Shown: in pieces, positions 1 through 64,000 of the stretch
How the letters are laid out: each line of letters begins with the position of its first letter
Numbering within the stretch: the first letter of the stretch is position 1
NCBI GenBank assembly: GCA_028344155.1
Contig: JAOMAI010000001.1
Coordinates: 1 to 64,000, forward strand
Reading direction: 5' to 3'
DNA: 64,000 bases
Source of the DNA: Candidatus Nitrosopelagicus sp.
GTDB taxonomy: Archaea > Thermoproteota > Nitrososphaeria > Nitrososphaerales > Nitrosopumilaceae
Program-made: the position numbers and the translations under genes
Notes under the pieces: model-generated
The model's input: only the letters and a program-made list of their open reading frames with translations
Database searches by the model: none
Told to the model about the DNA's origin: nothing

Positions 1-461
1 GAAAATTTAAAAAAAATGAATTGATTGTTGTTGATTTGACATTACGTTACAAAGGTTATGTTTCAGATGCAACAAGAACATTTGCAATAGGAAAAATATC
101 TAATGAAGAAAAAAATGTTTATGAAATTGTTAAAGAGTCACAAAAGGCTGGATTAAAAGCTGTTAAATCAAAAATAGATTGTAAAAAAATTGATGATGCA
201 TGTAGAAAAATTATTGATGAGTCAGGTTATGGAAAATATTTTATTCATTCAACAGGACATGGAATAGGATTGGATGTACATGAATTACCAACAATTGGAC
301 CACGAAGTTCTACAAAATTAGAGAAAGATATGGCAATAACTGTAGAGCCAGGTATTTACATTCCAAAAAAGTTTGGTGTACGAATTGAAGATTCATTAGT
401 TGTAACACAAAAAAATCCAATTCTATTGCACAAATTTACAAAAGAACTTCTAACACTTTAG
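1..461 (+). CDS. M24-family metallopeptidase (Xaa-Pro aminopeptidase-like), C-terminal part; truncated by window start
   Basis: Frame is open upstream of the ORF-track start (KFKKNELIVVDLTLRYKGYVSDATRTF); HSTGHGIGLDVHE and VEPGIY motifs typical of the M24 fold. Confidence 0.9.
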   Translation, partial: KFKKNELIVVDLTLRYKGYVSDATRTFAIGKISNEEKNVYEIVKESQKAGLKAVKSKIDCKKIDDACRKIIDESGYGKYFIHSTGHGIGLDVHELPTIGPRSSTKLEKDMAITVEPGIYIPKKFGVRIEDSLVVTQKNPILLHKFTKELLTL

Positions 462-554
462 ACATTATGTTTTAGGGTAATTACGCACAAAAAAATATTG
501 TCAATTTTTTTTAGATCAAAAGAGTTTATGAAGGTGTAGATCGCCAGTAAGCTC

Positions 555-833
555 ATGCAAAAACAAGAAAACACAACTTACTTGAAAGCAATCACTATTC
601 GAGATCCTAGTGATTTACATTCAATAAAAGAAGACATCAAAAAAGGAATGGTGCTAATTTTAAGAGTTACACCGTTAGCACAGTCAGATGTTGAGAAATT
701 ACGTAAGGTTGTTGAAGAGCTTTATGTTATTGCACGCAATGCAGAAGCAGACATTGCAAGATTAGGAGAAGAAAGAATCATTGTAACTCCACCAAATGTA
801 AAAATTTGGAAACCAGATTATGATTTAAAATAA
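555..833 (+). CDS. sepF: SepF-like protein (DUF552 family)
   Basis: 92 aa; pattern ITIRDPSDLHSIKEDIKKGMVLILRVTPL...DIARLGEERIIVTPPNVKI resembles SepF core. Confidence 0.75.
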   Translation: MQKQENTTYLKAITIRDPSDLHSIKEDIKKGMVLILRVTPLAQSDVEKLRKVVEELYVIARNAEADIARLGEERIIVTPPNVKIWKPDYDLK

Positions 834-2762
834 TTTTATAGCTTCTTGAACTTGTGGATAATGAGTTGTAACTCTATACATTCTATTAATTGCTGATGAA
901 AGATTTTGAGATTTTCTTCTTTCTCCATGATTAACAAGAACTCTACGAAGTTTTGGTCTCAATCTTTGCACATATGACATTAATTGATTATAATCACTAT
1001 GACCACTAAATCCCTCTAATTTTTCAGTACCACAGTTAATTGTAACAACTTCAACTTTTCCCTCTCTTCCCATAATTGTCACTTGTCTTGCACCATCCAT
1101 TACTCTTCGTCCTAGAGTTCCATTGACCTGATAAGAAACAAAAAGAATCTTATTTTTTGGATTTGGTGCAAAATTTCTAAAGTATTCTAAAACGGGACCA
1201 CCCTCAAGCATTCCAGACGTTGCAATTACAATACATGGTGAATCTTCTCTTAATGGTTCATCTCTTCCATCTGCATGCTCAATATTTGTGAAATACTCTG
1301 AATCAAATGGATTATCGTCTGTTTCTAAAATTTTCTGTTTCAATGATCTCTCAAGATATTCAGGATGTGCTTCATGAATTGCGGTTGCTTCTTGAATCAT
1401 TCCTTCCATGAAAACAGGTGATTCTGTTAATTGACCAGATTTCATATACTTGTCAATAACCATCATCAACTCTTGTGCACGCCCTACAGCAGGAATTGGA
1501 ATTAGAACTTTACCACCACCTTTGAGAATTTCATTTACAGATTTGATAAATGCTCCTTCAACTTCTTCTCTTGTTGGTTGAATGTCTTCTTTTGCACCGT
1601 ATGTACTTTCGACTAGTAATGTTTCAACACGTGGGAATCTTGTATCTGCACTTTCTAAAAGCATACTTTTTCCATATTTGATATCACCAGAGTAAACAAA
1701 ATTATGATCACCATTACCAATATGAAAGTGACATGATGCAGAACCTAAGATATGTCCTGCGTTTGCCAATACAAGTTTAATATCAGGAGAAATATCTGTG
1801 ACGGTTCCATACGAGAGACCAATTGTTTGTCTCATAATTTGGTGAACATCTCGTTCTGCATACATCGGTGTTCGTCCTTGTGCACCTGCAACCTTGATTG
1901 CATCTAATTGAATTAGATTCATCATAGGAAGGGTTGGTTCAGTACAGTAAATTGGCCCCTTATACCCATATTTTGTTAATACAGGCAAGAATCCGGTGTG
2001 GTCCAAGTGAGCATGTCCAATTACAATAGCATCTAACTCATCTAATGAAATATTTGCCCAATCTAAACGAGGAAATGCTTCAGAAGGAGTTCGTGCACCG
2101 GGGTTGATACCACAATCAATTAACACTTTACTATCAGGAGTAGTCAAAAGCATGCAGGAACGCCCAACCTGTCCAAATCCTCCCAGTGTTAATAATGATA
2201 CTTCAGATTTTTGAACAAGTCTAGGTCTAAAGATTTCCTCTCCAATAGATTTTAGTTGTTTTGCTCTATCTGCAGATGATATTTTTAATTGATAATTGAT
2301 TGATTTGATTGTGTTAGATGGTTTTGTAGTTGATTTTCTTATTCTTAGTCTCCAACCTGTTTGTTCGGTAACTTCTGTATGATTAAATTCTTCTGCATTT
2401 CTCTGACAGAGCCATGGTCTTTTTACTTCAATTGAAACTTCACCTGTTGCAGTATCAAAAAATGTAGCCTCTAGTCCAGCATCATCTGGAACTAAGGTGT
2501 CTAAAATTTTTCTTGCATCCTCTTCAGACTTCCTAATTTTTTCATCAGTTCTTATTACAATTCGTTTTTTAATTTGATTAACTAGGGTAGAAATTATGTC
2601 GTTATGTTCCATCAAAAAGCGTGGCGTATCTGTATAAAGAGCAATACGAGGACCCTCATAATCAATTTTTGTGACATTTGCTTCTTTGGGTATACTTGTC
2701 AGTATGGTCGCCATTATATTCTGGCTAGATTGATCTGCTTGCTGCTGTTGTTTTTTTTGCAA
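825..2762 (-). CDS. fttA: KH-domain beta-CASP ribonuclease aCPSF1 (FttA), archaeal transcription termination factor
   Basis: 645 aa; N-terminal KH region then metallo-beta-lactamase HAHLDHTG and beta-CASP motifs (SGMLEGGPVLEYF, VNHGE). Confidence 0.93.
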   Translation of the reverse strand: MQKKQQQQADQSSQNIMATILTSIPKEANVTKIDYEGPRIALYTDTPRFLMEHNDIISTLVNQIKKRIVIRTDEKIRKSEEDARKILDTLVPDDAGLEATFFDTATGEVSIEVKRPWLCQRNAEEFNHTEVTEQTGWRLRIRKSTTKPSNTIKSINYQLKISSADRAKQLKSIGEEIFRPRLVQKSEVSLLTLGGFGQVGRSCMLLTTPDSKVLIDCGINPGARTPSEAFPRLDWANISLDELDAIVIGHAHLDHTGFLPVLTKYGYKGPIYCTEPTLPMMNLIQLDAIKVAGAQGRTPMYAERDVHQIMRQTIGLSYGTVTDISPDIKLVLANAGHILGSASCHFHIGNGDHNFVYSGDIKYGKSMLLESADTRFPRVETLLVESTYGAKEDIQPTREEVEGAFIKSVNEILKGGGKVLIPIPAVGRAQELMMVIDKYMKSGQLTESPVFMEGMIQEATAIHEAHPEYLERSLKQKILETDDNPFDSEYFTNIEHADGRDEPLREDSPCIVIATSGMLEGGPVLEYFRNFAPNPKNKILFVSYQVNGTLGRRVMDGARQVTIMGREGKVEVVTINCGTEKLEGFSGHSDYNQLMSYVQRLRPKLRRVLVNHGERRKSQNLSSAINRMYRVTTHYPQVQEAIKLF

Positions 2763-2767
2763 TTATT

Positions 2768-3430
2768 TTAAAGAGGAAGTACTGCTTTCTTTTGTTCTTC
2801 TGTTAAAAGACGGAATCCATTTTTATCAACCAATGCTACATTGATTCCATCGCCAGTTCCAATATTTCGTGTTATGGCTGCTTTGACTGCACGTAATGCA
2901 ACATTTTTTGCATCTTCAAGTGTCAAGTCTTTGGTATATTCTTCTTCTAACAGACCATATGCAACTGGAGAACCACTACCAGTTGTTACATAATTTTTAT
3001 TTTCTACAGAGCCAAACATGTCGATATTAAATAAAGCAGGACCTTTTGCATCAACACCACCTACTAAGATGTCTGCAATGAATGGATAACCTCTGTTTTG
3101 ATGGAACATTAAAGATGTTAGTCTTGCTAATGAGTTAACTGGAATAGGTTCTTGATTTTGAATTCTGTGTAAATTTGCATGATAACGTAATACATCTACA
3201 ATGTTTTGTGCATCTGCTACACCACCTGCTAAAGTAAGACCAACATGTTGTTCGATTTTTTGAATTTTCATTGTATTGTTATTTGCAATAAAATATCCTG
3301 CGCTTGCTCTCATATCCGCACATAAGACTACACCGTCTGTAGCCTTGATACCTACAGTGGTTGTTCCGTGTAATATTTTTTCTTCAACATTGTTTGACAT
3401 AAGATTAACCTCGTTTTGAGATAATATCAA
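2768..3430 (-). CDS. psmB: Proteasome beta subunit
   Basis: Propeptide followed by HGTTTVGIKATDGVVLCADMRASAG; GSGSPVAYGLLE; likely internal start at MSNNVEEK. Confidence 0.95.
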   Translation of the reverse strand: MILSQNEVNLMSNNVEEKILHGTTTVGIKATDGVVLCADMRASAGYFIANNNTMKIQKIEQHVGLTLAGGVADAQNIVDVLRYHANLHRIQNQEPIPVNSLARLTSLMFHQNRGYPFIADILVGGVDAKGPALFNIDMFGSVENKNYVTTGSGSPVAYGLLEEEYTKDLTLEDAKNVALRAVKAAITRNIGTGDGINVALVDKNGFRLLTEEQKKAVLPL

Positions 3431-3471
3431 TGATATTAGACCCTTTTAAATAACTTTGTCATAGGATCGAA

Positions 3472-4530
3472 GTGTTGAACAAGAAGGCTAAGTCCCACAC
3501 AATGGAGCTTCCAAGACAGATCGTTGTAGGTGAAAAGAACATTGAACAAGTTGGAGAATTTTTACGATCACTTTCTAATCCAAAAAAAGTTTCAATAATT
3601 TCTGGTAAGAATGTAAAGAAAATAATTGGAAAAGAGATCGATAAGTCATTAAAAAATGCAAAAATTTCAGCTGTTTGGCATTTAGCAAAATCAAATCAAG
3701 TAAAAGAAACTGATGCGATACAAAAAAAAGTCAAATTAACAAAAAGTGATATAATCATAGGTTTAGGAGGAGGACGCTCAGTAGATGTTGCAAAATTATG
3801 TTCATTTAATCTAAAAAAACCATTTGTTAGCATACCTACCTCTGCATCACATGATGGTATTGCAAGCCCATTTGTTTCAGTTAGAGGTGAAAAACCACAT
3901 TCACTGGTCGCAACTGCACCTCTAGGTGTGTTTGTGGATTTAGATATAATCAAAAAAGCTCCTAAAAAATTACTGGCAAGTGGATGTGGTGATTTGATGG
4001 CAAAGGTAACTGCAGTTCATGATTGGGAATTAGGTCGTGATAAGGTAGGAGAATATTATGGAAGATATTCAGCAAACCTTGCTTCAATGAGTGCAGAGAT
4101 ATTAATTGAAAGTGCAGAAAATTTTTCAAAAAATAAAATTGATGTTAGAATAATTGTTGAGGCATTAATCAGTGCAGGAGTTGCATCGTGTATTGCAGGA
4201 AGTAGTAGACCTTGTTCAGGTGCAGAACATCTATTTTCACATGCAATTGATCATTTAGAATTTGGAATTGGATTACATGGTGAAAAATGTGGCATAGGTT
4301 CTATAATGATTGCAAAATTACAAGGACAAAACTGGAAAAAAATTATAAAAACTTTGAAGAACTCGGGTGCGCCAACTACAGCAAAAGAGATTGGATTAAA
4401 ACCAAAGATTTTAGCTAAAGCATTAGTTATTGCACAATCATTACGACCTGAGAGATATACAATATTAAAAGAAGTTAAAATGACTGAAAAAGACGCATTA
4501 AAGCTTGCAAAAAGTACAGGCGTTCTATAA
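3472..4530 (+). CDS. egsA: sn-glycerol-1-phosphate dehydrogenase
   Basis: GLGGGRSVDVAKL, SIPTSASHDGIASPF, SRPCSGAEHLFSHAID typical of archaeal G1PDH. Confidence 0.93.
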   Translation: MLNKKAKSHTMELPRQIVVGEKNIEQVGEFLRSLSNPKKVSIISGKNVKKIIGKEIDKSLKNAKISAVWHLAKSNQVKETDAIQKKVKLTKSDIIIGLGGGRSVDVAKLCSFNLKKPFVSIPTSASHDGIASPFVSVRGEKPHSLVATAPLGVFVDLDIIKKAPKKLLASGCGDLMAKVTAVHDWELGRDKVGEYYGRYSANLASMSAEILIESAENFSKNKIDVRIIVEALISAGVASCIAGSSRPCSGAEHLFSHAIDHLEFGIGLHGEKCGIGSIMIAKLQGQNWKKIIKTLKNSGAPTTAKEIGLKPKILAKALVIAQSLRPERYTILKEVKMTEKDALKLAKSTGVL

Positions 4531-5286
4531 TTACTTAGATTTTTTTTCAGCAGATTTTGCTGGTTTTTCTTCTTTTTTGACTGGTTTGTCTTCTTTTTTG
4601 GCTGTTTTATTTTCGTATGACTCTACGAAATTTACTTTCCCAAGTGATGGAACAAATTTGAACAAGTCCATCTGAGTAAAATGTTTAATGATTGCTAATC
4701 CATCTGCTCTAAAAATTTCTTCAGGAATTGTAATTTCTACTACATTACCAGTTTTTTTGAAATTGATTTGATCATTTTCTACAGGTAATCTTGATTTTAA
4801 AATTTCAGATATTTTATCATCGTCTGTATCAAGAGATTTTTTTACGTTGACATCATAGATGATTGTTTTTCCTGCAAATCTATGATTGTAATCAATTTGA
4901 ACTCTACCTGAACCGATAAAACGGATAATTCCTTTTTTGTTATCAATTTCTACGGTATCACCTACGGATACTTTTTCTTGATCTTCTCCAAGTTTTCTTA
5001 GAGGAATCATTCTGACTTTGCCTTTGTCTCTTGCACCGAATCCTTTTTCAGCAGAAACTTCGATTGTCTTTTTTTCACCTTCTTTTGTTTCAGGTAAAGC
5101 ATCATCTAGTCCTTTGAGAACCCATGCTTCTCCAACAGAAACAAGTTTTGGCATATATTTTAGATTAGGATCATGAATGGAGTGTTTTTTTGCTTCTTCC
5201 TCATTTGTGCTTTCAAAAACTTCTCCGCTATCTTTTATCTTAGCAGTATAATCAAGTAAAATTAATTGTCCTTTTTTGAATGTCAA
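4531..5286 (-). CDS. FKBP-type peptidyl-prolyl cis-trans isomerase with Lys-rich C-terminal tail
   Basis: KGQLILLDYTAKIKDSGEVFEST...GLDDAL..., SlyD-like insert FIGSGRVQIDYNHRFAGKTIIYDV. Confidence 0.9.
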   Translation of the reverse strand: MTFKKGQLILLDYTAKIKDSGEVFESTNEEEAKKHSIHDPNLKYMPKLVSVGEAWVLKGLDDALPETKEGEKKTIEVSAEKGFGARDKGKVRMIPLRKLGEDQEKVSVGDTVEIDNKKGIIRFIGSGRVQIDYNHRFAGKTIIYDVNVKKSLDTDDDKISEILKSRLPVENDQINFKKTGNVVEITIPEEIFRADGLAIIKHFTQMDLFKFVPSLGKVNFVESYENKTAKKEDKPVKKEEKPAKSAEKKSK

Positions 5287-5317
5287 CGTTGTCGATTTTG
5301 AATTTCCTTATATTAAG

Positions 5318-6472
5318 CTAAAGGGAATCAAGTGGCTTTAGTTTTTCCTCAGCTACCTTAAGACCTGCTTGAGCGTCAGTATCATAACCCATCATTGCTA
5401 ATGTTGATGCAATTCCAGATATACATCTCATAACGTGATAACGATCAACTTCACCCATACAGCCAACTCTGAAAACTTTACCTTTTAGGTTTCCAAATCC
5501 ACCTGCTACTAAGATTCTGAATTTTTTTGCTAATGTATCTCTGAAGATTTTATCTTCTAATCCGTCTAGATAATTTAATGCGATTACAACTGTAGAACGA
5601 GAGTTTTCATCTGCAAATGGAGATAATCCTATTGCAGATAATCCAGAATAGAGTGCATCAGAACATGTTCTATGTCTTTGGATTCTTTTTTCCATTCCTT
5701 CTTCTAAGATTATTCTCATTGCTTCTCTGTATGCATAAAGAACTGGTAATGCAGGAGTAAATGGTGTATGTTTTGCTTCTTCATAATATTTGAAGTATCT
5801 TGGTAAATTGAAATACATTGTATTAGGTGGATTTGCTTCCATGTATTTTCTGGTTCTACCATTAATACAAATTGGTGATATTCCAGGTGGACATGCAAAT
5901 GCTTTTTGTGCACCAGTCATTGCAATATCGATTCCCCATTTGTCCATGTGAAGTTCTTCTCCACCAACAATTGATACACCATCTAAAACATAATAGGAAT
6001 CATTTCTGGATGTCAAGTCTTTGATTCTATCAAGATAATTAATCATAGTTCCAGTTGAGGTTTCATTCCAAACACAATAGAATGCTTTAACATCTTTATT
6101 GTTATCAAATGCCTCTTTGACTTGATCATAAGTTGCATTTATTCCTGGTTCAGTTTCAATTCTAATTGTTTGACCGCCTGCCCATTCAATTTGTTGGGCT
6201 AAACGAGTACTGAATTCACCGTTAACTGGGATTATTACTTTATCATCTTTTTTAATTAAATTTACAACAGAACATTCAGTTGCACCTGTTCCAGAAGCAG
6301 AAAGACAAACTGCATCACCTTCTGTTTCAAATATTTTTTTTGTGTTGTTAACACACTCTTCGTATAGTTCAACAAAATCATCACTTCTATGGTTAATAGA
6401 TGGAGTAACCATTGCACGTGTAACACGTTCTGGTACATTTGTTGGACCCGGTAACATTACTAAATATTCCAA
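5318..6472 (-). CDS. Class V aminotransferase (alanine-glyoxylate / serine-pyruvate type)
   Basis: MLPGPTNVPERVTRAM, GTGATECSVVNL, TGAQKAFACPPG PLP-lysine motif. Confidence 0.9.
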   Translation of the reverse strand: MEYLVMLPGPTNVPERVTRAMVTPSINHRSDDFVELYEECVNNTKKIFETEGDAVCLSASGTGATECSVVNLIKKDDKVIIPVNGEFSTRLAQQIEWAGGQTIRIETEPGINATYDQVKEAFDNNKDVKAFYCVWNETSTGTMINYLDRIKDLTSRNDSYYVLDGVSIVGGEELHMDKWGIDIAMTGAQKAFACPPGISPICINGRTRKYMEANPPNTMYFNLPRYFKYYEEAKHTPFTPALPVLYAYREAMRIILEEGMEKRIQRHRTCSDALYSGLSAIGLSPFADENSRSTVVIALNYLDGLEDKIFRDTLAKKFRILVAGGFGNLKGKVFRVGCMGEVDRYHVMRCISGIASTLAMMGYDTDAQAGLKVAEEKLKPLDSL

Positions 6473-6516
6473 ATTTTATATCGCCTAAGCTTGAGAAGTT
6501 TGAAGGTTATTTATAA

Positions 6517-7011
6517 TTAAAGATCTGACAATCGTTTTTTCGGATTAATTTCTGATAAAACGTCTATTGTTCCTGAAGGAAGAAATTGTTTCCAGTTTTG
6601 ATCGGCTAAGATGAGATTTCGAATATTAGTCCCCGATAAATCACTGCGAGATTTCAGCTCTACAGAGATAATTGATTTTCCTCTTTTACCATAAAGTTCA
6701 TGAGTAAAATCATCATTAGAAAAAACAACATCATATTCAGGAATTATTTCATCTACAAGATGTGTCCATTTGGAATGATCATTAACATCAGGAATATAAT
6801 GAATTGACAATTTTTTTTCCAATTCAACATCTATAGATGAAAGAATCATCTTTTTTCTTTCATCAGCAGTGAAAGGATTTCTTTCTTCATGGCTTTTGTT
6901 TGAACTACCTATTCCAACATGAAGATGCTCAACTTTACCCAATGCAAATTTTATTGCCTCTAAATGTCCTAGATGAAATGGTTGGAATCTACCTATTAGA
7001 AATCCAATCAT
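6517..7011 (-). CDS. Nicotinamide-nucleotide adenylyltransferase
   Basis: GRFQPFHLGHLEAIK nucleotidyltransferase motif; NPFTADERKKMI; SGTNIRN. Confidence 0.9.
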   Translation of the reverse strand: MIGFLIGRFQPFHLGHLEAIKFALGKVEHLHVGIGSSNKSHEERNPFTADERKKMILSSIDVELEKKLSIHYIPDVNDHSKWTHLVDEIIPEYDVVFSNDDFTHELYGKRGKSIISVELKSRSDLSGTNIRNLILADQNWKQFLPSGTIDVLSEINPKKRLSDL

Positions 7012-7508
7012 AATTGTCCACCAGCATTTAGTACTGATGCTAAGAATAAGATTATGATAGATAAGACAACAGTTACCTCTCCTAAGATAATAATTTTTTT
7101 CCTTAGTTTTTGTAATTGTTCTTGAGGCATTTCTTTAGCAATAATTTTATCTTCAACATCTTTTCTGATTATTCTCACATGAACTGCGTATAGAACTAAC
7201 AATGCGGCAACCAAAATCATTTTAATAATTAGTACATGACCATAACTAGTTTCATACAAAATATCAGATTTTTGTAATACAAGATGTGCTTGATACATTC
7301 CTGTTGCAATTAAGATAAACAAAGCCGGTAAGGCTAATTTATTAAAACGTCTTCCAACTTGTACCATTAATTGTATTCTTTCTTCAACAGGCATTGACAT
7401 TTTTTTTAAAATTGGTGCAAATACAACACCTATGAATAACGAGCCACCAACCCAAATTGCTGCACTTGTAATGTGAATCCATGTTAGTAATGCTTGCTCT
7501 AGTGCCAT
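7008..7508 (-). CDS. CopD-like integral membrane protein
   Basis: WIHITSAAIWVGGSLFIGVVFAPIL, four predicted TM segments; overlaps next gene by ATGA. Confidence 0.7.
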   Translation of the reverse strand: MALEQALLTWIHITSAAIWVGGSLFIGVVFAPILKKMSMPVEERIQLMVQVGRRFNKLALPALFILIATGMYQAHLVLQKSDILYETSYGHVLIIKMILVAALLVLYAVHVRIIRKDVEDKIIAKEMPQEQLQKLRKKIIILGEVTVVLSIIILFLASVLNAGGQL

Positions 7509-7579
7509 GACAATTAATGATTAGAACTCTATTTGACTCTTAACAAGGTTTTTTAGTATAAAACCTAAAAAAAATTATA

Positions 7580-8074
7580 ATGAATCCACCAGGACGTTCA
7601 ATACTTGTTATTGCAATTCTTGCATTGTTAGGAATGATGGGAGGAATTGTTTATTATGCAAGTTTGGATAATGACGATCTTTCTATGGCTACAATTGAAT
7701 TAGAATCTGTTGAACTAACTGATGTGAATAGTGTTGAAAGTCGTGCAACACTAAAAGTAACATTTCTAGTTGCAAATCCAGGTGAGGTTACAGTTACTGT
7801 TCCAGTAATTACGTATAGGTTGTATGCTGATGGAAGTGAAATTGGAAGTGGAACATACTCAACAGAAGATGTGGCAATGCCAGGTCGTGCAGCATTTTAC
7901 CCGGATGCAGAAATTCCATTAAAAAATAAATTAACTATTGTAATGTCAGAGATGAATGAAACAGTCTATAAGAAAATAGTCAGTGGACAAGTTATACAAT
8001 ATGCTGCATCAGGACAAATGACTGTAGAATCAGCATGGAGTATTGTAGAATTAGATTTTGATACTAGGTCTTAA
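7580..8074 (+). CDS. Membrane-anchored protein of unknown function (LEA14/Ig-like beta domain possible)
   Basis: N-terminal TM ILVIAILALLGMMGGIVYYA followed by beta-rich extracytoplasmic domain. Confidence 0.6.
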   Translation: MNPPGRSILVIAILALLGMMGGIVYYASLDNDDLSMATIELESVELTDVNSVESRATLKVTFLVANPGEVTVTVPVITYRLYADGSEIGSGTYSTEDVAMPGRAAFYPDAEIPLKNKLTIVMSEMNETVYKKIVSGQVIQYAASGQMTVESAWSIVELDFDTRS

Positions 8075-8089
8075 TTTTAAAATTAAAAG

Positions 8090-8164
8090 TGGGCCTGGAG
8101 TGATTTGAACACTCGATCACTGCCATGTCGAGGCAGCATCATAACCAAACTAGACCACAAGCCC
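8090..8164 (-). tRNA. tRNA-Val (GAC)
   Basis: Cloverleaf on minus strand: acceptor GGGCUUG/CAGGCCC, D-arm, anticodon stem CUGCC/GGCAG with loop UCGACAU (GAC at 34-36), T stem GAGUG/CACUC; discriminator A; no encoded CCA. Confidence 0.9.
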
Positions 8165-8229
8165 ACGAATTAAAAATTCTGAAAGAACATTATTAACGTT
8201 TAAGACATGTTGAAAATGAGGCTAGAAAA

Positions 8230-8934
8230 TTGAGCGACGAATTTACAGATGAGGAAAAGGCAGGATTTTACAAAGCAGTATACTCAAGAAGGGACGTTAG
8301 ATCACATTTTACACAAGAACCAATTAATGAAGAAACATTAACAAAAATTCTTCATGCCGCACATCATGCACCGTCAGTTGGATTTTCACAGCCATGGAAC
8401 TTTATTTTGATTAAAGATATGAAAACTAAACAAAAAGTTAAAGAATCTTTTCAAAAAGAACACGAACGAGCGTCAAAATTAGTTGAAGATCCAAAAAGAT
8501 CGGAATATCTTTCAATGAAATTAGAAGGAATAATGGAATCAGATGTCAATGTTTGCGTTACATATGATCCCACAAAATTCGGACCGTTCATTATAGGAAC
8601 AACAAGTATACCTGAAGCAGGAATTTACAGTGTTTGTGGTGCAATACAGAACTTATGGTTGGCTGCAAGAGCAGAAAATATCGGATTAGGTTGGGTTAGC
8701 ATAGTATCTAATGATGTGTTAAGAAAAGAATTGAATTTACCCGAACATATTGTACCTGTTGCATATCTTTGCCTTGGTCATGTAACAAATTTTGAAACAA
8801 AACCAGATTTGGAACGTTCAGGTTGGCTTCCAAGATTAGAACTAAAAGATGTGATTTATTTTGAAAAATGGGAACAAAAAGAAGATGAATCTTGGAATAT
8901 GATTCAAAAAATGATTAAATCCAATATCAAGTAA
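8230..8934 (+). CDS. bluB: 5,6-dimethylbenzimidazole synthase (BluB-like nitroreductase family), TTG start
   Basis: FYKAVYSRRDVRSHFTQEPI, AAHHAPSVGFSQPWNFILI, ENIGLGWVSI typical of BluB. Confidence 0.9.
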   Translation: MSDEFTDEEKAGFYKAVYSRRDVRSHFTQEPINEETLTKILHAAHHAPSVGFSQPWNFILIKDMKTKQKVKESFQKEHERASKLVEDPKRSEYLSMKLEGIMESDVNVCVTYDPTKFGPFIIGTTSIPEAGIYSVCGAIQNLWLAARAENIGLGWVSIVSNDVLRKELNLPEHIVPVAYLCLGHVTNFETKPDLERSGWLPRLELKDVIYFEKWEQKEDESWNMIQKMIKSNIK

Positions 8935-8964
8935 GCTTAAATTATTTCAAATTATTTTTCTACT

Positions 8965-9039
8965 GGGCTCGTGGCGCAGCATGGATAGCGCAGTAGCTTC
9001 CTAAGCTATAGGTCGAGGGATCGAAGCCCTTCGAGCCCG
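8965..9039 (+). tRNA. tRNA-Arg (CCU)
   Basis: Cloverleaf: acceptor GGGCUCG/CGAGCCC, anticodon loop UUCCUAA (CCU), T arm GAGGG...CCCUU; followed by a T6 run. Confidence 0.9.
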
Positions 9040-9058
9040 CTTTTTTATTACTTAAATT

Positions 9059-9607
9059 ATGTATGAATCGACAAGATACATGAAAGTTGTTGTGCTATCT
9101 GGAAGTCCAAGAAAAAATGGCAATACACAGATTATGATGAAACATGTTCTAGAATATGTAAATCAAAAAGATGTAGATGTGAAATTTATCAATCTAGCAG
9201 ATGATGGTTTTGAGTCTTTCAAGGGCGCTGCTAATGAGGTTAATTATAATGAAAAAACATTACAAGCTGCCAAAGATATAACAGAAGCAGATATCTGGCT
9301 AGTTGGAGTTCCAGTCTATAATTCCATGTTTAGTGCAGCCTTGAAAAATATATTTGAATTCGTAAATTATAAGGAAACTGAAGGAAAAACTGCAGGACTT
9401 ACTATTGTTGCAGGTGGGATGATTAGCTTTGGAGATGTGCAAACATTGTTTACACAATTAATGTCATATTTCAGAGTAATTACGAATCCTACTGCGGTCT
9501 ATTCAACAGGAGAAAAAATTGAAGACGGAAAGATTACAGATGATGAAGTAAGATCTAGATTAAATGAAATGGTAGATAAAACATTAGAGTTAGCAAAAAG
9601 GAATTAG
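9059..9607 (+). CDS. NAD(P)H-dependent FMN reductase / flavodoxin-like oxidoreductase
   Basis: VVVLSGSPRKNGNTQIMMKHV, VPVYNSMFSAALKNIFEFV; likely start at the internal Met (MKVVVLSG). Confidence 0.85.
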   Translation: MYESTRYMKVVVLSGSPRKNGNTQIMMKHVLEYVNQKDVDVKFINLADDGFESFKGAANEVNYNEKTLQAAKDITEADIWLVGVPVYNSMFSAALKNIFEFVNYKETEGKTAGLTIVAGGMISFGDVQTLFTQLMSYFRVITNPTAVYSTGEKIEDGKITDDEVRSRLNEMVDKTLELAKRN

Positions 9608-10011
9608 ATTAGATTTTTACCTGTAATTTGTATTGATTTGAAGATTTTAACTTCGTAATCACCTTCGTATACATTTACTGCATTATTTCCATCTAGGTTT
9701 CTTGCACGAAATTTGTATTCGTATGTACCATCTTCATTTACATTAGTTTGTGCAAAATGAACTGGTTCATCGTTTTGATAAATTTGAACAATTACAGGAT
9801 AACCTTCTGCATGATTTTCTATTGAACCTTCGACGAATGCCCATGGCATTGTATTATCAGAAGAAATTGACATTGGTACAACAGTTTTTGTTAGTTGTAC
9901 ACCATCATTTGTAGAAAGTACAGTTGTGTTAGAGTCAGCAAAGGATGGTGACATACCAATCATTGCAACTAGCACAAATAATCCAGCAAAAATTCCAATT
10001 TTTGTCTTCAT
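9604..10011 (-). CDS. Secreted protein of unknown function
   Basis: Signal peptide MKTKIGIFAGLFVLVAMIGMSPSFA; short Ig-like beta domain (YEYKFRARNLDGNNAVNVYEGDYEV). Confidence 0.65.
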   Translation of the reverse strand: MKTKIGIFAGLFVLVAMIGMSPSFADSNTTVLSTNDGVQLTKTVVPMSISSDNTMPWAFVEGSIENHAEGYPVIVQIYQNDEPVHFAQTNVNEDGTYEYKFRARNLDGNNAVNVYEGDYEVKIFKSIQITGKNLI

Positions 10012-10060
10012 TAAAAAAAATATTGCATCAATAATATATTAACATGACTGATAATTCATC

Positions 10061-10180
10061 ATGATGGAAATGGAAGAAAGTAAAAAGTGTGAATGTGAAT
10101 GTCACTTCGGAGGGGCAGAAAGCTGTCCCGGTTGTAAAAAGAACCATAATTTAGAATTCAAGTGTGAGCACTGTAAATAA
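10061..10180 (+). CDS. 39-aa Cys-rich zinc-ribbon-like mini-protein (not in ORF track)
   Basis: ATG-initiated ORF: MMEMEESKKCECECHFGGAESCPGCKKNHNLEFKCEHCK*; CxCxC, CxxC, CxxC motifs. Confidence 0.6.
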   Translation: MMEMEESKKCECECHFGGAESCPGCKKNHNLEFKCEHCK

Positions 10181-10183
10181 TAA

Positions 10184-10597
10184 TTATTTTTGTTGTGCTA
10201 ACATCTTTAGATTATAAATTTCTGCACGGATCGTTTCAATCTCAACTTTTGTCTTAAGATTCTCAATTTCATTTTTTAAGTGTGAAATTTCGTTATCTTT
10301 TGCGTCATGTATGTCAGAAAGATCTTTTTCTAAACCTAGTTTGTACGTAGTAATTTCTTTTTCTGTTAATTCATGGTTTTTTTTTTCATCATGAGAATGA
10401 TCTGCCCCATGATTGCGATCTGCTGCTAGCTGTGCAATCCATATTACAAATACCATAAACCACATGATTGGTACAGCCATTAAGAAAATGAATGAAAGTG
10501 ACGGTGCAAAGTCAACTAATGGGAAGTATAATCCAGTCAAAACGATCGCCCATACGCCTGAAACAAGCGTAGCGAGATGGTTTCTTACATAACCCAT
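10184..10597 (-). CDS. Membrane protein with C-terminal coiled coil, unknown function
   Basis: Two TM segments then heptad-rich ISHLKNEIENLKTKVEIETIRAEIYNLKML. Confidence 0.6.
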   Translation of the reverse strand: MGYVRNHLATLVSGVWAIVLTGLYFPLVDFAPSLSFIFLMAVPIMWFMVFVIWIAQLAADRNHGADHSHDEKKNHELTEKEITTYKLGLEKDLSDIHDAKDNEISHLKNEIENLKTKVEIETIRAEIYNLKMLAQQK

Positions 10598-10671
10598 TGT
10601 TGAACAAGAAAAATCTCCAAAATATAACGTTAATGGTAGATTTGGAACTAGATCAATATAGAAAAGGGGAA

Positions 10672-10944
10672 TTATTGCTCTGCAGTAACTTCTACAGTAG
10701 CAGTTGATGTTTTAGTATCAGATTGTAGTATTTGGATTTTTTCTAAAAGTTCATTTCTCAAATCACGAGCAACTCTTCTTACAGTTGGTCTTGGAACTCC
10801 TAATTCGTCAACGACTTTAGTATAGATGTCTTGTTTGTCTGTAATACCTTTATCAAGCAAAGAATTGATTGCTGCTTTGATTACAGTGCTTTGATTAGTA
10901 CGATTCACAAGGATCGTGTAATACTGATCTATATAAAATTTCAA
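10672..10944 (-). CDS. Small HTH-containing protein
   Basis: GITDKQDIYTKVVDELGVPRPTVRRVARDLRNEL helix-turn-helix pattern. Confidence 0.6.
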   Translation of the reverse strand: MKFYIDQYYTILVNRTNQSTVIKAAINSLLDKGITDKQDIYTKVVDELGVPRPTVRRVARDLRNELLEKIQILQSDTKTSTATVEVTAEQ

Positions 10945-11078
10945 TTGTCAAAATTATAGAAACGTCATTCGTAGTTTCATTAAAAAGAAATCGTCAGATT
11001 ATTACAACGATAAAAGGTTTTCATTGAAAAATAATTGTGATCAAAAGGTTATTATGATAATCGCATGTCGTTGCGACA

Positions 11079-11561
11079 TTGACTAGTGTAAATATAGAAA
11101 CCAATCATGGAAATATTTCATTTAACTTGTTACCAGAGTTAGCACCAGAAACTGTAAGGAGTTTTGTTAAATTAGCAAATGATGGATTTTATGATGGTAC
11201 ATTATTTCATAGAGTTATTCCTGGATTTATGATTCAAGGTGGAGACCCAAACACAAAAGATCTGAATAAAAAAAGTCAATGGGGAATGGGCGGACCAGGA
11301 TTCAATGTAAAAGCAGAATTTAGTACAAGATCACATTTAGAAGGAATTGTTTCAATGGCAAGAGCAACAGATCCTGATAGTGCAGGTTCACAATTTTTCA
11401 TAGTGACAAAAGATAGTACATTCTTAGATAGAGAATATACGGTATTTGGAGAGGTAACAGAAGGAATGGATGTTGCACATAAAATAGAAAGTCTTGATAG
11501 GGATGGAAATGACTGTCCTCATGAAGATGCAAAGATGCTCAAAGTTTCAATCAAAGAGTAA
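11079..11561 (+). CDS. Cyclophilin-type peptidyl-prolyl cis-trans isomerase, TTG start
   Basis: LFHRVIPGFMIQGGDPN, SMARATDPDSAGSQFFIV. Confidence 0.95.
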   Translation: MTSVNIETNHGNISFNLLPELAPETVRSFVKLANDGFYDGTLFHRVIPGFMIQGGDPNTKDLNKKSQWGMGGPGFNVKAEFSTRSHLEGIVSMARATDPDSAGSQFFIVTKDSTFLDREYTVFGEVTEGMDVAHKIESLDRDGNDCPHEDAKMLKVSIKE

Positions 11562-11565
11562 AACC

Positions 11566-12738
11566 TTGGAAAAGAAAATTTTATTGATAATATTTTCATT
11601 TGTATTAGTTTCAATTTCATCACAAGTGTATGCACAAGAAGAGTTAGGCGTAATGATTGAACAACAAACAATAATTTTTGAAGTAGGAAAGTATTCTAAC
11701 ACGCATGTCAAACACGTAATAGAAACTGGTGCATGGGGAACTGACAGGCCTAGAATAATCGAGATATTACCAGGTATGCATTCAAATTTGATGGTGGTAG
11801 ATGAAGATGGTGACAGATTAAATTTCTCACATGATGGAGAAACATTTGAAGAATCAAAATTTATAATTTTAAATCAAAAATTGGGTAATTATGATTTAGT
11901 TGCAGAATATGATTTAGACAACTATATGGAAAAAGAAAATGGACTATGGAAAAAGAAACTTTCATTTGACTTTGATGTACTAGTAATGTTTGATGGTGAC
12001 ATAGAATTAATTTTTGCAAACTCTAGGCCAATAGATGTTACAGATGCAAGAGGGATCAATTGTATAGGATGTAATTTAACAATAGAATATTTTGATGATA
12101 AAAAATTAATTACAAAAGAAATTTCAACAAGTGAAGGTAAATTTGAAATACAATTTTTATCAAATAATGAAATTTCGGAAATGGGATTTATTGAAGGAGG
12201 AGCACAAGTACTAAATTTTAGTGTAGAAGATAAAGATCAGTTACATATTTTAAAAATTCCTATCGAAAATTTTCTAAATCCATATGAAGTTTATTTTACT
12301 GTGGAAGATGATATTAGTTTAGATCAAATAGATAAAATTAGAAAAACAGAATTTTCTCAAGATGAAACTCATGTAAGTATATCTTTTAGAACAGTTGGTG
12401 AAGGAACTATTTCTATTGTTGGCGCAACACCAGAAGAACATCAAAAAAGATTAGAACAAATTGAAAATATGAAAGCAAACGAAGTAAAAAATGAGAAAGT
12501 AGAGGAAAAGAAAGGAATTGCGCTTCCAATACCTGGAACTAAAGCTGCTTCAGAATTATCTTCAGAATTTGGTCAAATGAATGAAGGGGGAAAAGAAAAC
12601 ACGCTGTCTTTTGCAGATGAATTAGAAAAAGGCCAAATACAAAATTCGGATAATAGTATGACAATTGTAGGAATTATTGTAGGACTAATTATTGTAGGAA
12701 TTATTAGCGGAGTTATTTTTAAACTAAAGAAAAACTAG
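11566..12738 (+). CDS. Surface/secreted protein with C-terminal TM anchor, unknown function
   Basis: In-frame TTG at 11566 gives a clean signal peptide (LEKKILLIIFSFVLVSISSQVYA); C-terminal TM IVGIIVGLIIVGIISGVIFKLKKN; the track's 11494 start overlaps the cyclophilin gene. Confidence 0.7.
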   Translation: MEKKILLIIFSFVLVSISSQVYAQEELGVMIEQQTIIFEVGKYSNTHVKHVIETGAWGTDRPRIIEILPGMHSNLMVVDEDGDRLNFSHDGETFEESKFIILNQKLGNYDLVAEYDLDNYMEKENGLWKKKLSFDFDVLVMFDGDIELIFANSRPIDVTDARGINCIGCNLTIEYFDDKKLITKEISTSEGKFEIQFLSNNEISEMGFIEGGAQVLNFSVEDKDQLHILKIPIENFLNPYEVYFTVEDDISLDQIDKIRKTEFSQDETHVSISFRTVGEGTISIVGATPEEHQKRLEQIENMKANEVKNEKVEEKKGIALPIPGTKAASELSSEFGQMNEGGKENTLSFADELEKGQIQNSDNSMTIVGIIVGLIIVGIISGVIFKLKKN

Positions 12739-12890
12739 TCGCCTTTTGAATCACAAGCACATCCTTCAAATTCATCAAATCTAGAATTACATAAAGGACA
12801 TTTGTCACCATATTCTACTTCCCATGCTTCTTTTCCAAATAGTTTGTAATGATCATCAATTTCTTTTGGAATTTCTTGTTTTTCATCCAT
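12735..12890 (-). CDS. 51-aa CxxC zinc-ribbon-like small protein (not in ORF track)
   Basis: MDEKQEIPKEIDDHYKLFGKEAWEVEYGDKCPLCNSRFDEFEGCACDSKGD*. Confidence 0.65.
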   Translation of the reverse strand: MDEKQEIPKEIDDHYKLFGKEAWEVEYGDKCPLCNSRFDEFEGCACDSKGD

Positions 12891-12945
12891 AGTATAATGT
12901 AATTCTCAAAGTATGTATAGATTATCTAGAATTAAACTTAGATTT

Positions 12946-13389
12946 TTAATTTGTTAGTAGTGCTTCTTTTGAAACATATTGATTTCTATCATCTACTGTA
13001 TTTTTTAGAAATTCTTTGTTAAATGCCATCTTTGTTAATGCAACGGACACATCAAATGGACTTGCAGTCCAACCATATTCAGACATTTGTGCAACTGTTT
13101 CACCGACAGTTTTTGGTTGGTCAAAGAAAGAATCTTTTTCTAAAATTCTTAACTTGTGTCTGATATCATCAACTGCAATTGTAGATGGTGATGAAAATTC
13201 AGGCTCATGGAATTCAGCATCTTCTAATGAGCTCATCACATCAGGTTGCGATCTTTCATTAAGTAATTGCTTTAGTGACTCAACTACCTCACCTACAGAA
13301 TCATTATCAACGTAAAAGTCCCTAGAATCAATCTCAATTTCATTAGGACCTTGTTTGATTCGGATTTTTGCCATATGTAATCTACGCAA
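12946..13389 (-). CDS. Conserved-looking protein of unknown function
   Basis: 147-aa ORF; likely start MAKIRIKQGPNEIEIDSRDFYVDNDSVGEVVESL. Confidence 0.6.
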   Translation of the reverse strand: MRRLHMAKIRIKQGPNEIEIDSRDFYVDNDSVGEVVESLKQLLNERSQPDVMSSLEDAEFHEPEFSSPSTIAVDDIRHKLRILEKDSFFDQPKTVGETVAQMSEYGWTASPFDVSVALTKMAFNKEFLKNTVDDRNQYVSKEALLTN

Positions 13390-13508
13390 ATATTGATTTA
13401 TTTTGCTAGCTCAAAGTAGCTTAGAGAGATAATCAAAAGATATACACAAATCATTAACAAGTAATTTTTTTGACAAGGGATTTATACATAATTTCTACTA
13501 AAAAATAC

Positions 13509-14402
13509 ATGTTAACGGTTTTTGGTTCAACTGCACTCGATACAATCAGAACACCAAAAAAAACTTTGAAAAATGTACTAGGCGGAGCAGCAACATTTGC
13601 AGCAGTATCAGCAAGTTTTTTCACAAAACCAGGATTAATTGCGGTTGTTGGTAGTGATTTTCCTAAGAAATATCATACAGTATTGAAAAATCATCTTGAT
13701 CTAAAAGGACTAACAGTTCTAAATGGAAAAACATTCAGATATGATGGTAAATATGATGCAACAATGAGTGTGCGTGAAACACTCAAAACAGAATTAAATG
13801 TATTAGCAGATTTTAAACCAAAAGTACCTGATGCATACAAAAAATCAGAATTTGTTTATCTAGCAAATAATGATCCAGAACAAAATGCAAAAATAATAAA
13901 AGAATTTGATAATGTAAAATTTTCAATGTGCGATACAATAGAATTTTGGATTGCAACAAAACGTAATGCTGTAATTAAAATGATAAAATCAGTGGACGCG
14001 GTAGTGATTAATGATGAAGAGGCAAAGTTACTCACAAAAGAAGATAATTTGATCAAATGTGCAAAAAAAATGATGAGTTGGGGAGCCAACTATGTTGTAA
14101 TTAAAAAAGGAGAACACGGTGCATTACTATTTCATGAAGATGTGATTTTTCCATCTGTCGGATTTTCATTAGAATCTGTCGTAGATCCAACAGGTGCAGG
14201 AGATTCTTTTGCAGGTGCAATGATTGGACACTTGGCTGCAAAAAATAAGACCAGTTTTTCTGAAATTAAAAAATCAATTATTTATGGAAATGTAATGGGA
14301 TCATTTGCTGTTGAAAAATATGGATTAGCGGGATTAACATCATTGAAGAAATCAGATATTTCAAAAAGAATAAGACAGTATGAAAAAATGATTACTTTTT
14401 GA
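13509..14402 (+). CDS. PfkB/ribokinase-family sugar kinase
   Basis: GGAATFAAVSASFF, VVDPTGAGDSFAGAMIGHLA; the internal ATG (MLTVFGSTALDT) is the likely start. Confidence 0.9.
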   Translation: MLTVFGSTALDTIRTPKKTLKNVLGGAATFAAVSASFFTKPGLIAVVGSDFPKKYHTVLKNHLDLKGLTVLNGKTFRYDGKYDATMSVRETLKTELNVLADFKPKVPDAYKKSEFVYLANNDPEQNAKIIKEFDNVKFSMCDTIEFWIATKRNAVIKMIKSVDAVVINDEEAKLLTKEDNLIKCAKKMMSWGANYVVIKKGEHGALLFHEDVIFPSVGFSLESVVDPTGAGDSFAGAMIGHLAAKNKTSFSEIKKSIIYGNVMGSFAVEKYGLAGLTSLKKSDISKRIRQYEKMITF

Positions 14403-14434
14403 AGAGTTATAGATAAGATTTTTTTTTATAAATC

Positions 14435-14767
14435 ATGGAAGATAGACTGGATTCAATTTTTTCTATGCAGAAAGGATTGGAAGATATGATGAATCTTGAC
14501 AGATATCCGAAAGATACTGAAGGTAAAGTATCTGCATTGTGTACTGCAATAATGCATGAAGCAGTAGAACTACAACGTACTACAAATTGGAAGTGGTGGA
14601 AGACGCCAACTGAATTTGATAAAGCAGAAGCAAGAGAAGAGCTGATAGACATTTGGCACTTTGTTGTTCAAGCATCACTTGAGCTAAACCTCACACCTGA
14701 CGATATCTTGAAAGAGTATGAGAGAAAAAATGAGATTAACAGGCAGAGACAGAAAGATGGTTACTAG
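14435..14767 (+). CDS. All-alpha NTP pyrophosphatase (dimeric dUTPase/MazG-like)
   Basis: HEAVELQ...EELIDIWHFVVQASLEL acidic ExxxE...ExxxD helices. Confidence 0.75.
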   Translation: MEDRLDSIFSMQKGLEDMMNLDRYPKDTEGKVSALCTAIMHEAVELQRTTNWKWWKTPTEFDKAEAREELIDIWHFVVQASLELNLTPDDILKEYERKNEINRQRQKDGY

Positions 14768-14825
14768 TTTCATCGTATAATGTGATTGAAATAATTTTAT
14801 AGTAGGTCTATTAAAAACCGATGAA

Positions 14826-15401
14826 ATGAAAGTTCGTCATCTACAAGAAAGTGATAAGCAATACAGAGTTTTTCTGTACATATTTTATGCTGCTTCTGCA
14901 ATGATGGTAACTATCATGATTTATGGAATGGTCATGATGATTGGCGAATGGCAAGAAACTGGATATTACGTAATGGGAGAAGTTTTAGTAAACACACATG
15001 TTCCATTTGAAAACTTTGCAAACCTCACTACATGGTTATCATTTGCATGTATAATTTCATGGTACTGTGTTTCAAGAATTGGTTGGAAAAGAACAGTTGG
15101 ATTACAATCATACAGAATGGCTTTACTACAACTAATGTTGTTAGGTTTTGCAGTAATTTGTTTATACGAAGTTTTATGGAGTTTTACAGTACTAAATGCA
15201 GAGATTACATCACAAATGGTAATTGATGGAACAACTCCAGATATAGACAAACTAGCGGTACACTATCCAGATCCAGATAGACCATGGAATTTAATATTTG
15301 CAACAAAAATTTGGTCTGTAGGATTTTTGATTAGTGCACATGCATTCTATTTGAGTACAAGACCTAGAAAATCAAAAGAAGAATTATTGCCTGAAGAGTA
15401 A
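14826..15401 (+). CDS. Integral membrane protein (about 4 TM), unknown function
   Basis: 191 aa with TM segments and conserved-looking HYPDPDRPWNLIFATKIWSVGF. Confidence 0.65.
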   Translation: MKVRHLQESDKQYRVFLYIFYAASAMMVTIMIYGMVMMIGEWQETGYYVMGEVLVNTHVPFENFANLTTWLSFACIISWYCVSRIGWKRTVGLQSYRMALLQLMLLGFAVICLYEVLWSFTVLNAEITSQMVIDGTTPDIDKLAVHYPDPDRPWNLIFATKIWSVGFLISAHAFYLSTRPRKSKEELLPEE

Positions 15402-15436
15402 TTTAGTAATAAAAATTTGATTTCGATTAAATATTC

Positions 15437-15841
15437 ATGAATGAGTATTCTTTTATGATATACTTAATCAATGAAAAAAAATATTCAATATTTCTTATTG
15501 CAATAATTGGTTCAATTGCAATCTTATCAATACCATTGATTTTGAATCAGGTTTTAGAAGGTGAACATTTACTTCATGTTGCAATTCATGAGATTGGTTT
15601 TGTTCTAGCAGCATTTTTGTCAATAATGGCAGGAATTGCGTACATGAAAACCAGAATTTCTAGAATGTTATTTTCTGCATTTGCATTTGGAGTTTTAGGA
15701 TTTGGACAAGCAGCTTACATGTATTCAGAAATTTTACAACCACATCCTGAGGAAGATATGTTTAGCGGGGGGGAAATTTTAGATATTTCGATATTAATTA
15801 TGACAGCATTATTCGCGGTCGGTGTTTTTTACAAACGATGA
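15437..15841 (+). CDS. Small integral membrane protein (4 TM), unknown function
   Basis: FLIAIIGSIAILSIPLIL...HEIGFVLAAFLSIMAGIAYM... Confidence 0.55.
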   Translation: MNEYSFMIYLINEKKYSIFLIAIIGSIAILSIPLILNQVLEGEHLLHVAIHEIGFVLAAFLSIMAGIAYMKTRISRMLFSAFAFGVLGFGQAAYMYSEILQPHPEEDMFSGGEILDISILIMTALFAVGVFYKR

Positions 15842-15941
15842 ATCTAATAATATACATTTAATATTTTCTAGAAATTTATAATAAAAAAATTATAAAAATG
15901 GATTTATATTCTAAGAAATGAGAAGGAGAATAGAGAAATAA

Positions 15942-16436
15942 TTGGATAGAAGAAAAACTGTTTTAGAAATTGTAAATAAAAATCCCGGAATCAGATTTAA
16001 TGAAATAATGAGAGTTTCAAACATTAGAAATGGTACATTAAGTCATTATGTAAAAAAATTAGAAGATGAAAAAATTATAGAACTGGAAAGAACACCAAGA
16101 GTGACACGCCTATATCCTGCAGGAATATCAGCTGAAGAAGCTAAAATTTGCAAATATATGACAAAATCAAGCCAAAAAAAATTAATTTTATTTTTACTTA
16201 AGAAAGGAACCGCTACATCACTTGAAATTAGAGATTTTATCAAAAAATCACCTTCAGTGGTATCTGTTAATCTAAATGAATTATTCAAAGAAAAGATTAT
16301 TGAAAAACAATATGATATACCTTCAAACAAGTATTCATTAAGAAATCCTGAACAGATAGAAGGAATATTGAATGAATATTATCCAGAAACAATTGATAAA
16401 ATTACAAACAATACAATAGAAATGTTAGATTTTTAG
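15942..16436 (+). CDS. Winged-helix transcriptional regulator with two wHTH units
   Basis: NPGIRFNEIMRVSNIRNGTLSHYVKKLEDEKII ... GTATSLEIRDFIKKSPSVVSVNLNELFKEKII; TTG/GTG-type start. Confidence 0.75.
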   Translation: MDRRKTVLEIVNKNPGIRFNEIMRVSNIRNGTLSHYVKKLEDEKIIELERTPRVTRLYPAGISAEEAKICKYMTKSSQKKLILFLLKKGTATSLEIRDFIKKSPSVVSVNLNELFKEKIIEKQYDIPSNKYSLRNPEQIEGILNEYYPETIDKITNNTIEMLDF

Positions 16437-16530
16437 TGTGTAATAGAAAATAGACATCGACAAATTTTATCATATAATTATAAAAATTAATACAATACTT
16501 TATAGATAAACAAAAGAAAAATCTGTTAAA

Positions 16531-17577
16531 ATGGATGTTGCGGAAAAAGTAGAACTAATCAAAAGACCACCTACAAAAGAAATAGTAAAAGATGAAGCAG
16601 AGTTAATTGAACTTTTAAACACAAACTCAAAACCAAAGCACTACATTGGATTAGAGATCTCTGGATTTTTACATCTTGGAAGTTTAATCAGCACAGGTTT
16701 TAAAATTAATGATTTCATGAAAGCAGGAATTGATTGTACTGTATTTTTAGCAGACTGGCACACTTTGATTAATGATAAACTTGGTGGAAATTTAGAGACA
16801 ATTTCTAAGGTTTCAAAATATTATGCAGATGCATTTCGATTAGTTTGTCCAGGTGTAAACATTGTAATGGGTACAGAGCTTTATGATTCAAAAAAAGAGT
16901 ATTGGGCAGAGCTTGTGAAATTTACAAAACATATGACACTTGCAAGAACAATGCGTACACTAACAATTATGGGGAGATCAGAAAATGAAGATAAAATTGA
17001 TTTAGCAAAATTACTATATCCACCAATGCAGGCAGCAGACATTCACTCTTTAGATTTAGACATTGTTCACGCAGGAATGGACCAACGAAAAATTCACATG
17101 CTAGTAAGAGAAATTTTTCCAAAAATGAAATGGAAGGTTCCAGTTGCTGTACATCATTCATTGTTACCAGGATTAACACAACCAAAAGGTGATGCCACAA
17201 CAGAACCAGGAAAAATGAGTAAATCAGATCCAAATTCTGGAATTTTTATACACAATTCTGATGATGAGATTACAAAGAAGATTAGAAAAGGCTGGTGCGA
17301 AGAAGGATTAACAGAGAATAATCCAGTCTTGGAACTTGCAAGACAAATTGTATTTCACGAATATGATTCAATATCAATAGAAAGACCCGAAAAATTTGGA
17401 GGAAACATAACATACAATTCGTATGAAGAGTTAGAGGCAGATTTTGCACAAAAGAATTTACACCCAGGTGATTTGAAAAATACAGTAGGAGAATACATGG
17501 TGAAAATTATTGCTCCTATTAGAGATAAAATTTCATTAAGTAATGAATTGTTTGAATTAATTAAAAATAGTCACTAG
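16531..17577 (+). CDS. tyrS: Tyrosyl-tRNA synthetase
   Basis: KHYIGLEISGFLHLGSL (HIGH-like), KMSKSDPNSGIFI (KMSKS); class I aaRS; Tyr over Trp by overall similarity to archaeal TyrRS. Confidence 0.88.
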   Translation: MDVAEKVELIKRPPTKEIVKDEAELIELLNTNSKPKHYIGLEISGFLHLGSLISTGFKINDFMKAGIDCTVFLADWHTLINDKLGGNLETISKVSKYYADAFRLVCPGVNIVMGTELYDSKKEYWAELVKFTKHMTLARTMRTLTIMGRSENEDKIDLAKLLYPPMQAADIHSLDLDIVHAGMDQRKIHMLVREIFPKMKWKVPVAVHHSLLPGLTQPKGDATTEPGKMSKSDPNSGIFIHNSDDEITKKIRKGWCEEGLTENNPVLELARQIVFHEYDSISIERPEKFGGNITYNSYEELEADFAQKNLHPGDLKNTVGEYMVKIIAPIRDKISLSNELFELIKNSH

Positions 17578-18359
17578 TTTTTAATTTCTGGTTCTTCAAG
17601 ATTATACTTTGATTTGTAACCACGTGGGTTAATCATTAAATCCTTAAAGTTGTATGTCGATGAGTTGCCAACAATCACAGTACTAGTCATTCCTAATTGC
17701 TCTTCATAATTTTCCATGTGTTCTAAATCAGTCATAATTACAGTTTCAGTTTCTCTGTATGCTCCTTTAATTATTGCAACAGGTGTTGTTGGTTTTCTAT
17801 GTTTTAGTAATATCTTTCGAGTATCTTGCAACTGATGAATTCTTTTCTTACTTGCAGGATTGTAAATTACTAAAACAAAGTCTCCTTGTGCAGCAGCCTC
17901 TACTCTTTTTACTATAATTTCCCACGGAACCATCAGATCACTCATACTACAAACTGCAAAGTCTGTCATTAATGGAGAACCAATTATACTTGCACAAGAG
18001 TTCAATGCAGAGACTCCAGGAATTAATTCAACATGCAAACCACTTTTTGGGTCCCAACCAGATTCTGCAAGTACTTCAAAAATTAATCCAGCCATTCCAT
18101 AAATTCCAGGATCACCGCTTGAAACAAGTGATACAATTTTTCCCTCTTTAGCTAAATCAATACATTGATGTGCACGTTCTACTTCTTGGGTCATTGCATA
18201 ACTATGAATTTCTTTTCCTTGAATCAAATCTTGAACTAAATCGACATAAGTTGTGTAACCAACTATAGTATCACTTTCTTCAATAACCTGTTTTGCTCGA
18301 AATGTCATATGATCGTTATTACCTGGACCAACTCCAACAATGTACAGTTTACCTTCCAT
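17574..18359 (-). CDS. cobJ: Cobalt-precorrin-3B/precorrin-3B C17-methyltransferase
   Basis: LYIVGVGPGNNDHMTFRAKQVIEESDTIVGYTTYVDLV; SSGDPGIYGMAGL; VIYNPASKKR. Confidence 0.9.
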   Translation of the reverse strand: MEGKLYIVGVGPGNNDHMTFRAKQVIEESDTIVGYTTYVDLVQDLIQGKEIHSYAMTQEVERAHQCIDLAKEGKIVSLVSSGDPGIYGMAGLIFEVLAESGWDPKSGLHVELIPGVSALNSCASIIGSPLMTDFAVCSMSDLMVPWEIIVKRVEAAAQGDFVLVIYNPASKKRIHQLQDTRKILLKHRKPTTPVAIIKGAYRETETVIMTDLEHMENYEEQLGMTSTVIVGNSSTYNFKDLMINPRGYKSKYNLEEPEIKN

Positions 18360-18396
18360 GAAAATTGAAGATTGTTTGAATAATTTATCCCTTATC

Positions 18397-19797
18397 TTAC
18401 TTTATGGTGTTCAATTTGAACTCATTATGTAATGATTCAACTACCGCCTTACAGTCATTATCCTTTACAACAAATGCCAAGTTTAACTCCGATGATCCTT
18501 GTGCAATCATCATAACATTAGAATTAGATTTTTGTGCAGCAATAAATACTCTAGATGCGATTCCAACTTTACCTCTCATTCCAGAACCAATTACAGCAAT
18601 TATAGCAACATTTGGAATTGTTTCAATTTTCTTAAGAGTTGTTCCAAGTAGATTAATTTCTAGTGCATTTTCTGCCTTTGGAAGTTCTTCTTTTTTTACA
18701 ACAATTGTTATGCTGGATTCAGATGGATTTGACGATACCATCATTGCATTAATATCATTTTTCGCAAGAACTGAAAAGATTTTTGCAGCAGCACCAGGTC
18801 CTGCAAACAATATACCGCCGGTTAAATCAAGTAATCCTACTTTTCTAATTGCAGACACGCACTTTACAGAATCTTGAGATTTAGAATTAGGTAATGTGAC
18901 AAGAGTTCCTTGGTTGTTCACATCAAAACTACTTCTAATTCGCATTGGAATTTTTTTAGATAATAATGGTTCAAATGTTCGTGGATGGATCTGTTTTGCA
19001 CCAAATCTAGCCATCTCAATTGCTTCAGCATATGAAACTTGTTTGAGGAGTTTTGCATTTTTTATCAATTTTGGATCTGCAGTCATCATTCCTTCAACAT
19101 CACTCATTAGCCAAATTTCGTTTGCGTCAATACATGATGCAATTATTGTTGCAGTATAGTCAGAACCACCACGACCAAACGTAGTAGTATGATCATGTTG
19201 ATCTGCTCCTGCAAATCCAGCTACAACAGGAATACTATTTTTTGATAAATGTTCATTAATTATTTTTGAGAGACGAATTCTTGTAGTATCCATTAGAGGT
19301 CTTGAATCACCAAAATTAGAATCAGTAACTATTCCTGCTTCTCGACCACTCAATGGTATAGATTTATTTTTTAATTCTTGTAATGAAAATGCTACCAAAT
19401 CAATTGATAATTTTTCACCAAATGATATTAGATAATCATATGAACGTGATGTCACTTCCCCTAGTAAAATCAATCCACGAACTAACTCTTCTAATTCAGA
19501 TAAATCAGAATTCAGTTTATTTGAAAGTGATTTTAGAATTTTAGGATTAGTAACTAAATGTGCGGCAAACTGTTTATGTTTTTGAGATATCTTTGCAAGC
19601 ATTCTGTTTGCATCTTTTTTATTTCCTTTTTCTATTAATGATGATATCTGAATTAACTCATCAGTAATTCCATCTACTGCTGAACACACAACTACAGTTT
19701 TGTTCTTTTTTGCTATTTTATCTACAGTTTTTGCTACGTTTTTGATATCTTTGACGGTTGCCAATGATGTTCCACCAAATTTTACTACTAATTTCAA
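18397..19797 (-). CDS. lysC: Aspartate kinase
   Basis: VVKFGGTSLATV, GFAGADQHDHTTTFGRGGSDYTATIIA, C-terminal ACT domains. Confidence 0.93.
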   Translation of the reverse strand: MKLVVKFGGTSLATVKDIKNVAKTVDKIAKKNKTVVVCSAVDGITDELIQISSLIEKGNKKDANRMLAKISQKHKQFAAHLVTNPKILKSLSNKLNSDLSELEELVRGLILLGEVTSRSYDYLISFGEKLSIDLVAFSLQELKNKSIPLSGREAGIVTDSNFGDSRPLMDTTRIRLSKIINEHLSKNSIPVVAGFAGADQHDHTTTFGRGGSDYTATIIASCIDANEIWLMSDVEGMMTADPKLIKNAKLLKQVSYAEAIEMARFGAKQIHPRTFEPLLSKKIPMRIRSSFDVNNQGTLVTLPNSKSQDSVKCVSAIRKVGLLDLTGGILFAGPGAAAKIFSVLAKNDINAMMVSSNPSESSITIVVKKEELPKAENALEINLLGTTLKKIETIPNVAIIAVIGSGMRGKVGIASRVFIAAQKSNSNVMMIAQGSSELNLAFVVKDNDCKAVVESLHNEFKLNTIK

Positions 19798-19830
19798 ATC
19801 TGTTTCACCCGAACAATTGGTCTTAAAATT

Positions 19831-20577
19831 CTAACTCTCAACACGAGGAGCTAAATAGAAATGAATTTGACCTAAATTTGAAACCTTGAATTCAACTCTT
19901 AGAGGTTTTGCAGTAGAATATTCACATGTAACAACATCAACACTACTACCAACAGCCTTGATTATGGGATTTAGATATTCCAGGCTGTATGTACCTGTAC
20001 TTTCTTGTTTTACAGATAATTCCTGAATTTCATCTTGGGTACTTTCTAATGCAATATCAACTTCTCCAGAATCACCCTTACCAGAAAATGTGGTAGAAGA
20101 TTCACTAGAAGTGATGGTTAGATAATCAGAGACGACTTGCACGTCTCCAAGAATTTTATCTAATGCAGATGAAGTTAGTGATATTTTTGCATCATATGGA
20201 ATTTTTGGTAACGGTGTATCAGATGCGGAGCTTTCAATTAATCGCATTTTGTATTTTTTATTCTTACCTATTGTAACTAGAAGCATATTATCATCAGATA
20301 TGTTAATTTCAATTGAATTACTTTTGTCAGATCTTTTAATTAATTTTGAAAACTCATCAATACGAACTCCAAATTTTATATCACTATCGCAATTGTATTT
20401 TTCAAATGCAGAATTTGGCCAGTTAATATCAATTAATGCTACATGAGAAGGATCCATTCCTCTAAAGGATATTCCTTCCACGGTTGCCTCAAATGTTGCC
20501 TCTTCTACAAGTGTAGAAATTGCAGAGATGATTGCCTTCCATTCTTCTGCCCCATTTGTCTTAGCTGAAAAAACCAA
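19831..20577 (-). CDS. pcn: Sliding clamp PCNA
   Basis: 248 aa; VEEATFEATVEGISFRGMDPSHVALIDI; PLRVEFKVSNLGQIHFYLAPRVES. Confidence 0.95.
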   Translation of the reverse strand: MVFSAKTNGAEEWKAIISAISTLVEEATFEATVEGISFRGMDPSHVALIDINWPNSAFEKYNCDSDIKFGVRIDEFSKLIKRSDKSNSIEINISDDNMLLVTIGKNKKYKMRLIESSASDTPLPKIPYDAKISLTSSALDKILGDVQVVSDYLTITSSESSTTFSGKGDSGEVDIALESTQDEIQELSVKQESTGTYSLEYLNPIIKAVGSSVDVVTCEYSTAKPLRVEFKVSNLGQIHFYLAPRVES

Positions 20578-20611
20578 ATCATTATTTTGTCGTGAGTGCT
20601 AAAGTTAAACC

Positions 20612-20935
20612 TTATGCGTAATTTCGCCAAGTGTGTTTACATTTTGTGCATCTAAAGAATTGTGTTGTTGGCTCATCAGCGCTTCTTGTTTGAAGCATCC
20701 ACCATACAGCCTCTCTATGATTACAATCTTTATTTTCACAATCAATTTCCATTGTCGGTAAAACATCTTTTCCTTCATTTTCTTCTAATACAAGAAAATC
20801 AGATTCTGTTTCTTGTGAAGTAGATTGTTTTTCTATTTTTTGTCCACCTTCAGTGTAATTGCATTTTGGACAAGTTAGAACTAAAGTATTAGAATCTTTT
20901 TTGAGCCTGACATCACAGGTAGGACAGAATTTCAT
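20612..20935 (-). CDS. tfs: Transcription factor S (TFIIS/RPB9-like)
   Basis: MKFCPTCDVRLKKD ... C-ribbon NKDCNHREAVWWMLQTRSADEPTTQFFRCTKCKHTWRNYA. Confidence 0.95.
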   Translation of the reverse strand: MKFCPTCDVRLKKDSNTLVLTCPKCNYTEGGQKIEKQSTSQETESDFLVLEENEGKDVLPTMEIDCENKDCNHREAVWWMLQTRSADEPTTQFFRCTKCKHTWRNYA

Positions 20936-20944
20936 CTGTGAAAA

Positions 20945-21217
20945 TCACTTTATTTTTGAATTGATGAGTTTTTGTAAACTTGCAACTTCAGCAATTGCAG
21001 TATCTGCTGCTGCAGAAATCTGAGTCATTGGGTTTGATTTTGAGTTAACTCTCATCCATATTTCATTAGTCAATGGATGTTTGATTATAACACCTGCAAA
21101 ATCTGTATTTTTGTCTTTTAGAAGTTCGTGTTGAATAATGTAGAGAGCACCTATATCAGCGTCTTTAATTGCCAGGCTGGCTTCTTTTTTATCTGAATTA
21201 ATTAATTGAATGTTCAA
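20945..21217 (-). CDS. rpo11: DNA-directed RNA polymerase subunit Rpo11 (RpoL)
   Basis: LNIQLINSDKKEASLAIKDADIGALYIIQHELLKDKNTDFAGVIIKHPLTNEIWMRV; start trimmed to a TTG, the track extends to 21259. Confidence 0.85.
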   Translation of the reverse strand: MNIQLINSDKKEASLAIKDADIGALYIIQHELLKDKNTDFAGVIIKHPLTNEIWMRVNSKSNPMTQISAAADTAIAEVASLQKLINSKIK

Positions 21218-21252
21218 TTGATCAAAAAAGAACTTATTGTGGATATAAATCA

Positions 21253-21798
21253 ATGTCAATTATGTCCGAAACTCAGATTTCAGCAATAACTCTTGGTAAA
21301 GAAAAAGACGAATTTGCTAGTGATGAAAAAATTACCATTACTGCCAGATTTTCATTAACAGGCGGATTAAGAGATGCATTTAATGAAAAAAATTGGACAC
21401 AAGCATATGATGAAAATGATAATACTATCAAACTAAAGTATGGCATAAAATTGGCAAAAGGTGGTATTCGAAAACATGAATTGGGCAAGCCTGTAGACAC
21501 ATACAGAAAGGCATCAATTTTTTGGACCAGAAATCCAAAGTTGGTAAATCCAATGAAAGATAGAAGAATATGGGTTCAAGTAGCAAAGAATTTTGAACCA
21601 TTTATTGCATTAACTGAAGAAGATGTACAAAAGGAATTTTTTGATTTTGAGGAAAAATTCACATTTAATGCATCAGAATTAGGAACAGGTAATCATAAAA
21701 TTTCTGCAGAAGCATTTGCTTCATGGGAAACACATCCTTACATCAAGAAAGGCGATGCCAAGAATCAATCAAGTGAGATTGAAATAAGTATTAATTAG
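21253..21798 (+). CDS. Protein of unknown function
   Basis: 181-aa ORF, no recognised motif; first of a three-gene + strand cluster with two 50-aa genes. Confidence 0.55.
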   Translation: MSIMSETQISAITLGKEKDEFASDEKITITARFSLTGGLRDAFNEKNWTQAYDENDNTIKLKYGIKLAKGGIRKHELGKPVDTYRKASIFWTRNPKLVNPMKDRRIWVQVAKNFEPFIALTEEDVQKEFFDFEEKFTFNASELGTGNHKISAEAFASWETHPYIKKGDAKNQSSEIEISIN

Positions 21799-21817
21799 TT
21801 GAATTTGGTGTTATAGT

Positions 21818-21970
21818 ATGGCAAAATACGATGGATTACTTGGACAACCAGTTTTAGAAGTTGAAGAACCAGATAAAGAAGGAGGAATTACAATAATTCT
21901 CAAGGATAATAGATTTATGTTCATTAAAGCAGTAGACGGTAAAATTGAAACCGTCTCAATTCCGGAGTGA
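21818..21970 (+). CDS. 50-aa mini-protein, paralogue A (not in ORF track)
   Basis: MAKYDGLLGQPVLEVEEPDKEGGITIILKDNRFMFIKAVDGKIETVSIPE*; paralogous to the next ORF. Confidence 0.75.
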   Translation: MAKYDGLLGQPVLEVEEPDKEGGITIILKDNRFMFIKAVDGKIETVSIPE

Positions 21971-21976
21971 TTTAAA

Positions 21977-22129
21977 ATGGCAAAATTTGATGGAATAAGA
22001 ATGCAAGATATTATTGAAGTCCAAGATCCTGACGCTGAAGGTGGTTTGACTTTAGTTTTCAAAGACGATATACGATTAAAGATTAAAGTCGTTGATGGAA
22101 AATTAGTTTCTGAATCAATTCCAGAGTAG
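21977..22129 (+). CDS. 50-aa mini-protein, paralogue B (not in ORF track)
   Basis: MAKFDGIRMQDIIEVQDPDAEGGLTLVFKDDIRLKIKVVDGKLVSESIPE*; same length, 26/50 ungapped identities with paralogue A by hand count. Confidence 0.75.
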   Translation: MAKFDGIRMQDIIEVQDPDAEGGLTLVFKDDIRLKIKVVDGKLVSESIPE

Positions 22130-22130
22130 A

Positions 22131-22625
22131 TTAATCATTTAGAGTTTTTGCATACTGGAAAATCATTTCTTCTTGTACAAATGACTGGATTGAACCATGT
22201 CTTTGTTCTCTGACATGCTGAATTGCATCTTCGGCTGACATTTTTTCATATTTTATCAAATAACAGGCAAGTATTGTTCCGGTACGTCCTAAACCTGCTA
22301 AACAGTGTACCATTACGGGTTCTTTATTTTCAATTTTTTGATGAACATAATCTACTGAATTTTTTAGATCATCAAAACTTGGAACGCCCATATCATCAGA
22401 TAAAACGTGTAGATAATTCATCTCGTTTACCCAATTTTCATCTAGTGGTTCTTCTCTAATTGTTACAATTGTTTTAACGCCTTCTTCTTGCATCCATTCA
22501 ATTTCTTTCTTTGATGTAGGAATTGCACTTCCTGCAAGTTTACCATCAATTAACCAGGAAAAATTATCTGGTCGTCCAGTAAGTTTTCCATGAAGTTTTC
22601 GCTTAGCATCTCCAATTTTGGTCAT
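22131..22625 (-). CDS. Dual-specificity protein phosphatase (PTP superfamily)
   Basis: MVHCLAGLGRTGTILACYLI (HCxxGxxR). Confidence 0.92.
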   Translation of the reverse strand: MTKIGDAKRKLHGKLTGRPDNFSWLIDGKLAGSAIPTSKKEIEWMQEEGVKTIVTIREEPLDENWVNEMNYLHVLSDDMGVPSFDDLKNSVDYVHQKIENKEPVMVHCLAGLGRTGTILACYLIKYEKMSAEDAIQHVREQRHGSIQSFVQEEMIFQYAKTLND

Positions 22626-22688
22626 AATATATGCAATATGAGATCATAATATAAGATAAAAGATAATAAAAAGAAATTTTTGTTGGAC

Positions 22689-22988
22689 TTAATCTACTAA
22701 TTCAGTCCAACCTTTGACGAAGACAGAGTTTCTGTATAGTGGGACAGGTTGTCCTACTGTAAAGTCCATTGGTCTCATCCAAAAGATTGCTTTTGTTGGG
22801 CAAACTCCGATGCATGCACCGTCGGTGATACATCTTTCAGGATAAAAGACAAATGCTTTTCCTCTTTTCCAGCCTTCGACTGGTTTTACTCTTAATACAT
22901 CAGGTCCTAAAGAGGTACAAATTTCAACACATAAAGCGCATCCAATGCACATTTGTTCTCCAATGTCTGGAAGTATTGCTACTGGCAT
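22689..22988 (-). CDS. 2x[4Fe-4S] ferredoxin-like protein
   Basis: CIGCALCVEICTSLGP and CITDGACIGVCPTKAIF cluster-binding motifs. Confidence 0.9.
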   Translation of the reverse strand: MPVAILPDIGEQMCIGCALCVEICTSLGPDVLRVKPVEGWKRGKAFVFYPERCITDGACIGVCPTKAIFWMRPMDFTVGQPVPLYRNSVFVKGWTELVD

Positions 22989-23080
22989 GAAAAATTATGC
23001 TAAATTGATCTTAATATAACTTACCTCAAAATTGCGAATTATAACGCCGTTTGGATTTTTTATAACACTGTTTGAAAAAA

Positions 23081-23632
23081 TCATTTTTCAAATATTATTT
23101 TAGATCGATCAGAAATTGTAAATTTTTGCAATTCTGTATTTTCAAGAATTTGACGACCGTTTGGAAGAATCCAATCATTTTCTTTTTTTCCAGCCAATGC
23201 CGAAATGATCAAAATTGATTTTGAGAAAGCAACATTTCTTGCAAGTAGCATCAAAATTGCATTTACAAGCCTTCCAGAATCTGCATCATTAGAAAGTGTG
23301 TTGTATAATCCATTTATTGAATCAAAAATTATCAAATGAGGTTCTATTGAGAGTTTTGTAAAAATTTTAGGAAGGATTTCGCTTATTTTCGAGTTGAGTG
23401 TAGTAAATAATGTCAGATTAGAGATTGTAAGAAGTTTTGATTTAACATACCCAGAAAAAAGAAAATCAAGATCAACGTATAGAACTGGAAGAGTTTGTTC
23501 AGATGTAATTTTTTGAATTAGTTTAATTTTAGAAAATGCATTTTCGTAGAAAAATAGATTAGAACTTGATGGAATTAAGCGTTCTTCTAATAATTGAAAA
23601 TTTTCAAATGTTGCATGGTTTTTATCCAACAA
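23081..23632 (-). CDS. RecA/KaiC-superfamily-like protein lacking a recognisable Walker A
   Basis: Walker-B-like PHLIIFDSINGLYNTL; P-loop position reads YENAFSKIKL instead of GxxGxGKT. Confidence 0.55.
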   Translation of the reverse strand: MLDKNHATFENFQLLEERLIPSSSNLFFYENAFSKIKLIQKITSEQTLPVLYVDLDFLFSGYVKSKLLTISNLTLFTTLNSKISEILPKIFTKLSIEPHLIIFDSINGLYNTLSNDADSGRLVNAILMLLARNVAFSKSILIISALAGKKENDWILPNGRQILENTELQKFTISDRSKIIFEK

Positions 23633-23657
23633 TAATTATTTTTGAATCGGATATATA

Positions 23658-24803
23658 ATGAATTTTGAAGCAGTTTCTAAAGAATTTCAAACTGATAAGA
23701 TCTATTTGAATAATGCATCTGTTTCAGTAATGCCTAAAATCAGTATAGAAGTAATGAAGCAGTTTCTCATAGATTATTCAGAAATGGGACCAGATTCTCC
23801 AGAATCTGAAGTTTTCATAAAAGAATTATGGGGAAAAACAAGAAAGGCGGTTTCAAAAGTGGTAAAATGCAATCCTAATGAAATTGTAATTACACAAAGC
23901 GTAACTGACGGAGTAAACAATGTGGCAAATGGAATAAACTTTGAAAATGATTCCAATATCGTAATTAGAGGTGGAGAACATGAACATCATGCAAATTATT
24001 TTCCTTGGTTAAAACTTGGAAAAAAAATTGACGTGCGAAGTTTACCTGTTGATGAAAATGGAGGATTTACAGACTCGGATTTAAAAAAATTATTGGATAA
24101 AAAAACAAAATTGGTGGCATTAAGTCATGGCCTATATAATTCAGGTTTAATTTTGCCAGTAAAAGAAATCGGCAAAGAATTACAAAAAGAAAATATCCCA
24201 TATTTCTTGGATACAGCCCAAACTGTAGGGTGTGTTGGGGAATTTGACTTTGCAGATACGGGATGTGATTTTATGTCATTTAATGGCTCAAAATGGTTGT
24301 GTGGACCAATGGGTACCGGAGTGTTTTATTGTAAACAAGAATCTAGTAATTTACTGGAACCTCTAAACATTGGAGGAGAATCTGCGGATTCAAATGAAAA
24401 GGATGGTTTAACATACAAAGAAATGCCTGACAAATTTCAAACTGGATTTAGAAATTATGTTGGGTTAGCAGGAATGGAATCCTCAATTTCATTTTTACAA
24501 AATTTAGGATGGGATAATATTAGAAATCATATCATAAACTTGTCAAATCTATTCATAAATGAAATTGGAAAGATTCCAGAATCCAAAGTATTTGGTCCAG
24601 AAAATGAAGCTGAGAGAACAAGTATAGTTTCATTTGAGATTGAAAATCACGATCCTGAAAAAATTGTATCAGTAATGGCTCAAAAAGGAATAATCATTGC
24701 AAAAAGAGAAATCTATGAAAAACCAGTTTTGAGAATTTCTCCTCACATATACAATACAAAAGATGAGATTATAGGGTTAGTAGAAGAATTAAAGAGATTA
24801 TGA
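23658..24803 (+). CDS. Class V aminotransferase / cysteine desulfurase-like
   Basis: YLNNASVSVMPKISIE, ITQSVTDGVN, DTAQTVGCV, FNGSKWLCGPMGTGVFY. Confidence 0.88.
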   Translation: MNFEAVSKEFQTDKIYLNNASVSVMPKISIEVMKQFLIDYSEMGPDSPESEVFIKELWGKTRKAVSKVVKCNPNEIVITQSVTDGVNNVANGINFENDSNIVIRGGEHEHHANYFPWLKLGKKIDVRSLPVDENGGFTDSDLKKLLDKKTKLVALSHGLYNSGLILPVKEIGKELQKENIPYFLDTAQTVGCVGEFDFADTGCDFMSFNGSKWLCGPMGTGVFYCKQESSNLLEPLNIGGESADSNEKDGLTYKEMPDKFQTGFRNYVGLAGMESSISFLQNLGWDNIRNHIINLSNLFINEIGKIPESKVFGPENEAERTSIVSFEIENHDPEKIVSVMAQKGIIIAKREIYEKPVLRISPHIYNTKDEIIGLVEELKRL

Positions 24804-25064
24804 TTTTTCTTGTTGTTCAATTACTAGCATTGTCAAGGTAGATTGAACATTTTCAATTTTTCTAATATCGTTTGTTACAATTGATTTTAATTTTTCACCG
24901 TTGTCAGATGATAGTTTGACAATTATGTCATAAACGCCATAAACGCCTTGAATTTCGAGTTTAACGTCATTTTGGTCCGCTAACATTTCTTTAATTTCTT
25001 TAATGATTTGAACATCTGTTCCTAGATTTGAGTTGATCAATACATAAGAAATAGGCAATACCAA
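24798..25064 (-). CDS. Stand-alone Lrp/AsnC ligand-binding (RAM) domain protein
   Basis: AYVLINSNLGTD-type RAM fold: GVYGVYDIIVKLSSDNGEKLKSIVTNDIRKIENVQSTLTMLVI; no HTH. Confidence 0.85.
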   Translation of the reverse strand: MVLPISYVLINSNLGTDVQIIKEIKEMLADQNDVKLEIQGVYGVYDIIVKLSSDNGEKLKSIVTNDIRKIENVQSTLTMLVIEQQEKS

Positions 25065-25111
25065 AAAGCCTCAAATACAATATTTAACTTTTCATAGATG
25101 TACCAGTTAAT

Positions 25112-25759
25112 ATGAAAGTAATCGATTTAACATTAACAATTTCAGAAGATATTCCAACATTTCCAGGTTCGCCACAACCTAATTTTATCAATTGGGAGAG
25201 TATAGAAAAAGATGGATACAATCTTGAATTGCTATTTTTAAGCACTCATACAGGAACTCATATTGATGCACCGTATCATTTTGTCAAAAAAGGTCAGAAA
25301 ATTGATCAGATAGTGACTAGAAGATTAGTTACAGAGGCCATTTTGATAAAAATTAGGAAAGGTTCAGATCAGGCAATTACAAAAACTGACATACAAAAAT
25401 TTGAGAAAAAATATGGAAAGGTAGATGATGGCTCAACTGTCATATTTCATACAGGCTGGCAGAAGAATCTAAACAAGAAATCTTACTATATGAAAAATCC
25501 AGGATTGGCAGTATCTGCTGCAAAATATCTTGCTTCAAAAAAAATCAATCTAATCGGGATTGATTCACCAAGTATCGATTTGGGAAAAGATGGAAAATTT
25601 TCTGTTCATCATGTTTTAGCAAAAAATAATATTTTGATTGTAGAGAATTTGACAAATCTCGATAAAATTAGTTCAGAAAAATTTCATCTAATTGTAGCAC
25701 CCTTAAAACTCAAAAATGCTACAGGCTCACCTGTTAGAGCAATGGCATTAGTTAATTAA
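25112..25759 (+). CDS. Cyclase / arylformamidase (kynurenine formamidase) family
   Basis: STHTGTHIDAPYHF metal-binding motif; GIDSPSIDL. Confidence 0.9.
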   Translation: MKVIDLTLTISEDIPTFPGSPQPNFINWESIEKDGYNLELLFLSTHTGTHIDAPYHFVKKGQKIDQIVTRRLVTEAILIKIRKGSDQAITKTDIQKFEKKYGKVDDGSTVIFHTGWQKNLNKKSYYMKNPGLAVSAAKYLASKKINLIGIDSPSIDLGKDGKFSVHHVLAKNNILIVENLTNLDKISSEKFHLIVAPLKLKNATGSPVRAMALVN

Positions 25760-25825
25760 ATTACCACTAGTTACTATTTTTAGCACTTGGTTATATGTTC
25801 TGAACGCGTAAATACTGTGAGGAAA

Positions 25826-26146
25826 ATGCAAAAAACATCACTCAAAAGCGAAAGTATATCGCGGATAGCAATGCTAGGACTGGCTGTAGCAGGAATAGCC
25901 GTCATCCTAACACTATTGCTTGCTCCGTGGAACTGGATGCCAACAGAATACGCAGAACAAATTACTGTGATTGCAGTGACCGACTACGGATGTGTTGGTG
26001 AATCCCAGATGGGTAACTCAGTCGTAGTAAGTGATTGTTCAGCAAGCGTCGGTGATGTAATTTCCGCAGAATTTTACGCACCAGCCAGCGACAAAAACGG
26101 ATACTACGACAGAATCTATGAAAAGCTAGCAGTAGTGGAACCATAG
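25826..26146 (+). CDS. Small single-TM secreted protein, unknown function
   Basis: TM RIAMLGLAVAGIAVILTLLLAPW; two Cys in the mature region; likely start at the internal ATG. Confidence 0.55.
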   Translation: MQKTSLKSESISRIAMLGLAVAGIAVILTLLLAPWNWMPTEYAEQITVIAVTDYGCVGESQMGNSVVVSDCSASVGDVISAEFYAPASDKNGYYDRIYEKLAVVEP

Positions 26147-26207
26147 ACCCAATCTCTCTTTTTGTTTTCAAAATAACATTTTTTAATCAATTTTTTAGAA
26201 TTACATC

Positions 26208-26369
26208 ATGGGCCTATTTGGAAACAAAGGAAAAAAAGTAGTCATCACAGGTACATTATGCCGAATTTGTGGAATGAATTTTGCTGCCACAGATAGATTG
26301 ATGAGACATATGGTAAAGGCTCATGGTAAGGCCAAAAAGGACACAGGCCCTAGTTGTCCAAATTGTTAA
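26208..26369 (+). CDS. 53-aa C2H2-type zinc-finger mini-protein (not in ORF track)
   Basis: MGLFGNKGKKVVITGTLCRICGMNFAATDRLMRHMVKAHGKAKKDTGPSCPNC*; CxxC-x12-HxxxxH plus a C-terminal CxxC. Confidence 0.75.
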   Translation: MGLFGNKGKKVVITGTLCRICGMNFAATDRLMRHMVKAHGKAKKDTGPSCPNC

Positions 26370-26381
26370 CTTTCTAGAAAA

Positions 26382-26690
26382 TTATCTTTCATAGTATTCA
26401 ACTGGATAATCAAACTGTTTATTGTAATCAACTGCGTCCCAGAACTTTTCATCATCAATATCTCGACCTTCAGATATCCAAACATTGAGTACTTTTTGCA
26501 TGAAGAGTTTTGTTGTGTCATCGATGTCAGGTCTCTTACCTGTACTGTGTTCAATTTGATCACGATTTTCTTTTAGAGCGGTAAGAACCTGTTTTAGAGA
26601 CTTGCCGTTTTTGAGCGCCTGCTTTGCCTGCGCCTCAGCCATCTTTTCCTCTTTTGATTTACCAAAAAATCGCATGTCAGATGAAGGCAT
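26382..26690 (-). CDS. Protein of unknown function
   Basis: 102-aa ORF, charged helical; MPSSDMRFFGKSKEEKMAEAQAKQALKNGKSLKQV. Confidence 0.6.
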   Translation of the reverse strand: MPSSDMRFFGKSKEEKMAEAQAKQALKNGKSLKQVLTALKENRDQIEHSTGKRPDIDDTTKLFMQKVLNVWISEGRDIDDEKFWDAVDYNKQFDYPVEYYER

Positions 26691-26766
26691 TTTGTATGTT
26701 TAAGTCTAATTTGAAATTGATCCCTTAGTATAATTAGGGGAAATGTAGTGGAAGTTCAGAAAGATT

Positions 26767-27192
26767 ATGGGTTACGATAGACCACCACGAGAAATGCACG
26801 ACGCAACATGTGGAGATTGCGGTAAAGAATGCCATGTTCCATTTGAGCCTCGTAATGACAAGCCAGTTTATTGTAACGATTGTTTCCAAGACCACAAACC
26901 AGCAAGAGACGACCGTGGCGGAGGCCGATTCGGTGGACGCGGCGGCGGTGGATATGGTAGAGGTAGAGACGACCGTGGACGCGGAGCAGGTGGATATGGT
27001 AGAAATAGCCGTGGCGGAGGAAGATTTGGAAGAGACAGACCTCCAAGAGAAATGCACGACGCAACATGTGGAGATTGCGGTAAAGAATGTCAAGTTCCAT
27101 TCAAACCAAGCGGTGACAAGCCAGTTTATTGTAACGATTGTTTCCAAGACCACAAACCAGCAAGAGACGACCGTGGACGCGGAAGATATTAG
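26767..27192 (+). CDS. Duplicated CxxC-x17-CxxC domain protein with RGG/RG-rich linker
   Basis: Two near-identical units DATCGDCGKEC..PVYCNDCFQDHKPARDDRG joined by GGGRFGGRGGGGYGRGRDDRGRGAGGYGRNSRGGGRFGR. Confidence 0.85.
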   Translation: MGYDRPPREMHDATCGDCGKECHVPFEPRNDKPVYCNDCFQDHKPARDDRGGGRFGGRGGGGYGRGRDDRGRGAGGYGRNSRGGGRFGRDRPPREMHDATCGDCGKECQVPFKPSGDKPVYCNDCFQDHKPARDDRGRGRY

Positions 27193-27225
27193 TCATTTTT
27201 ATACAAATAATCTACTAAAAAATTA

Positions 27226-27417
27226 TTGAACTTCAATTGTGTTTACCCATCTTGTGATTTTAAGAAAAACGATATTGAAGAAGAAGAGTTTCTAAAGCAT
27301 TTGAATGAGATGCATCATGATGAGATGAAAGAGGCATCAGAAAGAGAAAGTATTCCGATTAAGATGATTGAGATGATATCAGTTTCAAATTCTAAAGTTT
27401 TCATTAATTCTGGATAA
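27226..27417 (+). CDS. Small C2H2-like metal-binding protein (DUF1059-like)
   Basis: MNFNCVYPSCDFKKNDIEEEEFLKHLNEMHHDEM; TTG start. Confidence 0.6.
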   Translation: MNFNCVYPSCDFKKNDIEEEEFLKHLNEMHHDEMKEASERESIPIKMIEMISVSNSKVFINSG

Positions 27418-27458
27418 AAAATAGCCTATTCTAGGCACAAAAATTAGAAAAAAAGGAA

Positions 27459-27992
27459 TTAGAGTACGTCTACAGATCTGCCGCTTGGCTTGGTATCCAA
27501 ATTGAATGTTAGTTCAAGGATGCCGTTCGTATAGGTAGCTTTTGGAGAATCTGAATCGACCTTGTGAGGAATTGGGACATTAACATGGTAGTCTTTTTCA
27601 CCATGCTTGGCATCAATGTGGACGATATCTTCATCCACAAAGACTTTCACATCGGTCTTTTCAACACCTGGCATCTCGGCAACAATCTTGAGAGTTTGTT
27701 CCTTGTCGTCAACCAAGGTGTCTATCAGAGGTTCTCTTTTCTCGGCAGTAGCTACTTGTGGTTGGTTGTCGCATCCACAAGCGTCTGTAGTAGGTAAAGT
27801 GTCTGGCTTGACATTTCCGTACTCTTGGATAACGGGTTTTCCATCAGGTCCAACGGTCATGGTATAACCGTAGTAGACTGGACCAGAAGCCCCGCTAGTG
27901 TTTTGTAGAGCCTCAAAGATGTCATCTACACTTCCAAAGGAGCGTGACATTTCTTTGAAGATTCTATTGAATTCGTTGTTAAACGTTGTCAT
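27459..27992 (-). CDS. hsp20: Hsp20/alpha-crystallin family small heat-shock protein
   Basis: LVDDKEQTLKIVAEMPGVEKTDVKVFVDEDIVHIDA ... ATYTNGILELTF. Confidence 0.92.
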   Translation of the reverse strand: MTTFNNEFNRIFKEMSRSFGSVDDIFEALQNTSGASGPVYYGYTMTVGPDGKPVIQEYGNVKPDTLPTTDACGCDNQPQVATAEKREPLIDTLVDDKEQTLKIVAEMPGVEKTDVKVFVDEDIVHIDAKHGEKDYHVNVPIPHKVDSDSPKATYTNGILELTFNLDTKPSGRSVDVL

Positions 27993-28114
27993 ATTTACCT
28001 CTATAATGTAATATGTATGACATTATATAAGTTTTATTTTCTATTCATAAATATACTTACAATAGCGATCTAAAATTACATAATGTTATTATATCTGTTC
28101 ATATATTACACTCT

Positions 28115-28771
28115 ATGAGAACGAGCGGTGTTTCTATGCCTGAAGTAGTGCGTGAAATCATTACTAGAAACCGCTCAATTTACGACTGCATGAAGATGGA
28201 TGTGATTAACTTTACAGCATTGGCAGTCAAAATTCAGGCTGACGTTGAAAAAACAATGGGAGGCCCTGTCAATCTAAACACAATAGTAGTTGCCATAAAG
28301 CGATACGCTGACTCTTTTGAGACCACAGATGAGATGATAGATGATCCGGTTCTAAAAGATGCCAGATTAACCCTGACTGATGGAATTATGGGCCTATCAT
28401 GGAATATGACTGATGCAGGAGATGAGATGGCAAAAATGCTCAACGAGTTCCACAAAGAATTTACAGATTCTGAGTTTTTCAGATTTGGAGATTCGTTTAG
28501 AATTTTAGCTGAAGATAGCGATAGAGTTAGACGACATTTTCAGTCCCTACCAAGAGAAAATCAATTCAGTTCGGGATTGGCAAAAATCAAGGTGGCGGTT
28601 CCAGAGAATCATAGTCGCTCTGATGTCATGGCATTTGTGACTGAAATCTTGCATTATAATGGAATCGATATGGCAGATGCCTTATTCACCCAAGACGGTT
28701 TAGTTATTGTCCTCAAAGAAGAGGATGCCCCAAGAGCATATGAAAAATTACGTGCCCAGATTTCCAGATAA
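28115..28771 (+). CDS. Putative regulator, N-terminal HTH-like and C-terminal ACT-like region
   Basis: SIYDCMKMDVINFTALAVKIQADVEKTMG..NLNTIVVAIKRYAD; KIKVAVPENHSRSDVMAFVTEIL..GIDMADALF; divergent from hsp20. Confidence 0.6.
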   Translation: MRTSGVSMPEVVREIITRNRSIYDCMKMDVINFTALAVKIQADVEKTMGGPVNLNTIVVAIKRYADSFETTDEMIDDPVLKDARLTLTDGIMGLSWNMTDAGDEMAKMLNEFHKEFTDSEFFRFGDSFRILAEDSDRVRRHFQSLPRENQFSSGLAKIKVAVPENHSRSDVMAFVTEILHYNGIDMADALFTQDGLVIVLKEEDAPRAYEKLRAQISR

Positions 28772-28816
28772 TTCGTTAATGCAATCTTAAATTAGCATTA
28801 ATGAGGCTGAAATATC

Positions 28817-30280
28817 ATGAATTTGATTTTTCTGAGTATTTTCGAGGAGTTTCAAAACCTGTTCAAAGATGGGTTTTTGTCAAGAATCGATACAGATGCG
28901 CTAGCAGAGTCTAATGCTCGAGATTTAGTCAGGTCATATTTTGAGAGAAATCCGCTTCCGGAAGTTGATTCCGATTATCCAGGCATGGAAATAATACTGA
29001 ATGGATTAGCAAACATTCAAAGTTTCATAGGTGAGATTTCGATGGGAGAAGGTTCGCTCATTGCATCTGCTCCAATTTTGTTACTTGCAGCAAGTGTTGT
29101 AATTATTTTAGGTGTATTAGGGGAGGCATTTTTCAAAAAGACTGGAATTCCAGACATTGCATTTTTGATGATACTTGGTGTAATGATTGGACCGGTAATT
29201 GGAATCGTACAACCAGCTGCAGTTATAGAAATTGTTCCATACTTTGCAGCACTTGCATTAATCATCATCATGTTTGATGGTGGATATAATCTAAAGATTG
29301 GGCAAATTCTAAAGACTGCACACTTTTCAGTTATTCTTGTAGTTTTGGGATTTGCAGCAGCTGTTGGAACAGTTGGAACATTTGCACATTACGGTTTAGG
29401 ATGGGAATGGCTTGACAGCATATTGCTTGGAACTATAGTGGGTGGAAGTAGCTCGATTATTGTTTTTGGTTTGGTCAGGAAACTGAGAATTTCAGACAAA
29501 GCAAAATCAATGCTTAGTTTTGAATCTGCGTTAACTGATATTTTATCAACAATTGTTGCATTCATTTTGTTTGAAGCGGTACTATCAGGTTCATTCAGCA
29601 TCGATCTTTTAGGTGAAACACTTGGAAGAGCAATTGCTGTCGGTTTGATACTTGGATTCGGAGTAGGAATTCCATGGATGTTTATAATTTCCAAGTTAAG
29701 TAATGCACAGCACAACTACATGCTCACACTAGGTGTTTTGTTCTTGCTATTCTTCTTGGCAAACTCATTTGGAGAATCTGGAGCACTAACAGCACTAGTA
29801 TTTGGATTAATGCTTGGAAACAAAAAGTATCTGCTTAAGAAATTACGAATCAAACTACCAGAGCATACCATAGATAACTCACTACACAGTCAGGTTACAT
29901 TCATTGTTAGAGCATTCTTCTTCGTCTTCGTAGGATTACTAGCAAGCTTTGGTCAAATTGAATATGTCATATTTGGAGTAATAGCGGCGGTGGCGATTTA
30001 CGTTGGAAGAATCATTATCACGCATACAGCGCTTGTGCGTGGATTTTCTAGATTAGACAAGAAAGTTACATCTGTAATGATTCCAAGAGGATTAGCTGCT
30101 GCCGTGTTAGCTACAATACCACTTACAATGGGATTGCAAAATGGTGAAGCTTATCCACAGATAATATTTTTCATAATACTAACATCTGTAATAATTACAA
30201 CAATTGGTTTGGGCGGAGCAAAGAAAATTCCACCACCAGAAGGTTCAGGTGGGTTTGTTACAGAAACAAAAGATAAATAA
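28817..30280 (+). CDS. Cation:proton antiporter (CPA family, Kef/NhaP-like)
   Basis: Multi-TM; AFFKKTGIPDIAFLMILGVMIGP, IIMFDGGYNLKI, VPRGLAAAV-like MIPRGLAAAVLATIPL. Confidence 0.88.
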   Translation: MNLIFLSIFEEFQNLFKDGFLSRIDTDALAESNARDLVRSYFERNPLPEVDSDYPGMEIILNGLANIQSFIGEISMGEGSLIASAPILLLAASVVIILGVLGEAFFKKTGIPDIAFLMILGVMIGPVIGIVQPAAVIEIVPYFAALALIIIMFDGGYNLKIGQILKTAHFSVILVVLGFAAAVGTVGTFAHYGLGWEWLDSILLGTIVGGSSSIIVFGLVRKLRISDKAKSMLSFESALTDILSTIVAFILFEAVLSGSFSIDLLGETLGRAIAVGLILGFGVGIPWMFIISKLSNAQHNYMLTLGVLFLLFFLANSFGESGALTALVFGLMLGNKKYLLKKLRIKLPEHTIDNSLHSQVTFIVRAFFFVFVGLLASFGQIEYVIFGVIAAVAIYVGRIIITHTALVRGFSRLDKKVTSVMIPRGLAAAVLATIPLTMGLQNGEAYPQIIFFIILTSVIITTIGLGGAKKIPPPEGSGGFVTETKDK

Positions 30281-30285
30281 TTGCC

Positions 30286-31197
30286 TTATACGTCTATAGA
30301 TTCTTTTAAGCCTTTGTAGCGGTTTCGAATTGTAACTTCAGTTACATTTGCAGCTTCTGCAATGTCACGTTGTGTTTTATCTTCACCATTTTTGACACAT
30401 GATAGATACAATGCTGCTGCTGCCAATCCCATTGGATCTTTTCCAGCAGATGCTTCATTATCTTGTGCAATTTTTAAGACCTTGATTGCATAACGTTTTG
30501 TTTTTTCTGCAATACCAATTTTACTTGCAATTCTTGCAACACACTGTACTGAATCAGTAACAGGCATTTTTAGATCTAATTCTTTTACAAGTAAACGATA
30601 ACAACGTGCAATATCTTTTCTTTTAATGTTTGCAGCAATTTCAACATCTTTGAGGTTTCTTGGAGTTTCTGTATCACGACATGCAGCATACAATGCAGAG
30701 GCCATTAATGCAGAGATTGAACGTCCTCTTACAAGACCTTTGTCTAATGCTTTACGATAAATGTAAGCTGCTTTTTCAACAACAGATTCTGAAATTGCAA
30801 GTTTGTCTTTTAATCTATTTAGTTCACTGAATGCTTGTCTAAAGTTTCTGTCAACTGGTTCATGAACTTGACTTCTACTGTCCCATGTTCTTAATCTTTC
30901 AATTGTATTTTTCATTGATGCAGTAAGTGGTTTACCAGATGCATCTTTGTTTACAGGATTGATTACAGTTGCAAGACCCATGTCGTGCATTGTTAATGAT
31001 GTAGGTGCACCAGCTCTTGCTCTGTCACCATGTTCATCTTGTGTAAAGGAACGCCATTCAGGTCCAGATTCTTGTAATTTTTCTGACATAACAAAACCAC
31101 ACTTGGAGCAAAACATTTCGCCAGATTCATTATCTGTGACCATTTTACCCTTGACACAACGTGGACAAGCATCTTTTGAGGCGCCTTGATTAACCAT
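30286..31197 (-). CDS. tfb: Transcription initiation factor B (TFB)
   Basis: Zn ribbon CPRCVKGKMVTDNESGEMFCSKCG, two cyclin repeats, B-reader/linker GPEWRSF. Confidence 0.95.
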   Translation of the reverse strand: MVNQGASKDACPRCVKGKMVTDNESGEMFCSKCGFVMSEKLQESGPEWRSFTQDEHGDRARAGAPTSLTMHDMGLATVINPVNKDASGKPLTASMKNTIERLRTWDSRSQVHEPVDRNFRQAFSELNRLKDKLAISESVVEKAAYIYRKALDKGLVRGRSISALMASALYAACRDTETPRNLKDVEIAANIKRKDIARCYRLLVKELDLKMPVTDSVQCVARIASKIGIAEKTKRYAIKVLKIAQDNEASAGKDPMGLAAAALYLSCVKNGEDKTQRDIAEAANVTEVTIRNRYKGLKESIDV

Positions 31198-31311
31198 AAT
31201 GTATACCCATTACAGAATTGGTTTATAATCCTAATTGTTTGGTCGTGCCTAAATTGAGCCTAGAGAAGAATATGTAATATCAGTTAATTATAGAAATGAT
31301 CGAATAATGGT

Positions 31312-32916
31312 ATGAATGCTAAATTTTTCATAATTCCAGTTTTTTTAATAGGGGCATTATTTCTAGGACAGATTCCGGATTCTTTTGGCCATGGACTTGG
31401 CTCTGAAACAATGCCACCAGTAATGGTTGGGGATATAGAAGCTACATTAGAAGTAAACTCATCAACAATTTACACCGATATAGATGGAGAAGAAAAAGGA
31501 ATTAGACAAATTTCAATTAACTTTTTTGAAACTTTCACAAATATTGATTCAAACCAAGTTCAATCAATTGATAACGTAACATTTCAAGTTGAGTTAATCA
31601 AAGCAGGAGATGTTCTAATCAAGGAGACATTTCAAAGAGATGATGGTATTTTGATAATGAATCTTACGCCATCAAATAATGAACAAGTGCAAGTCATGGA
31701 ACGTGAAACGTTTGCGTCTTTTTTTGGATTAGCAAGTGAACAATATAATTTCGAAGGAGAAATTTTTGAAAATGGTGGACTGTATGAATTTGAAATTTCA
31801 GTAATTACAATTAATAGTTACGATAATGTTTTAACTAATCCTGTAAATTATGAGCTCGGAATTTCAATAGAAGAAACTACACGATATGAGATTAATGATG
31901 TTAACTATGGTAAACAAGAATTAGGAATTGTAACATTTTTTGATCAAATAACAGAATTTGATTATAATGCAGAAACTAAAGAAATTACATTTTCATTTCC
32001 ATTTGAATGGAACCAAGAAACTATTGATCAAACAACTGTGATACATGAGGAAGTTTTAGTGCCAAAAACATTTGGTGATCTGCTTGTTTCAAAGTATGTT
32101 GCAACATTAAACGAAGTTGATTTGCCTGAATCTATGATAAATATTGATGACTTTTCGTCTGATGATAGAATTGTACATGTTGTTGTAAGTCAAAAAGAGT
32201 TACAAGAAATTTTTTCAAACAATGAGTTTAGTGAAAATAAAATTACAATGATAGTAAAGCCTGAAAGCGATTTACCATTATCAGGAGTTACAGAAAATGG
32301 TCAATTCAAAGTTAATTTGTGGTGGACTAAAGAATTAAGATCTGGAGAATATACGATTATACGTTATGATATTTTAGATACGTTTCTGAAAGATAAGCCA
32401 ATTGCTGTACCTTATGAGTTGAAGATATTTCATAATGATGAAAAAATTTTCTCAAAAAGTAATGTAAGCTCTGATAGAAAATCAACTGAAAGTAGACCAT
32501 CAAATAAAAATGACTTTGAATGGAATATTCCATCTAATGTATCTGGATTAATTATTTTAAAATTTGAAAACTTGGATGGTGGGCAAGTTGCAAATGTGGA
32601 ATTTCCTCTGGTTATCGATAGAAAAGAATCTCAACAAATTAGTTCGAATAAGATTCCAGAGTGGGTAAAAAATACTGCTGGGTGGTGGGCAACAAATCAA
32701 ATTCCAGATTTGGCATTTGTTAATGGAATTGAATTTTTGGTGAAAGAAAAAATTATCGTGGTTTCAGATATAGAAAAAGATCCATCAACTCCATATGAGG
32801 GAATACCTGAGTGGCTTAAAACCAATGCAGGATGGTGGGCAGAGGGACAGATAGATGACAAAACATTTGCAACTGGAATCGAATACTTGATAAGAATTGG
32901 TCTTATTATTGTCTAA
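31312..32916 (+). CDS. Secreted surface protein with two C-terminal W(V/L)KxxAGWWA repeats
   Basis: Signal peptide; IPEWVKNTAGWWATNQIPDLAFVNGIEFLVKEKIIVV and IPEWLKTNAGWWAEGQIDDKTFATGIEYLIRIGLIIV. Confidence 0.75.
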   Translation: MNAKFFIIPVFLIGALFLGQIPDSFGHGLGSETMPPVMVGDIEATLEVNSSTIYTDIDGEEKGIRQISINFFETFTNIDSNQVQSIDNVTFQVELIKAGDVLIKETFQRDDGILIMNLTPSNNEQVQVMERETFASFFGLASEQYNFEGEIFENGGLYEFEISVITINSYDNVLTNPVNYELGISIEETTRYEINDVNYGKQELGIVTFFDQITEFDYNAETKEITFSFPFEWNQETIDQTTVIHEEVLVPKTFGDLLVSKYVATLNEVDLPESMINIDDFSSDDRIVHVVVSQKELQEIFSNNEFSENKITMIVKPESDLPLSGVTENGQFKVNLWWTKELRSGEYTIIRYDILDTFLKDKPIAVPYELKIFHNDEKIFSKSNVSSDRKSTESRPSNKNDFEWNIPSNVSGLIILKFENLDGGQVANVEFPLVIDRKESQQISSNKIPEWVKNTAGWWATNQIPDLAFVNGIEFLVKEKIIVVSDIEKDPSTPYEGIPEWLKTNAGWWAEGQIDDKTFATGIEYLIRIGLIIV

Positions 32917-34483
32917 TTCTATTTTTAATTACAATTATTGCTGCAGCTGGTGCTACAAAGTACATTCCAATATTTAGTAGAATTATACTAATTCCATATC
33001 CTAACATTTTTTCTTCAGAGTCTACATCAACATAATTGAGTAGTGTCAAAGAAGTGAGTAATGGTGTTAGTGTAACTTTGACTGCTTCTTTGAAGAAGGG
33101 ATTTTCTCTTTCATAGTCTGCTACATATGGTGAAAATGAATAGTAAAATTGGTTGAATCCATTCATGAATGTTGTACCTGATTGTGTTGACATTACTGTG
33201 TTGTCTCTAATCTCTCTCAAGAATTGGATTTGTGGTGCAATCTCAGAACCAAATGCTGCAGTTGCAATCAGACAACCACCACCTTCTTCATTTGATGATT
33301 CCAAGGTTCCATCATAACCACCCAAATCAGAGTCAGCACCAACAGGAACTTTTGCAAAATCAATATTGGTGAATTCTATTGAATTAACAATGTCATCAAA
33401 AGAATTTACTTGTCGATCAAAACTTTCTAAATTATTTGTATATTGTACTGTGTAAAGCATGTCATCGACTTGTATTAGAAGGGTTGAGAATCCAATGTTC
33501 ATTTCTTGTTCGTCTCTATTTTCAAAATGACCAATTGCTTTTAGCAAATAGGCATTGTTTCCTTTAACTTGAGTACCTTGTTCATTAATAATTGTTAATG
33601 CACCTGTTTCAACCATTGGGGTAACAGCCTCTCTTAATTCATTCATTGATTGTTCTATTGTAGCATAATTACGAGAAATAGTAAATGAAACAGCTGGAGC
33701 TGATGTAGATGTTTGTGCTCCAACAACAACAATATCAGGAGTGCCAGGAGCTGGTATCGGTGTTTGCACTAACCAACCTGCTGGAGAAGTAAAAGATAAT
33801 CCATATTCAGGAAAAGAGTTTGGTTGACTTGTAGTTGGAGCTATGAGAGGAGTTCCTTCATCAGTAGTTACTGGTGTTGAATATTCAGGTAAACTTGATA
33901 ATTCTGAACGATCTAATACTTGAACATTTTTTATTATTGCCAAAAATGCTTGCATAGGTTGATCATTTGGAGCTGTATCCATTGTTGCAATTCTATCTAA
34001 TGTTTCAAAACTTTCATCTGTTAAAATTCTCCCAAATACAGTGTATTGTCCATCTAAAAAGTTTGAATCTTTATGAACAATAAAAAATTGAGAGCCAGCA
34101 CTGTTAGGATCAGACGAGCGTGCCATCGAAACTATTCCACGTTTATGTTCAATATTGTTAAATTCTGCATCAATAGAATAACCAGGATCACCTGTTCCCC
34201 ATTCAGACATAGAAAAATTAGGATCTGCAGATTTAGGGTCACCGCCTTGTATCATAAATCCCTCAATTATACGATGGAAAATAGTTCCGGTGTAAAATCC
34301 ATCTTCAGATAAAGTTACAAAGTTTTCAACATGATTTGGAGCAAATTGAGGGAAAAATTCTATAATTAATCGTCCGGAATCAGTTTCTAATACTACTACT
34401 GTATCTTCATATTCTGCAAAAGCTTGAGGTGTAATGACAATAATCAATAATGTAAAAAGTATTGAAAAGAATTTTCCATTCAT
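32906..34483 (-). CDS. Secreted cyclophilin-type PPIase with extra domain and CFI-box-like C-terminal anchor
   Basis: Signal peptide; FHRIIEGFMIQGGDPKSAD, SAGSQFFIVHKD; C-terminal GGGCLIATAAFGSEIAPQIQFLREIRDN plus TM. Confidence 0.88.
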   Translation of the reverse strand: MNGKFFSILFTLLIIVITPQAFAEYEDTVVVLETDSGRLIIEFFPQFAPNHVENFVTLSEDGFYTGTIFHRIIEGFMIQGGDPKSADPNFSMSEWGTGDPGYSIDAEFNNIEHKRGIVSMARSSDPNSAGSQFFIVHKDSNFLDGQYTVFGRILTDESFETLDRIATMDTAPNDQPMQAFLAIIKNVQVLDRSELSSLPEYSTPVTTDEGTPLIAPTTSQPNSFPEYGLSFTSPAGWLVQTPIPAPGTPDIVVVGAQTSTSAPAVSFTISRNYATIEQSMNELREAVTPMVETGALTIINEQGTQVKGNNAYLLKAIGHFENRDEQEMNIGFSTLLIQVDDMLYTVQYTNNLESFDRQVNSFDDIVNSIEFTNIDFAKVPVGADSDLGGYDGTLESSNEEGGGCLIATAAFGSEIAPQIQFLREIRDNTVMSTQSGTTFMNGFNQFYYSFSPYVADYERENPFFKEAVKVTLTPLLTSLTLLNYVDVDSEEKMLGYGISIILLNIGMYFVAPAAAIIVIKNRIRQ

Positions 34484-34558
34484 AGATTTTAAAATTTTAT
34501 CTATAATAAAAATTAGATCTGCAATTGACTTTTAACGAACTATTTTTCAAGTTGTTCT

Positions 34559-35062
34559 ATGGAATTTGATGAAAAAATTCACACACATTTGATGTCTGTT
34601 TGGAGGGAATCAAAATCATTTTTTGGTGTTGGAGGAAAAGAAGGAATGTTACTATTAACAGATAATCATTTAATATTTCTAAAAAGAACCGAGAGGATGA
34701 AAAAATGGTGGGGTGCTGCAAGTAAAAGACAGATAGTTACGTTATTGCAAAATAAAAACACAATGACTGAGAAATTAGATGGATATGAGGAAAAAGATTT
34801 ACAAGTTGATTTAGAAGAAGTTAAGAAAAAATATATCAGTAAAATCACATTTGATAATATTTTAGAAATTGGAGAAGAAGAGAAAACATGGGGAAGTGTT
34901 TTAACAATTAAAGCAATAGAAGATGGCAAAGAAAAGAAATATGATTTTTCAATCGTTCAAGACTGGGTAAAATATCCAATTAAAGATCCTACAAAGTATC
35001 TTAGTGTCGATTGGAAACCATGTATAGAATTTATAAAATCAAGACAGCGAGTGACAAAATAA
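34559..35062 (+). CDS. Unknown protein, possible PH/GRAM-like fold
   Basis: GMLLLTDNHLIFLKRTERMKKW...ISKITFDNILEIGEEEKTWGSVLTIKAIEDGKEKKYDFSI. Confidence 0.5.
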   Translation: MEFDEKIHTHLMSVWRESKSFFGVGGKEGMLLLTDNHLIFLKRTERMKKWWGAASKRQIVTLLQNKNTMTEKLDGYEEKDLQVDLEEVKKKYISKITFDNILEIGEEEKTWGSVLTIKAIEDGKEKKYDFSIVQDWVKYPIKDPTKYLSVDWKPCIEFIKSRQRVTK

Positions 35063-35063
35063 A

Positions 35064-35762
35064 ATGAATAAAGTTTTTGCTGTAGGTGTAGGCCCAGGTT
35101 CACCAAAGTATGTTACAGATATTGTAAAAGAAGCAATATCACAATGTGATGTTGTAATTGGTTATGGATATACAATAAAAACAATTGAAGAGTATGTCAA
35201 AGGGAAAAAAATACTTGAAGTAACAATGCAAAATCAAGAAGAAGCCTACCAGAAGATTGCTAAAGAGGATAATCATACAATATTGGTTCCTTTTACAGGT
35301 GATGTTAATTTTTCAGAATCAGAGGTTGTGGATAGATTAATTGAAATTTATGACGAAGTTGAAATAATTCCTGGAATTAGTTCAACACAGGTAGCTGCAT
35401 CACGTGCAAAAGTTCCGACCGATAAATCCAAAGTAATTACTATGCATATTTCAACATCAATTGAAGAAAAAAAATTAGAATTACAAAAAGCATTGATTGA
35501 CGGTCTCAGTGTCATACTTGTTCCAAGACCGTGGCCAAAAGTTCCAGAAAAACATTTCATGCAATCTGAAATTGCAAAATATTTGAAACAAAATGGTTTT
35601 GATACTTCAAAAATGAAAGTACATGTCTATGAATCAATAACTACAGAAAATGAGACTAATTTTGAAGGTACAGTTGATCAATTAGAAGGAAAAGTGTTCT
35701 CAGATCTCTCTGTAATGGTTTTCAATCAAGTAACACTTGAATCGTATATCAATTTTGAATAG
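35064..35762 (+). CDS. cbiE: Cobalt-precorrin-7 (C5)-methyltransferase (CbiE-like)
   Basis: FAVGVGPGSPKYVTDIVKEAISQCDVVIGYGYTI; VPFTGDVNFSESEVVDRL; EIIPGISSTQVAASRAK. Confidence 0.85.
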   Translation: MNKVFAVGVGPGSPKYVTDIVKEAISQCDVVIGYGYTIKTIEEYVKGKKILEVTMQNQEEAYQKIAKEDNHTILVPFTGDVNFSESEVVDRLIEIYDEVEIIPGISSTQVAASRAKVPTDKSKVITMHISTSIEEKKLELQKALIDGLSVILVPRPWPKVPEKHFMQSEIAKYLKQNGFDTSKMKVHVYESITTENETNFEGTVDQLEGKVFSDLSVMVFNQVTLESYINFE

Positions 35763-35764
35763 TT

Positions 35765-36193
35765 ATGGGTAAAAAAGCGCCAATGTGGGCTCCATCAAAA
35801 AAAGAATTAGAGAAAATATTAGAGGTAGATAACGTACACGAATTATTTTTAGTTGGACAGGTTTGTATCGAAAGACTGTTAGAGAAAATATTGGAGAAAA
35901 AATTCAATATTCCTTTGGAAGCATTAGATGATCCGATGATTATGTGGACACAGAAATACTTGATACTAGAAAAATCTGGATTGCTCAAAGGAAATGTTAA
36001 GAAAAATGTTCGTTTGATTAACAGTATAAGAAACAGATATGCTCATAGATTAAAACCGGATGAAAAAGCGATTGGGAATAATATTAGAGAATTAGAATAT
36101 CTTGGTGTACCTCATACAACCCCAACTACAAAATTTGAAAAATATAGAATTTGTGTTATCAGTACGTTTACAGCATTAGAGAAAATGTTGTAA
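35765..36193 (+). CDS. HEPN-like small protein
   Basis: Helical; INSIRNRYAHRLKPD carries an R-x4-H motif; starts 2 nt after the cbiE stop. Confidence 0.6.
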   Translation: MGKKAPMWAPSKKELEKILEVDNVHELFLVGQVCIERLLEKILEKKFNIPLEALDDPMIMWTQKYLILEKSGLLKGNVKKNVRLINSIRNRYAHRLKPDEKAIGNNIRELEYLGVPHTTPTTKFEKYRICVISTFTALEKML

Positions 36194-36223
36194 ATTTATT
36201 AGAGAAAAAATCTATTTGATGTT

Positions 36224-36445
36224 ATGAAGCCAGAAAAATGTGCATATTGTGGAGATATGGTAGATTTACCATTCGAGTGCACATACTGTAAAGATCCATT
36301 TTGTGATGAACATAGACTTCCAGAAGATCATCGTTGTGTAAAATTAACAGTGATAAGAGCTAAAAAATTTGGAGAGAAAAGAGTAATCAGAGATGGAGGA
36401 CCAGGTTCAAGTAAGTTCAAAAAGTTTTTTGGAAGATTTCGTTAA
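36224..36445 (+). CDS. AN1-type zinc-finger protein
   Basis: CAYCGDMVDLPFECTYCKDPFCDEHRLPEDHRC. Confidence 0.9.
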   Translation: MKPEKCAYCGDMVDLPFECTYCKDPFCDEHRLPEDHRCVKLTVIRAKKFGEKRVIRDGGPGSSKFKKFFGRFR

Positions 36446-36446
36446 A

Positions 36447-36761
36447 TCAATAATCTGTTTTAGTAGGATCAAGTTTTGAACGTCTAGCTTGGAAAAATAA
36501 TGTTACTGCTAATGCAAGCATAACTAAAATTGACATCCATAATGGCTCTACATGAACATTATTTTCTTGTGTGACAATCATTGCAGGAAAAACAACATAA
36601 ACTACTGATAAAATGATCATTGCAATTCCTTGTGTAGATAATTTTTTCCATGATGAAAGTTTGATTCCTCTACTAATTAATTCAATTATAGCAAGAGCTA
36701 TGAAAGGATAAATCGTAAAAGCCAAAAAATCAATTATATCAACTGAACCGGGATGAGACAT
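36447..36761 (-). CDS. Small membrane protein, unknown function
   Basis: 104 aa with three TM segments. Confidence 0.6.
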   Translation of the reverse strand: MSHPGSVDIIDFLAFTIYPFIALAIIELISRGIKLSSWKKLSTQGIAMIILSVVYVVFPAMIVTQENNVHVEPLWMSILVMLALAVTLFFQARRSKLDPTKTDY

Positions 36762-36762
36762 T

Positions 36763-37320
36763 TTATTCTTCTATTCTAATTTTTAATGCAATTCCATTTG
36801 AAATTAAAGCTTGCGCATTTTCGTTAGGGATTGTTGCTATATCTTCAGGTTTGAATGGACCATATTTTTCTAAATCAACCCCAACTATCTCATCAAATTC
36901 TTTTACAAATCGTACAGTTACAGGTTTTATTTTATGTTTTGTGGAAGTAGTTTCTAGAAACTTTGACTTTCCATTAACTATTCCAGAAAGTATCATATCT
37001 CTACGCTCATTCATTTCATCATTTGAATCAATAACAAATTTTTCTTCGTCGCTTAAAATACTATAAGATGTTGTTGGAGATTTTGACATTTTTTCTAATC
37101 TTTTATTTATTAAAAGTTCAGTAAGATTTGTAGCAGTTGAAATAATCTCATTTTTTGTTTTCTTTTCAATTCCATCATATTCTTCATTTTTTAATTTTCC
37201 AATAAAATTTGATAAATTTCTGAAAAAATCTGTACTAAGCTCTTGTATATCATCAGTTTGAAATTCTTGCATGACAATTACATGAAGATTTTTTAGATCT
37301 AAGGATTCAAGAGTTGACAT
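36763..37320 (-). CDS. GINS complex protein (Gins15/51-like)
   Basis: LSTDFFRNLSNFIGKLKNEEYDGIEKKTKNEIISTATNLTELLINKRLEKM; C-terminal small domain VRFVKEFDEIVGVDLEKYGPFKPEDIATIPNENAQALISNGIALKI. Confidence 0.85.
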   Translation of the reverse strand: MSTLESLDLKNLHVIVMQEFQTDDIQELSTDFFRNLSNFIGKLKNEEYDGIEKKTKNEIISTATNLTELLINKRLEKMSKSPTTSYSILSDEEKFVIDSNDEMNERRDMILSGIVNGKSKFLETTSTKHKIKPVTVRFVKEFDEIVGVDLEKYGPFKPEDIATIPNENAQALISNGIALKIRIEE

Positions 37321-37378
37321 TTTAATACAAAGTTAATCTTAAATGGTACGTTTAATTCTTTTAGCTTGAAGTAGAAAA

Positions 37379-38839
37379 TTGCCGTACAAAGTAATAGGTG
37401 GTAAAGCCACACAAGTAAAATATTCATCTGACGAGGTATTCTCTAGAATAAAACATGAGGATATCAAGTTCATAGATCTTCAATTTACCGGTTTAACAGG
37501 CAGATTTCATCATACCACAATTTCAGCAAATACGTTTACTCCAGAACAAATGGAAGACGGATTACCAAAATTAGATGGTTCATCAATAGTCGGATTTACT
37601 GACATTGCTGATTCTGATTTAATACTAAAACCAGATCCAAGTACATTTGCAATTATTCCATGGGTAAAAGAGAAAAAAACTGCAAGATTACTATGTGATG
37701 TATACTGGGGTGGAGGAAGAGGTCGTCTTGACAGTGACCCACGAGGAATTTGCCAAAAAGCAGAGAAATATGTTAAGACACAAGGATTTGATTTTAGTAA
37801 TTGGGGACCTGAAGTAGAATTTTTTGTATTTGATAAAGTACATTGGGATGTTTTAACACCATACAAGGGTCAATCATATTCAATTGAATCTTCTGAATCA
37901 CCATGGAGTCAAGAAGGAACTGGTTATCCTATGGGATTACAAGAAGGATATTACCCAAGTACTCCATCTGATACTCTTGCAGAATTTAGAAATGAGTGTG
38001 TGGATGTTTTGAATGATAATTTTGGTATTTTATGTGATAATCATCATCATGAAGTAGCAACAGCAGGACAATGTGAAATTGATATAAAATATGATTTAAT
38101 GACTAATTCTGCTGATGGTGCACAATCTTACAAGTATGTTGTAAGAAATGTTGCGCAACAATTTGGAAAAGTAGCAACAATGATGCCAAAACCAATATCA
38201 ATGGATGCAGGTTCTGGAATGCACACAAATGTTAGTTTATGGAAAAAAGATCAAAATACATTTTACGATAAAGATGAAGATCTAGAATTAAGTCAAACTG
38301 GTCGTTATTTCTGCGGAGGAGTAATGGAACACGCAAAAGCATTAACTGCAATTACAAATCCTACAACAAACTCATACCATAGATTAGTTCCGGGTTATGA
38401 AGCACCAGTTTACATTGCATGGAGTTCAAGTAATCGTTCTGCAACAATTAGAATCCCTGGTCATTTTAAGGGAGAAAAATATGCATATATGAAAAGAATG
38501 GAATACCGTGTACCTGATCCAGCATCTAATCCGTATCTTGTATTTTCAGCAGTATTAGCTGCAGGATTAGACGGAATTAAAAAGAAAACAGACCCAGGTG
38601 ATCCAGTTAAAGAGGATATTTACAAAATGACAAAATCAGAAAGAAAGAAACATGGAATTGATACTTTGCCAGCAAACCTTGGAAGAGCACTAGATGAATT
38701 AGAAAGTGATAGAAAATTCCTAACCCCAATTTTCTCAAATGATGTTTTAGATAAAATTATTGAATTGGAAAGAAGAGACCACAGGGAAATTGCAATTAGA
38801 CCACACCCACATGAGTTTTATCTTTACTTTGATGTCTGA
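37379..38839 (+). CDS. glnA: Glutamine synthetase type I
   Basis: DGLPKLDGSSIVGFTDIADSDLIL, GQCEIDIKYD, GSGMHTNVSLW, NRSATIRIP; TTG start. Confidence 0.97.
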   Translation: MPYKVIGGKATQVKYSSDEVFSRIKHEDIKFIDLQFTGLTGRFHHTTISANTFTPEQMEDGLPKLDGSSIVGFTDIADSDLILKPDPSTFAIIPWVKEKKTARLLCDVYWGGGRGRLDSDPRGICQKAEKYVKTQGFDFSNWGPEVEFFVFDKVHWDVLTPYKGQSYSIESSESPWSQEGTGYPMGLQEGYYPSTPSDTLAEFRNECVDVLNDNFGILCDNHHHEVATAGQCEIDIKYDLMTNSADGAQSYKYVVRNVAQQFGKVATMMPKPISMDAGSGMHTNVSLWKKDQNTFYDKDEDLELSQTGRYFCGGVMEHAKALTAITNPTTNSYHRLVPGYEAPVYIAWSSSNRSATIRIPGHFKGEKYAYMKRMEYRVPDPASNPYLVFSAVLAAGLDGIKKKTDPGDPVKEDIYKMTKSERKKHGIDTLPANLGRALDELESDRKFLTPIFSNDVLDKIIELERRDHREIAIRPHPHEFYLYFDV

Positions 38840-38840
38840 G

Positions 38841-39227
38841 TTAATTTATCAATGAATTATTAGTTGATTGATAAATTAGAATTAATGAAAGAAACATCAT
38901 TCCTAATCCACCACAAACCATTATTGTTGTGAATTTTTGATATTTAATTCCCAGAAAAATCACAATTCCCCCAGCAAGACCTAGAAAAATTGAAAGCATT
39001 CCAAATAATACTTCATCAACATCTACATCCAAAGTTAAAGGAGTAAAAATTCCAGAAAGTAAGGCAACTGCAGCTATAATGTAAGCATACTTCGTTCCCG
39101 ATAGAATAATTGATTTAAGTTCACGTGGGTTTTCTTCTGATAAAATTTCTTTCGTAGTCTTGTGTTCAATATCTTCTTCAAGTATATCTGAATCTGGTTT
39201 GTCAGAAAATCTTCTATGTTTTACCAT
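38841..39227 (-). CDS. Small membrane protein, unknown function
   Basis: 128 aa, cytoplasmic N-terminus then TM segments. Confidence 0.6.
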   Translation of the reverse strand: MVKHRRFSDKPDSDILEEDIEHKTTKEILSEENPRELKSIILSGTKYAYIIAAVALLSGIFTPLTLDVDVDEVLFGMLSIFLGLAGGIVIFLGIKYQKFTTIMVCGGLGMMFLSLILIYQSTNNSLIN

Positions 39228-39270
39228 GATAATTTAGACTAAAATTGTGTTGATTAAAATTATTGCTAAT

Positions 39271-40965
39271 CTACATTCCCATTCCAGGTGGCATTCCCAT
39301 GCCTCCCATACCTGGCATTCCACCCATTCCACCCATATCAGGCATTCCGCCTTCAGCTCCTGGTGGTGGTCCTGCAGATTTTGCAGTTGCAATAACATCA
39401 TCAATTCTTAAAATCATACATGCTGCTTCTGTTGCAGCTGAAACAATTTGGTGTTTGACTGCTAATGGTTCAATAATATCGGTTGATTTCAAATTACCAA
39501 CTTTACCTTTCATGACATCAATTCCTGTCCATTTCTCACCTTTGATTTGTTTTGCACGAAGGTGTGTTAGGGTATCAATTGGATCCATACCTGCATTTTC
39601 AGATAATGCTAGAGGAATTGATTCTAATGCTTCTGCAAATTTTTCAGCGGCTAATTGTTCACGTCCTTGAAGTGATTTAGCCCAACTTCTAATTTTTGTT
39701 GCTGCAAATGTTTCTGGTGCACCACCACCTGCTACAATAGATGGTAATTCCATTACATCTCTAACAACCATTAGTGAATCATGAACTGAACGTTCTACTT
39801 CATCTACAACTCTTTGTGAGCCAGCACGAAGTAGTAATGTAACAGATTTTGGATGTTTACAACCTTCAACAAAAACCCATTTGTCTTCTTCAACTTTCTT
39901 TTCTTGAATTGAAGATGCAGAACCTAAATCTCTTTCAAATAAATCATCTAAGTTAGTTACAATTCTTGCACCTGTTGCTTTTGCAAGTTTTGATAAATCG
40001 CTTTCTTTTACACGTCTTACTGCTAAAATCCCTGCTTTTGATAAGTAATGTTGTGCCATGTCATCAATTCCTTTTTGACATAAAACTACATTTGCACCAG
40101 AACCTATAACTTTGTCAACCATTGTTTTGAGCATTTTATTTTCTTCATCTAAGAATGCTTTCATTTGTTGTGGATTTGAAATGTTAATTTTCGCATCAGT
40201 TTCAGTTTTGTTAATTTCTAATGATGTGTTTATGAGTGCAATTTTTCCTTCTGTTATTTTCTTTGGCATTCCAGAGTGAACAATTTCTTTATCCAAAACA
40301 ATTCCTTGAATAATTTTAGAATCTTTAATGGATCCACCAGCTTTCTTTTCTACTTTAATATCATCAATGTCAACAGTATACTTTTCGCCATTCTTTTCTG
40401 CAACAGCTTTTACTGCTTTTACAATCATATCTCCTAATTGTTCAGAATCTTTTCTAACTAGTTTAGTTTGCATAGATGTTTTTGCAATTTTTAATAAAAT
40501 TCCATTATCAGTTGGTTCAACTTTATCTGCAATTTGATCTAAGAACTCTCTTGCTTTTCTACCTGCCTTTCTGTATCCATCAACAATGATTGTTGGGTGA
40601 ACATCTTGTAAAACTAATTCTTCAGCATGTTCTAGTAGTGCACCGGCCAATACAACTGCAGATGTAGTTCCATCACCTACTTCATTATCAGTAGTTTTTG
40701 AAATTTCAACTAGCATCTTTGCTGCTGGGTGTTGTACATCAATTTCTTTTAGAATTGTTGCACCGTCATTTGTAATTGTAACATCACCTAAAGAGTCTAC
40801 AAGCATTTTGTCCATGCCTTTTGGGCCTAAACTAGTATGAACAATTTCGGCTATAATTTTGGCAGCTGCAATATTATTTTTCTGGGCTTCTCGTCCCTTT
40901 ACTTGACTTGCGTCGTCTTTTAGAACTACAACCGGCATGTTGCCTTTTGGAGTTTGTGCTGCCAT
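39271..40965 (-). CDS. Thermosome subunit (group II chaperonin)
   Basis: [52 protein letters not shown]; Gly/Met-rich C-terminus. Confidence 0.97.
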
Positions 40966-41069
40966 AGATCAAAACGTCAATTTTCAAAATATATAGCTAG
41001 CTTCTTGTTTTTCTAGAAAATTAGAAGAAAGATCGCTGTTCTTAAATTAGGAAAATCAAGTTCAAAATC

Positions 41070-42389
41070 ATGGCTAATTCCAATAAAGAATCGTATGATA
41101 AGATTTTCACCAGTCTTGAAAAACACCATGAATGGTTTGAAAACTCTATTCCACTAATTGCTAGTGAGAACATTCCTAGTCCAGCTGTCAGAGAGGCAGT
41201 AATGTCAGATTTTGGTAATAGATATGCCGAAGGTTGGCCAGGTGAGCGAGTCTATGCAGGATGTACCTACATCGATGAGGTTGAAATTCAATGTATGGAG
41301 TTGGCACAAAAATTATTCAATGCAGAGTTTGCAGATGTAAGAAGCGTTTCTGGTGTAGTAGCAAACTTGGCAATTTATTCTGCTTATTCAAATCCAGGTG
41401 ATGTTATGATCGCATCATCAATTCCTGCTGGAGGTCACATTTCACATGGTAAAAAAGAACATTCAGGAACTGCAGGATTAGTACATGGATTAGACATTGA
41501 GTTCTTTGCATTTGATCCTGAAGAAATGACGTTAGATGTTGATAAAACAAAAGCTAAAGTTGAAGATTTGAAATCACAAGGAAAACTACCAAAGATTGCA
41601 ATGTTTGGTGGTTCGGTATTTTTATTTCCACATCCAGTAAAAGAATTAGCTGAATTTCTAAAAGGTCATGGTATGCACATTAATTATGATGCAGCACATG
41701 TTGCAGGATTAATTGCAGGTGGAAAATTCCAAGATCCACTTAGAGAAGGAACAGATACAATGACAATGAGTACTCACAAAACTTTGTTTGGACCACAAGG
41801 AGGATTAGTTTTAGGATCTGAAGAACATGCAGAACCAATCAAAAAAGCAATGTTCCCAGGATTAACAAGCAGTCATCACATTCATCACATGGGTGCAAAG
41901 GCAGTAGCATTTGCAGAAGCATTAGAGTTTGGAAAAGATTATGCAGAACAAACAATCAAGAACGCAAAAGTGTTGGCTTCCGAATTAAACAATCTAGGAT
42001 TCAAAGTGTTGGGTGAGAAGAGAGGGTACACAGAATCACATCAAACAGTTGTAAATGTTTTAGATTATGGTGATGGTGGAACAATTGAAGCTGATTTAGA
42101 AAAAGCAAACATTATTGTTAATCGTCAACTAATTCCCGGAGATTTAAAAGCAAACCGTCACTATATGCATCCAGGTGGAATTCGTTTAGGAACATCTGAG
42201 ATTACTCGTTTAGGTATGAAGGAATCTGAAATGAAAGAGATTGCATCTTTGTTGAAGCAAGTTGTTGTTGATAAAAAAGATGCAGGAGAAATTGCAGCAC
42301 GTGTTAAAGAGTTCAAAACAGATTTCAAAAAGACACAATACTGTTTTGATAACAAACTTGGTGCCTACGAATACGTAAAATTAAGATAA
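41070..42389 (+). CDS. glyA: Serine hydroxymethyltransferase
   Basis: LIASENIPSPAVREAV, STHKTLFGPQGGLVL, HYMHPGGIRLGTSEITRLG. Confidence 0.95.
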   Translation: MANSNKESYDKIFTSLEKHHEWFENSIPLIASENIPSPAVREAVMSDFGNRYAEGWPGERVYAGCTYIDEVEIQCMELAQKLFNAEFADVRSVSGVVANLAIYSAYSNPGDVMIASSIPAGGHISHGKKEHSGTAGLVHGLDIEFFAFDPEEMTLDVDKTKAKVEDLKSQGKLPKIAMFGGSVFLFPHPVKELAEFLKGHGMHINYDAAHVAGLIAGGKFQDPLREGTDTMTMSTHKTLFGPQGGLVLGSEEHAEPIKKAMFPGLTSSHHIHHMGAKAVAFAEALEFGKDYAEQTIKNAKVLASELNNLGFKVLGEKRGYTESHQTVVNVLDYGDGGTIEADLEKANIIVNRQLIPGDLKANRHYMHPGGIRLGTSEITRLGMKESEMKEIASLLKQVVVDKKDAGEIAARVKEFKTDFKKTQYCFDNKLGAYEYVKLR

Positions 42390-42410
42390 AATCACATACA
42401 AAATAATTTT

Positions 42411-45400
42411 CTAATTTACAAAATCAGTTAACAATTGTTGTGAACCATCTCCCTTTCCAAAGAGCAGTTCAATCTCATCTGACAAAGTCATGATTCTTCC
42501 TTTCAGATATGGGTCTACATCATATTTTGTGACTAGTTTCTTTGCTAATGGGAGGTATTTTTCAATTGAAGGTCGAGTAATTGTTTGTAATAGTTTGTGA
42601 CCACAAGTACATTTTTGAAGTAATGGCATTCGTCTATACTTTGCACCACACGCAGTACAACGGAATTTTTGTTTTGCATATGCACGAATATTTCCCATAA
42701 TATCAGGAATTAGATGTGTTTGTATTAGATATGAAACAATATCTCTTGTCTCAACTGCATTAATAATATCTGCATTTCTAATTTGTAAGTCAAGCTTGTC
42801 AACCATTGATTCAAGTGTTGAATATGCGCTTCGTGGTTTTGATGTAGTTAGTGTTGTTGTGTTATGAGTGAAGAAATGATCATAGAAAATATTTTCATCG
42901 CCAGTATCTTTTCTCATAGCTAAAGTTTCAATATTTTTAATGTCACCTGATTTTTCATGATTAAGTGATGATTCATAAAATTCGAGTGGAAATTCTTTTG
43001 CCACCTCAAAGTTATGTGCCTGAGTTTGTGCCTCATGTGGTAAAACTATTGGTTGTATTAGTAATGGTGCGTCCATTAGTCCACCAATTTTATCAGACAA
43101 GAACTGTCTTGAGAAGTTCAATAAGGCATCTAGTAATAACATGACAGAATCTGCATCACCATCTGCGTCTCTTCTTTTTGCAGAATGCCAAATTGGACTA
43201 GCAAAACAAACATGGGTTTTCGTATAACCAATTAATCGTCCTGTAATTCCTACGGAGGTATGTGGTGCAAGACCAATTACTAAATGACCTAACAAATCCT
43301 GTGTGTCTTTTAGATTGTAAAATGGTTGTTTCCCAAAAAATTTCTGCAGTTCAAAATCAACATACTTTGAAACATTTACCAGATATTCAGCACTTTCAAA
43401 AGGAATGATTACATCTTGCATCTTTAATTCAATTAATTGCTCATCATTTGTGATTGGATTTCCATCAATATCATTTTCATACCCAAGTTTTGTGATTTGT
43501 TCAACTGTTGTTCCTATCCAAGAGAGTTTGAAGTGTGTCAAAGGTGAGTTTGTAGCATCAAATCTGACAGTGCCGTCTTTGAAGGCAGATAAGCCAAACT
43601 TTTGTCTAATTAGTCCTTTTTCTAGAGGTTCAGGGATTTTTTCTTGATTGATTAATTTATCAACGCCTTTGAATGGTGCTTTTGCACGTATTCCAAGTTT
43701 TTCTTGTGCTGCCATCAAATTTTGTTTTAACGGGAACTGTTTGTAAGAAAATCCATTTGCATCTCTTTTACATTTTTCGCAGTGTGGTGTTTTTAATTCA
43801 TCTTTACAAATTCTACAAATGTAAAATTTTGTAGTTTTATTACCACATTTTGAACAAATAATTCCAATTGATGGAATATTACAATTTGTACAACGACGAT
43901 TATTCAAATTTGTGAAAAATGATTCTGATGCAACAGATGCTTTCAAAATATCTCTAGTAATTCCACCTTTTTCTGCAACAGGAAATAGTACATGAACTGG
44001 CGGTTTCATTAGACGTGGTGCGGCCTTTTCAGGTCTTCCGATTCTAACACCAATTGATTTTGAAAATTTATTCTTTATTTCAATTCCAGAACTCTCTGTT
44101 AACAGTTCTAAAACAGATTTAGTAGTATCAAAATTCAAGGTAGCCCCAAAAATAAGATGGGTTAGGATTTGAACATCTATTCCAGAAATAATAATTTTAT
44201 CATCTGTAACTTTGTGTGGAATTCCTAAATTTTCAAGGATTTGTTTTGATGAAATTTCATAATGAATTTCATTTTCTGATTTTAAAAGTGGGTTTGAGAT
44301 TTTCTCAAGTTCTTTTGTTGTGATAAAATCCCAATAGTAGAGAAATTTTGGATGTAATGGGATTTTCAGTTCTTTTGAAAGTAAAATGGCATCAACAAAT
44401 GTTGGAATCTTTGTCAGAAATTCGAGTCTTTCGTCATGTTCGGAAAGTTTTGCTTTAAGATATTCGGTCCAGACCTCTTCTACCATTGGAGTTGGGATTA
44501 ATTCTGCATTATTTTCCAAAAAGTCGCCAAATGTTATTAGAATATCACCTAGATGTAGAATTTTTTCAATATCATTTTTAATCTGAATTCCATGTTCTGT
44601 ATCTAGGATTTTGACTACATCGCCTCCTTTGAGTCTGACTATAGGCGTCTCAAGTGAGTCAACAAAGGCTACGGTTGCGCCTTTGCTTGGTTTGTCAAGT
44701 TTGATTTGTGTTCCTACTGCAATAGTATGATCTAAGATTTCAGCAATCACTGGATGTAGCCCAACGCTAGCAAAACCGGTATTGCATGCACGCCCATATC
44801 TGAGTCGAAAACCTCCAATCTTGTTTGGCATTGATAGTACAGAACGACCAGTGATTACTTCTCTCATACGTTTTTCAGATGCATCATCACCAGATTCACC
44901 TTTTTGAACAGCACCTTGAACATCGTTTAACCACTCCCAACCTTCCAAGTTATACTTCTCAATTCGCTTTAGGAGTTTTTTTGATCTTCCAATTAATCCA
45001 TCGTTTAGTACACGTAGTGCACCGCCTCTTACTCGGTCTGTTTTAATTCGAGTCATATTACGATGATTTACTACTTCATCTGGATCTGTTCCTTCTCCTT
45101 CAAGCTCAACGGGTAAATTTGAAATCACGGTTTTGATGTCATCGTCAGATACATGAAATTGAAAACTTTGTTTTGCTTCACTTTCATAGATTCGTAGTTC
45201 TTCTACAAATCTTCCAGTCTCATCATCAAAACAATCCGCTTGATATTTTTCGAGTCCAACTGCACGTCTCACGTGATCAGCAATTAACATTGTAACAGCA
45301 GATTCAGTTCCTCCTGCAGATCTCATTGGTCCTGCAATAGATACAGAAAGATACTGAGAACCATCTTTATTGTTTTTAATTTTAATTTCACTAATTCCTT

Positions 45401-45788
45401 GTAAGGGAGCAATTGTCACACCTTCTGTTACAATAGCTAATCCGACTCTAACTGCATGATCCAATTTGTCCTCTAAACTCGCATCTGGTGATTGATACTT
45501 TCCTAATGCAATCTCCTTTGACATTATCAAAGCAGCGTTTTCTTTTCCGGTTTTATCTAATAATTCACGAAGGGGTGTTGAAATGTCAATATCATGCATT
45601 TTAGCTACTCGTTCCGCCAAATCAAATGCGATTTTCGGCTCTATTATTCCAGAAGAGTCTAAAAGTGTTGATTTTGCGTCTGCTGCGGTCTCAAATTCCT
45701 TGTAGACCTGTTGTGATAGTTCTTCATAATATTCAGAGTAGTTTTGAGGAACCTTGATTTCTTTAAGATAACTTGCGGTAGTAGACAT
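42411..45788 (-). CDS. polC: DNA polymerase D large subunit DP2
   Basis: 1125 aa; SIAGPMRSAGGTESAVTMLIADHVRRAVGL, GRACNTGFASVGLHP, KRRDADGDADSVMLLLDALLNFSRQFL, zinc-binding clusters. Confidence 0.96.
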   Translation of the reverse strand: MSTTASYLKEIKVPQNYSEYYEELSQQVYKEFETAADAKSTLLDSSGIIEPKIAFDLAERVAKMHDIDISTPLRELLDKTGKENAALIMSKEIALGKYQSPDASLEDKLDHAVRVGLAIVTEGVTIAPLQGISEIKIKNNKDGSQYLSVSIAGPMRSAGGTESAVTMLIADHVRRAVGLEKYQADCFDDETGRFVEELRIYESEAKQSFQFHVSDDDIKTVISNLPVELEGEGTDPDEVVNHRNMTRIKTDRVRGGALRVLNDGLIGRSKKLLKRIEKYNLEGWEWLNDVQGAVQKGESGDDASEKRMREVITGRSVLSMPNKIGGFRLRYGRACNTGFASVGLHPVIAEILDHTIAVGTQIKLDKPSKGATVAFVDSLETPIVRLKGGDVVKILDTEHGIQIKNDIEKILHLGDILITFGDFLENNAELIPTPMVEEVWTEYLKAKLSEHDERLEFLTKIPTFVDAILLSKELKIPLHPKFLYYWDFITTKELEKISNPLLKSENEIHYEISSKQILENLGIPHKVTDDKIIISGIDVQILTHLIFGATLNFDTTKSVLELLTESSGIEIKNKFSKSIGVRIGRPEKAAPRLMKPPVHVLFPVAEKGGITRDILKASVASESFFTNLNNRRCTNCNIPSIGIICSKCGNKTTKFYICRICKDELKTPHCEKCKRDANGFSYKQFPLKQNLMAAQEKLGIRAKAPFKGVDKLINQEKIPEPLEKGLIRQKFGLSAFKDGTVRFDATNSPLTHFKLSWIGTTVEQITKLGYENDIDGNPITNDEQLIELKMQDVIIPFESAEYLVNVSKYVDFELQKFFGKQPFYNLKDTQDLLGHLVIGLAPHTSVGITGRLIGYTKTHVCFASPIWHSAKRRDADGDADSVMLLLDALLNFSRQFLSDKIGGLMDAPLLIQPIVLPHEAQTQAHNFEVAKEFPLEFYESSLNHEKSGDIKNIETLAMRKDTGDENIFYDHFFTHNTTTLTTSKPRSAYSTLESMVDKLDLQIRNADIINAVETRDIVSYLIQTHLIPDIMGNIRAYAKQKFRCTACGAKYRRMPLLQKCTCGHKLLQTITRPSIEKYLPLAKKLVTKYDVDPYLKGRIMTLSDEIELLFGKGDGSQQLLTDFVN

Positions 45789-45796
45789 GTAGAAGG

Positions 45797-46537
45797 TTAG
45801 TTTTTGATGGCTTTGGCTATTTCGGTTAGTTTTTCCAAGTTCTTACTATCCTCAAGAAGGGTTCCAATTACCAAAGCGTCTGCTCCTGAATCAGTTAATG
45901 ATTTTGCGGTTTGGGCATCACGAATACCTCCACCTACGATTAAAAATCCTTGAAAGACCTTTCTTACAGTTGCAACCATTTCAGGAGTTACGTTGGTTTT
46001 TGCACCAGAACCTGCTTCCAAATAGACAAATCTCATACCAAAGAATTGGGCTGCTAAAGAGTATGCAGCTGCGATTTTCGGCTTATCAAATGGTATTCCT
46101 CTAACATTACCTACAAACCAAGCAGATGTTCCTTCTCCAATCACCAAATATGATGTTGGGAGAGGTTCTAAACCAAATTTGAGGACGTTTGGAGCACCAA
46201 GAGCTTGTGCCTGTGTAATGTAATATGGATTTTCAGAGTTCATTAAGGAACTAAACAGTATGGCGTCTGCCTGAGGCACAACACCGGTAATGTTGCCAGG
46301 AAATAGAATAATTGGAATATTTACTGCGCTTTTGAGGTTTTTGACTACCTCTGCCATCTCCATCTGATCAGTTGCAGATGAACCTCCTACTAGTATTGAT
46401 GATGCGCCTATTTGCTCAACATCTTTGGCCAGTTTTACAGCAGAATCTATCTGAGATACTTCTGAATCAATTAATACGAATAGTAATGGTGATTTTTTAC
46501 GCTCAGAAATGAGTAATTCTTCTACTTTTCCAGTCAT
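45797..46537 (-). CDS. Geranylgeranylglyceryl phosphate synthase
   Basis: LVGGSSATDQMEMAEVV, IPIILFPGNITGVVPQADAILFSSLMNS, YLEAGSGAKTNV, VGGGIRDAQTA. Confidence 0.93.
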   Translation of the reverse strand: MTGKVEELLISERKKSPLLFVLIDSEVSQIDSAVKLAKDVEQIGASSILVGGSSATDQMEMAEVVKNLKSAVNIPIILFPGNITGVVPQADAILFSSLMNSENPYYITQAQALGAPNVLKFGLEPLPTSYLVIGEGTSAWFVGNVRGIPFDKPKIAAAYSLAAQFFGMRFVYLEAGSGAKTNVTPEMVATVRKVFQGFLIVGGGIRDAQTAKSLTDSGADALVIGTLLEDSKNLEKLTEIAKAIKN

Positions 46538-46601
46538 GCTTCAGGTTTAATGATGACCCTTTAAGTTTTATTCAAGTATCGGTATACAGATTTGTATAGC
46601 T

Positions 46602-46964
46602 ATGAGCAACCCTAGTAATTCTAATTTTTCTAATATTTTAAAGGAAATCATCAAAAAATCGCTGTTTACAGAGAGACAAATTGAAATTATTCTAAAATCA
46701 AAGAATCTTTCTGATGTCGAATTTACTATGACTAAAGGCGCCTATTACAGGCAGGTTTCTCAGTCTAGGGATAAGCTTTCAGGCCTGTATTATTCATTCA
46801 TAGTTCTAGGTATACTAGGCGTGGTTTTGCCTGATGATATTGATGTAATATCACAACTCTCCGAACGAATGAGTGTGATAAAAGATGGTGATGTTTTCCC
46901 TGAGAAGGAACAAGAAATCATTAGTGTGATAGAGCGTGTAGTCAAGCAGACTACAGCAATGTGA
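46602..46964 (+). CDS. Protein of unknown function, possible HTH
   Basis: LFTERQIEIILKSKNLSDVEFTMTKGAYYRQVSQSRDKLSGLYYSFIVLGILGVV. Confidence 0.6.
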   Translation: MSNPSNSNFSNILKEIIKKSLFTERQIEIILKSKNLSDVEFTMTKGAYYRQVSQSRDKLSGLYYSFIVLGILGVVLPDDIDVISQLSERMSVIKDGDVFPEKEQEIISVIERVVKQTTAM

Positions 46965-47078
46965 TTTTGTGCCTATGAGGAATATTTCTTGTGTAATAGT
47001 GTGATGAGGTTTTGGTTACTCTAAGTGTGAAATAATGTTGTCCTATCACGATAAATCACAAATTCCTCATGATATGTC

Positions 47079-47672
47079 ATGTTAGTTGAGATTCCAGACC
47101 TTGACGTGATATTCGGTCTTATGTTAGCCTTCATAGGAGGATTATTCACATTATTCGTTTACTCTAAATTAAAGGCAGTTTCAGCCTCTAATGACCAAAC
47201 AAAGGCAGATTCAGAGCGTTTAGAGTTCTATGAAAGACAGTTAATTGATCTTAAAATTAAATTAGATGCAATTGACTTAGAAAATCTTAGCTTTTCTCAA
47301 GAAATACCACAAAATGTTGTAAGAAATGAGGAAAAACAGGTACAAGTTATAGAGAAACAGGTACAACTTGTGCCTGAGCAGGTCTCAGTTCAGCCTAAAG
47401 TAGAGAGAACACCTAACATGAGTAGTGGTGATATTGTTGAGGCAGTATTGAGACTAATCACAGACAGGTCACGCACATCACGTGATATTCAAATCACATT
47501 AGGTAAGAGTAGAGAGCATATTTCCAGGACAATGAAGAAGATGTCTGATGATGGGTTGGTGGAGAGAAATACAAATGCAAAGCCATACAGCTACTCAATC
47601 ACCCAAACTGGCCTTTCCAGGTTGTCTGGAACAGGTACAGCACCTCAGACCATAGCTCCACAGACCTCCTAG
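47079..47672 (+). CDS. Membrane-anchored coiled-coil protein with C-terminal winged helix
   Basis: N-terminal TM IFGLMLAFIGGLFTLFVYSKL; C-terminal DRSRTSRDIQITLGKSREHISRTMKKMSDDGLVERNTNAKPYSYSIT. Confidence 0.7.
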   Translation: MLVEIPDLDVIFGLMLAFIGGLFTLFVYSKLKAVSASNDQTKADSERLEFYERQLIDLKIKLDAIDLENLSFSQEIPQNVVRNEEKQVQVIEKQVQLVPEQVSVQPKVERTPNMSSGDIVEAVLRLITDRSRTSRDIQITLGKSREHISRTMKKMSDDGLVERNTNAKPYSYSITQTGLSRLSGTGTAPQTIAPQTS

Positions 47673-47836
47673 TTGGCTAAAATCAAGGCATATTTTATGA
47701 TTTGAAGGATTTTCTGACTTTGTTGAATTGTGTTTGAGATGTTGATTTTTTGGTGGCTTTACTCATATTTTCTATTGTAATTTATGATATAATTATAAAC
47801 ATAATTAATTAATACTAGCTTATCATATATTATGAT

Positions 47837-47995
47837 ATGAGTGAGGTTCCAGAAGAATTAGTAAAGATAACATCAGGTGGAACCATCTCCATACCTAAGC
47901 AATTTAGGCGATATTTAGAGATGCAGAAGGGTGATTACCTCAAAATAGGCCTGGAAGGAGACCATTTAGTGGTCCGAAAAGTGTGTATTTCTTAG
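47837..47995 (+). CDS. 52-aa AbrB/SpoVT (MazE-like) swapped-hairpin DNA-binding protein (not in ORF track)
   Basis: MSEVPEELVKITSGGTISIPKQFRRYLEMQKGDYLKIGLEGDHLVVRKVCIS*. Confidence 0.75.
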   Translation: MSEVPEELVKITSGGTISIPKQFRRYLEMQKGDYLKIGLEGDHLVVRKVCIS

Positions 47996-48393
47996 TTTTT
48001 TGATAATTTCGGGGCGGTATTTTTGAGTTTTAGAGTGTGATAAGCCCATTCTCTACCTTTTTTGGCTCTTTCAACCTTGTTTTTAGAGGTAAATCTGGCT
48101 AAATATGTCGAAATTACGCTAAGTTTGATTGGTTGGTTGTATTCATCCTCATATTTCTCTAGTATGTCTGAAGAGGTGAATTTGCCGGTTGGGTAGTACT
48201 TGTCTACTATGTGCCATATCTTACCTCCGACCGACTCTACCCCAGGATTGTCTGCAGTTTCTTCAATATTCATCAAGTCTAGTAAATCGAAAATTTTGAG
48301 GACTTTATCACGATTGATGTTGCCCTCCAAGTTGAACTTGTATTTGGCTCCATCCTTATCCTCTAGATCTATTCTAATTCTTTTTCCTGCCAT
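47992..48393 (-). CDS. Unknown protein with probable C-terminal winged-helix-like region
   Basis: 133 aa; GGKIWHIVDKYYPTGKFTSSDILEKYEDEYNQPIKLSVISTYLARFTSKNKVERAKKGREWAYHT. Confidence 0.6.
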   Translation of the reverse strand: MAGKRIRIDLEDKDGAKYKFNLEGNINRDKVLKIFDLLDLMNIEETADNPGVESVGGKIWHIVDKYYPTGKFTSSDILEKYEDEYNQPIKLSVISTYLARFTSKNKVERAKKGREWAYHTLKLKNTAPKLSKN

Positions 48394-48547
48394 TCAGATC
48401 AATAAGGATCCAACCTTAACTCATCAACTGATCTTCTGAGATTTGTTAACTAACAGGTTTGTTAACATTGACTGCCTAGCCCACGCCTGAGTGTTTTTTT
48501 GTTATTAACAAAACTATCTCGTATACCGTCCAAATTTGGGGGTATTT

Positions 48548-48574
48548 CACGCCTAGACTGGAAATAAAGGGGTG
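48548..48574 (+). promoter_or_regulatory. ORB-like element 1
   Basis: CACGCCTAGACTGGAAATAAAGGGGTG; resembles the archaeal ORB core TGGAAA...GGGG. Confidence 0.65.
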
Positions 48575-48608
48575 ATTTTATGATATTAACAATGTTAACA
48601 GCCATCTT

Positions 48609-48634
48609 CACGCCTAGACTGGAAATTAGGGGGT
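48609..48634 (+). promoter_or_regulatory. ORB-like element 2
   Basis: CACGCCTAGACTGGAAATTAGGGGGT; identical over the first 19 nt to element 1, 61 bp downstream in the same orientation. Confidence 0.65.
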
Positions 48635-48756
48635 AAAATGGGCTTCTTTTCATTTTCCTTAACACGTCCTTAACAGTTGTTAACTATCCCCAAGCATTTT
48701 AGATTTTTTGTAAAATTCCCCCACAAATTTCATTTTTTATTTTCATTCTTTAATAT

Positions 48757-48784
48757 CCCACACACCTATCTTTCCAGTGTTATC
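48757..48784 (-). promoter_or_regulatory. ORB-like element 3, inverted and degenerate
   Basis: Minus strand reads GATAACACTGGAAAGATAGGTGTGTGG; shares ACTGGAAA and a downstream G-rich run. Confidence 0.4.
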
Positions 48785-48986
48785 TTTTCTAATTTTTTTA
48801 AAATGAGAATTCATATTCATACTAATTTTATTTTATTTTATTATACAATCTAGTTTATCATTAGAAATGAAGGTGTCTGGGAGCGATCCTATCGATCTGA
48901 GAAGAGTCAACAAGAACGATCAGTCTTGTGAAGTTTTTCAAAAAGATCAGTTGAACTGTTGTTTTGAAATACAATATGATCTCAAC

Positions 48987-50222
48987 ATGAGTACAACCAC
49001 AATCGATCCAATTGACCGTCTTTTAGATGCAGCCCAAAACGGCAAAACTCTAATCAAGAATAGAGACGTACTTCACTTTACATTCATGCCTAATCAGATA
49101 CTTCACAGAGACCCTGAGCAGGAAAAAATCACTCAATCTTTACTTCCAATTTTAATGGAATCAAGACCATCAAACTTATTGGTGTATGGCAAGCCTGGAA
49201 CAGGCAAGACTCTGGTAATTAAGAAAGTACTCTCAAAAATCCAAAAAAGGGTTGAAGAGGGATCATTTCCAATTAAACTAGCATATACAAACGCAAAACA
49301 AGAGACAACCCTATACGGACTATTGGTCTCCTTTGGAAGACAACTAGGCCTAGGAAGTCAAAAAACCAACGATGAAAAGATGTGGCTCCCAAGTACGGGT
49401 CTATCAATAAGTGAGGTATTCAACAGAATTCTCTACGTTTTAGACAAAAACGAAACAAACGCAGTATTCGTAATTGATGAAATTGACTACTTGGCAGAAT
49501 TAATCCAAAAAACAGGCAAAGATGTTCTATACCAGATTACCAGAGCAAACGAGCGACTAACCACAGGCTCATTAACACTAATTGGTGTATCAAATGACCT
49601 CACCTTCAAAGAAAGACTAGATCCACGTGTAATTAGCAGTTTGAGTGAGGAAGAAGTCATATTCACAAATTACAATCTACCACAAATCAAAGAGATATTG
49701 GATGCTCGAATTGAGGTGGCATTTGAACAAAACATAGTCTCAGATGCAGCATTAAACCTCTGTTCTGCTATGGCTGGAAGAGAATCAGGAGACGCTAGAC
49801 GCGCATTAGACCTTCTTCGAGTAGCAGCCGAGATAGCAGAAAGAACCCAAATGCCAACCGTCTCTGAAGATCATATCAGAATGGCAGCAGAAAAGATTGA
49901 GGAAAACAAAGAGGTTGTAGCACTTCGCTCCTACCCATTACATGAAAAGTTACTAATCTTAGCAATTATGAAATCATCAGAGATATCCACAGGAGAAGTA
50001 TATTCAACATACAAAAATCTCTGTAAAGATATTCGCCAAAAAGAGCTCACTCAAAGAAGAGTCACTCAAATGTTAAGTGAGATAGAAATGTCAGGAATTA
50101 TTGCTGGCAGAATCGTCCACCAAGGCACACATGGAAATACAAAGAAATTCAGAATTACGGTCTCACCAGATATGGTAAAAACTACCTTCAAAGATGAGAT
50201 GCTACTACAAGATATTCTCTAA
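48987..50222 (+). CDS. cdc6: Orc1/Cdc6 replication initiator
   Basis: NLLVYGKPGTGKTLVIKKVL (Walker A), VFVIDEIDYLAE (Walker B), GDARRALDLLR sensor 2, C-terminal wHTH; ORF open from 48867, the internal ATG at 48987 is likelier. Confidence 0.95.
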   Translation: MSTTTIDPIDRLLDAAQNGKTLIKNRDVLHFTFMPNQILHRDPEQEKITQSLLPILMESRPSNLLVYGKPGTGKTLVIKKVLSKIQKRVEEGSFPIKLAYTNAKQETTLYGLLVSFGRQLGLGSQKTNDEKMWLPSTGLSISEVFNRILYVLDKNETNAVFVIDEIDYLAELIQKTGKDVLYQITRANERLTTGSLTLIGVSNDLTFKERLDPRVISSLSEEEVIFTNYNLPQIKEILDARIEVAFEQNIVSDAALNLCSAMAGRESGDARRALDLLRVAAEIAERTQMPTVSEDHIRMAAEKIEENKEVVALRSYPLHEKLLILAIMKSSEISTGEVYSTYKNLCKDIRQKELTQRRVTQMLSEIEMSGIIAGRIVHQGTHGNTKKFRITVSPDMVKTTFKDEMLLQDIL

Positions 50223-51694
50223 CTGAGTTGTTGTGGCTCTGCATGTTTTGGTTCAATAAAGTCTGACTCTTGAACACGAAAGTCCTTTTGATAAACCTTC
50301 ATTGTTTGTAGATTTACTATAATGGCCATTCCAGGGGTAGGTGTAATTCCAACACTTTCCTGGAAATCTGTCTGTCTTTGCCAAGCACCAGAATTGACTA
50401 TCAAAACCCCTTTGTACATATCAAGACCCACAAAATGAACATGTCCAGAATGGAAGATATCCGGAATATCATCAATTACCATCATATCTTCAGTTTCTGG
50501 TGCAATTGGAGTCCTACTTCCATAAATCGGGCTCATATGCCTAGCTCTTAGAAAATGTCTCATCACAGCAGCTGGCTTGTCATAACTAACTCCAGGTGTG
50601 GTTCTGACCACATCATCTATTGATTGACCATGATACATCAAAACCTTAACTCCATTTAGTGAAACCATTGATGGATTTCCTAACATGAAGAAATTTTCCC
50701 TATCCCATAATTGAGAATTGTACATCTTTGGGATTGCAGGTTGTGGAAGAGCCTTTCTTCCTGCATCATGATTTCCAGATATCAGAAAGACCTTGATGTG
50801 CTTTGGTATCTTATCTAAAACCTCAAATGTTTTTTGTAATTGCCCTTCTGTTGTTGTTTGATTTAGTATCTTTTCTTGACCTGGGAAAACACCAACTCCA
50901 TCAATCAAGTCTCCTCCCACAACGACAAATCTTATCTTCCTAGCTATTGGGTCTGCACTTGAAATCCATTTGATGAATTCTGATAACTCTTCTTCCATGA
51001 AGAATTTACTTCCTACATGCAAATCTGATAAAAATACAGCATAAGTCTCAGTTTTTGAGCGATTTGTGGTATGTTCTGGTATGTCTGGGAGAAGAATCTC
51101 TTTTGCAAAAAATCCACCATTTTTGGCAGGAACTATCTTAAACATTGCAAATTGGTCCATAAGTAAAGTATCTGCGGTATCTTTCAAGTCTCCCTCAAAG
51201 ACCACTATCTCCATTGAACTGGTAGGATCTTCTAGAGTGATTTTTGTGATATTTCTATCTGATTTTCTGTCTGAAACTAATCCCCACACGAATAATTCAT
51301 CATCATTTTTTGTGATTGATTTGACAGATTCGATATCTTTGACCTTTTTTGATTCTGGTCTATCAGACATTATCTGTTTTAATTTGTTAAATCTACTAGC
51401 AAATAATTTACCATATCCCTCCACGCCTTCTGCTGAAGTAATCTTATCTGTAGGATCTGATAAAATCTCAAACTCCACCTGATGTTCCTCATCATCTTTT
51501 ATTCCTAGATAAATCTCAAAATCTTCTTCATTTATCAAAAACTGTTTTTGTTTTGTCTTTTCTTTAACTACATCTTTGATAATCTGGGCCAATTCCTTAA
51601 CATCAATTTTATGTAGAATTTCAAGTGCATCTGGATGGATCTGAAATCCTTTATTCAATGCATAACTAACCGCTGAGGAAATTTCTTCGTCCAT
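50219..51694 (-). CDS. polB: DNA polymerase D small subunit DP1
   Basis: OB-like domain plus calcineurin-type phosphoesterase: FLSDLHVGSKFF, VVGGDLIDGVG, LISGNHDAGRKALPQP, HSGHVHFVG. Confidence 0.95.
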   Translation of the reverse strand: MDEEISSAVSYALNKGFQIHPDALEILHKIDVKELAQIIKDVVKEKTKQKQFLINEEDFEIYLGIKDDEEHQVEFEILSDPTDKITSAEGVEGYGKLFASRFNKLKQIMSDRPESKKVKDIESVKSITKNDDELFVWGLVSDRKSDRNITKITLEDPTSSMEIVVFEGDLKDTADTLLMDQFAMFKIVPAKNGGFFAKEILLPDIPEHTTNRSKTETYAVFLSDLHVGSKFFMEEELSEFIKWISSADPIARKIRFVVVGGDLIDGVGVFPGQEKILNQTTTEGQLQKTFEVLDKIPKHIKVFLISGNHDAGRKALPQPAIPKMYNSQLWDRENFFMLGNPSMVSLNGVKVLMYHGQSIDDVVRTTPGVSYDKPAAVMRHFLRARHMSPIYGSRTPIAPETEDMMVIDDIPDIFHSGHVHFVGLDMYKGVLIVNSGAWQRQTDFQESVGITPTPGMAIIVNLQTMKVYQKDFRVQESDFIEPKHAEPQQLS

Positions 51695-51770
51695 TCCAGA
51701 TAGTGATTAGAGTTTTAATTAAATCTGTTTTACAACAAAACCTCAAATATAGATCGATTAAACGTGCACC

Positions 51771-52301
51771 ATGTTAACAATGAAACGAATAATCTTGTTC
51801 TTCATTTTTACAGCAATTTTCACAGCCGTATATGGTGGCTCTGCTGTAACAAGTGAGCCTACCGAAGAGGAAATCGAGGAGGTAATGAGTTTCTTTGAAG
51901 AAATTATCGATACTATAGATGGAATTGGTATCTTTGTACATAATACAACAATAGCATTACCGATGTTTATTCCAGGTTTTGGTGTAGCTTGGGGATTGTT
52001 TTCTGCTTATTCAACAGGATTTGCATATTCTGCTATAGCAGCTTCAAATGCCCAAGTAGCCCAACTAAACCCGCTAGCTATTCTTTTGACACCATTTGGA
52101 TTGATGGAGATGGCGTCCTATTCACTTGCAATGTCACGCAGTACGTTACTTGCAAAAGATGTATTTCAAAAAAATTGGAATCAAATTAAAAGCGATAAAC
52201 TGATCATTTCAATCGAAATTGGTATTGTTGTTACATTATTGTTAATTGGTGGTATTGTCGAAATGTGGATGATAGAAACTGCGCAAGGAATGAACGGATA
52301 G
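51771..52301 (+). CDS. Membrane protein, SpoIIM-like (DUF95)
   Basis: MTM protein; NNTIALPMFIPGFGVAWGLFSAYSTG, NPLAILLTPFGLMEMASYSLAMS resembles SpoIIM. Confidence 0.65.
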   Translation: MLTMKRIILFFIFTAIFTAVYGGSAVTSEPTEEEIEEVMSFFEEIIDTIDGIGIFVHNTTIALPMFIPGFGVAWGLFSAYSTGFAYSAIAASNAQVAQLNPLAILLTPFGLMEMASYSLAMSRSTLLAKDVFQKNWNQIKSDKLIISIEIGIVVTLLLIGGIVEMWMIETAQGMNG

Positions 52302-52331
52302 CATAAAATACTCACAATATTGAGAATTTGT

Positions 52332-52472
52332 ATGGCAAGCATGAAATGTGTAGAATGTGGAATTGGATTTTTCTCAGCAGATGGAGGAGACAAATGTTCC
52401 AAATGTAGACCAAGTGTATCTCAAGGTACTGAGACTCACAGTGGATGCGGTTGTGGCGGGCACGACTGTTAA
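52332..52472 (+). CDS. 46-aa Cys-rich zinc-ribbon mini-protein (not in ORF track)
   Basis: MASMKCVECGIGFFSADGGDKCSKCRPSVSQGTETHSGCGCGGHDC*. Confidence 0.65.
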   Translation: MASMKCVECGIGFFSADGGDKCSKCRPSVSQGTETHSGCGCGGHDC

Positions 52473-52534
52473 CTCTTCTTTTTATCTAAATCACGTAACA
52501 TTTTTAGTCATAACGAATTTCATAAAATTCAGCT

Positions 52535-53275
52535 TTGATACAAGATAAAGTTGTAGTAATTACTGGCGCATCTAGTGGAATTGGGTATTCAACTGCTAAA
52601 GCACTTGCAAAAAAAGGCGCAAAAATAGTTGCTGGAGCAAGAAGATTAGATAGATTAGAAACTTTGAAAAAAGAAATTACTGACGACGGCGGTGAAATTA
52701 TTATTTGTGAAACAGATGTTACCAAAAAATCTGATTGTGATAATTTAGTTAAACAAGCAATTGAAAAGTATGGAACAGTTGATGTTCTGATAAACAATGC
52801 TGGATTAATGCCTCTTAGTTTTGTAAAATCTCTAAAAATTGATGAGTGGGATAGAATGGTAGATGTAAACATCAAAGGTGTGCTATATTGTACTGCAGCA
52901 GCAGTTCCTACAATGGTTGAGAAAAAATCAGGTCACATTGTAAATATTTCATCTGTAGCAGGAAGAGTTGTTTTTCCTGCTGGAAGTGTATATTGTGCTA
53001 CAAAATTTGCAGTAGCTGCATTCACAGAAGGATTGAGACAAGAACTCTCTGTACGAAAAAATATTCGAGTTACCAGTATTGAACCTGGAGTTGTACAAAC
53101 TGAATTAACCAATACAATTACTGAACAATCATTACAAGCATTTGTTGATAAACATAAAGAAATGGAAGGTTTACAAGCTGAAGATATTTCAAATGCAATT
53201 ATTTTTGCACTAGAAGCACCAAATCACATGAACGTGAATGAAATTCTAATAAGACCAACTACGCAAGAAGTATAA
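52535..53275 (+). CDS. Short-chain dehydrogenase/reductase (SDR) family oxidoreductase
   Basis: VVITGASSGIGYSTAKAL, NNAG, YCATKFAV. Confidence 0.93.
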   Translation: MIQDKVVVITGASSGIGYSTAKALAKKGAKIVAGARRLDRLETLKKEITDDGGEIIICETDVTKKSDCDNLVKQAIEKYGTVDVLINNAGLMPLSFVKSLKIDEWDRMVDVNIKGVLYCTAAAVPTMVEKKSGHIVNISSVAGRVVFPAGSVYCATKFAVAAFTEGLRQELSVRKNIRVTSIEPGVVQTELTNTITEQSLQAFVDKHKEMEGLQAEDISNAIIFALEAPNHMNVNEILIRPTTQEV

Positions 53276-53509
53276 TTATTCAGATTTAGTATCTTTTTCT
53301 CTATTCATATGTCCTAAGAGCGCTTTGATTTCCTTACCCATATTGTTAGGATCTTTTCCTAAATCCAATTTTTCAGTTATACTATCTTTTACTTGCAAAT
53401 TTTCTAATTCAATTCGTCTTTTTTCTACACAGTGTAGATGATCACTGTCTGTTGCACAAATTTTCTTACAGATAGAACATGTACCCATACACTCACTTTG
53501 TCTCACCAC
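53276..53509 (-). CDS. Small Cys-rich protein, unknown function
   Basis: MGTCSICKKICATDSDHLHCVEKRRIELENL. Confidence 0.6.
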   Translation of the reverse strand: MVRQSECMGTCSICKKICATDSDHLHCVEKRRIELENLQVKDSITEKLDLGKDPNNMGKEIKALLGHMNREKDTKSE

Positions 53510-53582
53510 GATTTAATTATTTCATCTATGATGCTATTTTAGAGAGACTAAGATCTGCTCCTTCTACTCACATTTCTAAAAT

Positions 53583-55787
53583 TTAAATTTGTTTTTCAGA
53601 AATACCAGTACAGAATAAACTAATATGATCGGATCCTCTAGAGTGATTTTTGTAATATTTTGCCTTATCAGAACTATCTGCTTTTATTGAAATTATGTTT
53701 TCACCTGGAATTAATACCAAATTTTCTAATTCAATATTTGTAATGGAAACAGAATTAATATCATATGCGTTTAATCTTTCATCATTAAAAAAAATATCAA
53801 CATTACGATTTTGCTCATGGCTTACTAATTCTAACATAATTGAAATTTCATCTTTACTGTCATTTGGATTAATTATTTTTATTTCTGATTCAGAAAACAT
53901 TGGACGAGCATTTATCTTTGGATCAAACCAACTCCATCCCTCACCAAGAAGAATAAATGGTTCCAAGTTAGAAGATTCTGGAATTTTCCATGCACGAACT
54001 TTAGAATCATCAAAATACAATTCATCACTATTCAAAATTTTTGACATGATATTTGATTTATTGTTTATAGCGTCTTCACCAATTGATACACGTTTTGTAG
54101 AAGAATCTGTCAGAGTAATTGGAGAATCCTTATGCAAAATGGCATATTTTATGTCATAATAATTTAAAATAGGAATTCCATATTTTGATAAATCTTGTTT
54201 TACGATATCAACATCGTTTTCAAATCTTTGGAAATTTTTCAAGAAATAAGTATCTGTTTGCGCTAATTCATCTAATGTTGGTCTTGATTCATGCCCACCA
54301 ATAATTGGTTTTTCATGAAATGTTTGATAATATCCAATAATAGGAACTGAACTTTGTGAACCAGTTTGATCTGAACCTATTGGCATTTCTAAAATTACAA
54401 ATTCTGATTTATCATTTTTAATTTCATCATATATTTCTGGAATTTCTTCTGTAAAAGATGGAAACGGACTTGCTGATACGTCAAAAAGCAACACTGAAAA
54501 AATTCCAATTAATATTAATATCAAAACTTTTTTTGAGAACATTTTACTTTTCATTATGCCATTTATTGTGAATGCTGAAAGAATTGCTAGAGAAAGATGT
54601 GTCATTATAATAAATCTCCCACTTGATCTCATTTCATCCCATCCAGGGACAAAATCAAACAAAAATCGTTCTGGCATCCAAATTCCTGTGAGATTACTAA
54701 AAATTCTTAATTCTGGTCCAAGACTTAGTATGGCAAAACCAGTTCCAACAAAAATCCAAAACCAAGTAAATCTAAATCTAAATTTTAGAGCAATAATTGA
54801 AAGAAAGATTGCAGGAAAACCCAGATATGAGTAACTTTCAATTGATTCTGGCACTGTTTCTGCTTCATTATCGATCAGTGATTCATGCATCCATATCCAG
54901 AATCCATAATCCGTTTGAATTTGACTAGTATGATGTACAGTTGGAGTAACTAGAGCTCCTAAACTAGTTGAATACATCAAATGTTCCCTTATTGATACCT
55001 CTTCCCACTGTGATATTGAATCAAATCCCGGTGTCAGTACAACAAGAGATGCACTTGCACCTATGCCTAGAATTAAAAAGAAATTAAGCATGAATGTTTT
55101 ATTCGGCACATTTTTTTGTTTGAATATGTATATCGAAAAAAATACAATTGAAAATATTATTAAAATTACAAAAAAGTATAGGTGAGTTATAGCTCCTAAA
55201 AATAAAAACATACTACCTAAAACAATCAACACTTTAGATTTTTCCTCAAGAATTTTAAATAAAACTAGAATGAATAATGGCAACCATACTATTATTCCAA
55301 GACCAATATGAAATTGAGAATGAACTAAGTGATATGAACTAAATGTAAAAATCACACCAGCAATAATTGAAGCATAAAAATTTTTAGTGAAATGATTTGC
55401 TAATAAAAAAGAACCATACCCACCTGATACAAATCCTGAAATCCAAATTATATTCCATGCTAATGTACTTCCCAATGTACTTTGTAAAATTGCGCCAATT
55501 CCTGTAGTAAATAATGCTAAATTTCCTCCAATGGAAACACCATTAGGTTGAAAAATGTATTGACTATAATAGAAATCTAAATTATTTTCAAAACTAAATC
55601 CTGCCCACCACATTCTCCACATCATATGACATTTATCCCAACATCCTTGTCCCGCAGCTTCAGAAGTGAAATCTAAAATTACTGGAAAAGTTAGAATAAT
55701 TGTTAAAACCAAAAATATGCCAAGAACAATTCCATGCTTGGAAATATTTCTTGTAAAATTATAATTCTCAATTATCGTATTATTCAT
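53583..55787 (-). CDS. Large multi-TM membrane protein (GT-C/YfhO-like)
   Basis: 734 aa, about 11 TM helices plus a C-terminal extracytoplasmic beta-rich domain. Confidence 0.65.
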   Translation of the reverse strand: MNNTIIENYNFTRNISKHGIVLGIFLVLTIILTFPVILDFTSEAAGQGCWDKCHMMWRMWWAGFSFENNLDFYYSQYIFQPNGVSIGGNLALFTTGIGAILQSTLGSTLAWNIIWISGFVSGGYGSFLLANHFTKNFYASIIAGVIFTFSSYHLVHSQFHIGLGIIVWLPLFILVLFKILEEKSKVLIVLGSMFLFLGAITHLYFFVILIIFSIVFFSIYIFKQKNVPNKTFMLNFFLILGIGASASLVVLTPGFDSISQWEEVSIREHLMYSTSLGALVTPTVHHTSQIQTDYGFWIWMHESLIDNEAETVPESIESYSYLGFPAIFLSIIALKFRFRFTWFWIFVGTGFAILSLGPELRIFSNLTGIWMPERFLFDFVPGWDEMRSSGRFIIMTHLSLAILSAFTINGIMKSKMFSKKVLILILIGIFSVLLFDVSASPFPSFTEEIPEIYDEIKNDKSEFVILEMPIGSDQTGSQSSVPIIGYYQTFHEKPIIGGHESRPTLDELAQTDTYFLKNFQRFENDVDIVKQDLSKYGIPILNYYDIKYAILHKDSPITLTDSSTKRVSIGEDAINNKSNIMSKILNSDELYFDDSKVRAWKIPESSNLEPFILLGEGWSWFDPKINARPMFSESEIKIINPNDSKDEISIMLELVSHEQNRNVDIFFNDERLNAYDINSVSITNIELENLVLIPGENIISIKADSSDKAKYYKNHSRGSDHISLFCTGISEKQI

Positions 55788-55799
55788 ATCACTTTTTCA

Positions 55800-57167
55800 T
55801 CAACCAATTGAATTAATCCTTTGGCTTTTCCAAATATACCAACACGCAATACTGCGGTTTGGTTTCCATCTAGCCGAATATTTTTCCATAGTTTTTGGAT
55901 TAGGCAGTTCTTTTAATGAAAACAAATTTCTAATCCCTTTTTGTATTCCTAAATCTCCTACTGGGAAAACATCTTTTCTTTCCAAACAAAACATTAGATA
56001 GATTTGTGCCGTCCAATTTCCAATTCCTTTGATTTTTGTTAACTCTTCAATTACTTGTTCATCTTTTAATTTTGAAATTTTCCCAAAATTAATTTCTTTT
56101 TGAATAATTCGTTTTGATAATCCTTTAATGTAATTGATTTTTGTGCCTGAAATTCCTGTATCTTTTAATTTTTTTTCACTTGTATTGATAACTTGTTCTG
56201 GAGTCGGAAATTTTTTGTAAAGTTTTAGAAATCTCTTTGTAATTGCTGTGGCAGATGCTTCTGATAATTGTTGATAGATTATTGCCTCCACGAGTGTTTG
56301 GTATGGATTTTTTGTAATTCTCATTGTACATGGACCAATTTTTCTTATCAATGGTTCAAGTTTTTTATCTAAATACAAAGATGAAACCTCTTTTTCATAT
56401 TTACCTGCAGTTTGTAATTTTAATCCAATAGTAATATTTTCAAAGTTTTTTGCTGTTGGATTTTTTTTATATTCTCTAGTTAGATTAATTATCTTTAATT
56501 TTATTGGTAATTTTATTTTTTTTTGAATAATTTTTGCCAATCCCGTTCCAATCAAAATTGCTTGTGTTGCACCTGTCACGTTTGATGGTTTTCTGTTAGT
56601 ACTTGAACTCTCAAAATCAATAATTGTATTTTTATTTTTTCCAACAATCACATGTTTGTCAATTGTACTTAGTTCTCCATGATCTAATCCTATACTATCT
56701 AAAAGATAGCATTCTCTCAAAACATTATTCAGTACTAAACGAATTTCTTCTGACTTTGTTTCAGGTTTTTTCGCCCAATCAATAATTTTCTCACCTTCAA
56801 TGTACTCCATTATCAAAAAATTTTTTGAATTTTTGATAAACTTTGGACCTACATCAATCTTATTTACGATTTTGAGTAATTTAGCTTCATTTGTCATATT
56901 TTTCCGTGGAGAATCGATTCTTCGAATTTTTAACGCTACAACATTCTTGTCTTTTTTTGCAAGCACAACCATCCCCACATATCCTTTTCCAAGAATTTGG
57001 CATTTTTCAATCTGTAACGGTCCAGTGAATGAAACATGAGTAATTCCTAATTTTTTTAATTCTGCTAATCGTTTTTTAATCTCAGCTTGTTTTCCCTCTG
57101 GGAATGCTAGAATTTTTTTGTAAGGTTCTTTATTGAAAACGCTAATTGGTTGAAAATGCTGTGTCAT
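55800..57167 (-). CDS. Fusion protein: N-terminal atypical protein-kinase-like domain and C-terminal HhH-GPD (AlkA-like) DNA glycosylase
   Basis: Kinase-like: LGKGYVGMVVLA, VVALKIRR, LIMEYIEGE, LDHGELSTIDKHVIV, NTIIDFES; glycosylase: YQTLVEAIIYQQLS, LTKIKGIGNWTAQIYLMFCL, DVFPVGDLGIQKGIR. Confidence 0.85.
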   Translation of the reverse strand: MTQHFQPISVFNKEPYKKILAFPEGKQAEIKKRLAELKKLGITHVSFTGPLQIEKCQILGKGYVGMVVLAKKDKNVVALKIRRIDSPRKNMTNEAKLLKIVNKIDVGPKFIKNSKNFLIMEYIEGEKIIDWAKKPETKSEEIRLVLNNVLRECYLLDSIGLDHGELSTIDKHVIVGKNKNTIIDFESSSTNRKPSNVTGATQAILIGTGLAKIIQKKIKLPIKLKIINLTREYKKNPTAKNFENITIGLKLQTAGKYEKEVSSLYLDKKLEPLIRKIGPCTMRITKNPYQTLVEAIIYQQLSEASATAITKRFLKLYKKFPTPEQVINTSEKKLKDTGISGTKINYIKGLSKRIIQKEINFGKISKLKDEQVIEELTKIKGIGNWTAQIYLMFCLERKDVFPVGDLGIQKGIRNLFSLKELPNPKTMEKYSARWKPNRSIACWYIWKSQRINSIG

Positions 57168-58482
57168 CAGTAGTTATCAGTTTTGAAATGCTCTTTTTAA
57201 CAGATTTGCTTTGTTTATCTTTTCCACTCGTTATCTTAAATCCTTTTTTGAAATCATTTCTTAATCCCTTTGGAATTCCTGATTGCCCAATATGATTTTT
57301 AATTAAATCATTAAGGTATGTTTTGGCATTTTCGTATCTTCGGGTTTGTAATGATTGCAATTTCCCTTCCTTATCTGTCCACATTAATTTTGATTTTTTA
57401 GAATTAATATTGATAAATTTAGTTGCAAACTCACCAGAAAACACATCTGGTCCTGTTCTTATTTCATTTTTTGATATGGTTAGTGATTCTAGTAAGAACA
57501 ATAAACTAGCATTGGTTTCATCATATGCTATTGCATCATTTCTAAGAACATTAAATCCTTCATTGATCATTTGGGATTCAATTGAGCTGGATGCACGCTT
57601 AATTTGCCCGTAAACAATGTCATCGCTCCTTTTTTTGTATGTAAAATTCACAATTAGTAAATTTTTTGCAATTTCAGTAGGAATCTTAATTCTTGATTTT
57701 TCTTTAAAGTATGAAATTGAATTTTTCTTTAAGAAATTTCTAGCAATTAAGATGAAATTTGTAACATTTTGGATTGATATTGCAGCACCAAGATTCCTGT
57801 TTCTGTCTATTGGATCAATTATTACTATTGTAGATTCAAATTTTCTAGGAGATTCTCCAATCATTTCATTGTTTTGTAATCTTGCAATTTTCTTTAAGAC
57901 ATTTTCAAAGCTACCCAAATAGTAAACTAAAACTTCACAAACGTATCCGCTGAATCCTTGCTTTGCAATCTCTGCACCATACATTCCATTAATTTTCAAA
58001 AAACATTTCAAAACTCTAATGTCATCTTTCATTGAACCAGTTAATTTTTCACTCATAAACTCCGTATGGAATGTTGATCTATCAGCTGCGCTTTTCCATT
58101 CTCCTTTTTTAATGTCATAACACGGTACAACATTAACTCCTACTCCATCAATATCTGCTTCAACAAATGGATGTTCTGAATATCTTACATATGGTTTAAA
58201 TTTTTTTAGCGAATCAAATCCAATTTTTTTACCAATTGTTTCAAAATTTTTTTCAGTTGTTGTTTTTTTGAATTTTACAAAAATATCAATATCAATTTTT
58301 TCTGGGGTCCATGTCTCTTTTGCATATGAACCCCCAAAATGCACTGACACAATTGCTTTTTGTTTCTCAGTTTCTTTGTTAACAAGACTAAAAACCTGAT
58401 TTGCAATTTTATCCACTTTTTTTCTTAGTATATTATTTGGAATTGCTATTTGTTTTGATTTTTTTATGATATCACTTTTCAT
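57142..58482 (-). CDS. cca: Archaeal (class I) CCA-adding tRNA nucleotidyltransferase
   Basis: VSVHFGGSYAKETWTPEKIDIDIFVKF; GFSGYVCEVLVYYLGSFENVLK; IVIIDPIDRNRNLGAAIS. Confidence 0.95.
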   Translation of the reverse strand: MKSDIIKKSKQIAIPNNILRKKVDKIANQVFSLVNKETEKQKAIVSVHFGGSYAKETWTPEKIDIDIFVKFKKTTTEKNFETIGKKIGFDSLKKFKPYVRYSEHPFVEADIDGVGVNVVPCYDIKKGEWKSAADRSTFHTEFMSEKLTGSMKDDIRVLKCFLKINGMYGAEIAKQGFSGYVCEVLVYYLGSFENVLKKIARLQNNEMIGESPRKFESTIVIIDPIDRNRNLGAAISIQNVTNFILIARNFLKKNSISYFKEKSRIKIPTEIAKNLLIVNFTYKKRSDDIVYGQIKRASSSIESQMINEGFNVLRNDAIAYDETNASLLFLLESLTISKNEIRTGPDVFSGEFATKFININSKKSKLMWTDKEGKLQSLQTRRYENAKTYLNDLIKNHIGQSGIPKGLRNDFKKGFKITSGKDKQSKSVKKSISKLITTDDTAFSTN

Positions 58483-59018
58483 TTTGCATTAACCTCCAGT
58501 AAATCTGAATATTCTGGTCCCTTTGGACTTAAAACACTTCTTTTTACTTTGATTTTTGACACAGTTTGTGTACCAAATTGAATAGTCTGGTATTCTTTCA
58601 TTATGACTGAAATATCATTAATTTTCTTTTTTACTCTAAAAACTGTCAAGTGAGGTTTGAATTTTTTATCATTTTCAAAACCTAGTGTTGTCAATTTCAT
58701 TCCCACTTCATTTGCCATAGCAGTTAATTTTTCTGTACCATTGTTATCAATTCCAATCCAGATTACGCGTGGATTTTTCAAGTTTGGAAATCCACCTACA
58801 CCTTTTAATGATAAATCAAAAGAAGAAAATGTCATTTTCTTAACAATATCTTTTACTTGTTCACATTTTGTTTCATCAATTTCTCCTAAAAATTTCAAAG
58901 TAAAGTGAATTTGATCAATTTTTGTAGGTTTTGCATTAATCTGAACATTTTTTTGAAATGTTTGAATATTCTTCAAAATTTTCTCATTAGAAATTTCAAC
59001 TGCTACAAAAACTCTCAT
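58479..59018 (-). CDS. thpR: RNA 2',3'-cyclic phosphodiesterase (2H superfamily, ThpR/LigT)
   Basis: RVFVAVEI; two HxT motifs: IHFTLKFLGEI and PHLTVFRVK. Confidence 0.93.
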   Translation of the reverse strand: MRVFVAVEISNEKILKNIQTFQKNVQINAKPTKIDQIHFTLKFLGEIDETKCEQVKDIVKKMTFSSFDLSLKGVGGFPNLKNPRVIWIGIDNNGTEKLTAMANEVGMKLTTLGFENDKKFKPHLTVFRVKKKINDISVIMKEYQTIQFGTQTVSKIKVKRSVLSPKGPEYSDLLEVNAK

Positions 59019-59082
59019 GAAAAATAAAATATTAGTAATTATTTATCGCTACCTTCATAGACTAGTCATTCAAAAATAATCT

Positions 59083-59631
59083 GTGTCAAAACTAGTTGTT
59101 TGTTTAACTGGAATGCCTGGTGCAGGAAAATCAACTATTGTTTCAAAATTAAAAGAAGGTGGCTATGAAACCTTTAGCCTTGGTGATGGTGTTAGAGCTG
59201 AAGCCAATAGATTGAATTTAGAACCTACAGGCGAGAATCTTGGTAAACTTATGTTAGATTTACGTGAAAAAAATGGACCAGGTGCAATTGCAAAATTACT
59301 TAAAAATTCTATTGAAAACTCAACTCATGAAATTATAATTATTGATGGTATACGTTCAATACATGAAATTAATGTTCTAAAAGAAACTGGAAATGTAAAA
59401 CTTTTAGCTGTAAACGCATCTGCTGATACACGATTTAATTTTCTCCGTGAACGTAAAAGATCAGATGATCCGTTAACAAGAGAAAAATTTGAAGAACGTG
59501 ATAATCGTGAAATTGGTGTTGGCTTAGAAGAAATTATTGTACTTGCTGATGAATCAATTGAAAATAACAATATAACAATTGAGGAAATGGTAAAATCTGC
59601 AATCAAAATATTTCAAAAGTGGATTGAATAA
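59083..59631 (+). CDS. Archaeal nucleotide kinase-like P-loop protein (UPF0200 / dephospho-CoA kinase-like)
   Basis: CLTGMPGAGKSTIVSKL, IIDGIRSIHEINVLK, FLRERKRSDDP. Confidence 0.85.
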   Translation: MSKLVVCLTGMPGAGKSTIVSKLKEGGYETFSLGDGVRAEANRLNLEPTGENLGKLMLDLREKNGPGAIAKLLKNSIENSTHEIIIIDGIRSIHEINVLKETGNVKLLAVNASADTRFNFLRERKRSDDPLTREKFEERDNREIGVGLEEIIVLADESIENNNITIEEMVKSAIKIFQKWIE

Positions 59632-60014
59632 TGAATCAAAAAACAACAATTCAAATTTTCTGTCAAATCAATCCTTCTGAAGATCCTGAAAAAGTAAAAT
59701 CTGCAATAAATAACATTTTTCCTGAAATAGAATTAGAAATATCTGATGCAGAAATTAGTGGAAAAACAAATAATTTTTCAATTCTGTCACAAATTTCAAA
59801 ATCAATTCATGAAAAAAACACCAAAAACACCTATCAACGTATTCTCAAAAAAAATAGTGACGGTGACTCCACTTGGTTTTATCTCAATAAACAGGCAGCA
59901 TTTGTAAATACTGTAGCCTTATGCAGTGAAGCAAACGAATCATCTTTAGGCCCAATTAAGATAATTTTACGCTCAAACGACATAGAACAAGTAATTGATT
60001 CTATCACAAATTAG
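59631..60014 (+). CDS. UPF0201 family protein
   Basis: Overlaps the previous gene (ATGA-like); QIFCQINPSEDPEKVKSAINNIFP; LGPIKIILRSNDIEQVIDSI. Confidence 0.75.
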   Translation: MNQKTTIQIFCQINPSEDPEKVKSAINNIFPEIELEISDAEISGKTNNFSILSQISKSIHEKNTKNTYQRILKKNSDGDSTWFYLNKQAAFVNTVALCSEANESSLGPIKIILRSNDIEQVIDSITN

Positions 60015-60091
60015 ACAACTAACTATTTCTATCCATTTTGAGAGCTTTTTTTTAGCTCAGTTATGAAAAATCGATTTTTACAGCATTTGTT

Positions 60092-60379
60092 ATGAAAATA
60101 CAATTAGCAATAATTGGCGCAGTATTGATAGCTGGTGGAATTTTATTCTTACCTGAAACAATGAGTCAATTTCCTGCAGGCACATTAGTTCTTGATGCAT
60201 TAGTTGCAGATGCCACTAACATTAAGGAATACAATCAGCATACAAGCCAAGTTGGTGATACATTGTATGATGTTGGATTAAAGGCAGGAGATACAGTAGT
60301 AGATGTTGCAGGTCAAGTTGAAAACACTATTGATGAAACAGAAATCCCTGAGATTGACTTTCTAAAATTTGATGAATAA
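60092..60379 (+). CDS. Small membrane-anchored protein, unknown function
   Basis: N-terminal TM MKIQLAIIGAVLIAGGILFLP; acidic tail. Confidence 0.55.
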   Translation: MKIQLAIIGAVLIAGGILFLPETMSQFPAGTLVLDALVADATNIKEYNQHTSQVGDTLYDVGLKAGDTVVDVAGQVENTIDETEIPEIDFLKFDE

Positions 60380-60380
60380 T

Positions 60381-61277
60381 CTAAATTTCAATTTCAAGTA
60401 GATCTTTTGCAGCTATAACTGACTCATGAATCTGTTTTGCTTCATTTAGTAAAATTGATTCGTCATTATATCTTGCTGAAAAGTGTGTTAAAATAAGATT
60501 TTTTACATTTGCATTTTTTGCCAATTCTGCTGCTTCTTTTGCAGTTGAATGATTTGTCTCAATCGCTCTATCTTTTAGTTCATATGAAAATGTACAATCA
60601 AAGCTCATGTAGTCACTATTTTTGAAAAACGCTTGTAATTTTTCAGTAGGACGTGTATCACCTGAAATTCCAATTTTCTTACCTGGTCTTTTTTCACCTG
60701 TTACTTGTGACGAGTTAATTTTTTTACCCTCTACTTCTACGGAATTACCATTTTGTAACTCCTGCCATAATTTTCCTTCCGGAATTCCTAACTCTTTTGC
60801 TTTCTCTGGATAAAAGACACCAGCTCTTTCATTTTCTTCAAAACAATATGAATACGCAGTAATTCCATGTTGTGCCTCACAACAATTTATCTGATAATCT
60901 TTTTCGTTAACAACATTGCCTTCATTTACAATTGTTATAAAAATAGGAAATGGTAATCCAAAATTTAATACTTTGATATTTGCAGTAATGAATTCTTCAA
61001 TTCCAGCTGGGCCGTAAATCTCAACTACTTCTGTTCTTTTTTGTAATGACATTGTTTGTAAAAGACCCAAGACACCCAAACAATGATCTCCATGTAGATG
61101 TGTGACAAATATTTTCATTTTTTTATTCCATGGTAAACCTGCTTTCAAATATGCAACTTGAGCTCCTTCTCCTGCATCAAACATTAAAACTTCATTTTCA
61201 CGAACAAGACAAATGCATGTTAATGAACGATCAACGGTCGGTGCAGCAGCTGAAGTTCCAAGATAAACTATTTTCAT
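60381..61277 (-). CDS. rnz: Ribonuclease Z
   Basis: VTHLHGDHCLGVLGLLQTMSL; GDTRPTEKL; THFSARYND. Confidence 0.95.
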   Translation of the reverse strand: MKIVYLGTSAAAPTVDRSLTCICLVRENEVLMFDAGEGAQVAYLKAGLPWNKKMKIFVTHLHGDHCLGVLGLLQTMSLQKRTEVVEIYGPAGIEEFITANIKVLNFGLPFPIFITIVNEGNVVNEKDYQINCCEAQHGITAYSYCFEENERAGVFYPEKAKELGIPEGKLWQELQNGNSVEVEGKKINSSQVTGEKRPGKKIGISGDTRPTEKLQAFFKNSDYMSFDCTFSYELKDRAIETNHSTAKEAAELAKNANVKNLILTHFSARYNDESILLNEAKQIHESVIAAKDLLEIEI

Positions 61278-61287
61278 AATGTTATTT

Positions 61288-62163
61288 TCATCTCAATGCA
61301 TCAGAAATAACTCTTGATACATCTACTTTTGCTGATTCACCAGGTATGGTGTTTGTACTAATAATTTGAGTAACACCTGCATTTTTGATCTTTTTTGTAG
61401 CATCATTAACCAATAATGCATGCGTACAAGCAACAAAAACACGTCTGCATTTTTGTTTCTTTAAAAATTGGGTTGCTTTCATAATACTGCCTCCAGTACT
61501 AACCATATCATCTACCAGGATTAAATCTCTATTTTTCACATCAACTTTACCGGAAAGAATATTCACTTTTCCAGTTTTTCTGTCTCTATGTTTTTTCAAT
61601 GCAATGAAATCTGTTTTTAAAAGATTAGAAAATTTTTCAGCTCTTTCTTTACCTCCTAAATCTGGAGATACAACCAATGGATCTTTCATTTTCATTTTCT
61701 TAAAATGTTTGACTAGTACTTCCATTGCAGAAACATTTTCTGATGGAATTTTTAATTCTTTTAATGCTAATTTACTATGAATGTCGACTGTGAGAATTTT
61801 CTTTACACCTGCTGCTTTGAGTAATTTTCCAACCACACCTATAGTGATTATTTCTCCACCAAGAAATTCTCTATCTTGTCTTGCATATCCCATGTAAGGA
61901 ATTACTGCATATACTTTTGAAGAAAATTTTTGCACCTTTGAAACAATGCTCAATAATTCTAAAAGATTTGAATCAACTGGTGGGTTAGTTGATTGAACAA
62001 CTATTACTATACTCTTTTTTGGAATTTGGTTAATTGTTATTTTACTTTCTCCATCAGGAAATATTTTCTTCTCAGTTTTGATATAGGGTGATTTTAATTT
62101 TCTAGCAATTCTTTTAGCTAAATCTGATGATGCATCTCCACCAATAATTGTAAACTTTGCCAT
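61288..62163 (-). CDS. prs: Ribose-phosphate pyrophosphokinase
   Basis: IPYMGYARQDREFLGGE; VVSPDLGGKERAEKF; DLILVDDMVSTGGSIMKA PRPP loop. Confidence 0.95.
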   Translation of the reverse strand: MAKFTIIGGDASSDLAKRIARKLKSPYIKTEKKIFPDGESKITINQIPKKSIVIVVQSTNPPVDSNLLELLSIVSKVQKFSSKVYAVIPYMGYARQDREFLGGEIITIGVVGKLLKAAGVKKILTVDIHSKLALKELKIPSENVSAMEVLVKHFKKMKMKDPLVVSPDLGGKERAEKFSNLLKTDFIALKKHRDRKTGKVNILSGKVDVKNRDLILVDDMVSTGGSIMKATQFLKKQKCRRVFVACTHALLVNDATKKIKNAGVTQIISTNTIPGESAKVDVSRVISDALR

Positions 62164-62188
62164 TAAATCAACGAATCAAAACGGATTC

Positions 62189-62800
62189 TTAAGTTTTCGT
62201 AAGATTATTTTTGAGTCTAATTTCTTTTCTTTTAACTAAATAGCTCATTACTGCAACTATTACTACACCTACAATCTGAATTCCAAGCCAGTCTAATCCC
62301 TGAAATTTCACTGCTTCCAAGGTAAATGGTGAAAATAGTGGAAATTCTGTATCTGTTCTATATGCAACGTCTGCAAGGAAAATATCAAATGCAATATGTG
62401 ATAAAACAGCACCAAATGCAACTACACACAATCTCAAATCTTTTCCTCGAAGAATTAAGAAAAAAATCATTGATGCTATGATTGCAAATGGAATTGAATG
62501 ACTCATTCTTGAAACTAACTCAATATCTAAAAATTGTAGTAGATGATCCGCGTCTATCAAAATAGCAAAACTACCTCCAAGTACGATATATCTAATACTT
62601 AATGTGCCTAATCCTATTACTGCACCCCAGAAAATATGCCCGACTATGTGCTCGATAGTAATTCCACTGACTACTAGTGGATTGCCAATCACTGACGTAT
62701 GCTCACTTGATGGAAATAATCCTCCAATTATTGAAAATCCAAATGAAATTAAACCAAAAATTATTGAATTTTTTAAAATGAATTTAATATGGTCTTTCAA
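62189..62800 (-). CDS. Membrane protein, DUF457/YdjM-like putative metal-dependent hydrolase
   Basis: Multi-TM; HIVGHIFWGAVIGLG, DADHLLQFLDIELVSRMSHS. Confidence 0.65.
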   Translation of the reverse strand: MKDHIKFILKNSIIFGLISFGFSIIGGLFPSSEHTSVIGNPLVVSGITIEHIVGHIFWGAVIGLGTLSIRYIVLGGSFAILIDADHLLQFLDIELVSRMSHSIPFAIIASMIFFLILRGKDLRLCVVAFGAVLSHIAFDIFLADVAYRTDTEFPLFSPFTLEAVKFQGLDWLGIQIVGVVIVAVMSYLVKRKEIRLKNNLTKT

Positions 62801-62836
62801 TATGTACTTTCATTTTTTTAATTAAATTAATCATTA

Positions 62837-64000
62837 CTATTCATCTCCTGCTTCGCCGCGACCTAAATCGCCTAATCCATACTCATCCATTACTTCATTA
62901 CGTTTGGAATCTAATTGATTAATTTCCTGTTCTTCACGTTTTTCATCACCTTGGTAAACTGTACGTATTGGCCATGGTATTCTAATGTCATACTTTTTGA
63001 ACTCTTCATACATAATCAAACGCATATCACTTTTTGTCTTGAATTGTGCACCATAATCTCTTACGTAAACCCACATTGAAAAGTCCAAAGATGAATCATT
63101 GAACTTGTCAAATCGTACCACTGGTTGTGTTACATCTACGTGAATGTCTTTGTCACATCCACAACTAGGTTTGTTTTCTTCAAGATATGGGCATCTATTT
63201 TGTCTCACAAGATGTCTTCCTCTAGCATCTGTAGCTTCAATCATAGCACGTTTTCCAACTTTAACTAAAATTGATGTAACTTGTCTTGGATTATTCAGAT
63301 ATGATACACCAACATTTACTACTGCAGGAACAAGTTTGATTTCTTTTGTATAATTAATTATTTCTGCGCTAACCAATTGTCGTGTAGGGATAATTGCAAC
63401 TGATTCATTTAATCCATGACGAATGTATGTCACTCTTGGTGTAATTTTATGTACATATCCATTATATCCACTTTGTAATTGTATTCTATCTCCCTCTTTT
63501 ACAACCTTATCTTTTCTGATAAGAATATAAGAAAAATAATTTTCTAACGTTTCTTTTAGTGCTAATCCAATACCAAATGCAAGTCCTCCTGTCGCAGTTG
63601 CCAGAACTATCAAATCCACTTCCCACCATGATACTACTCCAACTAATACTCCAACAAAAATTAAAATTGGTAAAACCTGTTTTGCAGATTTTGGAACACC
63701 TTCTTTTTGTTTACGTGAGTGTCCTGGTGGTTTATTTCCTGAAATTATTGACTCAAAACCTGAATTTCTTTTCTGTTCTCTCCAAATATCTATAGGATAA
63801 ATCTCCTCAGGTAATACGCCTGGAAATAATTTCCTTCCTGATACATTCTTTCCAGTTACACAAGCTTCAAAGTATAACTGATATTTTTTGCGTTCAGATT
63901 TTTTCCACTTCTCATAAGGTTCTTTAGAATTTTTTTCATAGCTCCCAATAGGAGCTCCTCTTGATGTACGAAAATTCTCTAAATATTGTATTCCTTCTTC
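62837..64000 (-). CDS. MscS-family mechanosensitive channel, N-terminus truncated by window end
   Basis: Frame stays open from 63619 to 64000 (…ILIFVGVLVGVVSWWEVDLIVLATATGGLAFGIGLALKETLENYFSYILI); classic MscS pore GLAFGIGLALKETLENYFSY. Confidence 0.88.
   Translation of the reverse strand, partial: EEGIQYLENFRTSRGAPIGSYEKNSKEPYEKWKKSERKKYQLYFEACVTGKNVSGRKLFPGVLPEEIYPIDIWREQKRNSGFESIISGNKPPGHSRKQKEGVPKSAKQVLPILIFVGVLVGVVSWWEVDLIVLATATGGLAFGIGLALKETLENYFSYILIRKDKVVKEGDRIQLQSGYNGYVHKITPRVTYIRHGLNESVAIIPTRQLVSAEIINYTKEIKLVPAVVNVGVSYLNNPRQVTSILVKVGKRAMIEATDARGRHLVRQNRCPYLEENKPSCGCDKDIHVDVTQPVVRFDKFNDSSLDFSMWVYVRDYGAQFKTKSDMRLIMYEEFKKYDIRIPWPIRTVYQGDEKREEQEINQLDSKRNEVMDEYGLGDLGRGEAGDE

Follow-up and report, generated by a model that had tools for sequence, protein, structure and literature searches.

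Does the intergenic region upstream of the orc1/cdc6 gene in a Candidatus Nitrosopelagicus genome serve as the origin of chromosome replication, and are the repeats within it ORBs of the kind that archaeal initiators bind elsewhere? Few cells in the sea are as abundant as the ammonia oxidisers of the family Nitrosopumilaceae, and to our knowledge their origins have hardly been described. One member of the same family, N. maritimus, has one mapped origin, and single-origin replication is established for it (PMC4010727, PMC5333045), so the existence of an oriC here was to be expected. The window that we analysed is a stretch of 64,000 nucleotides from an assembly (G000) of 863 kb; as this assembly is 65% complete, further origins elsewhere in the genome are possible. 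The features of the locus are as follows.

47992..48393, minus strand: gene for a winged-helix protein, reading away from the origin and syntenic across the class Nitrososphaeria.
48394..48986, no strand: intergenic region and probable oriC, from the winged-helix gene start to the cdc6 start, with ORBs, an AT-rich element, conserved synteny and no conserved CDS.
48416..48684, no strand: TTAAC/GTTAA array of 13 overlapping matches.
48472..48492, plus strand: two GCCT half-elements 11 bp apart, TGCCTAG / CACGCCTGAG, resembling boxes A and B in their left part.
48546..48573, plus strand: ORB-like box A, TTCACGCCTAGACTGGAAATAAAGGGGT, far above chance and conserved.
48607..48634, plus strand: ORB-like box B, TTCACGCCTAGACTGGAAATTAGGGGGT, 61 bp after box A.
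48762..48785, minus strand: ORB-like box C, inverted, with CACTGGAAAGATAGGTGT, with family-wide conservation.
48780..48855, no strand: AT-rich candidate duplex-unwinding element between boxes C and D.
48853..48876, plus strand: ORB-like box D, with CATTAGAAATGAAGGTGT, weaker, conserved upstream of cdc6, with a false ATG (48867) inside it.
48867..48986, no strand: conserved non-coding stretch of about 120 bp between box D and the true cdc6 start.
48987..50222, plus strand: orc1/cdc6 initiator gene of Cdc6-1 type, 411 aa counted from M41 of a longer ORF.
50219..51694, minus strand: DNA polymerase D small subunit DP1, adjoining cdc6.

The original prediction placed a probable origin in a gap between 48393 and the orc1/cdc6 start that holds no credible coding sequence, and this description of the gap was borne out. 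The extent of the gap depends on where cdc6 begins. An ORF finder puts its start at 48867, inside box D; we rejected this candidate, as stops and frameshifts fall within 48867–48986 in some relatives. The same stretch is nearly invariant in close relatives while neighbouring synonymous sites change. Together, these observations indicate that it is non-coding and that cdc6 most likely starts at 48987, downstream of the ATG of the longer ORF, as had been implied. Comparison of relatives' loci showed that the synteny of the origin locus with cdc6 and polD DP1 is kept; polymerase D genes also lie near the origin in Pyrococcus and in haloarchaea. A perfect 12-nt inverted repeat, TCAACTGATCTT / AAGATCAGTTGA, flanks the origin at 48424–48435 and 48943–48954, and both of its arms are mostly conserved among relatives.

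Two boxes in the same orientation, 61 bp apart, had been proposed within the gap. We located CACGCCTAGACTGGAAA at 48548 and 48609, in boxes A and B, and these are the sole matches with three or fewer mismatches in the 64 kb, where 0.02 would be expected. The core TGGAAANNNNGGNGT (TGGAAA-N4-GGNGT) occurs exactly three times in the window, against an expectation of 0.05, and all three occurrences lie inside the gap: at 48559 (+) in box A, at 48620 (+) in box B and at 48762–48776 (−) in box C. The degenerate inverted copy suspected near 48757–48784 is a real box, conserved across the family. Box D is a fourth box that the original prediction did not include; it was located as the best match per region, and in the window it scores weakly (15/18). 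The AT-rich stretch by cdc6 is also real, with a GC fraction of 0.117 over 48780–48839, and the richest 60 bp between boxes C and D (90% AT) are the most AT-rich DNA of the region.

Relatives share this four-box plan, in which A and B form a direct tandem, C is inverted, and D is direct and lies upstream of cdc6. When the regions upstream of cdc6 were compared across the family, boxes and spacing proved to be conserved: the order of the four boxes, the tandem of 61 or 62 bp and the AT-rich element are all retained across the Nitrosopumilaceae, and the A–B spacing takes one of these two values in 46 of 52 representatives. The 24-mer consensus of 104 boxes is YGCCTRGANTGGAAATAAAGGGGT, mostly with TTYA in front, although its information content is somewhat inflated because the boxes were picked by similarity to a consensus. 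One Nitrosopelagicus subclade (loci L065, L116–L118 and L120; genomes G052, G072, G122, G157 and G096) has an additional box 38 bp upstream of A, and the former B position in this subclade, 62 bp after A, is degenerate yet recognisable in L065 and L120.

We scanned 201 Nitrosopumilaceae genomes with the pattern GCCTRGANTGGAAANNNDGGG, allowing one mismatch, and found it in 171. Exactly two copies were present in 153 of these 171 genomes, so that the boxes are not scattered genome-wide; one copy was present in 9 and more than two in 9, while a reversed-pattern control gave one match in all 201 genomes together. Genomes without a match mostly had cdc6 missing from the assembly or at a contig end, or had boxes with two or more bases different from the pattern. 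Those with more than two copies mostly had between one and four sites away from the locus in addition to the pair at the origin; two box pairs occur in G089, and G015 has two contigs that share identical end sequence. Box-like sites outside oriC, at G104:C6:40740 and 46210, in G033:C26 and in G015:C28/C39/C148/C205, may serve for titration, be origins of mobile elements or have arisen by chance.

A skew inflection at this locus had been named as a test of the prediction. We fitted GC skew against replichore and gene orientation in 20 sampled stretches of G019, a complete genome of the same genus (1.23 Mb); the skew sampling covered about a quarter of this genome and a sixth of G086, a second complete genome (1.50 Mb). 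The best-fit centre in G019 was coordinate 0, which adjoins cdc6/oriC, with a side coefficient of −0.045 (t = −9.2). In G086 the skew switch had t = −3.2, and the interval of the best-fit centre was 765–825 kb, ending about 3 kb short of the oriC at 828 kb; because cdc6 lies mid-contig in this genome, the result does not hinge on the custom of starting the numbering at cdc6. Fourfold-site skews trade gene strands across the locus in both genomes. Within the window, the cumulative GC skew reaches its maximum near 48 kb, and the fourfold GC skew of plus-strand genes is +0.01 to the left of the gap and −0.55 to its right. Once gene orientation is corrected for, the sign of the skew switches at the locus in both complete relatives, as it does in the window. 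In the G019 and G086 samples, the sign of the GC skew is opposite to the usual bacterial pattern, the top strand being G-poor right of the origin.

Taken together, box specificity, the skew switch and family-wide conservation support the prediction of an oriC next to orc1/cdc6. The locus combines the features by which archaeal origins are recognised, namely an intergenic region by orc1/cdc6, several ORBs of which some are inverted, an AT-rich element and a switch in skew, and on this evidence 48394–48986 is very probably the replication origin of the Ca. Nitrosopelagicus chromosome. It is an origin of a known and expected kind, whose boxes are a derived variant and whose initiator has changed. 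We propose that Orc1/Cdc6 from the next-door gene would bind all four boxes as ORBs, namely the direct tandem of A and B, the inverted C, and D, with its winged helix on the TGGAAA half and its initiator-specific motif on the G tract. Duplex opening and MCM loading would then take place in the AT-rich DNA between C and D, and forks would depart both ways from the origin. We infer binding, unwinding and initiation from sequence, as we do any causal link between the changes in box and initiator considered below.

How do these boxes relate to known ORBs? The common archaeal motif is TCCA[CG]T[TG]GAAA[TC][GA]AAGGGGT (PMC4164010). Its right part, TGGAAATAAAGGGGT, is identical in the Nitrosopumilaceae boxes, which have the TGGAAA half followed by a G tract, and the AT-rich region, the two box orientations and the adjacency to orc1/cdc6 are likewise shared. 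The left half differs: where the archaeal ORB has TCCA, all family boxes have T[A/G]GA, so that the dyad is lost, and a YACGCC extension has been added, giving the form T[A/G]GANTGGAAA plus YACGCC. In other Nitrososphaeria the canonical dyad TCCA[C/G]TGGAAA is still present, as in the example TCCACTGGAAATAAAGGGGT. The 61-bp tandem itself recurs in other families and in much of the class, and outside the family the tandem upstream of cdc6 consists of the canonical ORB TCCA[CG]TGGAAATAAAGGGGT, with copies mostly 59–62 bp apart. The exact canonical pattern TCCASTGGAAANNNDGGGG was found in 0 of 80 Nitrosopumilaceae genomes compared to 22 of 41 other genomes, and a search for the variant box in 37 outside genomes gave only two matches, neither near cdc6. 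On these counts, the variant arose within the class. By these sequence comparisons, the family box is a derived ORB variant without the dyad, one of the features that define an ORB. This agrees with the lineage-specific variant carrying a CACGCCTAGAC extension that had been proposed, since the same tandem has the canonical dyad outside the family.

We also asked whether the initiator differs at the residues that meet the box. The window initiator has AAA+ and winged-helix domains and is Cdc6-1-like; its closest solved Orc1 proteins are 2qby_A and 2v1u. In A. pernix Orc1, the arginines R345/R346 in a helix and R367/R369 in the wing lie close to the ORB (PMC9738581). We placed them by alignment as RR and RGR, with a constant offset of 12 between the numbering of the file and that of the paper. 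The window protein keeps the helix RR pair, and its wing RGR is replaced by Q-G-T. The R369 position holds arginine in 20 of 20 outside sequences, compared to I, T, M, V or S in all 75 distinct family sequences, where the wing reads QG/SG-[ITMVS]. An automatic screen of family against outsider positions did not pick up the wing arginine, as the family residue there is variable; inspection of the alignment by eye revealed it. The branch leading to Nitrosopumilaceae thus saw the ORB lose its TCCA half (now T[A/G]GA) and gain the YACGCC extension, and saw the initiator lose an ORB-contacting wing arginine, at the position of A. pernix Orc1 R369. The half-dyad change and the arginine loss suggest that initiator and box probably changed together; as both changes fall on one branch of the tree, they are a coincidence of two changes and not repeated covariation, and any causal link between them is tentative. 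Many Nitrosopumilaceae also carry second, divergent Cdc6 paralogues (about 28–30% identity; for example at G034:C1:326836 and 1528869), possibly from mobile elements.

The origin region contains a further repeat that the original prediction did not include. Sites of the TTAAC/GTTAA array lie at 48416, 48445/6, 48461/2, 48505, 48586, 48594/5, 48659, 48670 and 48679/80, and across 52 origin regions the motif occurs 602 times compared to 125 expected from dinucleotide shuffles, an excess of about five-fold. Comparison of array and box A positions in relatives' loci upstream of cdc6 (L010–L107) showed that the sites are fixed relative to box A, at about −135, −105, −89, −45, +37, +45, +111, +122 and +132. 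Outside the family, the motif is dense in every other family of the order but one (f4), and in some deeper lineages.

The neighbouring winged-helix gene is found at the same place in 26 of 26 family loci and in 16 of 20 class loci tested. Its start is 157 ± 4 bp away from box A, and cdc6 is 357 ± 68 bp away from this box, so that the upstream part of the origin and the gene form a rigid unit. We rejected a strict link between array and gene, as four class loci (L137, L142, L144 and L146) have the gene and no array. The protein is uncharacterised, with weak Penicillinase_R/CopY matches. Its structure model is moderate (pLDDT 73, pTM 0.51) and had no match in the PDB below E = 0.001; non-significant generic fold matches to ArsR, BlaI/MecI and plasmid centromere-binding types are hints only. 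A bolder reading joins these elements: the recognition code would have been rewired, with dyad half and arginine lost together and YACGCC as a new contact, and the array would be read by the class-wide winged-helix protein in firing. This is possible, but we hold it to be doubtful.

The constancy of the winged-helix gene in family and class loci would also suit an origin at which the winged-helix protein, or some other factor, is the main reader of the boxes and Orc1/Cdc6 has a secondary part, and so would the GCCT half-elements, which stand alone upstream of box A. However, the G tract and TGGAAA core are ORB features that Orc1 binds elsewhere, and the gene persists in several class loci with differing boxes or array, tracking neither closely, which makes this reading improbable. 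Slightly less probable still is that the boxes are transcription operators, either for cdc6 autoregulation or for the divergent winged-helix gene, and that the origin lies elsewhere or is incidental. The near-fixed distance of box A from the winged-helix start, beside its variable distance from cdc6, is consistent with operators, and Orc1-family proteins can regulate transcription, as S. islandicus Orc1-2 does (PMC9738581). Against this, two complete genomes have their skew switch at this locus, the boxes are identical to the universal ORB in their right part (PMC4164010), and the tandem is found again in loci with a canonical ORB; moreover, autoregulation and origin function can coexist. That the repeats belong to a structured RNA, whether a cdc6 leader or a non-coding RNA, is the least probable reading, for although 48867–48986 is conserved and non-coding, there was no Rfam match near threshold and the folding of this leader was no better than that of shuffled sequences (z = −0.05).

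Read as an oriC served by Orc1/Cdc6, the locus resembles the oriC1-type origins of Sulfolobus, Pyrococcus and haloarchaea, which likewise have a Cdc6-1-type gene beside them and ORBs around an AT-rich element. It differs from them in its fixed direct tandem of 61/62 bp, its TTAAC/GTTAA array and its conserved winged-helix neighbour. The N. maritimus oriC (DoriC/Ori-Finder 2) is likewise a single origin with ORB repeats by cdc6 (PMC4010727, PMC5333045, PMC4164010, PMC5797428); N. maritimus belongs to another genus, and its box sequence is not spelled out in the accessible literature. Our literature search, which took in few subscription journals, found no report of the box peculiar to the family, of the loss of the arginine, of the TTAAC array or of the winged-helix gene beside the origin.

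For the Nitrosopumilaceae, the fixed family-wide box pattern provides a ready means of finding oriC at genome scale. The origin may have further parts, for which the TTAAC array and the conserved winged-helix gene next to the origin are candidates. Finally, the split between canonical and variant boxes matches the split in the initiator residue, which makes the evolution of initiator–origin specificity directly testable by binding assays.

Follow-up and report, generated by a model that had tools for sequence, protein, structure and literature searches.

A predicted ArkI-type tRNA kinase joined to a Mag/AlkA-type DNA glycosylase domain in Candidatus Nitrosopelagicus

Gene content of the locus

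The window analysed in this work, a stretch of 64,000 nucleotides from Candidatus Nitrosopelagicus sp., carries on its minus strand a single uninterrupted open reading frame of 455 codons, which starts with ATG and encodes a protein of 455 aa (codons 57167..55803, stop codon 55802-55800). When these coordinates are read on the plus strand, stops are abundant. A previous sequence-only reading had described one uninterrupted 455-aa frame with a series of motifs, leaving its strand unstated; all of these motifs were located in the minus-strand translation, starting at aa 59 (LGKGYVG), 77 (VALKIRR), 120 (MEYIEGE), 162 (DHGELSTIDKH), 182 (IIDFES), 380 (KGIGNWTAQ) and 402 (PVGDLGIQKG). The features of the locus, all on the minus strand, are as follows.

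58479..59018, minus: thpR, RNA 2',3'-cyclic phosphodiesterase (TIGR02258, 3.9e-43; 4-nt overlap with cca)
57142..58482, minus: cca, archaeal CCA tRNA nucleotidyltransferase (TIGR03671, 7.9e-104; 26-nt overlap with the fusion ORF)
55803..57167 (stop 55800-55802), minus: arkI::mag fusion ORF, 455 aa (ORF call, relatives, dN/dS)
56415..57167, minus: ArkI-like tRNA-kinase domain, aa 1-251 (TkArkI 7vnx, E=2.2e-17; Foldseek 7vnx, TMt 0.76)
56964..56993, minus: P-loop LGKGYVGMVV, aa 59-68, K61/G62 matching TkArkI K32/G33 (alignments)
56928..56930, minus: Lys80, matching TkArkI K51 (alignments)
56652..56684, minus: predicted catalytic loop DHGELSTIDKH, aa 162-172, H163/E165/K171 matching TkArkI H130/Q132/K137 (alignments)
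56607..56624, minus: predicted metal-binding loop IIDFES, aa 182-187, D184 matching TkArkI D149 (alignments)
56574..56582, minus: N196-T198, N196 and T198 matching TkArkI N160 and T162 (alignments)
56463..56471, minus: Y233-K234-K235 (YKK), matching the ArkI YKR RNA-binding motif (alignments; motif from PMC9095486)
56373..56414, minus: linker, aa 252-265, fast-evolving and without a conserved start codon (dN/dS, start-codon check)
55803..56372, minus: Mag/AlkA-type HhH-GPD DNA glycosylase domain, aa 266-455 (Pfam PF00730; PDB 4hsb/4b21/2h56/3s6i)
56004..56030, minus: helix-hairpin-helix KGIGNWTAQ, aa 380-388 (motif location in the translation)
55953..55955, minus: predicted catalytic Asp405, PVGD (2h56 alignment; kept in every fused or separate copy shown)

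Between the fusion gene and a small conserved ORF (53276-53509) lies a gene for a 734-aa membrane protein with a weak YfhO match (53583-55787, minus strand), which was not found at this place in the same-genus fusion loci examined downstream.

The fused frame in other genomes of the genus

The single frame was found in 15 of 31 'Ca. Nitrosopelagicus' genomes, that of the window included, with 14 complete copies and one incomplete copy from a single-cell assembly. Beyond the window's genome, 14 same-genus genomes thus share the frame without stops (13 complete, 1 partial), and its length is exactly 455 aa in all 14 complete copies, the window's among them. The genomes bearing the fusion, whose public records name Candidatus Nitrosopelagicus as host genus, include one closed single-contig genome of 1,232,128 bp (L008/L201) as well as single-cell assemblies, which we take the AH- and AG- records to be, going by their names. 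The sequence-only reading had named as telling against it that orthologues would always be two separate genes. This is not so: among the Nitrosopelagicus near the window's genome, the majority carry the fused state.

Purifying selection acts on both halves: pairwise dN/dS values were about 0.03-0.12 for the kinase part and about 0.04-0.12 for the glycosylase part, with the linker (aa 252-265) being the fastest-changing stretch in the more distant pairs. Across the 14 copies, the linker has no conserved start codon from which the glycosylase could be translated on its own, which makes a separate glycosylase product unlikely. An assembly artefact, or a merge of two ORFs by gene prediction, might be suspected because other genera carry the two as separate neighbouring genes; nevertheless, the recurrence of the frame in 15 same-genus genomes from several assemblies, among them a closed contig and single-cell genomes, the constant length of the complete copies, the purifying selection and the linker without a conserved start codon leave this explanation a practically negligible probability, and an assembly merge was rejected since independent assemblies display the fused frame. 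In one other assembly (L194, G013:C9:160000-169232), about 4 kb of other sequence stands in place of thpR, cca and the initial 90 codons of the fusion gene, possibly through a misjoin or a real rearrangement.

The N-terminal half resembles ArkI RNA kinases

ArkI corresponds to COG2112, formerly the AQ578 kinase family. The best PDB sequence match of the N-terminal half was the ArkI of T. kodakarensis (TkArkI; TK2051, PDB 7vnx), with E=6e-17 for the whole protein and 2.2e-17 for the N-terminal half alone (phmmer), and Pfam yielded a weak RIO/Pkinase match. An AlphaFold2 model computed from the window and relative sequences (pLDDT 89, pTM 0.82) was compared by Foldseek, and TkArkI (7vnx, TMt 0.76) ranked first and the RNA kinase Ark1 (8yv5, TMt 0.77) second among kinases, both ahead of RIO2; the fold of this half is thus predicted to be kinase-like, as the sequence-only reading had supposed.

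TkArkI residues were mapped by the phmmer alignment and a multiple alignment, giving K32/G33 as K61/G62, K51 as K80, E65 as E94, R95 as M120, H130 as H163, Q132 as E165, K137 as K171, D149 as D184, N160 as N196, T162 as T198, and Y200/K201/R202 as Y233/K234/K235. The study of TkArkI tested 14 residues by alanine replacement (Ohira et al., PMC9095486). In the protein studied here, 11 of these are identical (K61, G62, K80, E94, H163, K171, D184, N196, T198, Y233, K234), two are conservatively replaced (Q132 by E165, R202 by K235) and one is different (R95 by M120). Replacement of R95 by Ala had only a mild effect on TkArkI, whereas that of Q132 severely reduced its activity (PMC9095486); among the 11 residues needed for activity (K32, G33, K51, E65, H130, Q132, K137, D149, N160, T162, K201), 10 are identical and Q132 corresponds to Glu165. 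The C-terminal YKR motif is present as Y233-K234-K235, its Y and K being invariant in the multiple alignment.

The sequence-only reading had considered that the kinase half may be atypical, its loop reading HGEL. However, TkArkI itself has HGQ and DFE where kinases have HRD and DFG (PMC9095486), so HGE and DFE follow the pattern of the ArkI family at these two sites; in the multiple alignment, the protein studied here displays DHGELS and IDFES, and order-level homologues have HGE or HGQ. Neither an HRD/DFG-type active site nor a loss of catalytic residues was found.

A damage-regulated protein kinase, or a pseudokinase scaffold, controlling base-excision repair would agree with the kinase fold and with weak profile matches to RIO1, Bud32 and Pkinase, and both a lesion-regulated kinase and a pseudokinase scaffold had been put forward previously. 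We consider this very unlikely, given that the ArkI/Ark1 RNA kinases are nearest in sequence and fold, that HGE/DFE are the motifs of that family, that the catalytic residues are intact with 11 of the 14 tested ones identical, that the gene lies in a tRNA-gene context, and that the kinase stands alone where the glycosylase is absent. The protein shares with Bud32 and RIO kinases the kinase superfamily and weak profile matches, but its NCBIfam arch_bud32 score (22.1 bits against a cut-off of 125 bits) is far too low, as are the other NCBIfam kinase matches relative to their cut-offs, and its fold match is worse than with ArkI. Protein-kinase, RIO and Bud32 assignments were rejected, as they rely on weak profile matches only, and a label of 'Ser/Thr protein kinase' or RIO-like for this gene is probably wrong. 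From sequence and model, the N-terminal half is most likely an ArkI-family (COG2112) RNA kinase rather than a protein kinase or a pseudokinase. The option of a nucleic-acid phosphotransferase, also raised previously, gains support from this likeness, ArkI being an archaeal tRNA 2'-O-kinase that makes 2'-phosphouridine-47 (Up47) (PMC9095486).

Compared with the ArkI proteins of T. kodakarensis, S. tokodaii (STK_09530) and N. viennensis, the N-terminal half has in common the kinase fold, the HGx/DFE pattern, the 11 of 14 mutated residues, a YKR-type motif (YKK here), an operon with tRNA nucleotidyltransferase and U47 in tRNAs; it differs in the attached DNA glycosylase, in Glu165 for Q132 and Met120 for R95, in a modest sequence identity to TkArkI, in a mesophilic marine host, and in that the KptA eraser was not found in Nitrosopumilaceae. 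A second, diverged ArkI-like stretch with 37% identity to aa 15-189 was observed at G031:C1:609910-610428, in a genome that we take to be Cenarchaeum-like.

The C-terminal half resembles Mag-type glycosylases

Pfam HhH-GPD (PF00730) matched aa 293-435 with E=1.8e-19, and the PDB matches of the C-terminal half were Mag2, 2h56 and Mag1, with E-values of about 2e-31 to 5e-33 (Mag2, 5e-33). The Foldseek matches (Mag2 4hsb, TMt 0.85; 3s6i, 0.81) point to a short AlkA fold, and the helix-hairpin-helix KGIGNWTAQ (380-388) and Asp405 are conserved. By sequence and model, this half is a predicted Mag/AlkA-type glycosylase with Asp405 as catalytic residue. As in Mag1 and Mag2 of S. pombe, B. halodurans 2h56 and D. 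radiodurans AlkA2 (2yg8), the fold, the helix-hairpin-helix and the catalytic Asp are present, in a short AlkA-type protein without the TBP-like N-terminal domain; unlike in these, an RNA-kinase domain occupies the N-terminus. Mag2, the nearest glycosylase structure, has been described as an abasic-site-binding homolog, so that sequence alone is no proof of glycosylase activity. The closed Nitrosopelagicus genome contains two more HhH-GPD frames (252 and 282 aa), therefore the Mag-type domain is not its only HhH-GPD, and relatives without the Mag-type domain retain two such frames.

Pfam, PDB and Foldseek thus agree with the previous proposal of a kinase-like N-terminal half and an AlkA-type HhH-GPD C-terminal half in one protein. 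That proposal had also held that no standard DNA-repair enzyme is known to have this architecture; in keeping with it, our literature searches in open-licence papers returned no description of a kinase-glycosylase fusion.

Association with tRNA maturation genes

With few exceptions, Nitrosopumilaceae loci with sufficient flanking sequence have the arrangement thpR-cca-arkI, which also holds in the other examined families of the order, and the fusion gene is the last member of this cluster. In one fused genome (L200, G028), about 2.6 kb are inserted between thpR and cca (1346-3964). Nitrososphaera viennensis presumably belongs to the same class as the window's host. In this mesophile Up47 has been detected and ArkI shown to be active, and in Sulfurisphaera tokodaii arkI forms an operon with tRNA nucleotidyltransferase (PMC9095486).

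U47 was present in 16 of the 20 cleanly parsed 5-nt tRNA variable loops of the closed Nitrosopelagicus genome (G025), which is compatible with an ArkI substrate although not discriminating. An ArkI-family writer occurs nearly everywhere in Nitrosopumilaceae, and KptA/Tpt1 (PF01885), the enzyme known to erase tRNA 2'-phosphate, including Up47, was found in none of 151 Nitrosopumilaceae genomes, with the positive controls recovered. If Up47 is made here, the known enzyme (KptA) does not erase it, and the eraser half of the reversible ArkI/KptA system of Thermococcus is not reproduced. With regard to neighbouring modifications, PF02390, used for the m7G46 writer TrmB, matched mostly by short N-terminal profile stretches, as any SAM methyltransferase might, and DTW/TapT, the acp3U47 writer, was absent in the 8 genomes checked.

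A phosphotransferase directed to DNA, in which the kinase half would phosphorylate what the glycosylase leaves behind, an abasic site or a nicked end, would suit two domains that are both basic (pI 9.8-9.9) and nucleic-acid-binding by family. Conversely, the kinase predates the association and, in families that lack the glycosylase, adjoins tRNA genes, and DNA-kinase relatives are absent among the matches, making this reading highly improbable.

Gene neighbours, fusions and losses

Among the loci examined, a Mag-type gene after arkI was found in Nitrosopumilaceae only, and arkI stands alone in most of these loci. In a Nitrosopumilaceae sample of 63 separate glycosylase matches, 50 lie less than 2 kb from arkI, 26 of these less than 100 bp; the other 13 comprise 8 on another contig, 1 distant on the same contig and 4 without a listed kinase position. 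The Mag-type glycosylase had no match in 76 of 151 sampled Nitrosopumilaceae genomes, and the kinase was kept. Separate arkI-mag neighbours in other Nitrosopumilaceae are orthologous to the two halves and share their order and strand; as a rule either no gene or a single one lies between them, and often they touch. They differ from the fusion in that each of the two ORFs has a stop and a start codon of its own, and in that some genera have an intervening gene. Separate neighbouring genes are likely to be the ancestral state in Nitrosopumilaceae.

Several loci show particular arrangements. A CDF (cation-diffusion-facilitator)-type gene, named from its sequence, lies between arkI and the glycosylase gene at L051:5989-7347 (minus strand), and similar gaps of 1,356 bp separate the two at L048 and L068. 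At L193:2374-3128, in G125 (a single 1.83-Mb contig), arkI is seemingly frameshifted near codon 56, with an intact adjoining glycosylase, which may reflect a pseudogene or a sequencing error.

In the kinase tree, all fusions from Nitrosopelagicus fall within a single clade, and three glycosylase-free genomes represent secondary losses, as they are nested in this clade. A second fusion, of 477 aa and with a different linker, was identified in G076, which groups in both gene trees with Cenarchaeum-like relatives and not with Nitrosopelagicus; we take this genome to be Cenarchaeum-like itself. Well-supported branches force at least 2 changes of the fused state, and the fusion arose at least twice, in Nitrosopelagicus and, as a separate event, in a Cenarchaeum-like genome. 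Among the matches listed for 301 genomes of the phylum, no third fusion was present. No relatives were found on viral contigs, indicating that the gene is not phage-borne as far as searched.

Discussion

The reading that we favour, with a probability of roughly two in three, is that two working enzymes have been tethered by the fusion of neighbouring operon genes, without obligatory cross-talk between them. The third gene of the thpR-cca-arkI cluster would have become joined, in frame, to the glycosylase gene behind it through loss of the arkI stop codon and spacer, in a small genome where the two genes, co-directional, already touching and co-transcribed, could become one chain. From homology and context, we infer that the N-terminal half transfers phosphate from ATP to the 2'-OH of U47, a variable-loop position of class I tRNAs, thereby stabilising the tRNA core, and the C-terminal half may act as a monofunctional Mag/AlkA-type enzyme that flips alkylated or deaminated purines from DNA and removes them by means of Asp405. 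The short linker would tether independently working enzymes made at a fixed 1:1 ratio. The secondary losses of the glycosylase, and its absence from roughly one half of the family genomes sampled, show that the kinase can do without it.

Nonetheless, two independent fusions and a retained linkage could reflect a functional link. In such a case, the glycosylase domain would work with ArkI on tRNA, recognising or removing alkylated purines in damaged tRNA (for instance 7-methylguanine at the neighbouring position 46), and the fusion would be a tRNA quality-control enzyme. The glycosylase gene joins a tRNA-maturation cluster, is kept beside arkI in many genera and has been fused twice independently; moreover, m7G46 blocks ArkI in E. 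coli tRNAs (PMC9095486), and ring-alkylated purines are substrates of AlkA-type enzymes (PMC9266487). Against this stand the kinase kept without the glycosylase in three Nitrosopelagicus genomes and in around half the family genomes sampled, the literature searched, in which no RNA substrate of Mag-type enzymes was found, and the destructive nature of base removal from tRNA, and we regard this coupling on RNA as unlikely. Its more specific version, a bifunctional enzyme of tRNA maturation and damage surveillance whose Mag-type domain recognises or excises alkylated tRNA purines such as G46, beside U47, is a somewhat longer shot; if true, ArkI would phosphorylate only undamaged tRNA, or damaged tRNA would be marked for decay, and an RNA base-excision activity would be linked to an RNA kinase.

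Under the favoured reading of two tethered enzymes, the findings predict Up47 in abundant mesophilic marine ammonia oxidizers of the open ocean that lack a detected eraser, an internal tRNA phosphorylation so far described mainly as a heat-tolerance device. Further, the recurrent and selected fusion of a predicted RNA-modifying kinase with a predicted DNA base-excision enzyme constitutes a test case for the coupling of alkylation repair and tRNA maintenance in archaea.

Follow-up and report, generated by a model that had tools for sequence, protein, structure and literature searches.

The analysed window is a stretch of 64,000 nucleotides from Candidatus Nitrosopelagicus sp., one of the tiny ammonia-oxidising archaea of the ocean. 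Three open reading frames lie consecutively, head to tail, on its minus strand. The first (58479..59018) encodes ThpR, a 179-aa RNA 2',3'-cyclic phosphodiesterase of the LigT family, which matches TIGR02258 with 147.4 bits against a curated cut-off of 65.7 and also matches PF02834. The second (57142..58482) encodes an archaeal CCA-adding enzyme of 446 aa, which scores 347.7 bits with TIGR03671, above the curated cut-off of 281.3, and matches PF09249 and PF21133; a GGAGGT motif is found 5' of its start codon. The third (55800..57167) is a 455-aa fusion gene in one open frame, of the same length in other Nitrosopelagicus, in which an ArkI-like RNA-kinase domain (residues 15-252, 56412..57125) is followed by a Mag1/AlkA2-type HhH-GPD glycosylase domain (residues 253-451, 55815..56411). 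By their coordinates, the ThpR and CCA frames share 4 nt (ATGA, 58479..58482) and the CCA and ArkI frames share 26 nt (57142..57167), exactly the strict overlaps described in an earlier sequence-only reading of this DNA. That reading had also labelled the third gene a kinase-glycosylase; the fusion was confirmed, and "kinase" is corrected here to RNA kinase, a homologue of ArkI.

Judged by its sequence, fold and residues, the kinase half is an ArkI (COG2112) homologue and no generic protein kinase. The nearest solved structure, by sequence as well as by fold, is TkArkI (7vnx, phmmer 4.2e-17). AlphaFold was used to model the whole fusion from an input of 68 sequences (pLDDT 94.4, pTM 0.86), and residues 15-252 of the model match TkArkI with a VIA Z of 21.3 over 207 residues, while Geoglobus Ark1 (8yv4) matches the kinase half with a Z of 18.0. 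Fourteen residues were mutated in TkArkI, and the catalytic residues proved essential for activity, according to PMC9095486. Eleven of the 14 are identical in the window protein: K61, G62, K80, E94, H163 and K171 correspond to TkArkI K32, G33, K51, E65, H130 and K137, and D184, N196, T198, Y233 and K234 to D149, N160, T162, Y200 and K201. The remaining three differ, with E165 for Q132, M120 for R95 and K235 for R202, where the R202/K235 correspondence was judged by eye and all others come from the residue table. In the 18 fused rows compared, which contain four same-record pairs, the 11 activity residues are invariant except at T162 (T or S). A counterpoint to an ArkI-like activity is that Q132E and R95M depart from TkArkI, in which Q132A is severe and R95A mild (PMC9095486), though in other families of the class the Q132 column, part of the HGQ triplet, holds E as well as Q. 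In the host family it is E throughout, and E at Q132 and M at R95 are common to all rows.

Could the kinase half instead be a regulatory protein kinase which controls the glycosylase? Weak Pfam and NCBIfam matches to RIO1, Bud32 and protein kinases point that way, but ArkI matches better, the HGE/HGQ, DFE, N-x-T and YK features are present, and ArkI is retained where the glycosylase is lost. The ArkI match and the residues disfavour the protein-kinase reading, which is highly improbable.

As reported in PMC9095486, the product of ArkI is 2'-phosphouridine at tRNA position 47 (Up47), and ArkI from Nitrososphaera viennensis, a mesophilic member of the class, forms Up47 when expressed in E. coli. 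The kinase half of the fusion is predicted to form Up47 as well. Among the 30 of 41 tRNAs inspected in the complete Nitrosopelagicus genome G046, 23 have a five-base V-loop and 19 of these carry U47, a necessary and not a diagnostic feature. KptA, the known eraser of Up47, was matched in 6 of the 250 genomes of the class that were searched and in none of the host family, which suggests that Up47 there would not be reversible by the KptA route. The KptA homologues are confined to a few scattered genomes from two other families, and most ArkI-bearing members of the class are without KptA. The window protein shares with TkArkI (PMC9095486) the fold, catalytic residues, YK motif and gene position beside cca, and differs from it by the C-terminal glycosylase, the E for Q132, and a planktonic marine host in whose family KptA was not found. 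In one single-contig genome (L046, G083), arkI is split into two overlapping frames with alkA2 intact, either as a pseudogene or through a sequencing error.

The glycosylase half matches the HhH-GPD family PF00730 with 70.5 bits (cut-off 26.2), and residues 253-451 of the model match Mag1/Mag2 of S. pombe with a Z of 25.9. It has the same compact HhH-GPD domain of ~200 residues, and the same catalytic Asp, as Mag1/Mag2 and the AlkA2-type glycosylases (3s6i, 4b21, 2h56, 2yg8), and it differs from them in being carried on an RNA-kinase homologue within a tRNA operon. The catalytic residue, Asp405, sits in the motif PVGDLG; this Asp is present in 74 of 74 aligned homologues, and the HhH motif is strongly conserved. 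The relatives with solved structures are DNA glycosylases. The glycosylase half would be expected to excise alkylated bases, with DNA as its most likely substrate. At one locus (L041, G154) PVDDLG replaces PVGDLG in the glycosylase, and the gap between thpR and cca is ~2.5 kb.

The top sequence match of this half is Mag2, and the window has QQLS where Mag1 has QQLH, which might mean that the domain is a Mag2-like module that binds nucleic acid and excises nothing, either aiding the kinase in binding tRNA or tethering it to DNA. However, QQLS is also found in AlkA-type proteins of Bacillus and Deinococcus, and Mag2 itself has QKLS. The invariance of Asp405 and the conservation of the HhH motif also count against a non-excising module, as does the lack of any such module in most ArkI proteins, and this alternative is quite unlikely.

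Judged from gene order, thpR-cca-arkI is an ancient tRNA operon, which was partly known already. The comparison of gene order covered 121 loci, all from the class and consisting of the window plus 120 that were fetched, with genes in the fetched loci called from open frames and from profiles built in this analysis; the samples of class and phylum are partial, and the family names of the sampled genomes were taken from named relatives. In 119 of the 121 loci CCA lies directly upstream of a same-strand ArkI, and the two overlap in 116 of these 119 pairs. ThpR precedes CCA in 106 of the 121 loci, overlapping it in 91. For 5 of the 13 loci scored without a ThpR call, CCA is at or near a contig end, and one locus (L045) was scored as lacking ThpR since its CCA frame extended upstream, with ThpR in fact present. 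Among 20 loci outside the class, eight carry ThpR, CCA and ArkI on a single strand in this order, and another two carry CCA and ArkI. The order thpR-cca-arkI is kept through the class, and it is partly kept through the phylum, in families outside the class. An order unique to the strain is ruled out for these three genes; the fusion itself is a genus-level feature. The sequence-only reading had proposed a functional module of the three genes, and they do form a conserved, overlapping operon for tRNA ends and tRNA modification, in which the fused kinase is itself homologous to a tRNA kinase. The same tRNA genes are grouped in Sulfurisphaera tokodaii, with a cca-arkI operon (PMC9095486), and in Sulfolobus acidocaldarius, in which an operon of the CCA enzyme and a 2'-5' RNA ligase shows strong heat-shock induction (PMC10653856); the accessible text of these two papers makes no mention of an added alkA2 or of a fusion.

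Upstream of thpR, a conserved block of 32 nt, GACTAGTCTATGAAGGTAGCGATAAATAATTA (59036..59067, minus strand), is the presumed operon promoter. It is identical in 12 of 12 Nitrosopelagicus loci (by eye), and it contains an A/T box 18-29 nt ahead of the start codon of ThpR, the spacing of a leaderless transcript in archaea, so the block would fit a single operon promoter. A scan with a bacterial, not an archaeal, promoter type, together with a terminator scan, found no excess over shuffles. The block, with a palindrome, GACTAGTC, falls in the short interval (59019-59082) that separates thpR from a divergent gene, and is perhaps an operator or a shared promoter. The divergent genes (59083-60014, plus strand) are an adenylate-kinase-like P-loop protein and an RNA-binding protein of the PF01877/PRK00447 type, and in most of the Nitrosopelagicus and Nitrosopumilus loci compared the adenylate-kinase-like gene likewise stands upstream of thpR.

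The uninterrupted 455-aa fusion is found, at 79-97% identity, in six other Nitrosopelagicus genomes and in eleven named contigs of the genus (L186-L195 and L197), four of which are the same records as genomes already counted, and in L196, where it is partly covered. A chance open frame or an assembly artefact is ruled out by the presence of this same fusion in many genomes. Among the sampled genomes the fusion is limited to Nitrosopelagicus and one other genome, G133. A tree of CCA plus ArkI, made by a quick method and supported by SH-aLRT values alone, requires four changes of the label "fused", three of which are forced by well-supported branches. The simplest reading is that the genes would have fused twice, on the Nitrosopelagicus stem and separately in G133, a member of one other genus, and that the glycosylase half was then probably lost in L198 and in the pair L199 and L200, with ArkI intact. 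In these three the ArkI frame ends at 251-260 aa; in L198 and L199 the shortened ArkI is followed directly by the gene that comes next in the genus, and L200 ends there. G089, the sister of G133, has two overlapping genes. An AlkA2 tree places G133 apart from the Nitrosopelagicus fusions, although the latter sit on a long branch of unsure position. Searching the literature on an ArkI-AlkA2 fusion or an RNA-acting AlkA found nothing pertinent, and the fusion appears to be new.

The later loss of the glycosylase half inside the clade is what one would expect if the fusion were a neutral accident and one of its halves were in decay. Against this, both halves have pairwise dN/dS values of about 0.03-0.15, which indicates purifying selection on both, and the active sites are intact, making a neutral accident very unlikely.

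With a threshold of 1e-20, alkA2 was matched in 90 of the 250 genomes of the class, and where it is present it is mostly located 3' of arkI. In 54 of the 79 genomes compared it is fused to arkI, adjacent to it or less than 3 kb away, a tally in which G144 is scored as fused and is really adjacent: its arkI and alkA2 share one frame with a lone TAG stop between them. In the other 25 of 79 it lies farther off or on another contig, and the "other contig" cases may still be linked where the assembly is fragmented. In two genera outside Nitrosopelagicus, a CDF metal transporter and a PAC2 protein, with no tRNA link, stand between arkI and alkA2. The neighbours of unlinked alkA2 genes, named by eye, show no consistent pattern. 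In two loci (L248 and L249, from G066 and G131), the unlinked alkA2 adjoins a gene resembling threonyl-tRNA synthetase; the remaining neighbours are mixed and include Rad50, ribosomal protein L2 and a membrane protease.

These placements bear on whether the glycosylase is directed at RNA, excising or sensing alkylated bases in tRNA while the kinase half marks or protects U47, so that the protein is a tRNA quality-control enzyme. All the other genes of the operon act on tRNA or on RNA ends, alkA2 has remained beside arkI across deep divergences and has fused with it on two occasions, and the two unlinked copies next to a threonyl-tRNA synthetase-like gene would suit such a role. The mixed neighbours of the other unlinked copies would not, and neither would the DNA-glycosylase identity of the relatives with solved structures or the dispensability of the glycosylase half; moreover, overlapping neighbours fuse readily, so that the fusion is weak evidence of joint action. 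An RNA-directed glycosylase is unlikely. The sequence-only reading had suggested a quality-control module with the HhH-GPD domain acting on RNA or alkylated tRNA. The operon and the kinase agree with the tRNA side of this idea; an HhH-GPD domain working on RNA is not supported as such, as its relatives with solved structures are DNA glycosylases and alkA2 is not found in most operon-bearing genomes, lies elsewhere in many genomes and was lost within the fused clade where ArkI was kept. The full form of the idea, a fusion whose glycosylase treats damaged tRNA and whose kinase marks or protects that same tRNA at U47, is likewise doubtful, and it is the adjacency over deep divergence that keeps it among the readings considered.

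The favoured reading, to which we give a probability of roughly two in three, is that the fusion is a bifunctional protein, a predicted tRNA-U47 kinase and a glycosylase for alkylated bases in DNA, joined since their genes overlapped. ThpR, the CCA enzyme and the fusion would make up one tRNA-maturation operon, presumably co-transcribed, in which ThpR would act on RNA ends with a 2',3'-cyclic phosphate and the CCA enzyme would build and repair the tRNA 3' end. The ArkI-type half would place a phosphate on the 2'-OH of the U47 ribose in class I tRNAs whose variable loop has five bases, and the tRNA would thereby be protected and stiffened. The Mag1/AlkA2-type half would remove alkylated bases, most likely from DNA, by Asp-assisted base flipping. 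It seems that alkA2 long stood just 3' of arkI in the Nitrosopelagicus family, overlapping it in many genera, and that a small indel or the loss of a stop joined the two in the common ancestor of the main clade of Nitrosopelagicus, with a separate joining in one other genus. The two halves would then be independent active sites in one polypeptide at a fixed ratio, probably without cross-talk. Overlapping genes on one strand can be joined by one small mutation, so the fusion alone is weak evidence of coupling; the adjacency that persists across deep divergence argues better for a link of some kind. A counterpoint to the favoured reading is that, without a functional link, it is odd for a DNA glycosylase to have stayed in a tRNA operon for such a time.

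The locus suggests that an ArkI-type enzyme phosphorylates tRNA in streamlined marine plankton, where protection from high heat is not the obvious reason, and in a family in which the eraser KptA was not found. The gene pair, its two fusions and the loss of one half also make up a natural experiment on a link between tRNA care and the repair of alkylation. An activity of the glycosylase half on RNA would make it an RNA-repair enzyme of a new kind and, to our knowledge, the first HhH-GPD glycosylase working on tRNA.

Downstream of the fusion, the gene of a 734-aa YfhO-like membrane protein (53583-55787, minus strand) lies between the fusion and a 77-aa CICKK gene. No match to the YfhO-like gene was found in the 26 related loci compared, and in most of these the 77-aa gene follows less than ~130 nt after the fusion.
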